In this document: in pieces, positions 1 through 50,507 of the stretch
How positions within the stretch are numbered: position 1 is the first letter of the stretch
Layout of the letters: each line of letters begins with the position of its first letter
Source of the DNA: Schwartzia sp. (in: firmicutes)
GTDB taxonomy: Bacteria; Bacillota; Negativicutes; Selenomonadales; Selenomonadaceae
Length of the DNA: 50,507 bases
Assembly: GCA_017383125.1 (NCBI GenBank)
Contig: JAFNYY010000079.1
Span: forward strand, 1 to 50,507
Direction: 5' to 3'
Position numbers and translations under genes: made by a program
The notes under the pieces: model-generated
The model's database searches: none
Seen by the model: the letters and a program-made list of their open reading frames with translations, nothing else
What the model was told of the DNA's origin: nothing

Positions 1-75
1 AAAAAATGAGTATTCATTTTTTACAGTCCCTTCCTTGTTATAGATGTGTAGAAAAATGTATGTAGGTCTTTTAAA

Positions 76-350
76 ACCTCACCCACTTCTACGCTGCGCT
101 TCGCATGGCATTCACACGACGCTGTGTGTCGCTGCGCTCCTTCATCATCGGTTCGTTTGCACATAGCTGCGCCGGTCCCCCCTCCCAAAAGGGGAGGGGA
201 AAGACCTTCCCCTCTGAGTGTGCATGAGCACTTAATGAGCTTGCGAATTTAGTGCGAGCCATACAAATTGCTTAGTGATATCCGAGCGTAGCGATGGATG
301 AACTTAGCATATTTGTAGAAGGTGGCTCGCGAAGCGAGTCGGATGAGGTC
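76..350. repeat. Dispersed intergenic repeat, copy A
   Basis: This stretch is bounded by a near-perfect terminal inverted repeat (ACCTCACCC at the left, GGATGAGGT at the right). It contains a short G/C palindrome (TCCCAAAAGGGGAGGGG near 185) and no credible gene. The right two thirds (about 180-350) match, on the opposite strand, almost all of copy B at 40025-40218. Shared blocks include TGTGCATGAGCACTTAATG and GAAGGTGGCTCGCGAAGCGA. Copy A carries about 85 extra bases near its left end. The structure suggests a non-autonomous MITE-like or REP-like element; that is inference. Confidence 0.75.
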
Positions 351-356
351 AGTGTC

Positions 357-381
357 AGACTTTTTTCAGAGTCTCTTTTTG
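357..381 (+). terminator. Weak terminator-like hairpin
   Basis: A short stem AGACT/AGTCT is followed by CTTTTTG, just downstream of repeat A and upstream of the 416 gene. It could end transcription entering from the left. The stem is only 5 bp, so the call is weak. Confidence 0.3.
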
Positions 382-415
382 TAATCTTGAGCAATTTTCT
401 GCAGGAGAGAAATAA

Positions 416-991
416 ATGGAAGCAATGCTGGCGGCATTTACCATGGTTTTTCTGGCAGAGATGGGGGACAAGACCCAGCTGCTGGTAATGGGGCTGTCCA
501 TGCGGTTCCCCTGGCAGAAGGTCATGGCCGGCGTGGTGCTGGCTACGATTGGCAATCATCTGCTGGCGGGAATCATCGGAGTTGTCTGCGGCAGCTTCGT
601 GGAAGGGCGCACGATTTCCATCGCCGCTTCTATCCTGTTCATCATCTTCGGTCTATATGCGTTGAAGGATGCAGTATCCGGCGGTGAGGAAGAGGAAGAA
701 GAGGAGGCGGATGTATCAGCTGAGCATCCTATCAGGACGGTGGCGCTTGCGTTCTTCATCGCTGAGATGGGTGACAAGACGCAGTTTGCTACGGCTACCC
801 TGGCGGCGAAATATGGTGACCTGGTCTGGATACTCTGCGGTACTACCATGGCGATGGCTCTGGCTGACGGCCTTGGTATTATGGTGGGGGCGGCTCTCAC
901 CAGATTTTTGCCGAAGGAGCGGATTGATCTGATTTCCGCTGTGGTGTTTATCACTTTTGGTGCCTTTGGTCTTTATGAGATTTTTGGCTGA
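416..991 (+). CDS. GDT1/TMEM165 family (UPF0016) membrane protein, putative Mn2+/Ca2+ exporter
   Basis: A 191-residue integral membrane protein built from two homologous halves. Each half carries the family signature E-x-G-D-K-T-Q: residues 15-21 (EMGDKTQ) and about 117-123 (EMGDKTQ). The two copies are thought to form a cation site in the membrane. The halves are joined by a strongly acidic linker (a run of seven Glu around residues 93-99) that probably faces the cytosol. Bacterial relatives export manganese; the substrate here is inferred from the family. The ATG at 416 follows AGGAGAG at good spacing. The DedA gene starts 27 bp downstream, so the two may be co-transcribed. Confidence 0.85.
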   Translation: MEAMLAAFTMVFLAEMGDKTQLLVMGLSMRFPWQKVMAGVVLATIGNHLLAGIIGVVCGSFVEGRTISIAASILFIIFGLYALKDAVSGGEEEEEEEADVSAEHPIRTVALAFFIAEMGDKTQFATATLAAKYGDLVWILCGTTMAMALADGLGIMVGAALTRFLPKERIDLISAVVFITFGAFGLYEIFG

Positions 992-1018
992 ATGAAGAAA
1001 GGATAGTTGAGGTGTTTT

Positions 1019-1618
1019 ATGGAAGGTTTGACACAGAGCTTTCTCCAATTCATTGAAGATTGGGGATATATGGCGGTAATAATCCTGATGGCAGCAGAGA
1101 ATGCCTGTATACCTGTTCCATCTGAGCTTATCCTCGGCTTCGCCGGATATCTCGTTTTTGCCGGCAAGATGACCCTCACCGGAGCGACGACAGCCGGAAT
1201 GATAGGCGGTATGGTCGGCTCGATTTTTGCCTATTATGTGGGAGTGAAGGGCGGTCGTCCCTTCGTCGACAATTACGGAAAATACTTCTTCGTGAAGAAA
1301 TCTCATGTGGATTTGGCTCAGAACTGGTTTGATAAGTACGGCTATAAGGCTGTTTTCTTCAGCCGTCTGCTGCCGGTAGTCCGCACCTTTATTTCTCTGC
1401 CGGCGGGGTTTGCCCGGATGGACTTTTTTAAGTTCATTGTTCTGACCTTTGTAGGCTCTCTGCCCTGGACGGTGTTCATCATCGGCTGCGGTATGGCTCT
1501 GGGTGAGAATTGGGAGCTGCTCATGGCAATAGGTCATCAGGCAAGTCTCATTTTTGTAATTGTCTCGGCATTGATTATCGGCTTTATGTACTATCGCTGG
1601 AAAAAGAAGCAAAAGTAA
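1019..1618 (+). CDS. DedA family (VTT/SNARE-associated domain) membrane protein
   Basis: About 199 residues with several hydrophobic helices. DedA signatures are visible: an early ENACIPVPSE segment in which the acidic residues are conserved, the FxRxxPxxRxxxxxxAG motif (FFSRLLPVVRTFISLPAG), and a later GxxxW segment. DedA proteins act as lipid scramblases or flippases, including for undecaprenyl phosphate, and affect membrane potential; the specific substrate cannot be read here. I prefer the ATG at 1019, preceded by GAGGTG. A TTG at 1007, preceded by AAGGA, would add four residues. A terminator hairpin follows at 1657. Confidence 0.85.
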   Translation: MEGLTQSFLQFIEDWGYMAVIILMAAENACIPVPSELILGFAGYLVFAGKMTLTGATTAGMIGGMVGSIFAYYVGVKGGRPFVDNYGKYFFVKKSHVDLAQNWFDKYGYKAVFFSRLLPVVRTFISLPAGFARMDFFKFIVLTFVGSLPWTVFIIGCGMALGENWELLMAIGHQASLIFVIVSALIIGFMYYRWKKKQK

Positions 1619-1656
1619 AACTAATAAAGCGGTCTGAAATTTTGGATAATAATTAA

Positions 1657-1703
1657 GCCTGAGATATCACGAGTGAATTGTGATGTCTCAGGCGTTATTC
1701 TTA
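1657..1703 (+). terminator. Intrinsic terminator after the DedA gene
   Basis: A 14-bp stem, GCCTGAGATATCAC with GTGATGTCTCAGGC (one G-U pair) and a short loop, is followed by a modest T-rich tail (GTTATTCTTATT). Confidence 0.65.
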
Positions 1704-1732
1704 TTGACACGGTATGGTCTTGTTTATAAACT
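1704..1732 (+). promoter_or_regulatory. Sigma-70 type promoter ahead of a small ORF
   Basis: A consensus -35 TTGACA (1704-1709), a 17-bp spacer and -10 TAAACT (1727-1732) lie immediately after the DedA terminator. The only thing downstream before the ilvN promoter is the 47-codon ORF at 1772. Confidence 0.65.
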
Positions 1733-1771
1733 ATAGCTGGATTGTAATGATGCGGACGCGAGGTGATTGAT

Positions 1772-1915
1772 GTGCTGTATGGTGAGTTGTATCGTGAAGA
1801 TAGTCGGATTTCGGATGGCGACTTAAAGAAGCTGCTTCGGTACATAACTTATAATCAGAATCGGATTGTTATGGAATGGCTAAGGCGATTGGGGAATGGA
1901 GAATTGAAGCATTGA
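1772..1915 (+). CDS. Small hypothetical protein (47 aa)
   Basis: This ORF is too short to be certain. It starts at a GTG six bases after AGGTG (1761-1765) and encodes 47 residues, rich in charged residues and Leu/Tyr, ending ..GNGELKH. An in-frame GTG at 1763 would add three residues. A consensus promoter at 1704-1732 and the absence of any other gene in the 418-bp gap support real transcription. There is no signal peptide or membrane helix; the composition suggests two amphipathic helices. I do not recognise a family. It could be a remnant of a larger gene or a small regulatory protein. Confidence 0.4.
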   Translation: MLYGELYREDSRISDGDLKKLLRYITYNQNRIVMEWLRRLGNGELKH

Positions 1916-1953
1916 CTGTAAGTCCAAAATGCTTAAAAAATACCAAAAAGACC

Positions 1954-1982
1954 TTGCGCAAACCGATGCTTTGTAGTAGAAT
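1954..1982 (+). promoter_or_regulatory. Promoter for ilvN-ilvC
   Basis: -35 TTGCGC (1954-1959), a 17-bp spacer and -10 TAGAAT (1977-1982) lie 54 bp before the ilvN start. I see no T-box or leader-peptide attenuator in the short leader. Confidence 0.55.
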
Positions 1983-2036
1983 AATGGAATGTCGAGAGTT
2001 TACATGTTTACAAAATTTTGCAGTGGGGTTTAGCTA

Positions 2037-3564
<1,528 letters not shown>

Positions 3565-3596
3565 TCGCTTGTCCGCAGAGCTTATACAGTTTAATC

Positions 3597-3625
3597 AAGA
3601 CCGCCCTTACGGGCGGTCTTTTTTG
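3597..3625 (+). terminator. Intrinsic terminator after ilvC
   Basis: A perfect 10-bp stem AAGACCGCCC/GGGCGGTCTT with a TTAC loop and a T-run closes the ilvNC operon. Confidence 0.9.
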
Positions 3626-3773
3626 TAGGATTATTCGGAGTTTGATGAAAAAGCAAGAAAAATAGTTGTTAATATTTACTTATTTATATTGCTGCTTGTG
3701 AGTAATTTTGTTAAAACGTCCTCAATTAGAGGTGCCGTTGGCACAATGCTTAAATTTTGATGAGGTGACAGGA

Positions 3774-4814
3774 ATGAAACTGAAATCCCTTTTGGCAATG
3801 GCTTTGGCCGGTGTGATGATGATATCCGCAGGCTGCGGCGGCGGTGACAAGAAACAGGAGACGAAAGCAGAAAACAAGGCTCCTCAGAAGCTGACTATGT
3901 ACTGGGGTGCATTGGAAGACTTCATGGTGAAGGATATTGCGAAGTTTGAAAAGGCTACCGGTATCAAGGTAGAGGCTGTCCGTATGTCCAGCGGTGAGAC
4001 TCTGGCCCGTATCAAGGCTGAGAAGAACAACCCGAAGGCCAGCCTTTGGTTTGGCGGCCCGGCTGACGGACAGATTCAGGCAAAGGTCGACGGCCTCCTT
4101 GAGAAATATGTTTCCCCCAGTGCTGCGCAGATTCCCGATCAGTTCAAGGATAAGGACGGTTATTGGACCGGCGTTTACATCGGTTATCTCGGATTTGCCT
4201 CCAACGATAAGCTGCTGAAGGAGAAGGGCGTAGCCGCTCCGAAGACATGGGATGACCTCCTGAAGCCTGAGTTTAAGGGTCAGGTAGTAAGTGCAAACCC
4301 GGGCAGCTCAGGAACTGCTTACACCATGCTGGCTACCCTCGTACAGCTGAAGGGCGAAGAGGAGGGCCTGAAGTACATGAAGGCTCTCGACAAGCAGATG
4401 AAGAACTACCAGAAGAGCGGTACCGCTCCGGCTCGACTTGCCGGTCAGGGTGAGTGCATGGTAGGTATTTCCTTCTTGCACGATGCTATCAAGTACCGTG
4501 AAGAGGGCATGAAGGATCTGGTTCTCACTGCTCCGGCTGAAGGTACCGGCTATGAAATCGGTGCTGTTTCCCTTATCAAAGGCGGCCCGGATCAGGAAGC
4601 TGCCAAGAAGTTTATCGACTGGTGCCTGACCGCCAAAGCGCAGGAAATCGGTCAGACTGTCGGCTCTTATCAGTTCCTGCCGCATCCTGATGCTAAGCAG
4701 CCGAAGCAGGCAGCTGAGCTCAGCTCAACGAAGCTCATCAATTACGATTTTTCTTGGGCTGGTGCAAACCGCAGCAAACTCGTAGAGAAGTGGAATAAGA
4801 CCATTAAGGAATAA
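3774..4814 (+). CDS. ABC transporter substrate-binding lipoprotein (family 1; Fe3+ or organophosphonate type)
   Basis: A 346-residue extracytoplasmic binding protein. The N-terminus is a lipoprotein signal: Lys at positions 2 and 4, a hydrophobic core, and a lipobox ending SAGC with the modified Cys near residue 20, followed by a GGGDKK linker. The rest is a type II periplasmic binding fold of the iron(III)/2-aminoethylphosphonate/polyamine group. Paired Tyr ligands typical of FbpA are not obvious, so Fe3+ is not assured. The ATG at 3774 follows GAGGTGACAGG; an upstream extension to 3708 would place residues before the signal peptide and is rejected. It is followed by its permease and ATPase genes. 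Confidence 0.85.
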   Translation: MKLKSLLAMALAGVMMISAGCGGGDKKQETKAENKAPQKLTMYWGALEDFMVKDIAKFEKATGIKVEAVRMSSGETLARIKAEKNNPKASLWFGGPADGQIQAKVDGLLEKYVSPSAAQIPDQFKDKDGYWTGVYIGYLGFASNDKLLKEKGVAAPKTWDDLLKPEFKGQVVSANPGSSGTAYTMLATLVQLKGEEEGLKYMKALDKQMKNYQKSGTAPARLAGQGECMVGISFLHDAIKYREEGMKDLVLTAPAEGTGYEIGAVSLIKGGPDQEAAKKFIDWCLTAKAQEIGQTVGSYQFLPHPDAKQPKQAAELSSTKLINYDFSWAGANRSKLVEKWNKTIKE

Positions 4815-4823
4815 AAAATATGG

Positions 4824-4856
4824 GCCGTCTGCCTTTGGCGGACGGCTCATTCTTTA
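4824..4856 (+). terminator. Partial terminator / mRNA-stabilising hairpin between receptor and permease genes
   Basis: A 10-bp stem GCCGTCTGCC/GGCGGACGGC with a TTT loop is followed by only a weak T-rich tail. Such hairpins commonly lower expression of the permease relative to the binding protein; that role is inferred from position. Confidence 0.5.
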
Positions 4857-4866
4857 GGAGAATTCA

Positions 4867-6561
4867 ATGCCTGAGAAACAATACAGCAATTTGTCTCTGA
4901 AATGGGACGAGATGCAGAAGATATTCCGTGACCCGATCCTATTGGGGACGATTATCACGGTACTGATATCACTGGTGATATTTATTTTGTGGCCTCTTTA
5001 TGAGGTGCTTGCACAGAGCTTTTTGGCTGACGAGGGCGGTCTGACACTCCGTTACTATCAGGAGGCATTGCGGCAGACAGAGAACATGGAGGTGCTTCGC
5101 AATACGATAGGTCTCTGCTTGTTCGTGAGCTTTTTCTCCACGGCTATAGGATTTGTCTTTGCCTATGCGGATGCTTATCTGAAGATTCCCTGCCGGGGAT
5201 TGTTCAAGGTTATTGCAATTCTCCCGATTATCAGTCCGCCCTTTGCATTGGCTATGAGCTTCATTATGCTCTTTGGTCAGCAGGGCTTTGTCAGCAAGGT
5301 TATTCTGGGAATAAAGGATGCGAATGTTTACGGCTTTGCCGGGTTGGCAACTGTACAGATTCTTACCTTTTTCCCGATTGCATATCTTGTACTGGCTGGT
5401 TTGCTGCGTCAAATTGATCCAAGTCTTGAGGAAGCAAGCCGCAATCTCGGAGCCAGCCGCTGGCAAACCTTTAAGACTGTTCTGCTTCCACTTTTGACAC
5501 CGGGCATCGCTAACAGCTTCCTGCTGGTATTCATCCAGACGGCGGCTGATTTCGGCAATCCGATGGTAATCGGCGGAAACTTTAATACCATGGCGGCTCA
5601 GGTCTATCTGCAGGCTATGGGAAACTATGATATTAAAGGCGGTACGGCACTGGCTACGGTGCTGCTGAGCCTGTCGGTGCTGATGTTTGTAGTGCAGAAG
5701 TATTGGGTCGGCGGCAAGAGCTATGTTACTCTTACCGGCAAGCCCAGCCGGGTCAGAGAGCTGATTGATGATAAGGCGGTCGTTGCAGCAGTTGGGATTC
5801 CTTGTCTGCTGATAAGTGCTTTTATCGCCGTATTGTATATCCTTATTCCTATTGGCAGTTTTGTAAACCTTTGGGGAATTGACTATACATTTACGACACG
5901 CCATTACACCTATATCTGGAATTTGGGCACGAAGCCGATTATTGATACAACCGTCCTCAGTTTGATAAGTATGCCCATAACCGGTATTCTCGGTATGGTC
6001 ATAGCGTATCTGATAGTAAGAAAAAGATTTATTGGCCGGGGTGTGATAGAGTTTACATCACTGTTAAGTCTTGCTGTGCCGGGAACTGTCATAGGTATGG
6101 GTTATGTCCTGGCATACAATCAGCCACCACTAATCCTTACGGGTACAGCAACCATTATCGTGCTGAGCTTTGTTTTCCGCAGTATGCCGGTCGGTATCAG
6201 AGCAGGTGTCGCGAGCCTGCAGCAGATAGATCCGGCTATAGAGGAAGCGGCGCAGGACTTGGGTGCGGACAGCTTCCGCGTGTTTCATTCAGTGACTATT
6301 CCGCTGATAAAATCCGCTTTCTTCAGCGGACTGGTATACAGCTTCGTTCGTTCCATGACCGCAGTAAGCGCTGTCATATTCCTTGTCAGTGCCAGCTATA
6401 ACCTTTTGACGGTGGCGATTATGAGCCAGGTAGATGTAGGGCGTCTCGGCGTTGCTGCTGCTTACAGTACCGTTCTCATAGTCATCGTTTTGGCCGTTGT
6501 CGGGGTGCTGACATTCTGCCTCAGCAAGATGGGCGTAAAGGTAACGAATTTGCAGGGATAA
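4867..6561 (+). CDS. ABC transporter permease, two fused domains (iron(III)/FbpB-like)
   Basis: A 564-residue membrane protein with about 12 hydrophobic segments in two homologous halves. Each half has the cytoplasmic EAA loop that contacts the ATPase: around residues 190-215 (EEASRNLGASRWQTFKTV) and 460-485 (EEAAQDLGADSFRVFHSV). A fused double permease is usual for Fe3+ and aminoethylphosphonate importers. The start ATG follows TTTAGGAGAATTCA. It is preceded by the binding-protein gene and followed after 12 bp by the ATPase gene, which completes the importer. Confidence 0.9.
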   Translation: MPEKQYSNLSLKWDEMQKIFRDPILLGTIITVLISLVIFILWPLYEVLAQSFLADEGGLTLRYYQEALRQTENMEVLRNTIGLCLFVSFFSTAIGFVFAYADAYLKIPCRGLFKVIAILPIISPPFALAMSFIMLFGQQGFVSKVILGIKDANVYGFAGLATVQILTFFPIAYLVLAGLLRQIDPSLEEASRNLGASRWQTFKTVLLPLLTPGIANSFLLVFIQTAADFGNPMVIGGNFNTMAAQVYLQAMGNYDIKGGTALATVLLSLSVLMFVVQKYWVGGKSYVTLTGKPSRVRELIDDKAVVAAVGIPCLLISAFIAVLYILIPIGSFVNLWGIDYTFTTRHYTYIWNLGTKPIIDTTVLSLISMPITGILGMVIAYLIVRKRFIGRGVIEFTSLLSLAVPGTVIGMGYVLAYNQPPLILTGTATIIVLSFVFRSMPVGIRAGVASLQQIDPAIEEAAQDLGADSFRVFHSVTIPLIKSAFFSGLVYSFVRSMTAVSAVIFLVSASYNLLTVAIMSQVDVGRLGVAAAYSTVLIVIVLAVVGVLTFCLSKMGVKVTNLQG

Positions 6562-6573
6562 AGGAGAAGAAAC

Positions 6574-7647
6574 ATGGCAGCGAAAGTAGTAATAAAAGAT
6601 TTGAAAAAGGTTTATCCTGGTCATGACGGCACTCCTGTCACTGCTGTATCCGGGGTAAATATAGATATCGAGCCGGGGGAGTTTGTGACTCTTTTAGGGC
6701 CGAGCGGCTGCGGCAAGACGACCATCCTTCGGATGATTGCCGGCTTTGAAATACCGACCGCTGGTGATATTTATATAGGTGAAGAAAGAGTAAACAGCCT
6801 GACCCCGGATAAGCGTGACACGGCGATGGTCTTTCAGAGCTATGCTCTTTTCCCGCATCTGAATATTTTCGACAATGTTGCCTACGGATTGAAAATCAAA
6901 AATCTTCCGAAGGCAGAAATTGAGGAAAAGGTACAACGGATTCTGGCGCTTGTCGGGCTTACCGGAATGGAAAAGAGAGCACCGAATCAGCTGTCCGGCG
7001 GTCAGCAGCAGCGAGTTGCTCTGGCCCGTGCACTTGTCATGGAGCCGGGGGTGCTGCTGTTCGATGAGCCTCTCAGCAATCTCGATGCTAAGCTCAGAGT
7101 CTATATGCGCAGCGAAATTCACAAGATACAGCGCAGTATAGGGATAACCAGTATATATGTTACCCATGACCAGAGTGAGGCAATGAGTCTCAGCGATAGA
7201 ATCATCATAATGAACAACGGAAAAATCGAGCAGATCGGCACACCCCATGAGGTGTACGCTCAGCCAGCTACAGCGTTTGTTGCTGATTTTATCGGAACGG
7301 CAAATATTATTCCAGCTGTTGTCAGTGCGGCTGACAATGAAAGCGTGACGGTGGAGATTCTTGGGCATCGTTATGTGAAGACTATGAAAAATGACTTCGC
7401 TGTGGGGGAAGCCTGCAAAGTAATAACCCGTCCTGAGAGCATGACGCTGGAAAATGACGGCGGACTTAAAGGAAAAGTCACCTCCAGCGTATTTATGGGC
7501 GAGAGTCAGGACTATGTCGTGGCTCTTGAGGGAAGCGAGAAGACTGTCTTCGTGAAAAAATATAATCCCAATTCTGCTACGGTATTTGAGCCGGGGGCGG
7601 AAGTGTCGGTTTCCGTTGATGTGGATAGTCTTCATGTAATACGGTAA
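6574..7647 (+). CDS. ABC transporter ATP-binding protein (PotA/FbpC-like, with TOBE domain)
   Basis: A 357-residue ATPase that powers the importer. Visible motifs: Walker A GPSGCGKTT (about residues 43-51), Q-loop (VFQSYALFPH), signature LSGGQQQR, Walker B LLFDEPLSNLD, and the switch His in YVTHDQSEA. The C-terminal third (from about residue 240) is a TOBE-type regulatory domain of the PotA/FbpC/MalK group. The ATG follows AAAGGAGAAGAAAC. The cargo cannot be read from the ATPase. No clear terminator follows, and the tRNA-Leu promoter lies 46 bp downstream. Confidence 0.92.
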   Translation: MAAKVVIKDLKKVYPGHDGTPVTAVSGVNIDIEPGEFVTLLGPSGCGKTTILRMIAGFEIPTAGDIYIGEERVNSLTPDKRDTAMVFQSYALFPHLNIFDNVAYGLKIKNLPKAEIEEKVQRILALVGLTGMEKRAPNQLSGGQQQRVALARALVMEPGVLLFDEPLSNLDAKLRVYMRSEIHKIQRSIGITSIYVTHDQSEAMSLSDRIIIMNNGKIEQIGTPHEVYAQPATAFVADFIGTANIIPAVVSAADNESVTVEILGHRYVKTMKNDFAVGEACKVITRPESMTLENDGGLKGKVTSSVFMGESQDYVVALEGSEKTVFVKKYNPNSATVFEPGAEVSVSVDVDSLHVIR

Positions 7648-7693
7648 AACTGAGAATATCAATCGGTCGAAGCTGTTTTTTTGCTGATGGTTG

Positions 7694-7722
7694 TTGACGA
7701 AATATCATCAGTATGGTATTAT
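7694..7722 (+). promoter_or_regulatory. Promoter for tRNA-Leu
   Basis: -35 TTGACG (7694-7699), a 17-bp spacer and -10 TATTAT (7717-7722) end 23 bp before the tRNA. Confidence 0.65.
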
Positions 7723-7745
7723 TTTTAAGTCAACTTCAAATCAGT

Positions 7746-7831
7746 GCCGAAGTGGCGGAATTGGCAGACGCACTTGACTCAAAATCAAGCGACCACAAAT
7801 CGTGCGGGTTCGAGTCCCGCCTTCGGCACCA
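7746..7831 (+). tRNA. tRNA-Leu (CAA)
   Basis: An 86-nt type II tRNA. The acceptor stem is GCCGAAG/CTTCGGC, the anticodon loop CTCAAAA gives anticodon CAA, the variable arm is long, the T-loop reads GGTTCGAGTCC, and CCA is encoded. Confidence 0.95.
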
Positions 7832-7842
7832 TAGAAAAATCA

Positions 7843-7873
7843 AGACCTCGCAGATTTCTGCGAGGTTTTTTTA
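7843..7873 (+). terminator. Terminator after tRNA-Leu
   Basis: A 9-bp stem CCTCGCAGA/TCTGCGAGG with a TT loop is followed by T7. Confidence 0.9.
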
Positions 7874-7895
7874 TGTTTTGCATTTTTCTCTATAT

Positions 7896-7935
7896 AAAAA
7901 ACAGCCCCAAGGCTCAGATAGAGCCTTGGGGCTGT
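7896..7935 (-). terminator. Strong minus-strand terminator
   Basis: A perfect 15-bp stem ACAGCCCCAAGGCTC/GAGCCTTGGGGCTGT with a 5-nt loop. On the minus strand it is followed by a T-run; on the plus strand it is not. It therefore ends a minus-strand transcript coming from coordinates above 7936, yet no protein gene is evident there. Confidence 0.8.
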
Positions 7936-7936
7936 C

Positions 7937-8340
7937 TTAGGGAGAATACATTGTTTTGCGGGGAATCGGCAATCAGCGTATAGGCCGACGGATTGAATAC
8001 ACTGCGGAGCCCCGGTTTTGCACATGAGAGGCCTTTTTAGAGGCATACGAGCAATGCAGCAGGAACACAGTTGTCCTATCGTTTGGCGTTTTTCGCTTTT
8101 GCTTTCCTTGCAATCCCTGCAGGCACCTCCGTGTCGGGCTGATAGACACTCGGCATCCCTAGCTGCCGAATATCCTCCGAAACATCAGCACCTGCAGGGG
8201 AGAACAGCTCTTCTTCGCTCACGCGGCAGCGGTGAAGCGGCAAAGATGATACCTTCTAGGGCAGATATCATTTCTGCCGCTGCGCTGTGACGATTGCAGC
8301 CGATTTACTCTTCTCACTTTATATGTGTCGGAATTGTGAA
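7937..8340 (-). other. Probable minus-strand transcript of unknown kind; structured-RNA candidate
   Basis: This region lacks a convincing protein gene but ends, on the minus strand, at the strong terminator 7896-7935. Several stems are visible on the minus strand: GCGGCA...TGCCGC enclosing TGATA...TATCA (about 8229-8280), CCCTGCAGG/CCTGCAGGG (about 8115-8200) enclosing CTGAT/ATCAG and CGGCA/TGCCG, and CGGGG/CCCCG enclosing TCGGC/GCCGA (about 7955-8020). A 48-codon GTG ORF (8222 down to 8076, ending ..ARKAKAKNAKR) and a 28-codon ORF (8271-8185) overlap it without ribosome sites. A 6S-like RNA, another structured RNA or a decayed gene would each fit; none is shown. Confidence 0.4.
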
Positions 8341-8452
8341 ATTTTGAAACAGTAAAGGAAAAATTCTTTTTCAATCTGAAATGAAATCTGATTTTATTAT
8401 CAAGCTGATGCGTAAGGTTCATAAGGCGTTAAAACAGGTTTTGATACTTATG

Positions 8453-8482
8453 TTGAAAAAAACAGTGCTGATGTAGTATGAT
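8453..8482 (+). promoter_or_regulatory. Promoter for the tRNA-dihydrouridine synthase gene
   Basis: -35 TTGAAA (8453-8458), an 18-bp spacer and -10 TATGAT (8477-8482). The leader of about 75 nt contains nothing I recognise. Confidence 0.55.
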
Positions 8483-8563
8483 GACTGTGTTTTAGCGTGC
8501 CACCGGTGTGTCACCGTGGATGGTTCTCGTTGACACAATTTCGTAGCTTCAAAGGAGTTTGCA

Positions 8564-9550
8564 GTGAATTTATATTTAGCACCGATGGAGGGCGTAACAG
8601 GGTATCTGTTCAGAAATGCCTTTCATGAATTTTTCGGGACAGGAGCGGATAAATATTACACACCGTTTCTTACGCCCTGTCCGAAACGGGCAATAAATGA
8701 TAAAGAGATAGCTGAGGTGCTGCCGGAGCATAACAAGAGCTATAATCTGGTTCCGCAGGTTATGACGATTTCGGCAGAGGATTTCAACAGCTTTAAGGAG
8801 AAGCTGAGGGATTTTGGCTATGAGGAAATCAATATCAATCTGGGCTGTCCCTCCCGGACAGTAACTTCCAAGGGGAAGGGGGCAGGCGCTCTCGGTGATT
8901 TGCAGAGGCTGGAGCGCTTTTTGGACGGTGTATATAAGGATGGAGACAGAAATATCTCCATCAAGACTAGAATTGGAATCGACTACACGGAAGAATTTGA
9001 CAGACTGCTGGATATATATAATCAGTATCCGGTGAAGGAGCTGACTATACATCCCAGACTTCTGAAGGAGCTGTATAAAGGAAGTCCTCACCGGGAAGAC
9101 TTCATAGACGCATTGAAAAAGGCAAAAATGCCGGTCTGCTACAATGGTGATATCAACACGCCTGAAGATTATCTGTCTCTGATGAAGCTGATAGGAGAAA
9201 ACTCTCCATGTAAAATATCAGGAGTCATGATGGGAAGGGGCGTCCTGCAGGATCCGGCTCTCATCAGAAAAATCAGTGGGATGGTACGGGATGGACTGTC
9301 AGCGCCGGAGGCTTCTCGGCAGTATGGGGCAAAAAAGGAAGAAATCATCGGTCTGCTGAACAGATTGCAGGAGGTCTATACGGAGAAATTTTCCGGTGAC
9401 ATACCGGTGCTCTACAAGATGAAGGAAATATGGGGACATCTGGGACAGGGAATATACCGGGACAATGACAAGCTGCTGAAGAAGATAATGAAGAGCAGAA
9501 GCCTGCAGGAGTATGAGGGATATATGCGGAAAATAGTGGAGGCAGAGTAG
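8564..9550 (+). CDS. dus: tRNA-dihydrouridine synthase family protein
   Basis: A 328-residue FMN-dependent oxidoreductase that reduces specific tRNA uridines to dihydrouridine. The N-terminal barrel begins with LAPMEGVTGYLFR. The Dus signature with the catalytic Cys is NINLGCPSRTVTSKGKGAG (Cys near residue 99). The FMN phosphate-binding segment is visible as GVMMGRGVLQDP. A short helical C-terminal domain follows. The start is a GTG preceded by AAAGGAGTTTGCA; no ATG lies nearby. It sits alone with its own promoter. Which uridine it modifies cannot be read from sequence. Confidence 0.9.
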   Translation: MNLYLAPMEGVTGYLFRNAFHEFFGTGADKYYTPFLTPCPKRAINDKEIAEVLPEHNKSYNLVPQVMTISAEDFNSFKEKLRDFGYEEININLGCPSRTVTSKGKGAGALGDLQRLERFLDGVYKDGDRNISIKTRIGIDYTEEFDRLLDIYNQYPVKELTIHPRLLKELYKGSPHREDFIDALKKAKMPVCYNGDINTPEDYLSLMKLIGENSPCKISGVMMGRGVLQDPALIRKISGMVRDGLSAPEASRQYGAKKEEIIGLLNRLQEVYTEKFSGDIPVLYKMKEIWGHLGQGIYRDNDKLLKKIMKSRSLQEYEGYMRKIVEAE

Positions 9551-9597
9551 ATGTTTTTACGCCGTTTGGGAAAAAGAGCAGAAAAATGAATTTTTTC

Positions 9598-9626
9598 TTT
9601 ACAGTTGAAGCACATTTCAGTATAGT
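9598..9626 (+). promoter_or_regulatory. Promoter for aspartate kinase
   Basis: -35 TTTACA (9598-9603), a 17-bp spacer and -10 TATAGT (9621-9626). The leader of about 110 nt does not match the lysine riboswitch core as far as I can tell. Confidence 0.55.
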
Positions 9627-9739
9627 AGGCTATGTATGATTTTCGTTAAAAATCGCAGCTGAGGATTATTAAAGGAAACTCTGTTATTTTTGAGTTGTAC
9701 AGCTGGTTCTCAGAGGCGTTATTTTGAAAGGAGCAGACA

Positions 9740-11053
9740 ATGAAGAAGGTAGTAAAGTTTGGCGGAAGCTCACTGGCAAGTGCAGAGCAGTTTAAGAAGG
9801 TTGGGGCAATTATAAAGGCAGATGAGTCCAGAGTATTCGTTGTTCCCTCTGCTCCCGGTAAGAGATTCTCCGATGATACCAAGGTCACTGATATGCTGCT
9901 GCATGTATATCAGACTGCAGCAGATGGCAAGGATATTACTGCTGAAATAGAGGCTATCAAGGCAAGGTACGATGAAATCATTGAGGGCCTCGGACTTGAT
10001 TTCTCCTTGGACAAGGATTTCGAGGAAATCACCAATGCACTGAAGACCGAGCCGGAGAAGGACTATGCCGCATCCCGCGGTGAATTCCTCAACGGTAAAA
10101 TCATGGCAGCCTATCTTGGCATCCAGTTCATCGACTCCGCTGAGGTGATCTTCTTCAACGATGAAGGCAAGCTCAATACCTACAAGACTGAAAAGACTCT
10201 GGCTGCAAAACTGGCCGAGTGCGGTAAGGCCGTCATCCCCGGCTTCTACGGACTTGGCAAGAACGGCAGGGTAAAGACCTTCTCCCGTGGCGGTTCCGAT
10301 GTCACCGGCTCCATTGTCGCTCAGGCTGCAAAGGTCGATGTCTATGAAAACTGGACCGATGTTTCCGGCGTGCTGATTACCGACCCGAGAATCGTTACAA
10401 ATCCGGAGCCGATTAAGTTCATCACCTACAGAGAGCTGAGAGAGCTTTCTTACATGGGTGCCTCCGTACTCCATGAGGATGCTATTTTCCCGGTCCGTCA
10501 GTGCGGCATTCCTATAAATCTCCGCAATACCAATGCCCCGGCTGATGAGGGTACCTGGATTGTGGAAAGCACAGCCCAGAGGCCGCCCCATGTTATCACC
10601 GGTATTGCAGGCAAGAAGAATTTCTGCACCGTGTTCATCTCCAAGGCAATGATGAATTCCGAAATCGGTTTCTGCCGCAAGGTGCTGCAGGCCTTTGAGG
10701 AAAATGAGATTCCTGTCGAGCATGTACCCTCCGGCATTGATACCATGACTATCGTTGTCCATGAGGATGATTTCATGTGCAAGGAGCAGAAGGTATTGTC
10801 TGCTATCAACCGTCTGGCTGCTCCGGATTCCATCGAGATTGAGGCCGGTCTTGCCCTTATCGCGGTCGTAGGCCGTGGCATGAAGTCTGCCAGCGGTACT
10901 GCCGGCAAGCTTTTCAATGCTCTTGCAAAATCCGGTATCAATGTCAAGATGATTGATCAGGGCTCCTCTGAGCTGAATATTATCGTCGGCATCAGGAATG
11001 ATGACTTTGAATCGGCAATCAAGGCAGTTTATGCCGAGTTCGTAGCGGAGTAA
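9740..11053 (+). CDS. lysC: Aspartate kinase
   Basis: A 437-residue monofunctional aspartokinase that phosphorylates aspartate, the first step towards Lys, Thr, Met and diaminopimelate. The N-terminal KFGGSS motif (residues 6-11) binds ATP and aspartate. The RGEFLNGKIMAAYL segment and FSRGGSDVTGS belong to the amino acid kinase fold. Two ACT domains occupy the C-terminal part (from about residue 290) and give allosteric control. The length fits the 435-450 residue clostridial type. The ATG follows GAAAGGAGCAGACA. It is a single-gene unit with a strong terminator behind it. Confidence 0.93.
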   Translation: MKKVVKFGGSSLASAEQFKKVGAIIKADESRVFVVPSAPGKRFSDDTKVTDMLLHVYQTAADGKDITAEIEAIKARYDEIIEGLGLDFSLDKDFEEITNALKTEPEKDYAASRGEFLNGKIMAAYLGIQFIDSAEVIFFNDEGKLNTYKTEKTLAAKLAECGKAVIPGFYGLGKNGRVKTFSRGGSDVTGSIVAQAAKVDVYENWTDVSGVLITDPRIVTNPEPIKFITYRELRELSYMGASVLHEDAIFPVRQCGIPINLRNTNAPADEGTWIVESTAQRPPHVITGIAGKKNFCTVFISKAMMNSEIGFCRKVLQAFEENEIPVEHVPSGIDTMTIVVHEDDFMCKEQKVLSAINRLAAPDSIEIEAGLALIAVVGRGMKSASGTAGKLFNALAKSGINVKMIDQGSSELNIIVGIRNDDFESAIKAVYAEFVAE

Positions 11054-11070
11054 TCTGATTCCAGAAAAAG

Positions 11071-11117
11071 TAAATGCCCATGTCACCGCAGAGGGTTGGT
11101 GACATGGGCATTTTTGT
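11071..11117 (+). terminator. Terminator after lysC
   Basis: A stem TGCCCATGTCACC/GGTGACATGGGCA is followed by TTTTTG. Confidence 0.9.
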
Positions 11118-11147
11118 GCTGATTAAATGATTACGGCGGACTGTAAA

Positions 11148-12242
11148 TCAGCGGTTGAAAAAGCCGCTGAGGCTTTCCTTTGCTTTGGCCAAAAGGACGG
11201 AGACGATGACAATCAGCACCCCGACCGCATTGGACATGGCTGCGTCAAATCCCTGGTTATCTGTCTGCCATTGATAGTAATACAGTGCGCCAATCAGCAG
11301 CCACTGGATAACATAAATGGCGGTAAGATTTCTTCCGATGAAAAAAGCCAGTTCATCAAGACCGCCTTCAATATTTTTGGTCAGGAAATATAAGAGGGAA
11401 AGCTCGATGAAAATGACCAGAACTGTATAGAGGAAGTGGAATATTTCCTGCTGATAGTAAATATCGTATTGCAGAAGATAGATATAGCGGAAGTAAAAGC
11501 CCTGAGAGCTTGCCAGTGAATCAAGATAATAAAGAGAAACTGCTGACAGCACTAAGAGAAGACCGTAGAATCCATTTTTGCCGCTTATATGCCGGAGGAC
11601 TCTGCCGAATATCATACCGGCAGCCGGGTATATAAACCACTGAAGCAGAGGGAATGAGCATACAGACATATAGTAAAACAGGCCGAAGAAGTATCTGGAC
11701 AAGCCGTAAACAGGCTGCCCATCGGCCAGAATATTACCTTCATAGAGCATGGCAGCGGCGATTATTCCCTGCAGCAGTACCGGGAGATGTAACGCACGAA
11801 ACAGCGATATCAGCAGGAAGGCAAGACCGGCAAAGTGCAGTATGTCACCGTTCAGCAGGGCGTAGACGACTTTTCCGTTGTCCCATATATCCGTCGGCTC
11901 GTAGAGAAGGTAATCCCAAATACCGCGTCGTCCAAGATTCAGCAGATAAGCACCGGCGAAAATCAGCAAGCCCCGTCGGGCAAGCTGAATGGGGGAGCTG
12001 TGCCTTGTGTAGCAGACGCCTGCGCCGAGGCAGAACATGAAAACCGGAGCAGCCAGCGGTCCAGCGCCGAACTGCATAAGGTTTTCCCAGAGTCCTTCCG
12101 GGGCTTCGGTGACTACATTGTAGATGGAGAGGTTTTCCCACACATGAATTATTATCATGAAAAGGATGGCAATAGTCTTGGCGTAGTCCATCTCCTTTTG
12201 TCTGCCTGTATTTATTTCTTTGGTTGAAAAGATTCCCAGCAT
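11148..12242 (-). CDS. Acyltransferase-like integral membrane protein (HGSNAT/acyltransferase-3 type)
   Basis: A 364-residue protein with about ten hydrophobic segments. The N-terminus after a short cytosolic lead reads RQKEMDYAKTIAILFMIIIHVWENL. This resembles the R-x2-E/D..A-I..M..I-H helix of membrane acyltransferases, in which the His is essential. Such proteins move acyl groups onto sugars or envelope polymers; the substrate is unknown. I chose the ATG at 12242, preceded by AAGGAAG. An upstream in-frame ATG at 12293 would overlap the promoter. It is transcribed opposite to its left neighbour lysC, and a promoter lies at 12265-12293. Confidence 0.65.
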   Translation of the reverse strand: MLGIFSTKEINTGRQKEMDYAKTIAILFMIIIHVWENLSIYNVVTEAPEGLWENLMQFGAGPLAAPVFMFCLGAGVCYTRHSSPIQLARRGLLIFAGAYLLNLGRRGIWDYLLYEPTDIWDNGKVVYALLNGDILHFAGLAFLLISLFRALHLPVLLQGIIAAAMLYEGNILADGQPVYGLSRYFFGLFYYMSVCSFPLLQWFIYPAAGMIFGRVLRHISGKNGFYGLLLVLSAVSLYYLDSLASSQGFYFRYIYLLQYDIYYQQEIFHFLYTVLVIFIELSLLYFLTKNIEGGLDELAFFIGRNLTAIYVIQWLLIGALYYYQWQTDNQGFDAAMSNAVGVLIVIVSVLLAKAKESLSGFFNR

Positions 12243-12264
12243 TGGTTGCTTCCTTTTGCAAAAT

Positions 12265-12293
12265 TTGATAACAGTCGTATCATAAAATGTCAA
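12265..12293 (-). promoter_or_regulatory. Minus-strand promoter for the acyltransferase-like gene
   Basis: On the minus strand: -35 TTGACA (12293-12288), a 17-bp spacer and -10 TATCAA (12270-12265). It abuts the terminator of the upstream minus-strand gene. Confidence 0.6.
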
Positions 12294-12317
12294 GGCCCCG
12301 CAGATTCTGCGAGGCCT
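12293..12317 (-). terminator. Terminator of the exported-protein gene
   Basis: An 11-bp stem AGGCCTCGCAG/CTGCGGGGCCT (one G-U pair) lies 39 bp after the stop codon of the 12356 gene. The T-run is poor. The stem resembles the tRNA-Leu terminator at 7843. Confidence 0.55.
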
Positions 12318-12355
12318 GTTGCGGACGATTCTTTTTTAGTCCTGGACGGCGGGTA

Positions 12356-13336
12356 TTATTCCTCTTCCGACAGGGATTCTTCATCATCGGCTGACGAAGC
12401 CTCAGCCTTTTGCTTTTCCTTCAGCTGATTTTCTGAGAGGAGCTCCCGAGGAATCTCGAGGCCAAAAGCAGCGTTGAGGTCAGCAGGTATATCATGGAAC
12501 TCTATTTTTTTATTTGTATCATTGACGGCGATGTGGAAGTTCATTTCGCTCTTTTCAAGAACTTTCCGGATGGCAGCCTGCTCCTCATCGGCAGTCATAG
12601 CCTTGGGGTTCTGCTTGAGATAATCCCGGATGAACCATGTCACATCGGTGTTGATGTTGGAGATAATGCCCTGGGTGTAGTCTTGACGGACAAAAACCTC
12701 TACCGGTTTTATTTTTTGACCGGATTCGGCAGAGAACTCCGGAGTCGGCAGAAGGTCAGCAGCGGAGAGCAGGGAAAAGAGAAGCTCAGTGGGGGGGATG
12801 AGATTGGTGTAAAAAACTGTAGTACGCCCCTTCTCAGTCTCGTTGAGGCACTCGGCAGTCTTGTTGGGGGCAAACAGCTCCTGCAGGCCGTAGCTCTTTT
12901 CTATCAAACCGGTCAGTACCGGGAGCGGGAGAGCTTTCCATTCACCGTTCTTCTTTATGAGGCAGGAAATGCTGCGGCCGTCACGCATAATGTAATACGG
13001 GATGGTGACATCGGTCTTCATTCCGGCAATGATGGTGGTTTTCTGAATAGTGCCCTCCAGGAATGTTTTGCTGCCTTTGTCATGGGCAGCGATGATGTTG
13101 TCAGCCGTGAAGATGACGCGGTCGTTATTATTTACTGCACCAAAGGATATGTTGAGGGTGCAGTGGTCGGCAGCGGTAGTCCTTGCGGCACTGTCACGGA
13201 GCAACTGGCAGGTAGTGCCGAAGGTCTCTTTCTTGGGAACGGCGGCCTCTGTCCGGCCGGTGTACAGGGTACCGGCAAGAACGGCACCGGCTGAGAGCAG
13301 GGCAAAGTATTTATAAAAGGATTTTTTCATAGTCAT
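12356..13336 (-). CDS. Exported hypothetical protein
   Basis: A 326-residue protein I do not recognise. The N-terminus is a Sec signal peptide: MTMKKSFYKYF, a hydrophobic core, and a likely signal peptidase I site at TEAAV, so it is secreted or periplasmic. The mature part has mixed alpha/beta composition. It ends in a low-complexity acidic tail from about residue 305 (KQKAEASSADDEESLSEEE). No lipobox Cys is present. GAGG lies 4 nt before the ATG at 13336 and 10 nt before a second in-frame ATG at 13330; either could start it. It is divergent from mfd. A LolA-like or outer-membrane-associated role is possible but not shown. Confidence 0.75.
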   Translation of the reverse strand: MTMKKSFYKYFALLSAGAVLAGTLYTGRTEAAVPKKETFGTTCQLLRDSAARTTAADHCTLNISFGAVNNNDRVIFTADNIIAAHDKGSKTFLEGTIQKTTIIAGMKTDVTIPYYIMRDGRSISCLIKKNGEWKALPLPVLTGLIEKSYGLQELFAPNKTAECLNETEKGRTTVFYTNLIPPTELLFSLLSAADLLPTPEFSAESGQKIKPVEVFVRQDYTQGIISNINTDVTWFIRDYLKQNPKAMTADEEQAAIRKVLEKSEMNFHIAVNDTNKKIEFHDIPADLNAAFGLEIPRELLSENQLKEKQKAEASSADDEESLSEEE

Positions 13337-13414
13337 TCAACCTCACAAGATTATCATCCATTAAAATTATAACTGTATCATGGCGGTAATTCAAGGCATT
13401 TTGCGAAGGAATTA

Positions 13415-13444
13415 TTGTATATACCGGGGATTTGGTGCTATAAT
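13415..13444 (+). promoter_or_regulatory. Promoter for mfd
   Basis: -35 TTGTAT (13415-13420), an 18-bp spacer and consensus -10 TATAAT (13439-13444). Confidence 0.6.
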
Positions 13445-13459
13445 TCAGGGGAAATCTAC

Positions 13460-13494
13460 GGGACCGGGGTACATTCCCTGAGTCCCCTTTTGGC
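13460..13494 (+). promoter_or_regulatory. Hairpin in the mfd leader, possible attenuator
   Basis: GGGAC pairs with GTCCC (13460-13464 with 13482-13486), with further G/C pairing inside, followed by CTTTTGGCGTTTT. It sits between the promoter and the mfd ribosome site. Function is unknown. Confidence 0.3.
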
Positions 13495-13522
13495 GTTTTC
13501 TTTGAAGGGATTAAGGTCTGTA

Positions 13523-16500
13523 ATGAAAGCATTTTTTCAGGAGCTTCTGAAGGACAGCTCGGTGGAGCGGGTCAAGGAAGCCTTTTTATCGGCAGGGAAA
13601 GTCGGCATGATATATGGTATGTCCGGTGCGGCGAAGCATACTGTTTTTTCAGCCTGCTATCAGGAGGAGCCGCGGCCGGTAGTGGTCGTGGTGCATAACC
13701 GCGAATATTTGAAGGCATGGCGGGAGGATTTGCTGGCGCTTATGCCGACGGTACCCGTTACCGAGCTGCCGGAAACCGATGTGGTGAATATTCGTGCGGC
13801 TGCGGCCAGCGGTGATACCGGTGCCAGAAGGATGGAGGCCTTGGGGCGTCTGGCTCGGAAGGATCCCGGTTTTGTGCTGGTAGAGATAACCTCACTGGCC
13901 CAGAAGGATATTTCCTGTGCCGATTTTCAGAGAATCAGTGTTTCCCTGCGGCTGGGGGATGAGTTTGGCAGAGAGAAGCTGCTGGAGCGACTGGTGAGCC
14001 TCGGCTACGAGCCGACGGCAGAGGTAGAGCGGATAGGTGACTACAGTCTCCGCGGCGGTATTGTCGATATTTTCCCGATAAATGCGGCCAATCCCATACG
14101 AGTGGAGTTTTTTGACGATGAGATAGATTCACTCAGAAGCTTCGACATTGAGACGAAGCGGTCGGTGAAAAATCTGGCGGAGGCTACGATACTGCCCATC
14201 GCAGTCGGAAACAACGAAGTGACTTCGCCGGTGCTGTCCTATCTCTCTGAGAAGGCAACGGTAATTTTTGATGAGCCGAATCGTCTCATTGAGGAACTGA
14301 AGCGACGGCAGAAGGAAAATCCGGAGCTGGCCGACCATTATTTTTCCTGGGAAGAGCTTGTGTCCGCCGGCGGACAGTCGTCGGAGGTTTTTACAGCTCT
14401 GCTGCCTCAGAAGGTTGCGGCAGTTGAGCCGGATGAGCTTATCAGCGTCACGGTGCGTCAGGTGGCGCCCTATCGTCAGCAGCTGGATATGCTAGCGGAG
14501 GATTTGGGGGCGTGGCGGAAGATAAATGCCTCGGTGGTGTTCTTCTGCGGCAGTGAAAAGAAGGCTGATGCGCTGGCAGATATTCTGGGGAGCTACGGCA
14601 GACCCTTTGCCCGAGACAATAATCCGGACAGTATCGGTCCGGATAAGGCGGTAATAACTACACGAAATATTTCGGAGGGCTTTGAGCTTTCCGGGGGAAG
14701 GCTCATCCTCATTGCGGAGAAGGAGCTGTTCGGACGGAAAAGAACTGCCCGTCAGCGGATGAATTCGGCAAATGCCGGCGAGCGCATCCGCCACTTCCGA
14801 GATATAAAGGTGGGAGACTACATTGTCCATGTGAACCACGGTATCGGGCGATATATCGGTGTCAAGACCATGGAGGTCAGCGGGGTAAAGCGGGACTATC
14901 TCCATATCCAGTATGCAGGCGAAGACAAGCTCTTTGTACCTACAGATCAGGTGCAGTATCTGCAGAAATACATCGGGGCAGAGGGCGACACACCGAAGCT
15001 GTCAAAGATAAGCTCCCAGGAGTGGGCAAAAGCAAAGGCGAAGGCCAGAGCATCTGTTGAGGATATTGCGCAGGAGCTTCTGAAGCTTTATGCCGAGCGT
15101 GAGGCCAGGGGCGGCATTGCTTTTTCACCGGATACCACCTGGCAGCAGGAGTTTGAAGAGGCGTTTCCCTTTGAGGAGACTGCCGACCAGCTCCGGGCTA
15201 TTGAGGAAATCAAGGCTGACATGGAACGGGCCAAGCCAATGGAGAGACTGCTTTGCGGTGATGTAGGCTTCGGCAAGACAGAGGTTGCCGTGAGAGCAGC
15301 CTTTAAGGCCGTCATGAGCGGCTATCAGGTGGCAGTTCTTGTGCCGACTACGGTTCTTGCCCAGCAGCATTACCAGACCTTTAGTGAGCGCTTCGGTGAT
15401 TTTGGGCCGGTGGTGGATGTCGTCTGCCGGTTCCGGACGGCGAGGGAGCAGAAGCAGACGCTGGCGAAAACAGCCGCCGGGCAGGTGGATGTGCTGATTG
15501 GTACCCATGCCATATTGAATAAGAAAAAGGTTTCCTTCAGTAAGCTTGGCTTACTCATAGTAGATGAGGAGCAGCGCTTCGGGGTGAAGCAGAAGGAGAA
15601 GATAAAGGCACTGGCATCGGGAATAGATGTATTGACACTTTCTGCTACTCCTATCCCCAGAACCCTTCACATGTCTCTGACCGGAGCAAGAGATATGAGT
15701 CTCATTGAGACTCCGCCGGCAGACCGCTACCCCATTCAGACCTATGTGGTAGAGGACAGCGATGAGCTGCTGGCTTCTGCCATACGCCGCGAGCTTCAGC
15801 GGGGCGGTCAGGTGTATGTGGTCTACAACAGGGTGGCAACTATCGATAAAATGAGGCGCAGACTGCTGGAGCTTGTCCCTGAGGCGAGAATAGAAATCGG
15901 TCACGGCCAGATGGGTGAGGACCTGCTGGAAGGCGTTATGATGGATTTCTACGAGGGGAAATTCGATGTCCTTTTAGCCACCAGTATAGTGGAGAACGGC
16001 CTTGATGTGGCCAATGCCAACACGATGATTGTATATGATGCGGACCGTTTCGGACTTTCTCAGCTGTATCAGATGCGGGGCAGAGTAGGACGCTCCTCGC
16101 ACATGGCCTTTGCGTATTTCGTCTATCGCCGGGACAAGGTGCTGACAGAGCAGGCAGAGAAGCGCCTGATGGCAATGAAGGAATTTGCCGAATTGGGCGC
16201 AGGCTTCCGTATCGCCATGCGGGATTTGGAGCTGCGGGGAGCCGGCAATCTCTTGGGCGCGGAGCAGCACGGTCATATTGCGGGCATCGGATTTGAGATG
16301 TACTGTCAGATGCTGGAGGAGGCTATCAACACTTTGCGGGGAGGAAAACCCGCCGAGGTGCAGCCGGATCCGGTACTTTCTCTGTCGGTGGAGGCTTATA
16401 TTGACGGCGGCTACATTGACGATGCAATGCATAAAATAGAAATTTATCAGCGGATAGCATCTCTCCGGAGGCTTGACCAGATAGACTACCTGCTTGATGA

Positions 16501-16822
16501 GCTTATCGACCGCTTCGGCGAACCCACTGCGCCCGTGATGGAGCTGCTGGAGGTTGCCAGAGTGAAGATTATGGCTCGCGATCTGAGCATAAAGAACATT
16601 ATGCAGAAGGAAGACAGGTTGGAAATAATTTTCCTTCCTGACCCTAAGTGCGCCGGAGAGAACATAGTGGCGCTGGTAAATGAATTCGGCTATCGGGCAA
16701 AGCTCCTGCCAAGGGATATGCTGCTGAGGATAAAACTGACGGATAAGGATACGAAGGATATAATGAAATTCCTGAAACGGGTGCTGAATACTCTGTCGGG
16801 AAATAAAGCGGAGGTCAAATGA
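13523..16822 (+). CDS. mfd: Transcription-repair coupling factor
   Basis: A 1099-residue ATP-dependent translocase that removes stalled RNA polymerase from DNA lesions and recruits UvrA. Domains in order: UvrB-like D1-D2 (to about residue 350), the RNA-polymerase-interacting CarD-like domain beginning VGDYIVHVNHGIGRYIG (about 430), the RecG-like helicase with Walker A GDVGFGKTEVA (about 578) and box II DEEQRFGVKQ (about 681), the second helicase lobe with QMRGRVGRSS, and the C-terminal TRCF domain. The ATG at 13523 is preceded by AAGG; an ORF extension to 13415 would begin within the promoter. Its stop overlaps the next gene by 4 bp. Confidence 0.96.
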   Translation: MKAFFQELLKDSSVERVKEAFLSAGKVGMIYGMSGAAKHTVFSACYQEEPRPVVVVVHNREYLKAWREDLLALMPTVPVTELPETDVVNIRAAAASGDTGARRMEALGRLARKDPGFVLVEITSLAQKDISCADFQRISVSLRLGDEFGREKLLERLVSLGYEPTAEVERIGDYSLRGGIVDIFPINAANPIRVEFFDDEIDSLRSFDIETKRSVKNLAEATILPIAVGNNEVTSPVLSYLSEKATVIFDEPNRLIEELKRRQKENPELADHYFSWEELVSAGGQSSEVFTALLPQKVAAVEPDELISVTVRQVAPYRQQLDMLAEDLGAWRKINASVVFFCGSEKKADALADILGSYGRPFARDNNPDSIGPDKAVITTRNISEGFELSGGRLILIAEKELFGRKRTARQRMNSANAGERIRHFRDIKVGDYIVHVNHGIGRYIGVKTMEVSGVKRDYLHIQYAGEDKLFVPTDQVQYLQKYIGAEGDTPKLSKISSQEWAKAKAKARASVEDIAQELLKLYAEREARGGIAFSPDTTWQQEFEEAFPFEETADQLRAIEEIKADMERAKPMERLLCGDVGFGKTEVAVRAAFKAVMSGYQVAVLVPTTVLAQQHYQTFSERFGDFGPVVDVVCRFRTAREQKQTLAKTAAGQVDVLIGTHAILNKKKVSFSKLGLLIVDEEQRFGVKQKEKIKALASGIDVLTLSATPIPRTLHMSLTGARDMSLIETPPADRYPIQTYVVEDSDELLASAIRRELQRGGQVYVVYNRVATIDKMRRRLLELVPEARIEIGHGQMGEDLLEGVMMDFYEGKFDVLLATSIVENGLDVANANTMIVYDADRFGLSQLYQMRGRVGRSSHMAFAYFVYRRDKVLTEQAEKRLMAMKEFAELGAGFRIAMRDLELRGAGNLLGAEQHGHIAGIGFEMYCQMLEEAINTLRGGKPAEVQPDPVLSLSVEAYIDGGYIDDAMHKIEIYQRIASLRRLDQIDYLLDELIDRFGEPTAPVMELLEVARVKIMARDLSIKNIMQKEDRLEIIFLPDPKCAGENIVALVNEFGYRAKLLPRDMLLRIKLTDKDTKDIMKFLKRVLNTLSGNKAEVK

Positions 16823-18285
16823 TGGGTAGTATAACAATAGTTGGTCTGGGGCCGGGGCGCCCGGGACTCCTCACTATGGAGGTATGGGAGCTTCTGAAAA
16901 ATGCCGGACAGCTCATCATCCGCACCGGCAAACACCCTACAGTAGCAGCTGTCGTTGAGCAGGGAATAAAATTCACCACCTATGATGACCTGTATGAGAA
17001 AACTGAGAGCTTTGAGGCTCTTTATGACGAAATTTCCGATGATGTCATAGCTAAAGCAGCGGACGGAGCGGACATTGTCTATGCCGTTCCCGGCAGTCCG
17101 CTGGTAGCAGAGCGGACGGTAGTCCTTATAAGGGAGAAGCTGGCCGGCCGGCCGGAGCCGGCGCTGAAAATCCTCCCGGGAATGAGCTTTGCGGAGGTAA
17201 TGTACTCCCGTCTGGGGATAGACCCCATCGAGGGGCTTACCATCATTGATGCTATGGATTTGAGCCGCCTGCCGGAGGAATGGCCTACCGGTCTTATCGT
17301 GACCCAGATATATGACGGGCTGACCGCTTCGGAGGCGAAGCTTTCCCTCATGGAGCTGCTGCCTGATGATTACGAGGTTGTCTACACTCACAATCTTGCT
17401 CTGGAGGATGAATCAATCAGACGGATTCCTCTTTACGAGCTGGACAGGCAACCGGACATCGACCATCTGACAAGTCTGTATGTGCCGCCTTTGAAGAAAC
17501 CGGCAGCCTTTGAGCTTAGTCCGCTGGTGGAGGTAATGAAGACACTGCGGTCTCCCGGCGGCTGCCCCTGGGATATAGCTCAGACTCACGAAAGTCTGCG
17601 GCGGAATCTCATTGAGGAATGCTATGAGGTAATTGAGGCAATCGAGGCGAAGGACAGCCACGGTCTTTGCGAGGAGCTGGGAGACCTGCTGATGCAGATT
17701 GTCTTTCATGCCAGAATGGCGGAAGAAGCCGGCTTCTTCGATATGCAGGAGGTTATCGATGGTATTACCGAGAAGCTGATTCGTCGTCATCCTCATGTGT
17801 TCGGGGAGGTTTCCGTAGCAGATGCTGCGGAGGTGCTGGTGAACTGGGATGAGATAAAGAAAAGGGAGAAGCCTGAACGGAAGTCGGCTATCGACGGAAT
17901 CCCCATTCAGCTTCCGGCCCTTATTTATGCTGAGAAGGTGCAGCACAAGGCGGCAAAGGTGGGATTTGACTGGTGTGAAATCGGACCGGTCTGGGACAAG
18001 TGTGCCGAAGAGATTGCCGAGCTAAAAGAGGCAGCAGCCGAAAAGGATGCTGACCATATCGAGGACGAGTTTGGTGATTTGGTCTTTGCTATTGTAAATC
18101 TTGCCCGTTTCCTGAAGGTAGACCCGGAGCTGGCTCTTCGTCGGGCAAATAAGAAGTTTTCCCGCCGCTTCAAGGTGGTAGAGCAGAAGGTGGTTGAATC
18201 CGGCAGGGATTGGAGCGAGTATACTCTTCCGCAGCTTGACAGGTTTTGGGAAGAAGCAAAGAAGCTTGAGAGGGGAGAAGCGTAA
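16819..18285 (+). CDS. mazG: YabN-type bifunctional protein: tetrapyrrole methylase-like domain plus MazG NTP pyrophosphohydrolase
   Basis: A 488-residue fusion. Residues 1-220 resemble the SAM-dependent tetrapyrrole methylase fold (ITIVGLGPGRPGLLT, then YAVPGSPLVAERT). Residues from about 230 hold two MazG modules. The first has SPGGCPWDIAQTHESLRRNL and the EECYEV..EELGDLL metal-binding pattern; the second has EEIAELKEA..EDEFGDLVFAIVN. MazG hydrolyses NTPs and dNTPs to monophosphates, a housecleaning role. The order mfd-yabN is common in Firmicutes. The ATG overlaps the mfd stop (ATGA). Confidence 0.92.
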   Translation: MMGSITIVGLGPGRPGLLTMEVWELLKNAGQLIIRTGKHPTVAAVVEQGIKFTTYDDLYEKTESFEALYDEISDDVIAKAADGADIVYAVPGSPLVAERTVVLIREKLAGRPEPALKILPGMSFAEVMYSRLGIDPIEGLTIIDAMDLSRLPEEWPTGLIVTQIYDGLTASEAKLSLMELLPDDYEVVYTHNLALEDESIRRIPLYELDRQPDIDHLTSLYVPPLKKPAAFELSPLVEVMKTLRSPGGCPWDIAQTHESLRRNLIEECYEVIEAIEAKDSHGLCEELGDLLMQIVFHARMAEEAGFFDMQEVIDGITEKLIRRHPHVFGEVSVADAAEVLVNWDEIKKREKPERKSAIDGIPIQLPALIYAEKVQHKAAKVGFDWCEIGPVWDKCAEEIAELKEAAAEKDADHIEDEFGDLVFAIVNLARFLKVDPELALRRANKKFSRRFKVVEQKVVESGRDWSEYTLPQLDRFWEEAKKLERGEA

Positions 18286-19061
18286 TGAGTGACGATAGAA
18301 GAGTTGTCCTTGTTACCGGCGGAAGCTCCGGTATCGGTTTGGTGGTGGCAAAGCGGTTTGCTGCCAAGGGCTTCAGAGTCATGATTGCCGGACGGCAGCC
18401 GGAAAAAGGCTCGGAGGCCGTCAGAGAGATTGCAGCCTGCAGTCCCGAAGGGGAAGCCGGAGTCAGATTCTTTTCCGTCGATATCAGAAATCCGGCCAAG
18501 TGCAAGCATCTGGTGTCTCAGGCAGAGGAATGCTTCGGCCGCCTTGATGTGCTGGTTAATTCGGCCGGAATATATCGGGAGGGAGCCGCCGATGAACTCA
18601 CAGAGGACGAATACAGCGATGTCTTCGACACCAATGTGAAGGGAACAATGTTCATGACGCGGCATGCTTTGCCGATATTGAGAAAGACAAAGGGCAGTAT
18701 TGTAAATATTTCCTCGGATGCAGGACTGCACGGAAATTTCTTCTGCAGCCTGTATTGTGCCTCGAAGGGAGCTGTAAACCTTTTCACCAAGGCGGCAGCC
18801 CTGGAGGCAGCACATTACGGGGTCAGAATAAATGCTGTTGCTCCCGGTGACATCAGGACTCCCCTTACAGAGGCACAGCTCATGGCTGACGGCGAGGAAA
18901 ACAGAGAAAATGCAGAGCGTAACATGGCTTCTGTGTATCCTCTGGAGCGAATCGGTGAGCCGGAGGAGGTTGCGGCGCTTGTATATTTCCTTGCTTCGCC
19001 GGAGGCATCCTTTATCACCGGTGCGGTTGTTCCGGTAGATGGCGGTCTGACAGCAGGCTGA
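18285..19061 (+). CDS. Short-chain dehydrogenase/reductase (SDR family)
   Basis: A 258-residue classical SDR. The cofactor fingerprint TGGSSGIG is near residues 11-18. NSAGIY is the NNAG-type motif. The catalytic set is S (NISSDAG), Y157 and K161 in YCASK. The C-terminus PEASFITGAVVPVDGGLTAG matches the FabG-like group. It uses NAD(P)H on an unknown substrate; it is not in a fatty acid operon, so FabG is not claimed. The start overlaps the mazG stop by one base (TAATG) with GAGGGGAGAAGCG upstream. No clear terminator follows. Confidence 0.88.
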   Translation: MSDDRRVVLVTGGSSGIGLVVAKRFAAKGFRVMIAGRQPEKGSEAVREIAACSPEGEAGVRFFSVDIRNPAKCKHLVSQAEECFGRLDVLVNSAGIYREGAADELTEDEYSDVFDTNVKGTMFMTRHALPILRKTKGSIVNISSDAGLHGNFFCSLYCASKGAVNLFTKAAALEAAHYGVRINAVAPGDIRTPLTEAQLMADGEENRENAERNMASVYPLERIGEPEEVAALVYFLASPEASFITGAVVPVDGGLTAG

Positions 19062-19103
19062 TAGGCAGCTTTATACATTTTTTAATAATTTTGAAAATTT
19101 TTG

Positions 19104-19132
19104 TTGACAAGCAATAGCCTGATGGATATAAT
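19104..19132 (+). promoter_or_regulatory. Strong promoter for the tRNA cluster
   Basis: Perfect consensus: TTGACA (19104-19109), 17 bp, TATAAT (19127-19132), about 30 bp before tRNA-Asp. Confidence 0.85.
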
Positions 19133-19162
19133 ACATCTTGCGTTGTTAATTCAGCGAGGTAC

Positions 19163-19239
19163 GGCCCGGTAGTTCAGTTGGTTAGAATGCCGCCCTGTCA
19201 CGGCGGAGATCATGGGTTCAAGTCCCATTCGGGTCGCCA
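19163..19239 (+). tRNA. tRNA-Asp (GTC)
   Basis: 77 nt. The acceptor is GGCCCGG/TCGGGTC, the anticodon loop CTGTCAC gives GTC, the T-loop is GGTTCAAGTCC, and CCA is encoded. Confidence 0.95.
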
Positions 19240-19244
19240 TTTTT

Positions 19245-19320
<76 letters not shown>

Positions 19321-19322
19321 TC

Positions 19323-19397
19323 GGCGACATAGCCAAGTGGTAAGGCCGAGGTCTGCAAAACCTCTATTCCCCAGTTCGACTCTGGGTGTCGCCTCCA
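19323..19397 (+). tRNA. tRNA-Cys (GCA)
   Basis: 75 nt. The acceptor is GGCGACA/TGTCGCC, the anticodon loop CTGCAAA gives GCA, and CCA is encoded. Confidence 0.95.
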
Positions 19398-19405
19398 GCC
19401 GATTC

Positions 19406-19434
19406 AGGTCGTTACGAAAGTAACGACCTTTTTT
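19406..19434 (+). terminator. Terminator of the tRNA cluster
   Basis: A perfect 10-bp stem AGGTCGTTAC/GTAACGACCT with a GAAA tetraloop and a T-run. Confidence 0.92.
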
Positions 19435-19485
19435 GTTCCGCTTTTTGCCAAGCTTAAAAATCCTTCTAAAAAAATAAAAAAGTAT

Positions 19486-19514
19486 TTGCAAAATGTTTCT
19501 ACCTGTGTTATAGT
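19486..19514 (+). promoter_or_regulatory. Promoter for rplS
   Basis: -35 TTGCAA (19486-19491), a 17-bp spacer and -10 TATAGT (19509-19514). Confidence 0.65.
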
Positions 19515-19519
19515 ATTCA

Positions 19520-19591
19520 GGTGTGTGGGTGGTCCGCTGGACGGGGGGAGTGTCCTCTGCCAAGAACGCCCTTAAGTAGGAGGAAATAGAA
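19520..19591 (+). promoter_or_regulatory. rplS leader, candidate ribosomal-protein leader
   Basis: A G-rich leader of about 75 nt with possible stems (GGTCCGCTGGAC near 19530-19541; GGGGAGTGTCCTC around 19545-19557), ending at AGTAGGAGG. Firmicutes are known to have an L19 leader in this position. The match here is by position and foldability only. Confidence 0.35.
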
Positions 19592-19933
19592 ATGACCATC
19601 ATCGAAGCACTGGAAAAAGAACAGCTCAGAGACGACATCCCTGAATTTGCACCTGGCGACACCGTCCGCGTCCATGTAAAGGTCGTAGAAGGCAATCGCG
19701 AGCGCGTTCAGGTATACGAAGGCGTTGTTATCGGTCGTCAGGGTTCCGGCGTTCAGGAAATGTTCCGCGTCCGTCGTATTTCTTACGGCGTAGGCGTAGA
19801 GCGTCTCTTCCCGGTTCACTCCCCGCGCCTTGCCAAGATCGAAGTTGTTCGCCGCGGTAAGGTTCGTCGTGCGAAGCTCTACTATCTGCGTCAGCGCACC
19901 GGTAAAGCAGCTCGCATCAAGGAACGCGTATAA
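19592..19933 (+). CDS. rplS: 50S ribosomal protein L19
   Basis: 113 residues, the usual length. Typical features are the N-terminal [27 protein letters not shown], then [18 protein letters not shown], and a basic C-terminus [21 protein letters not shown]. It sits at the 30S-50S interface. The ATG follows TAGGAGGAAATAGAA. Codon choice is that of highly expressed genes. A terminator separates it from lepB. Confidence 0.98.
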
Positions 19934-19941
19934 CACCATTG

Positions 19942-19975
19942 ATCGGGGGCTTTCCAGCCCCCGATTTTCTATTTT
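19942..19975 (+). terminator. Terminator between rplS and lepB
   Basis: A 10-bp stem ATCGGGGGCT/AGCCCCCGAT with a 4-nt loop and a T-rich tail (TTTCTATTTT). Some read-through into lepB is likely, as no separate promoter is evident. Confidence 0.8.
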
Positions 19976-19986
19976 AGGAGGAACTT

Positions 19987-20508
19987 ATGGGTTCTTTGGG
20001 AGAAGAAATTAAAGATTGGGTTGTGTCAATCGTTGTTGCGGTAGTCATGGCCCTGTTGATTCGCTATTTTGTGGTGGAGCCGTATCTGGTAGACGGCCCT
20101 TCCATGCGTCCCACCCTTGACCATGGCCAGCGGCTTGTGGTCAATAAATTTATCTATCGTTTCCGCGCTCCTGAAAAGGGTGAGATTCTGATTTTCAAAT
20201 ACCCCAAGGATCAGAGCCGTGATTTTATCAAGCGCGTTATTGCCGTTCCCGGTGATACCATCGAGATAAGAGACGGCAATGTTTTCGTGAATGAGAAGCT
20301 TCTCAGTGAAAACTACATTCTCAGCAAGACCCGGGGAAATTATCCGAAGTCCGTTGTACCTGAAGGTCATATCTTCGTAATGGGTGACAACCGCAACAAT
20401 TCCGAGGACAGCCGCTTCAAGGATGTAGGCTTTGTACCCTATGACCTCATAAAGGGTAAGGCCATGATGGTATTCTGGCCCTTCAATGCTTTCAAGGCAT
20501 TGCCGTGA
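19987..20508 (+). CDS. lepB: Signal peptidase I
   Basis: A 173-residue membrane-anchored serine/lysine protease that removes signal peptides from exported proteins. There is one N-terminal transmembrane helix (about residues 11-30). The catalytic Ser39 lies in GPSMRPTL and the general base Lys82 in DFIKRVIAVPGD. The conserved box E is GDNRNNSEDSR. The single-helix form of this size is typical of Firmicutes. The ATG follows TTAGGAGGAACTT. The FMN riboswitch follows 65 bp later. Confidence 0.96.
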   Translation: MGSLGEEIKDWVVSIVVAVVMALLIRYFVVEPYLVDGPSMRPTLDHGQRLVVNKFIYRFRAPEKGEILIFKYPKDQSRDFIKRVIAVPGDTIEIRDGNVFVNEKLLSENYILSKTRGNYPKSVVPEGHIFVMGDNRNNSEDSRFKDVGFVPYDLIKGKAMMVFWPFNAFKALP

Positions 20509-20523
20509 TTAAGCAGAAAGTAT

Positions 20524-20552
20524 TTGAAAAATAGCCGTAAAAGTGGTAAAAT
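20524..20552 (+). promoter_or_regulatory. Promoter for the rib operon
   Basis: -35 TTGAAA (20524-20529), a 17-bp spacer and -10 TAAAAT (20547-20552), 21 bp before the riboswitch. Confidence 0.7.
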
Positions 20553-20572
20553 TCTACACAATTAAATGAGAA

Positions 20573-20697
20573 ATCTTTGGGGCGGGGTGAGATTCCCCAC
20601 CGGCGGTAAAGCCCGCGAGCTCGTTGCTGGATGAGCATGATTCGGTGAGATTCCGAAGCCGACAGTAAAGTCTGGATGGGAAAAGATTTAATCGGCT
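20573..20697 (+). promoter_or_regulatory. FMN riboswitch (RFN element)
   Basis: The conserved core is present in order: GGGGCGGGGTGAGATTCCCC, ACCGGCGGTAAAGCCCGCGAG, a variable stem, GATTCGGTGAGATTCCGAAG, CCGACAGTAAAGTCTGGATG and GGAAAAGAT. The closing stem pairs ATCTTT at 20573-20578 with AAAGAT at 20692-20697. FMN binding should favour the terminator at 20721 and shut off the riboflavin operon. Confidence 0.95.
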
Positions 20698-20720
20698 GCT
20701 GCCGTGAGCTGGTTTTGTTG

Positions 20721-20748
20721 CCCCGTCTTTTACAGGCGGGGTTTTTTT
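20721..20748 (+). terminator. Riboswitch-controlled terminator
   Basis: Stem CCCCGTC/GGCGGGG with a 7-nt loop and a T-run, between the FMN aptamer and ribD. It is the expression platform. Confidence 0.85.
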
Positions 20749-20797
20749 ATTTAGCCGTTATCGCCGCAGCCTTACGGGCAGTCACAGGGGGGATAGT

Positions 20798-21982
20798 ATG
20801 TCAGATGAGAAATATATGCAGCTGGCGCTTCAATATGCAGCCTTTGCCAAGGGCCGGACTTCACCGAATCCTCTGGTCGGTGCGGTAATCGTTAAGGATG
20901 GCCGTATCGTCGGTACCGGCTGGCACCGAAAGGCAGGTACTCCTCATGCCGAGATTCACGCTCTGAATATGGCAGGGGAGCTGGCAAAGGGTGCGACTAT
21001 TTATGTCACCCTTGAGCCCTGCGCACATCAGGGCCGCACCGGTCCCTGTGCCGAAGCACTCGTGAAGGCGGGAATATCCAGAGCAGTAGTAGCGACTCTT
21101 GACCCCAATCCGAAGGTGTCGGGCAGGGGCATCGATATTCTCCGAAAAGCGGGAATTGATGTCACCGTAGGTGTATGTGAAGGGGAAGCAAAGCGGCTTA
21201 TGGAGGTTTTCCTCAAGTGGATTGTGACCGGCCGCCCCTTTACCGTATGGAAAACGGCAATGTCGCTGGATGGCAAGATAGCTACCTCCGGCGGGGAATC
21301 CCAATGGATAACCGGCGATGAAGCCAGAGCCTGCGGCCATAGGCTGAGGGATGAATACGATGCTATCATGGCGGGAATCGGAACGGTACTGGCGGACAAT
21401 CCCTCTCTTACGACGCGATTGAACGAGGGGATACAGAAGCCTCTGGCGGACGGACGCTGGGTTGCTGCGGCGCTGGCGGACAGAAATATTTCCCCGTCAG
21501 GTCACTGCCCGGTGCGAATAATCGTAGACAGTCTGGCAAGAATTCCCTTGGACAGCAGGATTATAACCGACGGCAAATCGCCTGTGATTATTGCCGTAGC
21601 TCCGGCGGCTCCGGCAGAGAGGATAGCGGCTCTCCGAAAGGCCGGGGCAGAGGTGCTTATGGTTCCGGCCGACCCAAGTGTCCCTGAGGAGGAGGCAGCC
21701 GCCAAGGTTAACCTCACAAGGCTGATGGAAATGCTGGGAGACAAGAGCCGGGGGATTACCTCAGTGCTGGTGGAGGGCGGCGGAACGCTGGCGTTCTCTC
21801 TGCTGAAGGCAGGACTGATGGACAAGGTACACGCCTTCGTCGCTCCTATGCTTATCGGCGGTCAGGAGGCCAAGGGCGCCTTGGGAGGCAGCGGTTTCAA
21901 ATCGCTGGGTGACGCGCCTGTGCTGAAGGAAGTGACCACCGAGATGGTGGGAAAAGATATTCATATAACCGGATATGTTTAA
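20798..21982 (+). CDS. ribD: Bifunctional riboflavin biosynthesis deaminase/reductase
   Basis: A 394-residue two-domain enzyme carrying out the second and third steps of riboflavin synthesis. The N-terminal deaminase has zinc ligands in PHAEIHAL (His50 with catalytic Glu52) and PCAHQGRTGPC. The C-terminal reductase (from about residue 148) begins RPFTVWKTAMSLDGKIA and contains VEGGGTLAFSLL. The reductase domain is a little longer than usual because of a loop around residues 207-230. The ATG follows CAGGGGGGATAGT. It is first in the FMN-controlled operon. Confidence 0.96.
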   Translation: MSDEKYMQLALQYAAFAKGRTSPNPLVGAVIVKDGRIVGTGWHRKAGTPHAEIHALNMAGELAKGATIYVTLEPCAHQGRTGPCAEALVKAGISRAVVATLDPNPKVSGRGIDILRKAGIDVTVGVCEGEAKRLMEVFLKWIVTGRPFTVWKTAMSLDGKIATSGGESQWITGDEARACGHRLRDEYDAIMAGIGTVLADNPSLTTRLNEGIQKPLADGRWVAAALADRNISPSGHCPVRIIVDSLARIPLDSRIITDGKSPVIIAVAPAAPAERIAALRKAGAEVLMVPADPSVPEEEAAAKVNLTRLMEMLGDKSRGITSVLVEGGGTLAFSLLKAGLMDKVHAFVAPMLIGGQEAKGALGGSGFKSLGDAPVLKEVTTEMVGKDIHITGYV

Positions 21983-21991
21983 GGAAATCGT

Positions 21992-22654
21992 ATGTTTACA
22001 GGATTGATAGAAGAAGTCGGCACGATAAAGCGTGTAGATAAAGGGGCAGGGAAAATTTACATTGCCGCAAAGCTGATACCGAATGACACAAAGGGAAAAC
22101 GCCTTGCCGTGGGTGACAGTGTTGCCGTGAACGGGGCATGCCTAACGGTGGTGGATTTTTCGTCCTTCGGTTTTACTGCCGATGTGATGCCGGAAACCTT
22201 CCGCCGTACCGGGCTCGGTGAGCTGGCGGCAGGCAGTCCGGTGAATCTTGAGCGGGCGATGGCGGTTGACGGCCGCTTCGGCGGGCATATCGTGTCCGGT
22301 CATGTTGACGGTACCGGCACAATCGCTGAAATAAAAGAAGAAGGCAATGCTGTACTGATTACCGTATCGGCAGGAAGCAATCTTCTTCGTCAGATTGCAG
22401 AGAAGGGCAGTATAGCTATAGATGGTATCAGTCTGACGGTGGCAAATGTGACGGAACGGGATTTCACCGTATCACTTATTCCTCATACCGTGAAGATGAC
22501 AAATCTCAGCAGCCGTAAGGCAGGAGATTCGGTCAATCTTGAGACTGATGTGCTGGCAAAATATGTTGAAAGGCTGCTGGCTTTTGGCGGCGGCTCTATA
22601 GAGAATAAAAAATCTTCCATAACCCGGGCATTTTTGGCTGAGAATGGATTTTAG
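21992..22654 (+). CDS. ribE: Riboflavin synthase, alpha subunit
   Basis: A 220-residue enzyme that dismutates two molecules of 6,7-dimethyl-8-ribityllumazine into riboflavin and the pyrimidine precursor. Two similar beta-barrel halves are visible. The first starts [12 protein letters not shown] with VNGACLTVV; the second has [15 protein letters not shown] and [11 protein letters not shown]. The ATG follows TTAAGGAAATCGT, 9 bp after ribD. The order ribD-ribE-ribBA-ribH is the standard Firmicute operon. Confidence 0.96.
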
Positions 22655-22665
22655 GAGTGAATGAA

Positions 22666-23865
22666 ATGGCTTTTGCCACAGTAGAAACAGCCATTGACGA
22701 CATAAAGAACGGCCGCATGGTCGTTGTCGTAGATGACGAAGACAGAGAAAATGAAGGCGACATAATCGTTGCTGCCGAGACAGTAACCCCCCAGCAGATA
22801 AACTTCATGGCGACCTATGCCAGGGGGCTTATCTGTATGCCTATTGACGGTGAGGCCTTGGACCGGCTGGAGATAGGTCAGATGGTACCCAACAACACAG
22901 ATAATCACGAAACCGCTTTTACCGTATCAGTAGACGCTTATGACACGACTACGGGAATTTCGGCCTTTGAGCGGTGCCAGACGGTAAAGAAGTTCCTCGA
23001 CCCGACGGCAAAACCGTCCAGCTTCCGCCGTCCCGGTCATGTCTTTCCGCTGCGCTCTGTGCCGGGCGGTGTCCTTCGTCGTGCCGGTCATACAGAGACG
23101 ACCACAGATTTAGCCCGGCTGGCCGGCTTTTATCCCTGCGGCCTCTGCTGTGAGATAATGGCCGATGACGGAAATATGATGCGTACTCCGGAGCTGATGA
23201 AATTCGCTGAGAAGCACGGTCTGCACATCATCACCGTTCAGGCTCTCATTGAGTACCGCAAGCGTACAGAGACCCTTGTAAAGCAGATTGCCGATGTTGA
23301 TTTCCCCAGCCGCTACGGTCATTTCCGTATCAAGGCCTTCGAGAACAGCCTTGACAATAAGTGCCATCTCGCTATTATCAAAGGAGATATAGAGGGCAAG
23401 AAGAATGTCCTTGTCCGGGTTCACAGCGAGTGCCTTACCGGCGATGCCCTGGGCTCTCTCCGCTGTGATTGCGGCGATCAGCTGCAGCGGGCCCTTACCC
23501 AGATAGAAAATGAAGGGGAGGGCGTTGTCCTCTATATGCGTCAGGAAGGGCGCGGAATCGGACTTGCCAATAAGATGCGGGCTTACGCAATACAGGATGA
23601 CGGAAAGGACACGGTAGAGGCGAATATACTGCTTGGCTTTAAGGCCGACCTCAGAGACTACGGAATCGGAGCGCAGATTCTTTCTGAGCTGGGGCTTACT
23701 ACCATCCGCCTTATGACCAACAATCCGGCCAAGAGAGCTGGTCTTGAGGGCTATGGACTTACCATCACCGAGCGGGTTCCCATCGAGATAGATGCAACCC
23801 CCTACGATGCAAAATATCTGGTGGTAAAGCGTGAAAAAATGGGTCATCTCTTGGAGAATAAATGA
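22666..23865 (+). CDS. ribBA: Bifunctional DHBP synthase / GTP cyclohydrolase II
   Basis: 399 residues in two domains. The N-terminal RibB half makes 3,4-dihydroxy-2-butanone 4-phosphate from ribulose 5-phosphate ([13 protein letters not shown] acidic metal site; [26 protein letters not shown]). The C-terminal RibA half (from about residue 205) opens GTP. It has zinc-binding Cys in [20 protein letters not shown] and the catalytic [10 protein letters not shown] chose the ATG at 22666, eight bases after AGGAG. A GTG at 22657 overlaps that ribosome site and would add three residues. Confidence 0.96.
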
Positions 23866-23944
23866 CAGTCATTTAACCCCTTAAAGGGAAACCCATAGAA
23901 GATAAGAGAATTGTCAGAAGACTGCTTTCACAGGAGGAATAATT

Positions 23945-24508
23945 ATGGCAAACATTATTGAGGGAAAATATAACGGCGAGGGGCTTTGCATCGGTATCGT
24001 TGCCTCCCGCTTTAACGAATTTATTACCAATAAGCTGGTAGGCGGTGCATTGGATACCCTGAAGCGCCACGGTGTTGAGGATGAAGATATCGACATCGCC
24101 TGGGTTCCCGGTGCTTTTGAGATTCCTCTGGTAGCCAAGAGGATGGCCGGCTCCGGCCGCTATGACGCCGTCATCTGTCTCGGGGCAGTAATCCGCGGTG
24201 CCACCACTCACTATGACTACGTCTGCGCCGAGGTATCCAAGGGCATCGCTCAGGTCAGCATGAATACCGATGTGCCGGTTCTTTTTGGCGTTCTTACTAC
24301 TGAGAACATCGAGCAGGCCATCGAGCGTGCAGGCACCAAGGCAGGCAACAAGGGCAGCGACTGCGCTATGGCAGCCCTTGAAATGGCCGGCCTTATGGAA
24401 GAATTCGATGATATTGAGGATGAAGCCGGCGGCTATCTCGATTTCGATAATGATCAGGAGCTGGCTGAGGAGAAAGACGATAATCCAATTAAGATTGTAG
24501 AGGAATAA
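23945..24508 (+). CDS. ribH: 6,7-dimethyl-8-ribityllumazine synthase with acidic C-terminal extension
   Basis: 187 residues. Residues 1-155 form the normal enzyme, which joins the pyrimidine and the butanone phosphate to give lumazine. It begins [24 protein letters not shown] and has the catalytic-His region [15 protein letters not shown] and a [15 protein letters not shown] end. About 30 further residues follow that are strongly acidic ([20 protein letters not shown] and onward), ending KIVEE. The usual length is about 155, so the tail is an addition. The ATG follows CAGGAGGAATAATT. hslO starts 2 bp after the stop. Confidence 0.95.
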
Positions 24509-24510
24509 AA

Positions 24511-25410
24511 ATGGATCAACTCATAAAAGCTACAGCCGGTGATGTCCGTATTTATGCGGCGGTTACCACCGATTTGGTGGCAGAGGGTACAAAGCGCCAC
24601 AGCTGCAGCGCTCTGGCCTCTGCAGCACTGGGCCGAACCATGACAGGTGCCCTTCTGATGGCAGCGAATCTCAAGAATCAGGAAGCCCTCACTCTTTCCT
24701 TCAACGGAAACGGCCCACTGGGAAGAGTGGTAGCTGATGCCAATAATAACGGTTTTGTCCGGGGCTATGTCCAGCATCCGGATGTCGAGCTTCCGCTTAC
24801 GAACGGGAAGCTTTCGGTAGGTCAGGGCATCGGAAGCGGTCTTGTCACTGTATCCTGTTTTACCGGTATGGGCGACCCGCAGACCGGCAGTGTCGAGATT
24901 CTCAGCGGAGAGATTGCCGAGGATTTGACCCGTTACCTTTTCTACTCCGAGCAGACACCATCGGCTGTTTCCCTAGGTGTACTGGTGGATACCGACCTGT
25001 CTGTCCTGGCAGCCGGCGGTTTCATCGTACAGCCGCTGCCGGAAGCAAGTGACGACACCATCGCCCGCCTTGAGGAAAACATCGGAAAGCTGAAGCCTGT
25101 TTCCCAGATGGTAAAGGAGGGAATGGGGCCGAAGGAAATAATTGCTGCCGTCCTCGAGGGATTTGGTGAAGTAAAATACCTGACGACAACTGATTTGGCC
25201 TTTAAGTGCCAGTGCTCCCGGGTGCGTACCGAGGATATGCTGGTGGCACTGGCTCCGGCTGACAGGAAGACCCTCATTGATGACGGACACGCCGAGGTCT
25301 GCTGTACCTTCTGCGGCGAGAAGTATCAGTTCAGTAAGGAAGATTTGATTGTAATCGACAATGTGGCCAAGAAGCTGGCAGAAATGCGGGCAAAAGAAGG
25401 AAAAAAATAA
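24511..25410 (+). CDS. hslO: Redox-regulated 33 kDa chaperonin Hsp33
   Basis: A 299-residue holdase chaperone switched on by oxidative stress. The N-terminal domain starts MDQLIKATAGDVRIYAAVTTDLV. The C-terminal zinc switch has the expected four Cys as CQC (about residues 231-233) and CTFC (about 264-267), which form disulphides when oxidised. The start lies 2 bp beyond the ribH stop with GAGGAATAAAA, so it is co-transcribed with the riboflavin genes and should share their FMN control. A terminator follows. Confidence 0.96.
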   Translation: MDQLIKATAGDVRIYAAVTTDLVAEGTKRHSCSALASAALGRTMTGALLMAANLKNQEALTLSFNGNGPLGRVVADANNNGFVRGYVQHPDVELPLTNGKLSVGQGIGSGLVTVSCFTGMGDPQTGSVEILSGEIAEDLTRYLFYSEQTPSAVSLGVLVDTDLSVLAAGGFIVQPLPEASDDTIARLEENIGKLKPVSQMVKEGMGPKEIIAAVLEGFGEVKYLTTTDLAFKCQCSRVRTEDMLVALAPADRKTLIDDGHAEVCCTFCGEKYQFSKEDLIVIDNVAKKLAEMRAKEGKK

Positions 25411-25437
25411 ACCTGAAGGCGTTTTGAGGAATTTTTC

Positions 25438-25474
25438 ATCCCGGCAGACTATTATAAGCTGTCGGGATTTTTTA
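25438..25474 (+). terminator. Terminator of the rib-hslO operon
   Basis: Stem ATCCCGGCAG/CTGTCGGGAT with a short AT-rich loop and T6. Confidence 0.88.
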
Positions 25475-25491
25475 TTGCAGAATCCCCTAAA

Positions 25492-25521
25492 TTGACACAG
25501 ACAAGCGAATTAATGTAAAAT
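25492..25521 (+). promoter_or_regulatory. Promoter for the tagO-wecB genes
   Basis: -35 TTGACA (25492-25497), an 18-bp spacer and -10 TAAAAT (25516-25521). Confidence 0.7.
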
Positions 25522-25548
25522 AACAGTTTAGGAAAAGGAGAGAGTGAA

Positions 25549-26595
25549 TTGTCTGATAGTCCTGAATACCTGATAGCCTTCGGCATTGCCCTGGCTGTTT
25601 CATTGTTTATAACTCCCGGTGTAATGTGGCTTGCCGGCAGGACCGGTGCCTATGACGCTCCGGATGCCCGCAAGGTCCATGAGCACCCGATCCCCCGTAT
25701 CGGCGGCTTGGGAATCTATATCGCCTTTATGGCAGCGGTTCTTCTCGTGAACGGCATTTACGGCAGGAACGGTGAGATAGAGCATGGGATTCTCGGTATT
25801 CTTGCCGGCGGCACCGTCATTGTCCTTGTTGGACTTATTGACGATTACAAAAATCTTCCCGCTAAGGTAAAGCTTTTGGGACAGATAGCGGCGGCTGCCG
25901 TTACCGTAGTCCTCTTTGATGTTCGCATAGATTTTATTACAGACCCCTTCGGTGATTATATATACCTTGAGTTCATGGCGATACCGGCTACTATCTTCTG
26001 GATTGTCGGTATTACCAATACGGTAAACCTGATAGACGGTCTGGATGGTCTGGCTGCCGGTGTGGCGACTATTGCCTCAATGACAATATTCCTTGTTTCC
26101 CTGCAGTTCGGATTTGAGCCTATTGCAGTGCTTACGGCAGCTTTGGCCGGTTCTGCTTTCGGTTTTTTGTATTACAATTTCAACCCTGCCCGCATCTTTA
26201 TGGGTGACACGGGCAGTATGTTCCTTGGCTTTATTCTGGCCGGTATTTCGGTATTCGGTGCGGTGAAGAGTGCTGCCACAATTGCCCTTATCGTTCCGAT
26301 TCTTGCCTTGGGACTGCCGATTCTTGATACTACCTTTGCCATTGTTCGGCGCAAGCGGGCCGGTGTGCCTATCTTCAAGCCGGACAGAGGTCATTTACAC
26401 CACCGCCTGCTGGATTTGGGTTTCTCTCAGCGACAGGCAGTGCTTCTCATGTATGTTATCAGTGCCCTGCTTGGGCTGGCAGCGATAGCGCTCACAGAGG
26501 TGGACACCGGTACTGCGGCGGTCATCTTTGTGGTGGTTGTTTCTGCAGTGCTTTATGGTGCTAGACGCATTGGAATTTTGCGCATGAATGAATGA
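25549..26595 (+). CDS. tagO: Undecaprenyl-phosphate GlcNAc-1-phosphate transferase (TagO/WecA family)
   Basis: A 348-residue polytopic membrane enzyme that attaches GlcNAc-1-phosphate (or a related sugar) to undecaprenyl phosphate, starting synthesis of a surface polymer such as O-antigen or wall polysaccharide. Family motifs: RKVHEHPIPRIGG at the first loop, LIDDYKNLPA (Mg-binding DD), NTVNLIDGLDGLAAG, FMGDTGSMFLGF and the HIHH-like PDRGHLHHRLLDLG. The start is TTG at 25549, eight bases after AAAGGAG; no ATG fits. wecB, which makes ManNAc from GlcNAc, follows directly. Confidence 0.92.
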   Translation: MSDSPEYLIAFGIALAVSLFITPGVMWLAGRTGAYDAPDARKVHEHPIPRIGGLGIYIAFMAAVLLVNGIYGRNGEIEHGILGILAGGTVIVLVGLIDDYKNLPAKVKLLGQIAAAAVTVVLFDVRIDFITDPFGDYIYLEFMAIPATIFWIVGITNTVNLIDGLDGLAAGVATIASMTIFLVSLQFGFEPIAVLTAALAGSAFGFLYYNFNPARIFMGDTGSMFLGFILAGISVFGAVKSAATIALIVPILALGLPILDTTFAIVRRKRAGVPIFKPDRGHLHHRLLDLGFSQRQAVLLMYVISALLGLAAIALTEVDTGTAAVIFVVVVSAVLYGARRIGILRMNE

Positions 26596-26623
26596 TATTA
26601 TTCAGCAGAATGTGAGAGGGATT

Positions 26624-27781
26624 ATGGACAAGAAGCTTAAAGTAATGACTGTTTTCGGTACCCGTCCGGAGGCAATAAAGATGGCTCCTGTTGTATTGGA
26701 GCTGATGAAGCATCCCGACGAGATAATCCCGATTACTACCGTTACTGCCCAGCATCGTGAAATGCTTGACCAGGTGCTGAATCTCTTCAATATCAAGCCT
26801 GACTACGACCTTGATATTATGGCTGCCGGTCAGACTCTGTTTGACATCACTACTAGAGCTATGAACGGACTGGATAAGGTGTTGTCTGAGGAAAAGCCTG
26901 ACATAGTGCTGGTTCACGGCGATACCACCACTACCTTCGCCGGTGCGCTGGCTGCCTATTATCACCAGACGGCAGTAGGGCATGTGGAGGCCGGTCTAAG
27001 AACTCAAAATAAGTATTCTCCTTTCCCGGAGGAGATGAATCGTCATCTTACCGGTGTGATTGCTGATTTGCATTTTGCTCCGACTTCTACCTCCGAGCAG
27101 AATCTCCTGCAGGAGAATATTTCCAGGGACAAGATTTTTGTCACCGGCAATACGGTTATTGATGCTCTTCACCATACGGTAAATCATGATTTTTCCTTTG
27201 AGGATGAACAGCTTAAGGATATAGATTTTGCAGGTCGCCGCATTGTTACGGTAACGACCCACCGCCGGGAAAATCTCGGTGAGCCGATGCGCCATGTTTA
27301 CAAGGCAATCAAAGCTATTCTTGATGATTTTGCCGACATTGAGGTAGTATTCCCTGTTCATCGCAATCCGGGTGTCCGGGCGGTGGTTAATGAGGAGCTT
27401 GGCGGCATTGACCGCGTACACCTCATTGAGCCCCTTGACTATGAGCCGTTTGCAAACCTGATGCACCGTTCGTCCATTATTTTGACGGACTCCGGCGGCG
27501 TGCAGGAGGAGGCGCCGGCTCTCGGCAAGCCGGTACTGGTTCTCCGTGATACCACCGAGCGGCCGGAGGCTGTTGCCGCCGGTACGGTTAAGCTGGTAGG
27601 CACAGATATGGATGCCGTCTATCAGGAAGCCAAGCGACTTTTGGCTGACGAGGCGGAATACAGAAGGATGGCGGAGTCCTGCAATCCATACGGCGACGGT
27701 GAGGCCGCCCGCCGCATAGTAGAGGCGCTCCTTTATCATTACGGCTACTCTGAGAAGGCTCCGGATCGTTTCGGCGAGTGA
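26624..27781 (+). CDS. wecB: UDP-N-acetylglucosamine 2-epimerase (non-hydrolysing)
   Basis: A 385-residue enzyme that interconverts UDP-GlcNAc and UDP-ManNAc for surface polysaccharides. The N-terminus KVMTVFGTRPEAIKMAPVV, HVEAGLRTQNKYSPFPEEMNR and the C-terminal DSGGVQEEAPALGKPVLVLRDTTERPEA are typical of the GT-B fold. I chose the ATG at 26624 with GAGAGGG upstream. An in-frame ATG at 26588 would overlap the previous gene and lacks a ribosome site. It probably shares the tagO promoter. Confidence 0.95.
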   Translation: MDKKLKVMTVFGTRPEAIKMAPVVLELMKHPDEIIPITTVTAQHREMLDQVLNLFNIKPDYDLDIMAAGQTLFDITTRAMNGLDKVLSEEKPDIVLVHGDTTTTFAGALAAYYHQTAVGHVEAGLRTQNKYSPFPEEMNRHLTGVIADLHFAPTSTSEQNLLQENISRDKIFVTGNTVIDALHHTVNHDFSFEDEQLKDIDFAGRRIVTVTTHRRENLGEPMRHVYKAIKAILDDFADIEVVFPVHRNPGVRAVVNEELGGIDRVHLIEPLDYEPFANLMHRSSIILTDSGGVQEEAPALGKPVLVLRDTTERPEAVAAGTVKLVGTDMDAVYQEAKRLLADEAEYRRMAESCNPYGDGEAARRIVEALLYHYGYSEKAPDRFGE

Positions 27782-27839
27782 AGTCTTCCCTTATGAGCAA
27801 TAGAAAGAATATAGAAATACAAATAGCGAGGTTATAAAT

Positions 27840-29678
27840 ATGTGCGGTATCGTTGGTTATATCGGCAGCAATGAAGCAGCAAAATTCCTCATTGAAGGTT
27901 TGACAAAGCTGGAGTACAGAGGCTATGACTCTGCCGGTATTGCCGTGTACAACGGTGAAAACATCCGTGTAGAAAAAAGCGAGGGCAAGCTGGCAAACCT
28001 CAAGGCAAAGATTGCCGGAGATATGCCGGCGGGAAATATTGGTATCGGTCATACCCGCTGGGCTACGCACGGCGGCCCCTCCGATGTAAATTCACATCCC
28101 CATACCGACTGCAACGGTGATTTTGCCGTCGTTCACAACGGTATTATTGAGAACTACCTGACTCTTAAGGAAGGGCTTATAGAGCGCGGTCATGTGTTTA
28201 AATCCGAGACCGACACTGAGGTAGTCGCTCATCTTATGGAGGAGGCATACGAGGCCTGTGGCGGCAACTTTAAGGATGCTGTCAAGTATGTGCTGAAGCA
28301 GATCAGCGGCTCCTATTCTCTCGTATTCCTGTCCCGTCGTGATCCGGATATGCTCATCTGCACCAAGCAGGACAATCCGCTGGTAATCGGTCTGGGCAGC
28401 GGGGAGAACTTCATCGCCTCGGATATTCCCGCTATCATCAATCATACCCGTCGTACCTACATTATCGCTGACGGTGAGATAGCCTTTGTAAAGAAGGACT
28501 CCATTTGGGTTGAGAATCGCAACGGTGAGCCTATCACCAAGAAGGTATTTGAGGTAAACTGGAATGCGGAAGCAGCCGAAAAGGGCGGCTACGAGCATTT
28601 CATGCTGAAGGAAATCCATGAGCAGGCAAAGGCAATCCGCAATACTTTGACGAAACGCATTGCTCAGGACAGCAGCGGCATCGTACTTGATGAGCTGAAA
28701 TGGACATCTGAATTCCTAGACTCCTTCAAGAAGGTATTTATCGTTGCCTGCGGTACGGCGTATCATGCCGGTCTCGTCGGCAAGTACTACATTGAAAAGC
28801 TTGCCCGCATTCCTGTTGAGTGCGACATCGCATCTGAGTTCCGCTATCGTCAGCCGATCATTGATGACCAGACACTTACCATTGTGGTCAGCCAATCCGG
28901 TGAGACCAGTGACACTCTGGCAGCCCTGAAGGAGGCTAAGCGCCTCGGCTCTCATACCCTGGCTGTGACCAATGTTGTCGGCTCCTCCGTAGCCCGTGAG
29001 GCAGACCAGACCATCTACACCTGGGCCGGTCCGGAGATTGCCGTTGCCTCTACTAAGGCATATACTACCCAGCTTATCGTTATGCTGATGCTGGCTCTTT
29101 ATATGGCACAGCTGAAAAAGTCGGTTGAGGCAGACCGCCTGAAGGAAATCATCACCGGTCTGCGCAACATTCCGGCTCAGATAAATGAGACTCTTGAAGA
29201 CACCGAGCCTATCAAGATGTTTGCAGTAAAGTATGCAAATGTCGAGGATGCATTCTTCATCGGCCGTCTCCTTGACTACTATGTAGCATTGGAAGGCTCC
29301 TTGAAGCTGAAGGAGATTTCTTACATTCACGCCGAGGCTTATGCTGCCGGTGAACTGAAGCATGGCCCGCTGGCACTCATCATGCCCGGTGTTCCTATCG
29401 TAGCAATCGCCACTCAGAAGAGTGTATATGAAAAGACCGTCTCCAATATCAAGGAGATGAAGGCAAGAGGCGCTGTAGTCATCGGTATTTCTTCCCAGCA
29501 GGATAAAGAGCTGGTGAAATATGTTGACTATGTCATCAGAGTGCCGGAGGCCGATGAGCTGCTGAATCCGTTGCTCACCGTTATTCCGCTCCAGCTTCTT
29601 GCTTACTATGTTGCTATCGCTCGCGGGAATGATGTAGACAAGCCGAGAAATCTTGCAAAATCCGTAACGGTTGAGTAA
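27840..29678 (+). CDS. glmS: Glutamine--fructose-6-phosphate aminotransferase (isomerising)
   Basis: A 612-residue enzyme that makes glucosamine 6-phosphate, the entry to amino-sugar, peptidoglycan and lipopolysaccharide synthesis. The N-terminal glutaminase has catalytic Cys immediately after the initiator (MCGIVGYIG), plus YRGYDSAG and HTRWATHG. Two SIS sugar-isomerase domains follow, with CGTAYHAG, SQSGETSDT and a C-terminus ending NLAKSVTVE. GAGGT lies 8 bp before the ATG. The upstream gap is only 58 bp, so no glmS ribozyme is present. Confidence 0.97.
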   Translation: MCGIVGYIGSNEAAKFLIEGLTKLEYRGYDSAGIAVYNGENIRVEKSEGKLANLKAKIAGDMPAGNIGIGHTRWATHGGPSDVNSHPHTDCNGDFAVVHNGIIENYLTLKEGLIERGHVFKSETDTEVVAHLMEEAYEACGGNFKDAVKYVLKQISGSYSLVFLSRRDPDMLICTKQDNPLVIGLGSGENFIASDIPAIINHTRRTYIIADGEIAFVKKDSIWVENRNGEPITKKVFEVNWNAEAAEKGGYEHFMLKEIHEQAKAIRNTLTKRIAQDSSGIVLDELKWTSEFLDSFKKVFIVACGTAYHAGLVGKYYIEKLARIPVECDIASEFRYRQPIIDDQTLTIVVSQSGETSDTLAALKEAKRLGSHTLAVTNVVGSSVAREADQTIYTWAGPEIAVASTKAYTTQLIVMLMLALYMAQLKKSVEADRLKEIITGLRNIPAQINETLEDTEPIKMFAVKYANVEDAFFIGRLLDYYVALEGSLKLKEISYIHAEAYAAGELKHGPLALIMPGVPIVAIATQKSVYEKTVSNIKEMKARGAVVIGISSQQDKELVKYVDYVIRVPEADELLNPLLTVIPLQLLAYYVAIARGNDVDKPRNLAKSVTVE

Positions 29679-29686
29679 AATTTCTC

Positions 29687-29715
29687 TTGCATACAGTATT
29701 TCCCTGTGATATAAT
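29687..29715 (+). promoter_or_regulatory. Promoter for rpsB
   Basis: -35 TTGCAT (29687-29692), a 17-bp spacer and consensus -10 TATAAT (29710-29715). Confidence 0.75.
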
Positions 29716-29853
29716 CGTTCGCGGTGTTAAAAACGCACGTCAGTCTATGGTCGTCCTGTGCCCTGCGAAAAAATGCGTGCCGGGTAAAGCGACTGCACAA
29801 AAAATTATGAGTATTTCGGACTGACGGAGGAAAAACAGGAGGTGCACCACATT
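29716..29853 (+). promoter_or_regulatory. Structured rpsB leader, candidate autoregulatory element
   Basis: A leader of about 125 nt between promoter and start. A perfect 8-bp stem, CGTCAGTC (29738-29745) with GACTGACG (29819-29826), closes about 70 nt that contain further possible pairs. It ends just before CGGAGGAAAAACAGGAGGTG. This is the position and shape of a ribosomal-protein leader; which one is not established. Confidence 0.5.
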
Positions 29854-30588
29854 ATGGCAATGGTATCCATGAAACAGCTTCTCGAGGCCGGTGTTCACTT
29901 TGGTCATCAGACTCGTCGCTGGAACCCGAAGATGGCAAAGTACATCTTCACCGAGCGCAACGGTATCTACATCATCGATCTGCAGAAGACCGTTCGCAAA
30001 GTTGATGAGGCTTACAACTTCATGCGCGATGTAGCTAAGGAAGGCAAGACCGTCCTCTTCGTCGGCACCAAGAAGCAGGCTCAGGAGTCCATCAAGGACG
30101 AGGCCATCAAGGCCGGCATGAGCTATGTCAACGAGCGTTGGCTCGGCGGCATGCTCACCAACTTCAAGACCATTCAGCTTCGTATTCGTCGTCTGAAGGA
30201 ACTTGAGCAGATGGAAGCTGAGGGCGTATTTGAAGTCCTCACCAAGAAGGAAGCTCAGAAGCTCCGTCATGAGATGGAGAAGCTTGAGAAGTATCTCGGC
30301 GGTATCAAGGAAATGAACCGTCTCCCGGGCGCTCTCTTCGTAGTAGATCCCCGCAAGGAGCGTATCGCTGTTTCCGAGGCTCGCAAGCTCAATATCCCCA
30401 TCGTAGGTATTGTTGATACCAACTGCGATCCGGATGAAATCGACTATGTAATCCCGGGCAACGATGATGCTATCCGCGCTGTCCGTCTCCTTACCGGCCG
30501 CATGGCTGATGCTGTTATCGAAGGCCGTCAGGGTCTTACCGAGACCAGCGCTGATGCTGCAGCTGAGAAGGCAGAAGCTGACGAATAA
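29854..30588 (+). CDS. rpsB: 30S ribosomal protein S2
   Basis: A 244-residue S2 with the family start [24 protein letters not shown], then [43 protein letters not shown] and [13 protein letters not shown]. The acidic Ala/Glu-rich tail is usual. I chose the ATG at 29854, which gives the expected short lead before [13 protein letters not shown] at 29842 overlaps the AGGAGGTG ribosome site. Codon use is strongly biased, as in other highly expressed genes. Confidence 0.97.
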
Positions 30589-30618
30589 TATTCGCCCATA
30601 ATAGACGAAATGATTTTA

Positions 30619-30651
30619 GGGGTAAGGGAGTTTATCCCTTGCCCCTGTTTT
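30619..30651 (+). terminator. Attenuating hairpin between rpsB and tsf
   Basis: Stem GGGGTAAGGGA/TCCCTTGCCCC with a short loop and TGTTTT. It probably causes partial termination, since tsf has no separate promoter that I can see. Confidence 0.6.
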
Positions 30652-30666
30652 ATAGGAGGAAAGATC

Positions 30667-31317
30667 ATGGCACAGATTACCGCTGCAATGGTTAAAGACC
30701 TGCGTGAGACTACCGGCGCAGGCATGATGGACTGCAAAAAGGCCCTGGCTGCCGTAGACGGCGACAAGGAAAAGGCAATTGACTGGCTCCGCGAGAAGGG
30801 CATGGCTGCCGCTGCCAAGAAGGACAGCCGCGTAGCTGCTGAAGGCGCTTGCGTATCTTACATCCACGCCGGCGGCAAGATTGGCGTTCTCGTTGAAGTA
30901 AACTGCGAGACCGACTTCGTTGCCAAGACCGAGGATTTCGTAAACTTCGCCAAGGATATCGCAATGCAGATTGCCGCTGCTAATCCGACCTGCATCCGCC
31001 GCGAAGAGGTTGACGCTGCTGCAATCGACCATGAGCGTGAGGTTCTCCGTCAGCAGGCTCTCAACGAGGGCAAGCCGGAGAAGATCGTCGAGAAGATGGT
31101 TGAAGGCCGCCTTGAGAAGTACTACAAGGAAGTTTGCCTCATGGAGCAGCCCTTCGTTAAGGATCCGGACAAGACCATTGAGCAGCTTGTCAAAGAGAAG
31201 ATTGCCAAGATCGGCGAGAAGATTTCCATCCGTCGCTTCACCCGCTATCAGCTGGGCGAAGGCATCGAGAAGAAGGAAGAAGACTTCGCAGCTGAGGTTA
31301 TGGCTCAGATTAAGTAA
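30667..31317 (+). CDS. tsf: Elongation factor Ts (short form)
   Basis: A 216-residue guanine-nucleotide exchange factor for EF-Tu. It begins with the UBA-like helical domain ([22 protein letters not shown], then [20 protein letters not shown]). The core holds [15 protein letters not shown], and the end holds [14 protein letters not shown]. It is shorter than the E. coli protein (about 283) because part of the core is condensed, as in many Firmicutes. The ATG at 30667 follows TAGGAGGAAAGATC. Confidence 0.97.
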
Positions 31318-31328
31318 TTGATTTAGGA

Positions 31329-31364
31329 GGCTGTCCGACAGATGTTTGCCGGACAGCCTTTTTT
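31329..31364 (+). terminator. Terminator after tsf
   Basis: Stem GGCTGTCCG/CGGACAGCC with T6. Confidence 0.9.
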
Positions 31365-31488
31365 ACTGCCGTAACGAAATTTTATTTCAGAGATTTTCCA
31401 ACTGGTTGAAATAAAATACTCGCAAAAATAGAGGATAATTTCTTTCTTTGTCGAATTATTTCTTAATATGTAAATTGGGGGTATCAGC

Positions 31489-32214
31489 TTGAGTCAGACG
31501 AAGTATAAGCGTGTCGTCCTGAAGCTCTCCGGCGAATCAATGGCCGGTGAGGAGAAGTTCGGCATCAATCCGGCAGTTGTCGAAGAACTGGCAAAGCAGG
31601 TAAAGCTTGTTCAGGAACAGGGGATTGAAGTAACTGTCGTTGTAGGCGGCGGCAATATCTGGCGCGGTCTTGCCGGAAGCGCAAAGGGCATGGAGCGTGC
31701 TGCAGCCGATTACATGGGTATGCTGGCTACAGTCATGAACGCTGTTGCTCTTCAGGATGCACTGGAGAAGCTCGGTGTAGATACCCGTGTTCAGAGTGCT
31801 ATCGAAATGCGTGAGGTAGCAGAGCCGTACATTCGCCGCAAGGCTGTACGCCACCTTGAGAAGAACAGGGTAGTAATTTTCGCTGCCGGTACAGGCAATC
31901 CCTACTTCTCCACTGACACCACCGCTGCGCTTCGGGCTGCGGAAATCAATGCCGATGTCATTCTCATGGCAAAGAAGGGCGTTGACGGTGTATATGATGA
32001 TGACCCGAAGAAGAATCAGAATGCTAAAAAGTTTGAAACTCTTGAGTACATTGAGGTTCTTCAGCGCGGTCTGCAGGTAATGGATTCCACTGCTATCAGC
32101 CTGTGCATGGACAACAAGATTCAGATTGTTGTGTTCAATGTTGACAAGTATGAGAATATTCTGAAGGCCGCTGTCGGCGAGCCTATCGGCACCACCGTAG
32201 GAGGAAAAAAGTAA
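31489..32214 (+). CDS. pyrH: UMP kinase
   Basis: A 241-residue hexameric kinase that phosphorylates UMP to UDP. It has the amino acid kinase fold: [14 protein letters not shown] at the N-terminus, [23 protein letters not shown], and [19 protein letters not shown]. The start is TTG at 31489 with GGGGGT 6-8 bp before it; no ATG fits. The preceding 120 bp after the tsf terminator should hold its promoter, but no strong candidate stands out. frr begins at the next base after the stop. Confidence 0.96.
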
Positions 32215-32772
32215 ATGGTATCCGGTATTATTAAGTCCCACGAAGAAAAAATGCAGAAGACTCTCGATGCATTGAAGCGAGAGTTCACCTCCCTCAGGGC
32301 CGGCCGTGCTACTCCGGCACTTTTGGATAAGATTATGGTTGATTACTACGGCAGCCCCACTCCGGTAAATCAGGTTGCCAAGGTAACCGTTCCTGAGTCC
32401 CGCATGATTGTAATTCAGCCCTGGGAAAAGCCGATGCTGAAGGAAATCGAAAAGGCTATCATGAAGTCCGATCTGGGACTTTCTCCGAACTCTGACGGTC
32501 AGTCCATTCGTCTCGCTATTCCGCCTCTTACTCAGGAGCGTCGTACCGAGCTGGTAAAGACCATCAACAAGAAGACTGAGGAAGCAAAGGTTGCTCTCCG
32601 CAATATCCGCCGCGATGTAAACGATGCCATCAAGAAGCTTGAGAAGGCAAAGGAAATCACCGAGGATGATATGGAGAAGGGTCAGAAGGACGCTCAGAAG
32701 GTAGTAGATAAGTACACCAAGCTCGTTGATGAGGCCCGTGCAGCTAAGGAAACTGAGGTCATGTCCATCTGA
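32215..32772 (+). CDS. frr: Ribosome recycling factor
   Basis: A 185-residue factor that splits post-termination ribosomes together with EF-G. Typical stretches are EFTSLRAGRATPALLDKI, PVNQVAKVTVPESRMIVIQPWEK, LRNIRRDVND and KGQKDAQKVVDKY. The start follows GGAGGAAAAAAGTAA and abuts the pyrH stop, so the two are coupled. The stop overlaps the next small gene by one base. Confidence 0.97.
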   Translation: MVSGIIKSHEEKMQKTLDALKREFTSLRAGRATPALLDKIMVDYYGSPTPVNQVAKVTVPESRMIVIQPWEKPMLKEIEKAIMKSDLGLSPNSDGQSIRLAIPPLTQERRTELVKTINKKTEEAKVALRNIRRDVNDAIKKLEKAKEITEDDMEKGQKDAQKVVDKYTKLVDEARAAKETEVMSI

Positions 32773-32999
32773 TGCAGGACTGTGCTGTAAAAAATATCGA
32801 TGTCATCGGTCGTCTGCTTAGCGAAGCAGAGTCAATGCTCAATCAGTGCAATATTGAGTACACTGTAGAGCAAACGCGGCCGGGAAGGGATTTTTTCCCC
32901 ATAGACGATTCAAGGCTATATGTTGTCAAGCAGGTTGAGGGTAAGAACGGAAAACTCAGACTGACTGTGGCTGCAGGTCTAAGAAGGGAGGTGTCCTGA
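32772..32999 (+). CDS. Small hypothetical protein between frr and ferredoxin
   Basis: 75 residues, no known family that I can name. The start overlaps the frr stop by one base (TGATG) and the stop directly abuts the ferredoxin start, so it belongs to the operon. There is one Cys near each of residues 4 and 26, no signal peptide and no membrane helix. The C-terminal half (SRLYVVKQVEGKNGKLRLTV) looks like two or three beta strands. Codon use matches its neighbours, so it is a genuine resident gene. Its role may relate to the adjacent ferredoxin or to translation. Confidence 0.8.
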   Translation: MQDCAVKNIDVIGRLLSEAESMLNQCNIEYTVEQTRPGRDFFPIDDSRLYVVKQVEGKNGKLRLTVAAGLRREVS

Positions 33000-33170
33000 T
33001 TGGCTTACAAGATTGGTGATGCTTGCATTAAGTGCGGCTCCTGTGCTGCGACCTGCCCGGTCGGCGCAATTACTGAGGGTGAGAACCAGTACGAAATCAA
33101 CCCCGATGTTTGCGTTGAGTGTGGTGCTTGCGCTGCCGGTTGCCCTGTTGAGGCTATCGCAGCTCCCTGA
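33000..33170 (+). CDS. 2[4Fe-4S] ferredoxin
   Basis: A 56-residue clostridial-type ferredoxin that carries electrons in two [4Fe-4S] clusters. Both ligand sets are complete: CIKCGSCAATCP (residues 9-20) and CVECGACAAGCP (residues 38-49). The start is TTG at 33000, directly after the previous stop and eight bases from GGGAGGT. Codon choice is that of a highly expressed gene. A strong terminator follows. It is unusual to see it between frr and uppS. It may serve the anaerobic redox enzymes of the cell, or the FeS enzyme IspG nearby, which needs reduced ferredoxin or flavodoxin; that link is inference. Confidence 0.95.
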   Translation: MAYKIGDACIKCGSCAATCPVGAITEGENQYEINPDVCVECGACAAGCPVEAIAAP

Positions 33171-33178
33171 TGCAATAG

Positions 33179-33218
33179 AAAGCCCCTCTCACCGCCATGG
33201 GAGAGGGGCTGTTTTTTA
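33179..33218 (+). terminator. Terminator after the ferredoxin gene
   Basis: Stem AGCCCCTCTC/GAGAGGGGCT with an 8-10-nt loop and T6. Confidence 0.9.
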
Positions 33219-33245
33219 ATCGGGATAAATAGATTATTACGGAGA

Positions 33246-34022
33246 ATGAATATGTGGCAGTCACTTTTCGGCAAAAACGCCGAACGAGACAACACCATTT
33301 TCGAAAAGCTGAAGGAATGTTCGCTTCCCCGACATACCGCCATCATTATGGACGGAAACGGACGATGGGCGAAGCTGAGAGGCCTTATTCGTACAGCAGG
33401 ACATACAGCCGGCGTTGATACGCTGCGCAATATCATAAAGACCGCCGTGGATTTGAAGCTGGAGGCATTGACCGTGTATGCCTTCTCCACGGAGAATTGG
33501 AAGCGTCCCGCCCCTGAGGTGGATTTTCTGATGACGCTCTTTTATGATTATCTGAAAAAGGAAATAAGCGAGATGAAACGGGACAATGTACGGCTCCGTT
33601 TCCTCGGAAGGATTGATGAGCTGGCCCCAAGACTATGCCAGCTTGCCCATGAGGCAGTAGACGAACTGAAGGATAACACCGGACTGACTCTTTCCGTGGC
33701 GATGAACTACGGCGGTCAGGACGAGCTTCTGAGGGCAGTACAGAAAATTGCTGCCGCAAAAAAAGAAAACGATAGGGAAATCACCCTTGAGGATATTGAG
33801 AAGAATCTGGACACCGCCGGACTGCCGCCGGTAGACCTGGTTATCAGAACCAGCGGTGATTTGCGCCTGAGCAATTTCCTTATCTGGCAGACGGCGTATG
33901 CAGAATTCTGGGCGACAGAAAAGAACTGGCCGGATTTTGCTCCGGAGGACTTTGCACAGGCTTTGTATGATTTCTCTCACCGTGAGAGACGATTCGGTGG
34001 GGTGGAGGCTGTTAAATGCTGA
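33246..34022 (+). CDS. uppS: Isoprenyl transferase (undecaprenyl diphosphate synthase)
   Basis: A 258-residue cis-prenyltransferase that extends farnesyl diphosphate to the C55 carrier for cell-wall synthesis. The catalytic Asp is in IIMDGNGRWAK. Other motifs are VYAFSTENWKRP, MNYGGQDEL and DLVIRTSGDLRLSNFLIWQTAYAEF. ATGs at 33246 and 33252 both lie behind CGGAG; the second has better spacing and would remove two residues. It overlaps cdsA by 7 bp. Confidence 0.95.
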   Translation: MNMWQSLFGKNAERDNTIFEKLKECSLPRHTAIIMDGNGRWAKLRGLIRTAGHTAGVDTLRNIIKTAVDLKLEALTVYAFSTENWKRPAPEVDFLMTLFYDYLKKEISEMKRDNVRLRFLGRIDELAPRLCQLAHEAVDELKDNTGLTLSVAMNYGGQDELLRAVQKIAAAKKENDREITLEDIEKNLDTAGLPPVDLVIRTSGDLRLSNFLIWQTAYAEFWATEKNWPDFAPEDFAQALYDFSHRERRFGGVEAVKC

Positions 34023-34840
34023 CAAGAATTATCTCCGGTAGTATCGGAATCGGTATTGCCGCCTTCGTTATTCAGACCGGCGGGCTGATTTTCGCCCTCT
34101 TCTGTCTGATGCTCATGCTTGTAGGCTATTACGAATATGTGAAGGCCTTTAAGAACATCGACATGGGTCTGTCCTTATACGGTGCCATGGCAGCACTCGT
34201 ATTCATCTGGTACGGCACTTATTCAATCGGTATCTGCGGACTGATTGGTACAGCTACTTTCGCCGTGCTGGCGGTGCTTTCACTGGCGGTACTTCGTTAT
34301 GGCAAATTAAATGTGGCAGAGACCCTTACCTCGGCAGCCGGCGTCTGCTACCTTGGTCTTACCCTGCCATGCCTGATGCTTATCCGCTTCAGCTGCGGCG
34401 CTAAGGTGGTGGAGTCACCCTTCGGCACCATGGAGCTTGGCTGCGCACTTGTATGGCTTACCTTCGTTGGCACATGGGCCAGTGATACATTTGCCTACTT
34501 TGCCGGTTGTGCCTTCGGTCGGCACAAGCTCTGTTCCAATGTCAGCCCTAAGAAGACCATCGAAGGATTTATCGGCGGTCTTATCGGTACGGCGGCTTCC
34601 GTGGCGGCTCTTGGTTCAGCCTTCGGTTTTGACCCGGCTCCGCTGGCAATCCTTGGCGTATTGCAGTCACTTGTCGCCGCTTTGGGAGATTTGGTAGAGT
34701 CCATTATCAAGAGATACACGGGAATTAAGGATTCCGGTAATCTTATCCCGGGTCACGGCGGAGTCCTTGACCGTTTTGACAGTGTTATTTTTACGGCACC
34801 GACCGTATATTACTTCCTGTTTTTCCTGTTTGGGATTTGA
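34016..34840 (+). CDS. cdsA: Phosphatidate cytidylyltransferase
   Basis: A 274-residue polytopic membrane enzyme making CDP-diacylglycerol from phosphatidate and CTP. About eight hydrophobic helices are present. The C-terminal signature is intact: KTIEGFIGGLIG, then GDLVESIIKRYTGIKDSGNLIPGHGGVLDRFDS. The start ATG lies within the end of uppS behind GTGGAGG. Confidence 0.96.
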   Translation: MLTRIISGSIGIGIAAFVIQTGGLIFALFCLMLMLVGYYEYVKAFKNIDMGLSLYGAMAALVFIWYGTYSIGICGLIGTATFAVLAVLSLAVLRYGKLNVAETLTSAAGVCYLGLTLPCLMLIRFSCGAKVVESPFGTMELGCALVWLTFVGTWASDTFAYFAGCAFGRHKLCSNVSPKKTIEGFIGGLIGTAASVAALGSAFGFDPAPLAILGVLQSLVAALGDLVESIIKRYTGIKDSGNLIPGHGGVLDRFDSVIFTAPTVYYFLFFLFGI

Positions 34841-34904
34841 GAAGCCGGGAGATTAAAAAGCTAACAATCATAGGCTGTGTCAAAGGCACAGAAAAGAGGC
34901 TTTT

Positions 34905-36110
34905 ATGATAGAGATAAAGAAACAAAAAAATATAGCCATCCTCGGGTCAACCGGTTCAATCGGCACACAGACTCTGGATGTTGTCCGCTCACATCCGGAG
35001 CTGTTTACGGTAAAAGCTATCGCAGCCTACGCTAGTGATGAGCTGGTGGAGAAACAGCTGGCCGAATTTGTCCCGGAGCTGGTAGTTCTTGTGGATGAGG
35101 CGGCTGCCGACAGGCTTCGTAAGAGGGTAGGGGATAAGTACAAGGGCAGGACTGAGATTTTGTCCGGCAGCGAGGCGCTTATCACTGCAGCTACCCTTGA
35201 CAGCATAGACACAGTCGTAACTTCCCTTATGGGCTTTGCAGGTCTGGCTCCCACCATGGCTGCAATCAAGGCCCATAAGCATATTGCTTTGGCTAATAAA
35301 GAGACTCTCGTCGTTGCCGGTGAGCTGGTTATGAAGACAGCTGCGGCTGAGGGCGTAGCAATTCTTCCGGTGGACAGTGAGCACTGCGCTCTGTTCCAGT
35401 GTCTTGAGGGCGAGCGCCGGGACAAGATAAGCAAGCTTGTTGTTACGGCTTCCGGCGGTCCCTTCCGCGGCAAGACAACGGAAGACCTTGCCGGTGTTAC
35501 CGTTAAGGAATGCTTGGCTCATCCTACCTGGTCAATGGGAAAGAAGATTACCATTGACTCAGCCACCCTCGTAAATAAGGGACTGGAGGTTATCGAGGCG
35601 CATTGGCTCTACGATATTCCCTATGACAGGATTCAGGTTGTAGTCCATCCTCAGAGTATAATACACTCCATGATAGAATATGTGGACGGAGCTGTGATGG
35701 CACAGCTCGGCTCCACCGATATGCGTCTGCCTATTCAGTACGCGCTTACTTATCCGGAGCGTCAGGCGGCAGAGTGGCCGCGGCTCGATTTTTGGCAGAT
35801 GAAGAATCTGACCTTTGAAAAGCCGGACACGGATACCTTCCGTGGGCTTAAGATTGCCTATCAGGTAGGCAAGGCCGGCGGAATAATGCCCTGTATATTC
35901 AATGGGGCAAATGAGATCGCCGTTGCTGAATTCTTAGCCGGAAATATCGGATTCCTTGATATTTACGAGATTATTGAACGTACTATTGATGCCCGGGAGA
36001 ATGTTGCCGACGAGCTGAGCCTTGATACTCTCAATAGGGAGGATGCCTGGGCAAGAGAATACGCCCGTAGCATCGTGAACAGCATTTGCCGTGCCGGGGG
36101 AGGCAAGTGA
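34905..36110 (+). CDS. dxr: 1-deoxy-D-xylulose 5-phosphate reductoisomerase
   Basis: A 401-residue NADPH enzyme of the MEP isoprenoid pathway. The N-terminal cofactor site is ILGSTGSIGTQTLDVV. Metal and substrate residues are in PVDSEHCALFQCL and TASGGPFRG; the flexible loop is HPTWSMGKKITIDSATLVNKGLE. The start follows AAAGAGGCTTTT. The stop overlaps the rseP start by one base. Confidence 0.97.
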   Translation: MIEIKKQKNIAILGSTGSIGTQTLDVVRSHPELFTVKAIAAYASDELVEKQLAEFVPELVVLVDEAAADRLRKRVGDKYKGRTEILSGSEALITAATLDSIDTVVTSLMGFAGLAPTMAAIKAHKHIALANKETLVVAGELVMKTAAAEGVAILPVDSEHCALFQCLEGERRDKISKLVVTASGGPFRGKTTEDLAGVTVKECLAHPTWSMGKKITIDSATLVNKGLEVIEAHWLYDIPYDRIQVVVHPQSIIHSMIEYVDGAVMAQLGSTDMRLPIQYALTYPERQAAEWPRLDFWQMKNLTFEKPDTDTFRGLKIAYQVGKAGGIMPCIFNGANEIAVAEFLAGNIGFLDIYEIIERTIDARENVADELSLDTLNREDAWAREYARSIVNSICRAGGGK

Positions 36111-37141
36111 TGGTTACTGTCATTTCCGCCCTTGTTGTTTTTGGCATTCTCGTCCTTGTCCATGAGCTTGGCCACTTTGTGATGGCGAAGCGGACAGGAA
36201 TGTTTGTAAAGGAATTTGCCATAGGCTTTGGACCAAAGATTATCAGTCGGAAAATCGGAGAGACTGTTTACTCTATCCGCTGCATCCCGCTGGGAGGCTT
36301 CAACGATATTGCCGGTATGGACCCCGGCGATGATGAGGCCGGAGAGCGTTCCTATTTCCGTAAGCCGATTGCTCACCGCATGGTGGTTATCGTTGCCGGT
36401 GCGGCAATGAATCTCATCCTGCCCATATTCCTCTTCTGGGGAATGCTCTATTTTAACGGAGTAGCCTCGCCGTCACCGGAGCCGGTGCTTGGAGAGGTAG
36501 TGGCCAATACTCCGGCAGCAAAGGCCGGTTTGAAGGACGGCGACCGGATCGTTAAAATGGACGATAAGGTCATAAACAGCTGGCAGGATTTTACCGCCGT
36601 CGTCCGCGATGGTGCCGGACACAGCTACAGGGTTGTATTGGAGCGCGATGGCAAACAGCAGGAAACCGTTCTTACACCGGAATACAACGAGCAGGCCAAG
36701 CGGGCTATGGTTGGCGTCCGCAGTGATGTCATAACAGAAAAAGTAGGCATTGGCGAGGCTTTTTCCATGGCATTAAGCCGAAATATGCTGATTATCCGTC
36801 GAATGATTGAGGGAATCGGTGATATTATTTTCGGTGAGGCTGCCGGTGAGGTTTCCGGTCCTATAGGTGTCATTCAGATGACCGGCGAGATGGCTGAAGC
36901 CGGTATGCTGCCGCTTATCAACTTCGCGGCACTGCTGAGCCTGAATCTGGGCATTGTAAATCTCCTGCCTATTCCGGCTCTTGACGGCGGGCATTTCGTA
37001 ATGCTGCTGCTGGAGGCCGTAAGAGGCAAGCCGCTTGGAGAAAAGGCCCTCGGCAATATTCAGATGATTGGTATTGCCTGTCTTTTGACTATAATGCTTT
37101 TTGCAACGAAAAACGATATTGTACGAATATTTTTCAAGTAA
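36110..37141 (+). CDS. rseP: Site-2 intramembrane metalloprotease
   Basis: A 343-residue RseP/RasP protease that cuts membrane-embedded regulators such as anti-sigma factors and leftover signal peptides. The zinc motif is at the very N-terminus (HELGH, residues 18-22). A single PDZ domain lies in the middle (about residues 125-200, PAAKAGLKDGDRIVKMD). The third zinc ligand is in the LDG segment NLLPIPALDGGH. I chose the ATG at 36110 with GGGGGAGG upstream. A TTG at 36086 would add residues inside dxr. Confidence 0.95.
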   Translation: MVTVISALVVFGILVLVHELGHFVMAKRTGMFVKEFAIGFGPKIISRKIGETVYSIRCIPLGGFNDIAGMDPGDDEAGERSYFRKPIAHRMVVIVAGAAMNLILPIFLFWGMLYFNGVASPSPEPVLGEVVANTPAAKAGLKDGDRIVKMDDKVINSWQDFTAVVRDGAGHSYRVVLERDGKQQETVLTPEYNEQAKRAMVGVRSDVITEKVGIGEAFSMALSRNMLIIRRMIEGIGDIIFGEAAGEVSGPIGVIQMTGEMAEAGMLPLINFAALLSLNLGIVNLLPIPALDGGHFVMLLLEAVRGKPLGEKALGNIQMIGIACLLTIMLFATKNDIVRIFFK

Positions 37142-37172
37142 ACTTGAGTCTTGAGGTCGGAAAGGAATTTAT

Positions 37173-38261
37173 ATGCCGGACTACACAAACTATGGCCGCA
37201 AAAATACCCGTCAGATAAAAATCGGTGGGATTCCCATCGGCGGCGGCGCTCAGATTTCCGTTCAATCCATGACGAACACAAAGACCACGGATACAGCAGC
37301 AACCATCACGCAGATAAATGCCCTTACGGCAGCCGGCTGTGATATTGTCCGCCTGGCGGTGCCGGATATGGACGCAGCCAAGAACCTTGGCAGCATAGTT
37401 GAGAAGTCTCCCGTCCCCCTTGTGGCCGATATTCACTTTGATTACCGGCTGGCACTGGAGGCCATCAATCAGGGTATATCTGCGCTGCGGCTCAATCCTG
37501 GAAACATCGGTGACCACGAGAGGGTAAGAATGGTTGTGACAGCAGCCAAAGCCGCCAATATACCGATTCGCATCGGCGTAAATGCCGGCTCCCTTGACAA
37601 AAGGCTGCTGGAGAAGTACGGCGGCGTCACCGCTGAAGCTTTGGTAGAGTCCGCCATGGAGCATGTGCGGATTCTTGAGGAGCTTGACTTCTATGATATG
37701 AAAATATCTCTGAAGGCACATGATGTTCCGCTGACACTGGCTGCTTATCGGCTTATGCACGAGACTGTGGACTACCCGCTGCATCTTGGTATCACCGAGG
37801 CCGGCACACCTACCACCGGCATAATAAAATCTTCTGTCGGTATCGGTGCGCTCCTTGCAGAGGGTATCGGCGATACGCTCCGCATATCTCTTACCGGTGA
37901 CCCGGTAATCGAGGTTAAGGTAGCCAGAGAGATTTTGAAATCTCTCGGACTCCGGGAATACGGCCCGACGCTTGTGTCCTGTCCCACCTGCGGCCGCACC
38001 TGCATAGATCTGCCGGCTATAGCGGCCAGAGTTGAGAAGCGCCTTGAGGAAATCAAGGAGCCAATCAGCGTCGCGGTCATGGGCTGCGTCGTAAACGGCC
38101 CCGGCGAGGCCAGAGATGCCGATGTAGGTATCGCCGGCGGCAAAGGAGAAGGTCTTGTCTTCCGTCATGGTGAGGTTCTCCGCAAGGTACCGGAGAATGA
38201 ACTGGTAGACGAGCTGTTCAAGGAAATAGATGCATTGCTGGCAGAGAAACAATCTGCCTGA
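37173..38261 (+). CDS. ispG: 4-hydroxy-3-methylbut-2-en-1-yl diphosphate synthase (IspG/GcpE)
   Basis: A 362-residue [4Fe-4S] enzyme for the second-last MEP pathway step. The TIM-barrel domain holds IGGGAQISVQSMTNT and PLVADIHFDYRLAL. The cluster ligands are the Cys pair in SCPTCGRTC (residues about 270-277) and the Cys in VMGCVVNGPGEA (about 310). The reaction needs low-potential electrons from ferredoxin or flavodoxin. The ATG follows GGAAAGGAATTTAT. Confidence 0.97.
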   Translation: MPDYTNYGRKNTRQIKIGGIPIGGGAQISVQSMTNTKTTDTAATITQINALTAAGCDIVRLAVPDMDAAKNLGSIVEKSPVPLVADIHFDYRLALEAINQGISALRLNPGNIGDHERVRMVVTAAKAANIPIRIGVNAGSLDKRLLEKYGGVTAEALVESAMEHVRILEELDFYDMKISLKAHDVPLTLAAYRLMHETVDYPLHLGITEAGTPTTGIIKSSVGIGALLAEGIGDTLRISLTGDPVIEVKVAREILKSLGLREYGPTLVSCPTCGRTCIDLPAIAARVEKRLEEIKEPISVAVMGCVVNGPGEARDADVGIAGGKGEGLVFRHGEVLRKVPENELVDELFKEIDALLAEKQSA

Positions 38262-38296
38262 ATATAGAAAATAAAGAAACGAAAAGAGGAAAATAA

Positions 38297-40009
38297 ATGC
38301 GCACATCTCAGCTTTATGCCCCCACTCTCCGTGAGACCCCTGCTGAGGCCGAGGTCATCAGCCACAAGCTTATGCTTCGTGCCGGTATGATCCGCAAGGC
38401 TGCCGGCGGTCTCTATACCTATCTGCCCCTTGCCTGGCGTACCCTGCGGAAAATCATGCAGATTGTCCGTGAAGAAATGGATGCCGCCGGCGGTCAGGAA
38501 ATCGCTATGCCTATCGTCCAGCCGGCAGAAATCTGGCAAGAAACCGGCCGCTGGTCCGTATACGGCGATGAGATGTTCAGGGTAAACGACCGTCACGGCC
38601 GCAACTTCTGCCTTGGACCAACCCATGAGGAAATGGTTACCACCCTCATCCGTGACGAGGTACGCTCCTACAAGCAGCTGCCGCTGCTCCTATATCAGAT
38701 TCAGAATAAGTATCGTGACGAAATCCGTCCCCGCTTCGGTCTCATGCGCGGCCGCGAGTTTATCATGAAGGATTTGTACTCCTTCGACAAGGACCAGGCC
38801 GGTATGGATGAGTCCTACAAGAAGATGTACGATGCTTACTGGCGTATATTTGATCGTATCGGTCTGCAGTTCCGTCCGGTAGAGGCAGACAACGGTGCTA
38901 TCGGCGGCGGTCACTCCCACGAGTTCACTGTTTTGGCCGATGCCGGCGAGTCCAACATCGTATACTGCGATAAGTGTGATTACGCTGCCAGCGACGAAAA
39001 GGCAGAGCTTCTGCCCATCGCTGCCGAGCAGGAGGAGATGGAGCCGCTGGCTAAGGTGGCAACTCCTGACGCACACACCATCGAGCTGCTGGTTGACTTC
39101 CTCAAGTGCGATATTAAGCACACCATTAAAGCTGTAGCATTCCAGACTGAGAAGGATGAGGTCGTATTGGCTTTTGTCCGCGGCGACCACGATGTAAACG
39201 AGGTAAAGGTTATCAACGCTATCGGAGCCATTGACCTGCACATGGCAGAGGAGGCAGCTATCCGTGAGGTAGGCGGTATGCCCGGTTTCATGAGTCCTAT
39301 CGGCATCAAGAAGGGCACAAAGATTGTTGTTGATACCACCGTAATGAATATGTACAACGCAGTCAGCGGCGCCAACGAGGTGGGTATGCACTACACCGGT
39401 GTTAATCCGGCCCGTGACTTCGACAAGAACGAAATCATTGTTACCGATATCCGTCTGATTAAGGACGGAGATCCCTGCCCTCGCTGCGGCGGTACTGTCC
39501 ACATGACCCGCGGTATCGAGGCCGGTCAGGTATTCACCCTTGGTACCAAGTATTCCAAGGCGCTCCATGCCACCTATCTCGATGAGCAGGGCAAGGAACA
39601 GCTCCTTATGATGGGATGCTACGGTATCGGCGTATCCCGCACTATGGCAGCTGCTATCGAGCAGTGCAACGACAAGGACGGCATCATCTGGCCTCGCAGC
39701 ATTGCTCCTTATGAAGTGGTTGTTGTACCGGTCAATGCTAAGGTACCTGAGCAGCTTGCTTTGGCCGAGGAAATCTACGAAGAGCTGAAAAAGGCCGGCG
39801 TAGACACCATCATCGACGACCGCAAGGAACGCGCCGGTGTCAAGTTTAAGGACTGCGATCTCATCGGCTATCCCCTCCGCATTACCGTCGGTCCGAAGGC
39901 CGTAGAGAATGACACCATCGAGCTGAAGGTTCGCAAGAACGGTGAGACGGCAGAGGCCGGCAAGGCTGAAGTTGTTGCCAAGGCTATCGAGATGCTGAAA
40001 GACCTCTAA
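38297..40009 (+). CDS. proS: Prolyl-tRNA synthetase (bacterial type with editing domain)
   Basis: A 570-residue class II synthetase that charges tRNA-Pro. Motif 1 and 2 regions are visible ([60 protein letters not shown]). The INS editing domain occupies about residues 225-385. Motif 3 and the anticodon-binding domain follow ([23 protein letters not shown]). The ATG follows AGAGGAAAATAA. In many Firmicutes polC follows proS; here a repeat element follows instead. Confidence 0.97.
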
Positions 40010-40024
40010 GATATTGATAATATA

Positions 40025-40218
40025 ACCTCATCCGTCTCGCTTCGCGAGCCACCTTCTACAAATATACTAAGTTCATCCATCCCTTCGCTCGGATATCACT
40101 AAGTAGTTTGCATGGCTCGCACCAAATTCGCAAGCTCATTAAGTGCTCATGCACACCCAGAGGGGAAGGTCGTGACCCTCTCCTTTGGAGAGGGGGGACC
40201 GTTTGCGGTGGGTGAGGT
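40025..40218. repeat. Dispersed intergenic repeat, copy B (inverted relative to A)
   Basis: 194 bp with terminal inverted repeat AACCTCATCC/GGGTGAGGTT and an internal palindrome-like block (CCCTCTCCTTTGGAGAGGG). Its reverse complement aligns with copy A over about 170 bp at high identity by eye. It fills most of the 400-bp gap between proS and ctsR. Confidence 0.8.
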
Positions 40219-40272
40219 TGGATAAATGGCTTATCCTTAAGCGTTGTTTACTAAGATTTACGCTAAGTAAAG

Positions 40273-40314
40273 GACTCTGGAAAAATGATTATTCATTTTC
40301 CGGAGTCTTTTTTA
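40273..40314 (+). terminator. Terminator upstream of ctsR
   Basis: Stem GGACTCTGGAAAAT/ATTTTCCGGAGTC with a short loop and T6. It may end proS transcription after the repeat. A related A/T hairpin remnant sits at positions 1-24 of the window. Confidence 0.85.
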
Positions 40315-40315
40315 C

Positions 40316-40344
40316 TTGTGAAAAGTCAAAAAATCAGATATAAT
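40316..40344 (+). promoter_or_regulatory. Promoter of the ctsR operon
   Basis: -35 TTGTGA (40316-40321), a 17-bp spacer and consensus -10 TATAAT (40339-40344). Confidence 0.8.
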
Positions 40345-40361
40345 AAAGTCAAATAGTCAGT
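40322..40361 (+). promoter_or_regulatory. Probable CtsR operator, two direct repeats
   Basis: AAAGTCAAAAAATCAG (40322-40337) and AAAGTCAAATAGTCAG (40345-40360) repeat with a 23-bp period and bracket the -10 box. Each contains AGTCAAA, which matches the CtsR heptad RGTCAAA. The second heptad of each pair follows at 8 bp rather than the usual 10 bp and is degenerate. Autoregulation by CtsR is inferred from position. Confidence 0.6.
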
Positions 40362-40416
40362 TGTAATTTTGAAATAAGTAATTGGTTGTGTTTTATTCGG
40401 AATCGAGGTCTTTACT

Positions 40417-40872
40417 ATGAGTAACATTGCCGACATGATAGAGGCATATATCCTCCAGCGCCTTGCCATGGAGCAGAGCGGACAGGTGGAGATACGCCGT
40501 ACCGATATTGCCGAGGAGATTTCCTGTGCGCCTTCACAGATAAGCTATGTACTCTCTACCCGTTTCACTCCGCAGAAGGGATTTGCCGTTGAATCACGCC
40601 GCGGTCTCGGCGGCTTTATCCGCATTGTGCAGGTTCCTATGCGGGAGATTATCTATGATGAAATGCTGGAGAAGCTGGAGGATGATCCAGAGTACGAAAC
40701 CGTTCAGTCTATGGTGCGGTACCTTTTGCAGCATCAGATGATATCGAAGCGGGAGGCAGCTTTGGTGATGGCGTCCGTTACCGCGGCCTACGAAGCAATG
40801 GACACTGATGAAAGAGTGCATCTTATTAAATCCTTGTTCCTGACCTTGGAGCATTATGGGGAGGAGAGCTGA
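40417..40872 (+). CDS. ctsR: Transcriptional repressor CtsR
   Basis: A 151-residue heat-shock repressor of clp genes. The N-terminal winged helix holds RRTDIAEEISCAPSQISYVLSTRF, and the beta-wing GFAVESRRGLGGFIRI has the conserved Arg and Gly-rich tip that senses heat. The C-terminal helical domain is the target of the McsB kinase/ClpC pathway. GAGGT lies 8 bp before the ATG. mcsA follows after 2 bp. Confidence 0.96.
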   Translation: MSNIADMIEAYILQRLAMEQSGQVEIRRTDIAEEISCAPSQISYVLSTRFTPQKGFAVESRRGLGGFIRIVQVPMREIIYDEMLEKLEDDPEYETVQSMVRYLLQHQMISKREAALVMASVTAAYEAMDTDERVHLIKSLFLTLEHYGEES

Positions 40873-40874
40873 CA

Positions 40875-41525
40875 ATGCTGTGTGATGAGTGCGGAAAAAA
40901 TCCGGCAAGTATCCATATCGTGCAGATTACACCGGAGGGCAAAGCTGCCAGAAATCTCTGTCAGCAGTGTGCTGCGAAGTTTGGTGCGGGCCTTCCCAGC
41001 CTTGAGGAAATGGGAGATTTGGAGGGAGATTTCACCGTCAATGATTTCCTGAGAGGGGTTTTCGGAGGAAGTCAGTCCCGCAAGGGTGAAAAGAAAGTTC
41101 GTCTGCAGACGGGGAAGAACCTCTCCGAACTGGATTCGGAAATCCTTGACCCGGCAAAGGCTTTTTCCGCCGGCGGCAGCGAGGAAAAGCCGGCTGACAG
41201 CCAGCAGGAGGAAGCCGCAGGACCGATGCGCTGTGATAGCTGCGGTCTGACACTGCAGGAATTTGCCGACAGCGGAAAGCTTGGCTGTGACAACTGCTAC
41301 AGCACATTCCAGAAGTATTTGACACCGGTTTTGAAGCGTATTCATGGTGCCGGAAGCCACAGCGGAAAAATACCGGTCAGAAGCGGTGACAGGCTGGCGG
41401 TAAAACGGCGTCTGGACAGCCTCCGCGTGAAGCTGAAAGAGGCGGTGGCTGCAGAAGAATATGAAAAGGCAGCAGAATACCGCGATATGATTCGTGCCAT
41501 GGAGCCGGAGAAGGGGGAGGTGTAA
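40875..41525 (+). CDS. mcsA: McsA, zinc-finger activator of the McsB arginine kinase
   Basis: A 216-residue protein with two CxxC zinc fingers, MLCDECGKNP..CQQC (residues 3-35) and MRCDSCGLTL..GCDNC (about 118-142). A C-terminal UVR helix follows (KLKEAVAAEEYEKAAEYRDMIRAME). A linker of about 70 variable residues between the fingers is longer than in Bacillus, whose protein is about 185. The start follows GGGGAGGAGAGCTGAC. It activates McsB and helps CtsR release. Confidence 0.93.
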   Translation: MLCDECGKNPASIHIVQITPEGKAARNLCQQCAAKFGAGLPSLEEMGDLEGDFTVNDFLRGVFGGSQSRKGEKKVRLQTGKNLSELDSEILDPAKAFSAGGSEEKPADSQQEEAAGPMRCDSCGLTLQEFADSGKLGCDNCYSTFQKYLTPVLKRIHGAGSHSGKIPVRSGDRLAVKRRLDSLRVKLKEAVAAEEYEKAAEYRDMIRAMEPEKGEV

Positions 41526-41528
41526 GCC

Positions 41529-42620
41529 GTGACCAATACCTTGAAGCGACCGGAGAATACATGGCTTACCGGTACCTCGGATAATGTGGTTGTTTTGGCC
41601 AGCCGGGTAAGGCTTGCCAGAAATTTTGCCGGTATGCCGTTTCCAAATCGGGCGAATGCACAGCAGCTGGAGTCTGTGCTTATGAAAGCAGGGGAATGCT
41701 TCAGCGACATAGAAATCGCTCTGAAAAAGCGGCTGGATGTAATTGATGTTGACAAGCTTGGCTCTCTGGAGCGGCGGGTGCTGGTGGAAAAGCAGCTGGT
41801 GCGCAGTCAGTTTGTGAATCAGTCAAAGAGCCGTGCTGTCTTTGTAGATGAAGATGAAACCGCCGCCGTGATGGTGAATGAGGAAGACCATCTCCGTATA
41901 CACTGCATGGGCGCCGGACTTTGCCTTGAGGAGCAGCTTGAGAGAGCCTTTGCTATCGATGATGCTGTTGAGGCAAGGCAGGATATTGCCTTTGACGAAA
42001 AGCTTGGCTATATCACCTCCTGTCCCACCAATCTGGGTACCGGACTGAGGGCAACGGCAGTGCTTCATCTGCCGGGATTGTTCTACACCCAGAATATGCA
42101 GAATATTACTACCATATCCCAGCAACTTGGTCTCTCTGTCCGACCCTTGTTCGGCAAGGGCAACGAGAGCAAGGGGAATCTGTATATTATTGCCAATCAG
42201 ATGACCCTGGGCTTCAGCGAGCAGGGAATAATCGATAATATTGTCAGCGCCGTTCAGGGTATTACCGACAATGAGCTGAGAGCCAGAAAGGCGCTTCAGA
42301 TGTACAGCGGAGCAAGGCTGGAAAATTCCGCCCGTCGGGCATTGGGAATCATGAAATACAGCTCCCTGCTGGAATGGGATGAAGCAATGGAATTCATCAG
42401 CAAGATAAGAATGGGCATAGACAGGGGCTACATCACCGAGGTATCAGCTGAGGTAGTAGGACGCCTCCTTATCGCTATTCAGCCGGCTTACATAAAATAT
42501 ATAGAAAACAATGAAAATATGTCCCAGACAGAGCTTTCTCAGGCAAGGGCAGACCTCGTACAGACTATTCTTGCCGGCAGAGGAACAGACTGCACTATCG
42601 AGGACAGGAGAGAAATATGA
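41529..42620 (+). CDS. mcsB: Protein arginine kinase McsB
   Basis: A 363-residue enzyme of the phosphagen-kinase fold that marks proteins with phospho-arginine for ClpCP degradation. The N-terminal WLTGTSDNVVVLASRVRLARNF, HCMGAGLCLEEQL, and CPTNLGTGLRATAVLHLPGL with its catalytic Cys are diagnostic. The start is GTG at 41529 about nine bases after GGGGGAGG. The stop overlaps clpC (ATGA). Confidence 0.95.
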   Translation: MTNTLKRPENTWLTGTSDNVVVLASRVRLARNFAGMPFPNRANAQQLESVLMKAGECFSDIEIALKKRLDVIDVDKLGSLERRVLVEKQLVRSQFVNQSKSRAVFVDEDETAAVMVNEEDHLRIHCMGAGLCLEEQLERAFAIDDAVEARQDIAFDEKLGYITSCPTNLGTGLRATAVLHLPGLFYTQNMQNITTISQQLGLSVRPLFGKGNESKGNLYIIANQMTLGFSEQGIIDNIVSAVQGITDNELRARKALQMYSGARLENSARRALGIMKYSSLLEWDEAMEFISKIRMGIDRGYITEVSAEVVGRLLIAIQPAYIKYIENNENMSQTELSQARADLVQTILAGRGTDCTIEDRREI

Positions 42621-45178
42621 AAGCAAAACTGACAGGAGATGTCGTCCGGGTGCTTCGCTACGCCTACGATCATCAAAGCGGTCATGTGAATATAAATGAA
42701 TTGCTGATAAATATACTGGCAGATGAGAAGGGCATTTCCAATCGTGTATTGGAACTGCTTGGCATCGACAGGACGCAGGTGGCGGGAGAACTGAGCGCAG
42801 TGTCGGACAATGGGAAGCGGCGCCCCGGCAATCGGGCTGACTCCGATGCCCAGCGGATAATGAAGGCTGCCATCAGCGAGGCCCGTGAGATGGGGCATGA
42901 CTATGTGGGCACGGAGCATGTATTCCTTGGCATACTGAGGGATAATGACACACCGGCGGCAGCTGTACTGGATGATTTCGGACTGGATGTCAGGAGTGCC
43001 CGGAAAGCTGTAAGCTTCGTCCTCAATGAAGAACTTGACGAGTATGAAGACAGCCGGGAACTGTTCAGCGAGAGCGGCCTGGAGTTTCGGGACGATGATT
43101 TCCCGGAGGATGATGACGACGATGACAGCACAGGAAAGGCTGAAAGCCGCAGGCGCGGTCACGATGCTGCGACTCCCTATGTGGATAAATTTGGTCAAAA
43201 TCTCAACGAGCAGGCAGAAAAGGGAAATATCGACCCGGTCATCGGCAGAGATAAGGAAATCGGCCGGATTATCCAGATTCTTTCCCGCCGTACAAAGAAC
43301 AATCCTATCCTTCTCGGAGAGCCGGGCGTAGGAAAAAACGCCGTGGCGGAAGGACTGGCCGCCCGCATCGTCAGCGGCGATGTGCCGTTCATGCTCAGCG
43401 GCAAGAAAGTAATCAGCCTGAATATGGCATCGGTTATTGCCGGTACCAAATATCGGGGAGAATTTGAAGAGCGGCTGAAGAATATCATCGAAGAGATAAT
43501 CAACGCCGGAAATATTATCCTCTTTATTGACGAAATCCATACGCTGATTGGAGCCGGTGCACCGGAAGGGGCAATGGATGCCGCAAATATTTTGAAGCCG
43601 GCCCTTTCCCGGGGAGCGCTGCAGATTATTGGTGCTACTACTCCCAGAGAGTACAAAAAGCGTCTTGATAAGGATGCGGCTTTGGAGCGCCGTTTCCAGA
43701 CCGTCATTATTGAGGAGCCGGAGGAGGAAGAGGCCGTTGCCATCCTTCAGGGACTCCGTCCGGTGTATGAGGAGTTCCATCATGCGGAGATACGGCCGGC
43801 GGCTATCGAGGCAGCGGTACATCTCTCCAAGCGTTACATTACCGACCGCTTCCTGCCGGACAAGGCCATCGACCTTATTGACGAGGCGGCTTCCAAGGTG
43901 CGGCTAAGTCAGGTGACTCAGCCGGACAGCCTGAAGGAGCTGGAGCGTCAGCAGGAGGAAATAGAGAAGGAAAAGCAGGCGGCAATCGCCATACAGGACT
44001 ATGAAAAGGCCGCCGGACTGCGGGACGAGGAAAACCAGCTGAAGGAGCAGATTGCCGCCGCCCGTCGTCATCTGAAATCAAAGGAGAAGGTAAATGTCAT
44101 CGTTACCGCCGAGGACATTGCTCAGGTGACGGCCCAGTGGACAGGCATCCCTGTTCAGGAGCTGGCTGCTACCGAATCCGAGCGCCTGCTGAAGCTGGAA
44201 GAAATCCTCACGAAGCGAGTCATCGGACAGAAGGAGGCTGTCACCGGCGTAGCTAGAGCCATCCGCCGGGCCCGTACCGGTCTGAAGGACCCGAAGCGCC
44301 CCATAGGCTCCTTCATGTTCCTGGGCAGTACCGGCGTAGGCAAGACCGAGCTGGCAAAGGCTCTCGCAGAGGCGATGTTCGGCAGTGAGGATGCCATTGT
44401 CCGCTTCGATATGTCCGAGTATATGGAGAAGTTTACCGTTTCCCGTCTGGTTGGTGCGCCTCCGGGCTATGTAGGCTACGAGGAGGGCGGTATGCTAACC
44501 GATATGGTGCGCCGTAAGCCATACTCTGTGATCCTTATGGATGAGGTGGAGAAGGCTCACCCGGATGTCTTTAATCTGCTGCTGCAGGTGCTTGAGGATG
44601 GCAGACTTACCGATAGTCAGGGCAGAACTATAGACTTCAAGAATACTGTCATCATCATGACCTCAAATATCGGCTCCTCTATGCTGAAGCCGGAAACACC
44701 GAGGATGGGCTTCGCCCTCGGCGGAGACAGTAAGGAAGAGCAGGCAAAGGATATCCGCAAAAAGGTGCTTGGTGAAGCAAAGAAGAGCTTCAAGCCGGAA
44801 TTTTTGAATCGTATTGACGAAATAGTTGTATTTAATCCTTTGGGGAAGGAAGAAATTTCCTCCATCATTGACATTCAGATGAAGAGCCTGACGGACAGAC
44901 TGGCAGAGAGACAGCTTTCTTTGGAGCTTTCTCCGGCAGCCAGGGAGCGGATTATCGCCAAGGGCAGCGACTTCAAGAACGGCGCCCGTCCATTGAAGAG
45001 GGCCATTCAGCGAATGATCGAAAATGATTTGGCCGAAGAGCTGCTGGCGGGAAAATTCAACGCCGGAGATACTGTAATCGTCGGGGTTGATGAAGCAGAT
45101 GACGGAAAGCTGTCCTTCTCGAAGAAAGAGACCAAGGCTGAGCAGGTGATGGAAATTGGCGAAGAAGCAGACTATTAA
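42617..45178 (+). CDS. clpC: ATP-dependent Clp protease ATP-binding subunit ClpC
   Basis: An 853-residue Hsp100 unfoldase that feeds substrates to ClpP. Domains: N-terminal repeat domain (residues 1-150) with an acidic linker (run of Asp near 164-171), AAA D1 (about 200-440), a UVR-containing middle domain (KQAAIAIQDYEKAAGLRDEE), AAA D2 (about 520-800) and the C-terminal domain. D2 has Walker A GSTGVGKTELA and a ClpP-docking MGF at about 697. D1 Walker A reads GEPGVGKNAVAEG: Asn241 replaces the usual Thr. Walker B LFIDEIHTLIG is normal. The codon is AAC where ACC would be expected, so one base matters. Confidence 0.95.
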   Translation: MKAKLTGDVVRVLRYAYDHQSGHVNINELLINILADEKGISNRVLELLGIDRTQVAGELSAVSDNGKRRPGNRADSDAQRIMKAAISEAREMGHDYVGTEHVFLGILRDNDTPAAAVLDDFGLDVRSARKAVSFVLNEELDEYEDSRELFSESGLEFRDDDFPEDDDDDDSTGKAESRRRGHDAATPYVDKFGQNLNEQAEKGNIDPVIGRDKEIGRIIQILSRRTKNNPILLGEPGVGKNAVAEGLAARIVSGDVPFMLSGKKVISLNMASVIAGTKYRGEFEERLKNIIEEIINAGNIILFIDEIHTLIGAGAPEGAMDAANILKPALSRGALQIIGATTPREYKKRLDKDAALERRFQTVIIEEPEEEEAVAILQGLRPVYEEFHHAEIRPAAIEAAVHLSKRYITDRFLPDKAIDLIDEAASKVRLSQVTQPDSLKELERQQEEIEKEKQAAIAIQDYEKAAGLRDEENQLKEQIAAARRHLKSKEKVNVIVTAEDIAQVTAQWTGIPVQELAATESERLLKLEEILTKRVIGQKEAVTGVARAIRRARTGLKDPKRPIGSFMFLGSTGVGKTELAKALAEAMFGSEDAIVRFDMSEYMEKFTVSRLVGAPPGYVGYEEGGMLTDMVRRKPYSVILMDEVEKAHPDVFNLLLQVLEDGRLTDSQGRTIDFKNTVIIMTSNIGSSMLKPETPRMGFALGGDSKEEQAKDIRKKVLGEAKKSFKPEFLNRIDEIVVFNPLGKEEISSIIDIQMKSLTDRLAERQLSLELSPAARERIIAKGSDFKNGARPLKRAIQRMIENDLAEELLAGKFNAGDTVIVGVDEADDGKLSFSKKETKAEQVMEIGEEADY

Positions 45179-46550
45179 GACTCGCTATGTCTGTCAGGAC
45201 TGCGGCTACGATACATCCAAGTGGCTTGGCCGCTGCCCCGGATGCGGTGCATGGGGGACTCTCACTGAGGAGAGAGTCAGCGAGGCAAAGGATGAGAACC
45301 GCCGCGGCCTCAGCCTTGGTGTAGGGGCAGGCGGCAGCAAGCCGGTACCCATTGCACAGGTAGAGACAGAGGATTTGCCCCGATACTCCGGAGGCTCAGG
45401 AGAGCTTGACAGGGTGCTGGGCGGCGGCATTATCCCCGGATCGGTGGTGCTTATCGCCGGCGACCCCGGTGTGGGTAAATCAAGCCTTACCATCAGGGTC
45501 TGTGCAGAGGTGGCACGGCAGGGGAAAAAGGTACTGTATGTAACCGGCGAGGAGAGCGCCCGTCAGGTGAAGATGAGGGCAGATCGGCTTGAAGCCATTG
45601 CCGACAATCTTTATGTAGTCAGCGAGACCAATCTCACCACAATCACGGCTCATATTGAAAATATTCAGCCGGAGCTGCTGGTCATCGACTCCATTCAGAC
45701 CGTCTTCATGCCGGAGATAGCAAGTGCTCCCGGAAGTGTCAGTCAGGTGAGAGAATGCGCCGTGGAACTGCTGAGGATTGCCAAGACAGCAGGGATGGCT
45801 CTTTTCGTCGTAGGTCATGTGACGAAGGAAGGCAGTCTGGCCGGACCACGGGTACTGGAGCATATCGTAGACACGGTACTGTTCTTTGAAGGGGAGAAAA
45901 ATGCCGGCTACCGTATTCTCCGGGCGGTGAAGAACCGCTTTGGCAACACCAATGAAATCGGTCTCTTTGAAATGCGGGAGTCCGGTCTGGTGGATGTGCC
46001 GGATGCCTCCGAGCTGTTCCTGTCAGAGAGGGCGGATGACGCCGGCAGCGTCATTATCCCCACGGTAGAGGGAACTCGCCCACTGCTGGTGGAGATACAG
46101 TCTCTGGTGGCAAAGACTCCCTATGTACCGCCCCGGCGTACCACTGATGCCATCGACCTGAAGCGGCTGCAGCTTCTCATCGCTGTACTGGAGAAACGGG
46201 TAAACCTTCCCCTTGGGCTCTGTGATGTATTCGTGAAAGCGGCGGGTGGAATAAGGATTGATGAGCCGGCGGCAGACCTTGGTCTCTGTGTGGCGATGGC
46301 GTCCAGCTATTCCGGTCGCAAGCCGCGGCCGAGGATGATAGTCATCGGTGAGGTGGGACTGGCCGGCGAGGTCAGAGCCGTCAGCCAGATTGACAACCGA
46401 CTTCGGGAGGCTTTCCGCCTAGGCTTTACCACGGCAGTCATTCCCCGGAAAAATGCTGACTCTCTTACGGAGAAAAAGCCTTACGGCATGAGAATACAGG
46501 CTGTTTCCTCACTGCGGGAGGCACTGACGGCTGCCATGCCAAAAGAATAA
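45156..46550 (+). CDS. radA: DNA repair protein RadA
   Basis: A 464-residue RecA-like branch-migration helicase. The N-terminal zinc finger is CQDCGYDTSKWLGRCPGCGAW (four Cys). Walker A is GDPGVGKSSL, the RadA-specific KNRFG motif is at about residue 258, and the C-terminal Lon-protease-like domain lacks the catalytic pair. The start is TTG at 45156, inside the end of clpC (23-bp overlap), with AGGTGATGG nearby; it gives the expected MAKKQ lead. The ctsR operon in Firmicutes often ends with radA. Confidence 0.95.
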   Translation: MAKKQTIKTRYVCQDCGYDTSKWLGRCPGCGAWGTLTEERVSEAKDENRRGLSLGVGAGGSKPVPIAQVETEDLPRYSGGSGELDRVLGGGIIPGSVVLIAGDPGVGKSSLTIRVCAEVARQGKKVLYVTGEESARQVKMRADRLEAIADNLYVVSETNLTTITAHIENIQPELLVIDSIQTVFMPEIASAPGSVSQVRECAVELLRIAKTAGMALFVVGHVTKEGSLAGPRVLEHIVDTVLFFEGEKNAGYRILRAVKNRFGNTNEIGLFEMRESGLVDVPDASELFLSERADDAGSVIIPTVEGTRPLLVEIQSLVAKTPYVPPRRTTDAIDLKRLQLLIAVLEKRVNLPLGLCDVFVKAAGGIRIDEPAADLGLCVAMASSYSGRKPRPRMIVIGEVGLAGEVRAVSQIDNRLREAFRLGFTTAVIPRKNADSLTEKKPYGMRIQAVSSLREALTAAMPKE

Positions 46551-46569
46551 AATTTTGTTAAAAAATTTC

Positions 46570-46598
46570 TTGACATTAGCTATAACTTGATATAAAAT
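46570..46598 (+). promoter_or_regulatory. Promoter for tRNA-Gly and the CAU tRNA
   Basis: -35 TTGACA (46570-46575), a 17-bp spacer and -10 TAAAAT (46593-46598), 25 bp before the tRNA. Confidence 0.8.
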
Positions 46599-46623
46599 AA
46601 CTTTCGTTGGGTAGCCAACAGAT

Positions 46624-46699
<76 letters not shown>

Positions 46700-46710
46700 T
46701 TTGATGACAA

Positions 46711-46754
46711 CTCGCATGCAGGCATGGTCCATGGTGTTTGCGTGCGAGATTTTC
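46711..46754 (+). terminator. Hairpin between the two tRNAs
   Basis: Stem CTCGCATGCA/TGCGTGCGAG (one G-U pair) with an 18-nt loop that contains CATGG/CCATG, followed by ATTTTCT. It is probably a partial terminator or a processing stem. Confidence 0.5.
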
Positions 46755-46761
46755 TATGATT

Positions 46762-46838
46762 GGGCCTATAGCTCAGTTGGTTAGAGCAACCGGCTCATAA
46801 CCGGTCGGTCCTTGGTTCAAGTCCAAGTGGGCCCACCA
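46762..46838 (+). tRNA. tRNA with CAU anticodon (Ile2 or elongator Met)
   Basis: 77 nt. The acceptor is GGGCCTA/TGGGCCC, the anticodon loop CTCATAA gives CAU, and CCA is encoded. The anticodon stem ending GGCTCATAACC resembles Bacillus tRNA-Ile2, in which C34 becomes lysidine. Elongator tRNA-Met cannot be ruled out by eye. The paired acceptor end excludes initiator tRNA. Confidence 0.9.
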
Positions 46839-46849
46839 GTCGTAGATTC

Positions 46850-46876
46850 AGCCGTGCAGCTTGCACGGCTTTTTTG
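46850..46876 (+). terminator. Terminator after the CAU tRNA
   Basis: Perfect 9-bp stem AGCCGTGCA/TGCACGGCT with a 3-nt loop and T5, only 17 bp before alr. Confidence 0.88.
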
Positions 46877-46892
46877 TTAGGGAGGCTTAGAT

Positions 46893-48002
46893 ATGGCAAT
46901 TCGTGGTGTATATGCAGAGGTTGATCTCGGTGCTGTCCGGAGAAATATCCGGGCCATCTGGACGAAGGTTTCCAATGGGGCAAAATTCTGTGCGGTTGTA
47001 AAGGCAGACGCTTACGGTCATGGTGCAGCCGCCGTAGCCAGAGTTGCTGTTGAGGAAGGAGCTGACTATCTGGCAGTAGCTGTTGTCAGCGAAGGTATCG
47101 AGCTGCGCAAGGCCGGTATCACCACGCCTATCCTGGTTCTTGGCCCTTCACTTCCCTCCGAGGCGGATGATGTTGTCGCCTACGGTCTGACTCAGGCTGT
47201 GTTCCATGCAGAGGCTGTAGCTGCTCTCTCCACAGCGGCTGTAAACCAGAAGAAAATCGTCAAGCTCCATCTTGCAATAGATACCGGTATGGGTCGTATA
47301 GGTGTACGCCCGGAGGACGCCGGACTGGTAGCGGCAGCCATCGCCAAGCTGCCGGGAGTAGAGCTTGAAGGTATGTTCTCCCATTTTGCATTGGCAGATG
47401 CCGTTGACAAGAGCTACGCAAAGATCCAGCTTGACCGCTTCAACATGGCCATCGAGATGACCCGTCAGGCCGGTGTGAATATTGCCATAAAGCATATTGC
47501 AAATTCCGCTGCCATCCTTGAAATGCCAGAAACCCATTTCGATATGGTTCGCGCCGGTATTATCCTCTACGGACTGCAGCCCTCTGATGAAATAGCCAAC
47601 ACTATCGGCCTGGAGCCGGCACTTGCTCTCAAAGCACGGCTTACCTATGTGAAGTCGTATCCGGTTGGTGAAACTGTCAGCTACGGCCGTACATGGACGG
47701 CGCAGCGTCCCAGCCGTATCGCTACCATCCCGGTAGGTTACGCAGACGGCTACACCAGAATGTACAGTGGCAAGGCGCAGATACTCTGCGACGGCAAGCG
47801 GGCTCCTATCGTCGGCCGCATCTGCATGGATCAGTGCATGGCTGATGTTACCGACATCCCGGGAGTAAAGGTAGGAGACGAGGTAATCCTCTTCGGCACT
47901 CCCTCCCTTACTACCGATGAAGCTGCCTCCTGGCTGGGAACCATCAACTATGAGGTCGTTTCCATGCTCAGCCCCCGTATTCCGAGAATTTATCACGAAT
48001 AA
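46893..48002 (+). CDS. alr: Alanine racemase
   Basis: A 369-residue PLP enzyme supplying D-alanine for peptidoglycan. The PLP Lys37 is in AVVKADAYGHG. The TIM barrel has LHLAIDTGMGRIG and MVRAGIILYG. The second catalytic residue lies in the C-terminal beta domain, in the VSYGRTWTAQ..IATIPVGYADGY region, with GRICMDQCM nearby. The ATG follows TAGGGAGGCTTAGAT. No separate promoter is evident, so expression may come from read-through of the tRNA terminator. Confidence 0.96.
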   Translation: MAIRGVYAEVDLGAVRRNIRAIWTKVSNGAKFCAVVKADAYGHGAAAVARVAVEEGADYLAVAVVSEGIELRKAGITTPILVLGPSLPSEADDVVAYGLTQAVFHAEAVAALSTAAVNQKKIVKLHLAIDTGMGRIGVRPEDAGLVAAAIAKLPGVELEGMFSHFALADAVDKSYAKIQLDRFNMAIEMTRQAGVNIAIKHIANSAAILEMPETHFDMVRAGIILYGLQPSDEIANTIGLEPALALKARLTYVKSYPVGETVSYGRTWTAQRPSRIATIPVGYADGYTRMYSGKAQILCDGKRAPIVGRICMDQCMADVTDIPGVKVGDEVILFGTPSLTTDEAASWLGTINYEVVSMLSPRIPRIYHE

Positions 48003-48013
48003 TTGACCACATG

Positions 48014-48058
48014 AAAAATGGATGCCTCCCTGTACATTGGGCGGCATCCATTTTTATA
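48014..48058 (+). terminator. Terminator after alr
   Basis: Stem AAAATGGATGCC/GGCATCCATTTT with a loop of about 16 nt and a T-rich tail; roughly symmetric, so it could act on both strands. Confidence 0.85.
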
Positions 48059-48101
48059 AAGAATTGCAGATTTCTCTTTATGACAAGAGCAAGGTGATTA
48101 G

Positions 48102-49025
48102 ATGGACTTGTTGTATCTGCACTGGCTGGAAAGCCTGAGAACACCGTTTTTGACTGATTTCTTTCTCAGTGTGACGGCCTTAGGGACGGGAACTTTTTAT
48201 CAGGCAGCCATGCTGATAATCTACTGGTGTATAAGCAAAAGAGTGGGGACACTCCTCTTAGCGGCTCATGGGCTGGGGGCTGTCATAATGTATGTATGGA
48301 AGATATTGGCGGCAATACCGAGACCATACCTGCTTGACACTACTCTGACACCGCTTCATCTGGAGAAGACCTTTTCATTTCCCAGCGGACACTCCTTCAA
48401 TGCCGGATCAGTGTGGGGCGGTATTGGCTGGCTGCAGGCAAGGGCAGGAAAAATACTGTCGGCGGTATTTTTCTTCACGGTGACGCTGATGATAATGCTC
48501 TCCCGCAATTATATCGGCGTCCATACGCCGCAGGATGTCATCGCTGGTATGCTCCTCGGCCTTGGGGCGGTTATAGCCTGTCATAGACTGCTGGCATGGG
48601 GAGAATCATCAGAGCGAAGCAGGCTCATAATCTATCTGCTGTTTGTGCTGGCGGCCGTGGGCTTTATGATTTTTGCCTTTGTCTACTGTGCGACAGATGA
48701 GAGCATGGATAAGGTCACCGTAAAATCCTATCTGGCAACGCAGAAGGGTGCAATCACTATCCTGGGTCATATACTGGGCCTTGTTATCGGCGTAGAATTG
48801 GAACGCCGCTTCATAAAGTTCTCTACTGAGGTGAGTCTGAAATATAAACTTATCAGAGTGATACCGGGAATTTTCCTCTCCGTGCTGCTGTATAAACTGC
48901 CGTTGACCTTCATTGACTCACAGGCAGCGTTATTCGTGCGAATGTTCCTCTTTACGGTATTCGTGACAGCAATCTATCCGGCACTTTGGATACTATGGGA
49001 ACCAAAAGGCAGCGATCGCGAGTAA
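48102..49025 (+). CDS. PAP2 superfamily membrane phosphatase
   Basis: A 307-residue membrane protein with about eight hydrophobic helices. All three PAP2 motifs are intact: KILAAIPRP (K-x6-RP, about residues 67-75), FPSGHSFNAG (about 92-101) and SRNYIGVHTPQD (S-R-x5-H-x3-D, about 131-142). Such enzymes remove phosphate from lipid pyrophosphates, for example undecaprenyl pyrophosphate or lyso-phosphatidate. A C-terminal region of about 100 residues with three extra helices goes beyond the minimal family. The ATG follows AAGGTGATTAG. The exact lipid is not readable. Confidence 0.88.
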   Translation: MDLLYLHWLESLRTPFLTDFFLSVTALGTGTFYQAAMLIIYWCISKRVGTLLLAAHGLGAVIMYVWKILAAIPRPYLLDTTLTPLHLEKTFSFPSGHSFNAGSVWGGIGWLQARAGKILSAVFFFTVTLMIMLSRNYIGVHTPQDVIAGMLLGLGAVIACHRLLAWGESSERSRLIIYLLFVLAAVGFMIFAFVYCATDESMDKVTVKSYLATQKGAITILGHILGLVIGVELERRFIKFSTEVSLKYKLIRVIPGIFLSVLLYKLPLTFIDSQAALFVRMFLFTVFVTAIYPALWILWEPKGSDRE

Positions 49026-49038
49026 CAACACCTTAAAG

Positions 49039-49121
49039 CCTCACATAATGGGGAACTGGTCGAGCGAAGCTCCCCCGTCATAAAGCCTCCCCTATAGGGG
49101 AGGTGGCCGAACCAAGTGAGG
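49039..49121. repeat. Short dispersed repeat, copy C
   Basis: 83 bp bounded by CCTCAC and GTGAGG, with a perfect 18-bp palindrome CCTCCCCTATAGGGGAGG at 49086-49103. It shares end and palindrome style with copies A and B, but little of their middle. Confidence 0.55.
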
Positions 49122-49155
49122 TCGGAGGAGTAAAAATCATAGCAATAACCACATC

Positions 49156-49203
49156 AAAAATCAAAGTTTGTGCTATGGATAGCATAAACTTTGATTTTTT
49201 TCT
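49156..49203. terminator. A/T-rich inverted repeat: terminator or recombination site
   Basis: Arms AAATCAAAGTTTGTGCT (49158-49174) and AGCATAAACTTTGATTT (49181-49197), one mismatch, 6-bp centre ATGGAT, with T-runs outward on both strands. It could be a bidirectional terminator. Its 12-bp inner arms and 6-bp centre also resemble a serine recombinase crossover site. Confidence 0.6.
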
Positions 49204-49219
49204 AGTTTGTGCTATGGAT
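49204..49219 (+). repeat. 16-bp direct repeat of one inverted-repeat arm
   Basis: AGTTTGTGCTATGGAT occurs here and, identically, at 49165-49180, 39 bp upstream, within the dyad. It is a half-site copy ahead of the recombinase gene. Confidence 0.7.
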
Positions 49220-49224
49220 TCTGA

Positions 49225-49953
<729 letters not shown>

Positions 49954-49967
49954 AAACAGAGACTGTA

Positions 49968-49992
49968 GGAAAGTGTACTTTCTTGTAAGTCC
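49968..49992. repeat. Palindrome and direct repeat after the recombinase gene
   Basis: GAAAGTGTACTTTC (49969-49982) is a perfect dyad. It runs into TTTCTTGTAAGTC, a near-copy of 49273-49285. A diverged copy, AAAGTACACCTTTTTGTAAAT, begins near 50177. Confidence 0.45.
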
Positions 49993-50102
49993 CTGCGATT
50001 TCAATATTCTACCATAAATCGTGGAATTTGTATACCTTTTTCATCTTATTTCATTATATCAGAATTGCATAGCAGCCTTGTAAATAAAGGATTTTTATAA
50101 TA

Positions 50103-50143
50103 AAAACGGACAGTAGGTCATTCTGAGATCTACTGTCCGTTTT
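50103..50143. terminator. Bidirectional terminator
   Basis: A perfect 14-bp stem AAAACGGACAGTAG/CTACTGTCCGTTTT with a 13-nt loop gives T-runs on both strands. The 280-bp gap between the recombinase and the next gene otherwise holds the repeats noted and A/T-rich DNA. Confidence 0.85.
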
Positions 50144-50235
50144 ATCATTTATATGGTCGTTTTTGATGTATTAAAAAAGTACACCTTTTTGTAAATTGTA
50201 ATCATAGAGACAAAATGTCGTGGGGAGTTGATGAT

Positions 50236-50507
50236 ATGTATTGTAATAAATGTGGCACGCAGGTGTCCGATGATTCTGTTTTTTGCTATAAATGTGGAAC
50301 AAGACTATCTGTTATTACAGGTAACCAGGCAGATTGGCAAACGGTAGTGCAGGAAAATGTGACTACTAATACTGCGCAGCAGACACAGGCATATCAAAAT
50401 GCAAATGTAGTGAGTCAACCTGCAACTGTTGGTCGGCAGGGAGACAATGTTTGTGAGGAAGAAGAAACCCCATGGAGTTCATATTGGACTGTAACAAAGT
50501 TGTTGGC
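50236..50507 (+). CDS. Zinc-ribbon domain protein (partial, runs off the window)
   Basis: The first 90 codons of a gene cut by the window end. Residues 1-23 form a compact zinc ribbon, MYCNKCGTQVSDDSVFCYKCGT, with two CxxC knuckles. A Gln/Asn/Thr-rich linker follows (about residues 35-70), then ETPWSSYWTVTKLL, possibly the start of a membrane segment. The pattern fits Firmicute zinc-ribbon membrane proteins of unknown role. The ATG follows GGGGAGTTGATG. Base use is more A/T-rich than in the core genes to the left. Confidence 0.75.
   Translation, partial: MYCNKCGTQVSDDSVFCYKCGTRLSVITGNQADWQTVVQENVTTNTAQQTQAYQNANVVSQPATVGRQGDNVCEEEETPWSSYWTVTKLL

Follow-up and report, generated by a model that had tools for sequence, protein, structure and literature searches.

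A terminator-like hairpin, a small serine recombinase and a putative invertible promoter segment in Schwartzia sp. (Selenomonadaceae)

The hairpin that precedes a small serine recombinase gene in a stretch of Schwartzia sp. DNA (the window, 50,507 nucleotides) is very probably an intrinsic terminator, and the adjoining recombinase is very probably a DNA invertase that flips a promoter segment downstream of its own gene, forming a phase switch. Computation established the sites, their inverted cores, the position of the promoter, the recurrence of the arrangement in relatives and the occurrence of opposite orientations among relatives. We propose that the hairpin would end transcription between a PAP2-family gene and the recombinase gene, and that recombinase dimers would bind two dyads just downstream of their own gene, pair both sites, cut at the 2-bp cores and invert the 204 bp between them. 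In the assembled orientation, where the promoter would face the recombinase and a terminator would stop read-through, the zinc-ribbon protein gene beyond the segment would be OFF; after inversion, with the promoter upstream of that gene, it would be ON. Binding, cutting and flipping in the organism of the window, as well as the effect on the gene, are what we infer from the following sequence features.

49156-49201, plus strand: probable intrinsic terminator (the dyad of the earlier note), with a 20-bp stem, the loop TGGA and a T-run
49204-49219, plus strand: second copy of the 5' arm of the hairpin plus loop, AGTTTGTGCTATGGAT, with no arm of its own
49261-49283, no strand assigned: perfect 10-bp dyad CTTACAAAAA/TTTTTGTAAG, from a dyad search
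49292-49350, plus strand: predicted mRNA stem (49292-49302 with 49340-49350) expected to mask the ribosome-binding site of the recombinase, from four sequences
49354-49953, plus strand: small serine recombinase of 199 aa with an N-terminal catalytic domain, from Pfam, PDB and PHROG comparisons
49967-49984, plus strand: putative recombination site I, AGGAAAGT-GT-ACTTTCTT, 13 nt past the stop codon, from the scored site model
49977-50180, no strand assigned: putative invertible segment of 204 bp between the cores, from the site model
50006-50034, minus strand: predicted segment promoter TATACA-17-TAGAAT with an extended -10, facing the recombinase, from a promoter scan of the sequence
50103-50143, plus strand: terminator hairpin within the segment, 17 pairs with an A-run and a T-run, from dyad and terminator scans
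50173-50190, minus strand: putative recombination site II, AAAAAAGT-AC-ACCTTTTT (on the minus strand AAAAAGGT-GT-ACTTTTTT), from the scored site model
50236-50505, plus strand: start of a zinc-ribbon protein gene, cut by the contig end, from the open reading frame list and Pfam

The gene behind the hairpin encodes a small serine recombinase, as the earlier note had stated: the product matches Pfam Resolvase (PF00239) with 98.7 bits and contains the catalytic domain of resolvases, including the region of the catalytic serine. It aligns to Sin over residues 3-151 with matching GYxRVSS and SIDRLGRN regions, which we take to hold the catalytic residues, with the serine at position 9 as the catalytic one; its C-terminal part is probably DNA-binding. 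Among PDB entries the best match is Sin (105.6 bits), ahead of gamma-delta resolvase (77.4) and the DNA-invertase chains 4m6f (67.0) and 3uj3 (65.7), and PHROG 125, annotated 'DNA invertase', is matched with 173 bits. All matches to NCBIfam models lie far below their cut-offs, including those to the Mpi family (NF009949, 44.5 bits against 272) and to the IS607 transposase (NF033518, 19.6 bits against 110), the catalytic domain being N-terminal here. Two genomes of the genus were compared, the window's own (G000, in which the window locus is C56) and its nearest relative, a congeneric genome that is 100% complete (G001). G000 also holds a paralogous locus, C38, whose recombinase is 75% identical and whose orthologue in G001 is C8. 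An in-frame N-terminal extension (an open reading frame of 237 aa) is open in both C56-type orthologues; since a stop lies within a few codons ahead of the start in the paralogue G001:C8, the extension was rejected and the ATG at 49354 was kept.

Downstream of the recombinase, sites I and II are 18-bp dyads with 2-bp cores that start 206 bp apart, and because GT and AC are reverse complements the two sites are inverted relative to each other. The window holds two dyads with inverted, non-palindromic 2-bp cores and, between them, a predicted promoter that in one orientation could drive a flanking gene, albeit with a weak -35 element. As this promoter lies on the minus strand, the zinc-ribbon gene would be OFF in the assembly; by mirror arithmetic, inversion would bring the -10 to approximately 50146-50151, which is about 85 nt upstream of the start codon of that gene (50236). 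The expectation of the earlier note that the recombinase acts at dyads close to its own gene is most likely right in general and misplaced in detail, the dyads concerned being others, on the downstream side. Site I is often embedded in a larger hairpin where the recombinase gene ends (49954-49997 in the window, also L054; judged by eye); the right arm of this hairpin is inside the segment, and inversion would break it.

The arrangement recurs among homologous loci. A GT/AC site pair 80-260 bp apart was found at 54 of 116 such loci and in none of 109 equal-size upstream control windows, the counts depending on the chosen score threshold, and it follows recombinase identity: 53 of 80 loci at 60% or more, 1 of 19 at 50-60% and 0 of 17 below 50%. 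When each site was freely re-centred, GT followed by AC was recovered in 53 of the 54; loose scoring also accepts GT/GT (43 loci) and AC/AC (39 loci), because GTAC overlaps itself. The scored model replaced a dyad scan with up to two mismatches per dyad, since that scan missed most sites. Recombinase matches occurred in 53 of 100 genomes, from which 30 loci were read, with 15 more regions; a further search contributed the best 80 of 573. Left out of the 116 were loci with short 3' sequence or no stop codon within the sequence read (L024, L038, L060, L073, L075, L081, L094, L115, L127, L129) and those repeating the window or G001:C9 (L001-L004, L048, L049, L052, L053). From these sequences a reversible on/off layout appears to recur in many gut bacteria. 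A 23-base match was also seen in G019 (L135). A further 12 of the 116 loci, none among the 54, show the same layout with a palindromic AT core and spacings of 91-156 bp (L006, L008-L010, L012, L015, L017, L018, L037, L068, L072, L118; 1 of 109 in the control). Palindromic AT cores cannot set orientation through the core.

Measured from start to start, the sites of the 54 pairs are spaced at 105, 113-116, 125-128, 134-139 and 146-147 bp, with empty gaps between, and in eight longer cases at 175 to 251 bp; the 206 bp of the window belong to the long group, outside the phased cluster. A phase test gave a resultant above 0.5 at every period from 9.5 to 12 on related sequences that are not independent; as this test alone is not decisive, the phasing rests on the visible gaps between clusters. 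The clusters lie roughly one helical turn apart, which suggests a requirement for both sites to be turned toward one another when the loop is short.

The promoter holds a fixed place within the segment. Among the segments 100-150 bp long, the best promoter candidate has its -10 at a distance of 42-46 nt from the end of the segment in 34 of 46 (200 shuffled sets: mean 2.2, maximum 7), and 8 of these 34 position-fixed promoters point forward. Across 56 segments, 14 promoters point toward the downstream gene, 36 away from it, and 6 are unclear. Evidence of flipping comes from two loci, in an uncultured Acetatifactor (L056) and in Merdimonas faecis (L064), which agree in 254 of 300 columns before site I and in 538 of 600 after site II. 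Their segments align in 91 of 109 columns when one is inverted versus 37 of 142 directly (shuffled: mean 40.7, maximum 51), with local scores of 131 inverted and 18 direct; judged from these alignments, the two loci share the upstream flank and the downstream gene and carry the segment in opposite orientations. A weaker inverted pair, L084/L095, has local scores of 55 inverted versus 17 direct, its end-to-end alignments being nearly equal (73/183 inverted versus 64/185 direct). In the genus of the window no flip was seen, as all six segments of G000 and G001 have the same (OFF) orientation.

These six segments are bounded by the site pairs of the two genomes, of which G000 has three (C56, C38, C68) and G001 likewise three (C9, C8, C14); in addition, the pattern gave weak single matches here and there. 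The C38 segment spans 18749-18954 and that of C68 20198-20402. C68 (G000:C68:20188-20412, L153) and C14 (G001:C14:146799-147021, L154) have no adjacent intact recombinase, and such copies would need flipping in trans. The two are 82% identical over 251 bp, which is the only match between two 9-kb stretches with otherwise unrelated flanks; C68 precedes a membrane-bound O-acyltransferase gene (Pfam MBOAT, 103.4 bits) and C14 a gene for a zinc-ribbon-like protein. At 50 of the 54 loci a downstream gene was chosen by a rule of thumb that is surely wrong in some cases, and Pfam assigned to these 50 genes 5 ResIII, 4 Helicase_C, 4 BspA-type leucine-rich repeat, 4 zinc ribbon, 3 C5 DNA methylase, 3 TnpB-like and 2 MBOAT matches; methyltransferase and type IV restriction models top the PADLOC list for the downstream genes. 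TnpB-like genes (Cas12f1-like_TNB, OrfB_IS605) stand behind the switch in L078 (307-1488), L103 (4775-5917) and L124 (3731-4915). Restriction- or defence-like genes, of PLD-helicase, C5 methylase and HA-domain helicase types, lie right behind it in L056, L064, L084, L095, L058, L059 and L067.

As for the hairpin upstream of the recombinase, the 16-mer AGTTTGTGCTATGGAT was reported to occur twice, 39 bp start to start, and does so at 49165-49180 and 49204-49219. That its first copy lies in one arm of a dyad also holds; this dyad extends further than the earlier note had it, with 21-nt arms (49156-49176 and 49179-49199, 95% complementary) that lie 2 nt apart. As RNA the dyad would form 20 consecutive pairs (one G-U) with the loop TGGA, and the fold of 49150-49240 has -29.2 kcal/mol (z = -5.66), a stability equalled in 0 of 200 shuffles. 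The hairpin stands after the end of the PAP2-family gene (49025) and before the start codon of the recombinase (49354), and its copy in G001 differs by one base, in the loop. The stem is terminator-like in that it runs into a T-run, and a simple terminator scan lists it on the plus strand; the A-run on its other side might perhaps make the terminator bidirectional. It resembles intrinsic terminators in its stem, short loop and T-run at a gene end, and differs from typical ones in its A/T-rich stem (4 G-C pairs) and in the extra arm copy behind it. That copy is a partial duplication, without a dyad of its own. A terminator at such a place is common, since a terminator-like hairpin occurs within 300 nt upstream at 40 of 125 homologous loci versus 3, 3 and 6 in three shuffled sets. 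The alternative that the earlier note had itself offered, a terminator, is the better supported one, with stem and T-run between the PAP2 and recombinase genes, and judging by sequence the hairpin is most likely an ordinary intrinsic terminator. A search of the window for AGTTTGTGCTATGGAT with up to three mismatches gave 3 matches (0.53 expected from shuffling; 3 reached in 1 of 100 shuffles), the third being the reverse strand of the dyad itself, and G000, an assembly 84% complete, holds no further exact copy. A palindromic, REP-like repeat, AAAGCCTCCCCTNTAGGGGAGGTGGC, lies nearby at 49034-49130; with up to three mismatches on both strands it has 65 matches in G000 and 118 in G001 (control 0).

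Compatible with a terminator next to an invertase, the leader between hairpin and recombinase could itself be a regulatory RNA or an operator that limits recombinase expression, with the repeat competing with the terminator stem; we regard this as possible, though rather doubtful. The leader (49123-49353) is identical to that of G001 at 221 of 231 positions versus 501 of 600 in the recombinase gene, and 50-base bins from 49151 to 49350 are 96-100% identical, a 96% conservation that exceeds the need of a bare terminator. The fold of 49140-49360 has a z of -7.50, and four leaders are predicted to form the stem that masks the ribosome-binding site. Both points argue in the same direction; against the idea, most changes in this stem are one-sided and L034 alone gives a z of -1.40. 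The comparison moreover covers two species, and the paralogous leaders (G000:C38 versus G001:C8) lack unusual conservation (105 of 131 identical versus 503 of 597 in the gene), so that a general regulatory RNA is unsupported and the idea of a generally ultraconserved leader was dropped. On the plus strand the repeat emerges after the terminator and cannot prevent it, which rules out attenuation by the repeated half-site; on the minus strand the two would follow in the order expected of an antiterminator, but there is no gene nearby in that direction. An Rfam search gave nothing near a gathering score. The right arm of the perfect dyad at 49261-49283 agrees with the outer half of site I at 12 of 13 positions, and this dyad is possibly an operator for the recombinase. 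Some control of the recombinase level is likely from these features.

That the downstream dyads are the ends of a resolvase system or of a transposon, with no inversion switch, we consider improbable. The closest solved relative of the recombinase is indeed a plasmid resolvase, Sin, which outscores 4m6f and 3uj3, and a transposon would agree with segments that precede unrelated genes and with the pair that shares about 250 bp between unrelated flanks; the cores are, however, inverted, which gives inversion, both orientations of the segment exist among relatives, and the promoter position is fixed.

Least probable, and rejected, is a reading of the upstream dyad and its additional half-site as the recombinase's own recombination site or an accessory (res-like) site: the dyad adjoins the recombinase gene, its 12-bp arms enclose a 2-bp GG centre, a repeated half-site follows 39 bp on, and it lies in a stretch highly conserved in G001, yet it exists in one copy each in G000 and G001 with no second full site in either, which the earlier note had named as an outcome that would refute it, is absent from the paralogous loci G000:C38 and G001:C8, which keep the downstream sites, scores 8 in the family site model (99th percentile of the window background 16, maximum 23; site I 24, site II 22), and has its only relative among 380 genomes, with three mismatches, in G060, where the hairpin adjoins a gene resembling a signal peptide peptidase (judged from translation) and where the search of 100 genomes found no recombinase homologue.

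Serine invertases are well known, as are invertible promoters. The hix sites recognized by Hin have a 2-bp core, and the hin gene lies inside its own invertible segment; Mpi and other Bacteroides invertible promoters switch reversibly between ON and OFF ahead of surface genes. The switch proposed for the window resembles Hin/hix in having a small serine recombinase beside an invertible promoter segment with two inverted dyad sites. It differs in that the segment measures about 105-250 bp, the sites lie past the stop codon and not around the recombinase gene, and in sequence the recombinase stands nearer to Sin than to the PDB chains of DNA invertases. By analogy the recombinase would work as Hin does on hix, a resemblance that need not extend to membership of the Fis-dependent Hin/Gin group. 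Unlike Mpi, whose family model it matches poorly, it is accompanied by a neighbouring segment of its own, always arranged in one layout. The cited sources describe the Hin invertase with its hix sites in Salmonella flagellar phase variation (PMC3798978) and the Bacteroides invertons, short invertible promoters before surface and other genes with reversible ON/OFF states (PMC11868660). In a gut inverton survey, the main Clostridia group, 139, is tied to a nearby tyrosine-type recombinase, and new motifs are given for further inverton groups (PMC11892184). Group 139, as characterized there, is likewise linked to a nearby invertase, which is of the serine type here. No description of these sites or of the cassette was found among the papers listed by searches of the open literature.

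Four things would be new: a layout that is fixed, a length that is phased, a branch with AT cores, and copies that are non-autonomous. We think it somewhat more probable than the contrary that the window holds one copy of a widespread, compact and self-contained phase-switch cassette that occurs in the lineage of the window and in Clostridia. It would consist of a Sin-like serine invertase and, at a fixed distance behind it, a promoter segment of about 105-250 bp whose length, when short, comes in whole helical turns. It would stand before unrelated genes (surface proteins, O-acyltransferases, DNA methylases, helicases, TnpB-like proteins), with non-autonomous copies flipped in trans and an AT-core sub-branch of unfixed outcome. 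If this is true, AAAGT-GT-ACTTT / AAAGT-AC-ACTTT after a recombinase stop codon would predict randomly switched genes; the rule would cover restriction and surface genes of many uncultured gut bacteria, and each switch would gain a candidate enzyme. With the helical spacing and the branch of AT cores, the roles of loop length and of core symmetry would become open to direct tests in a natural system of small size.
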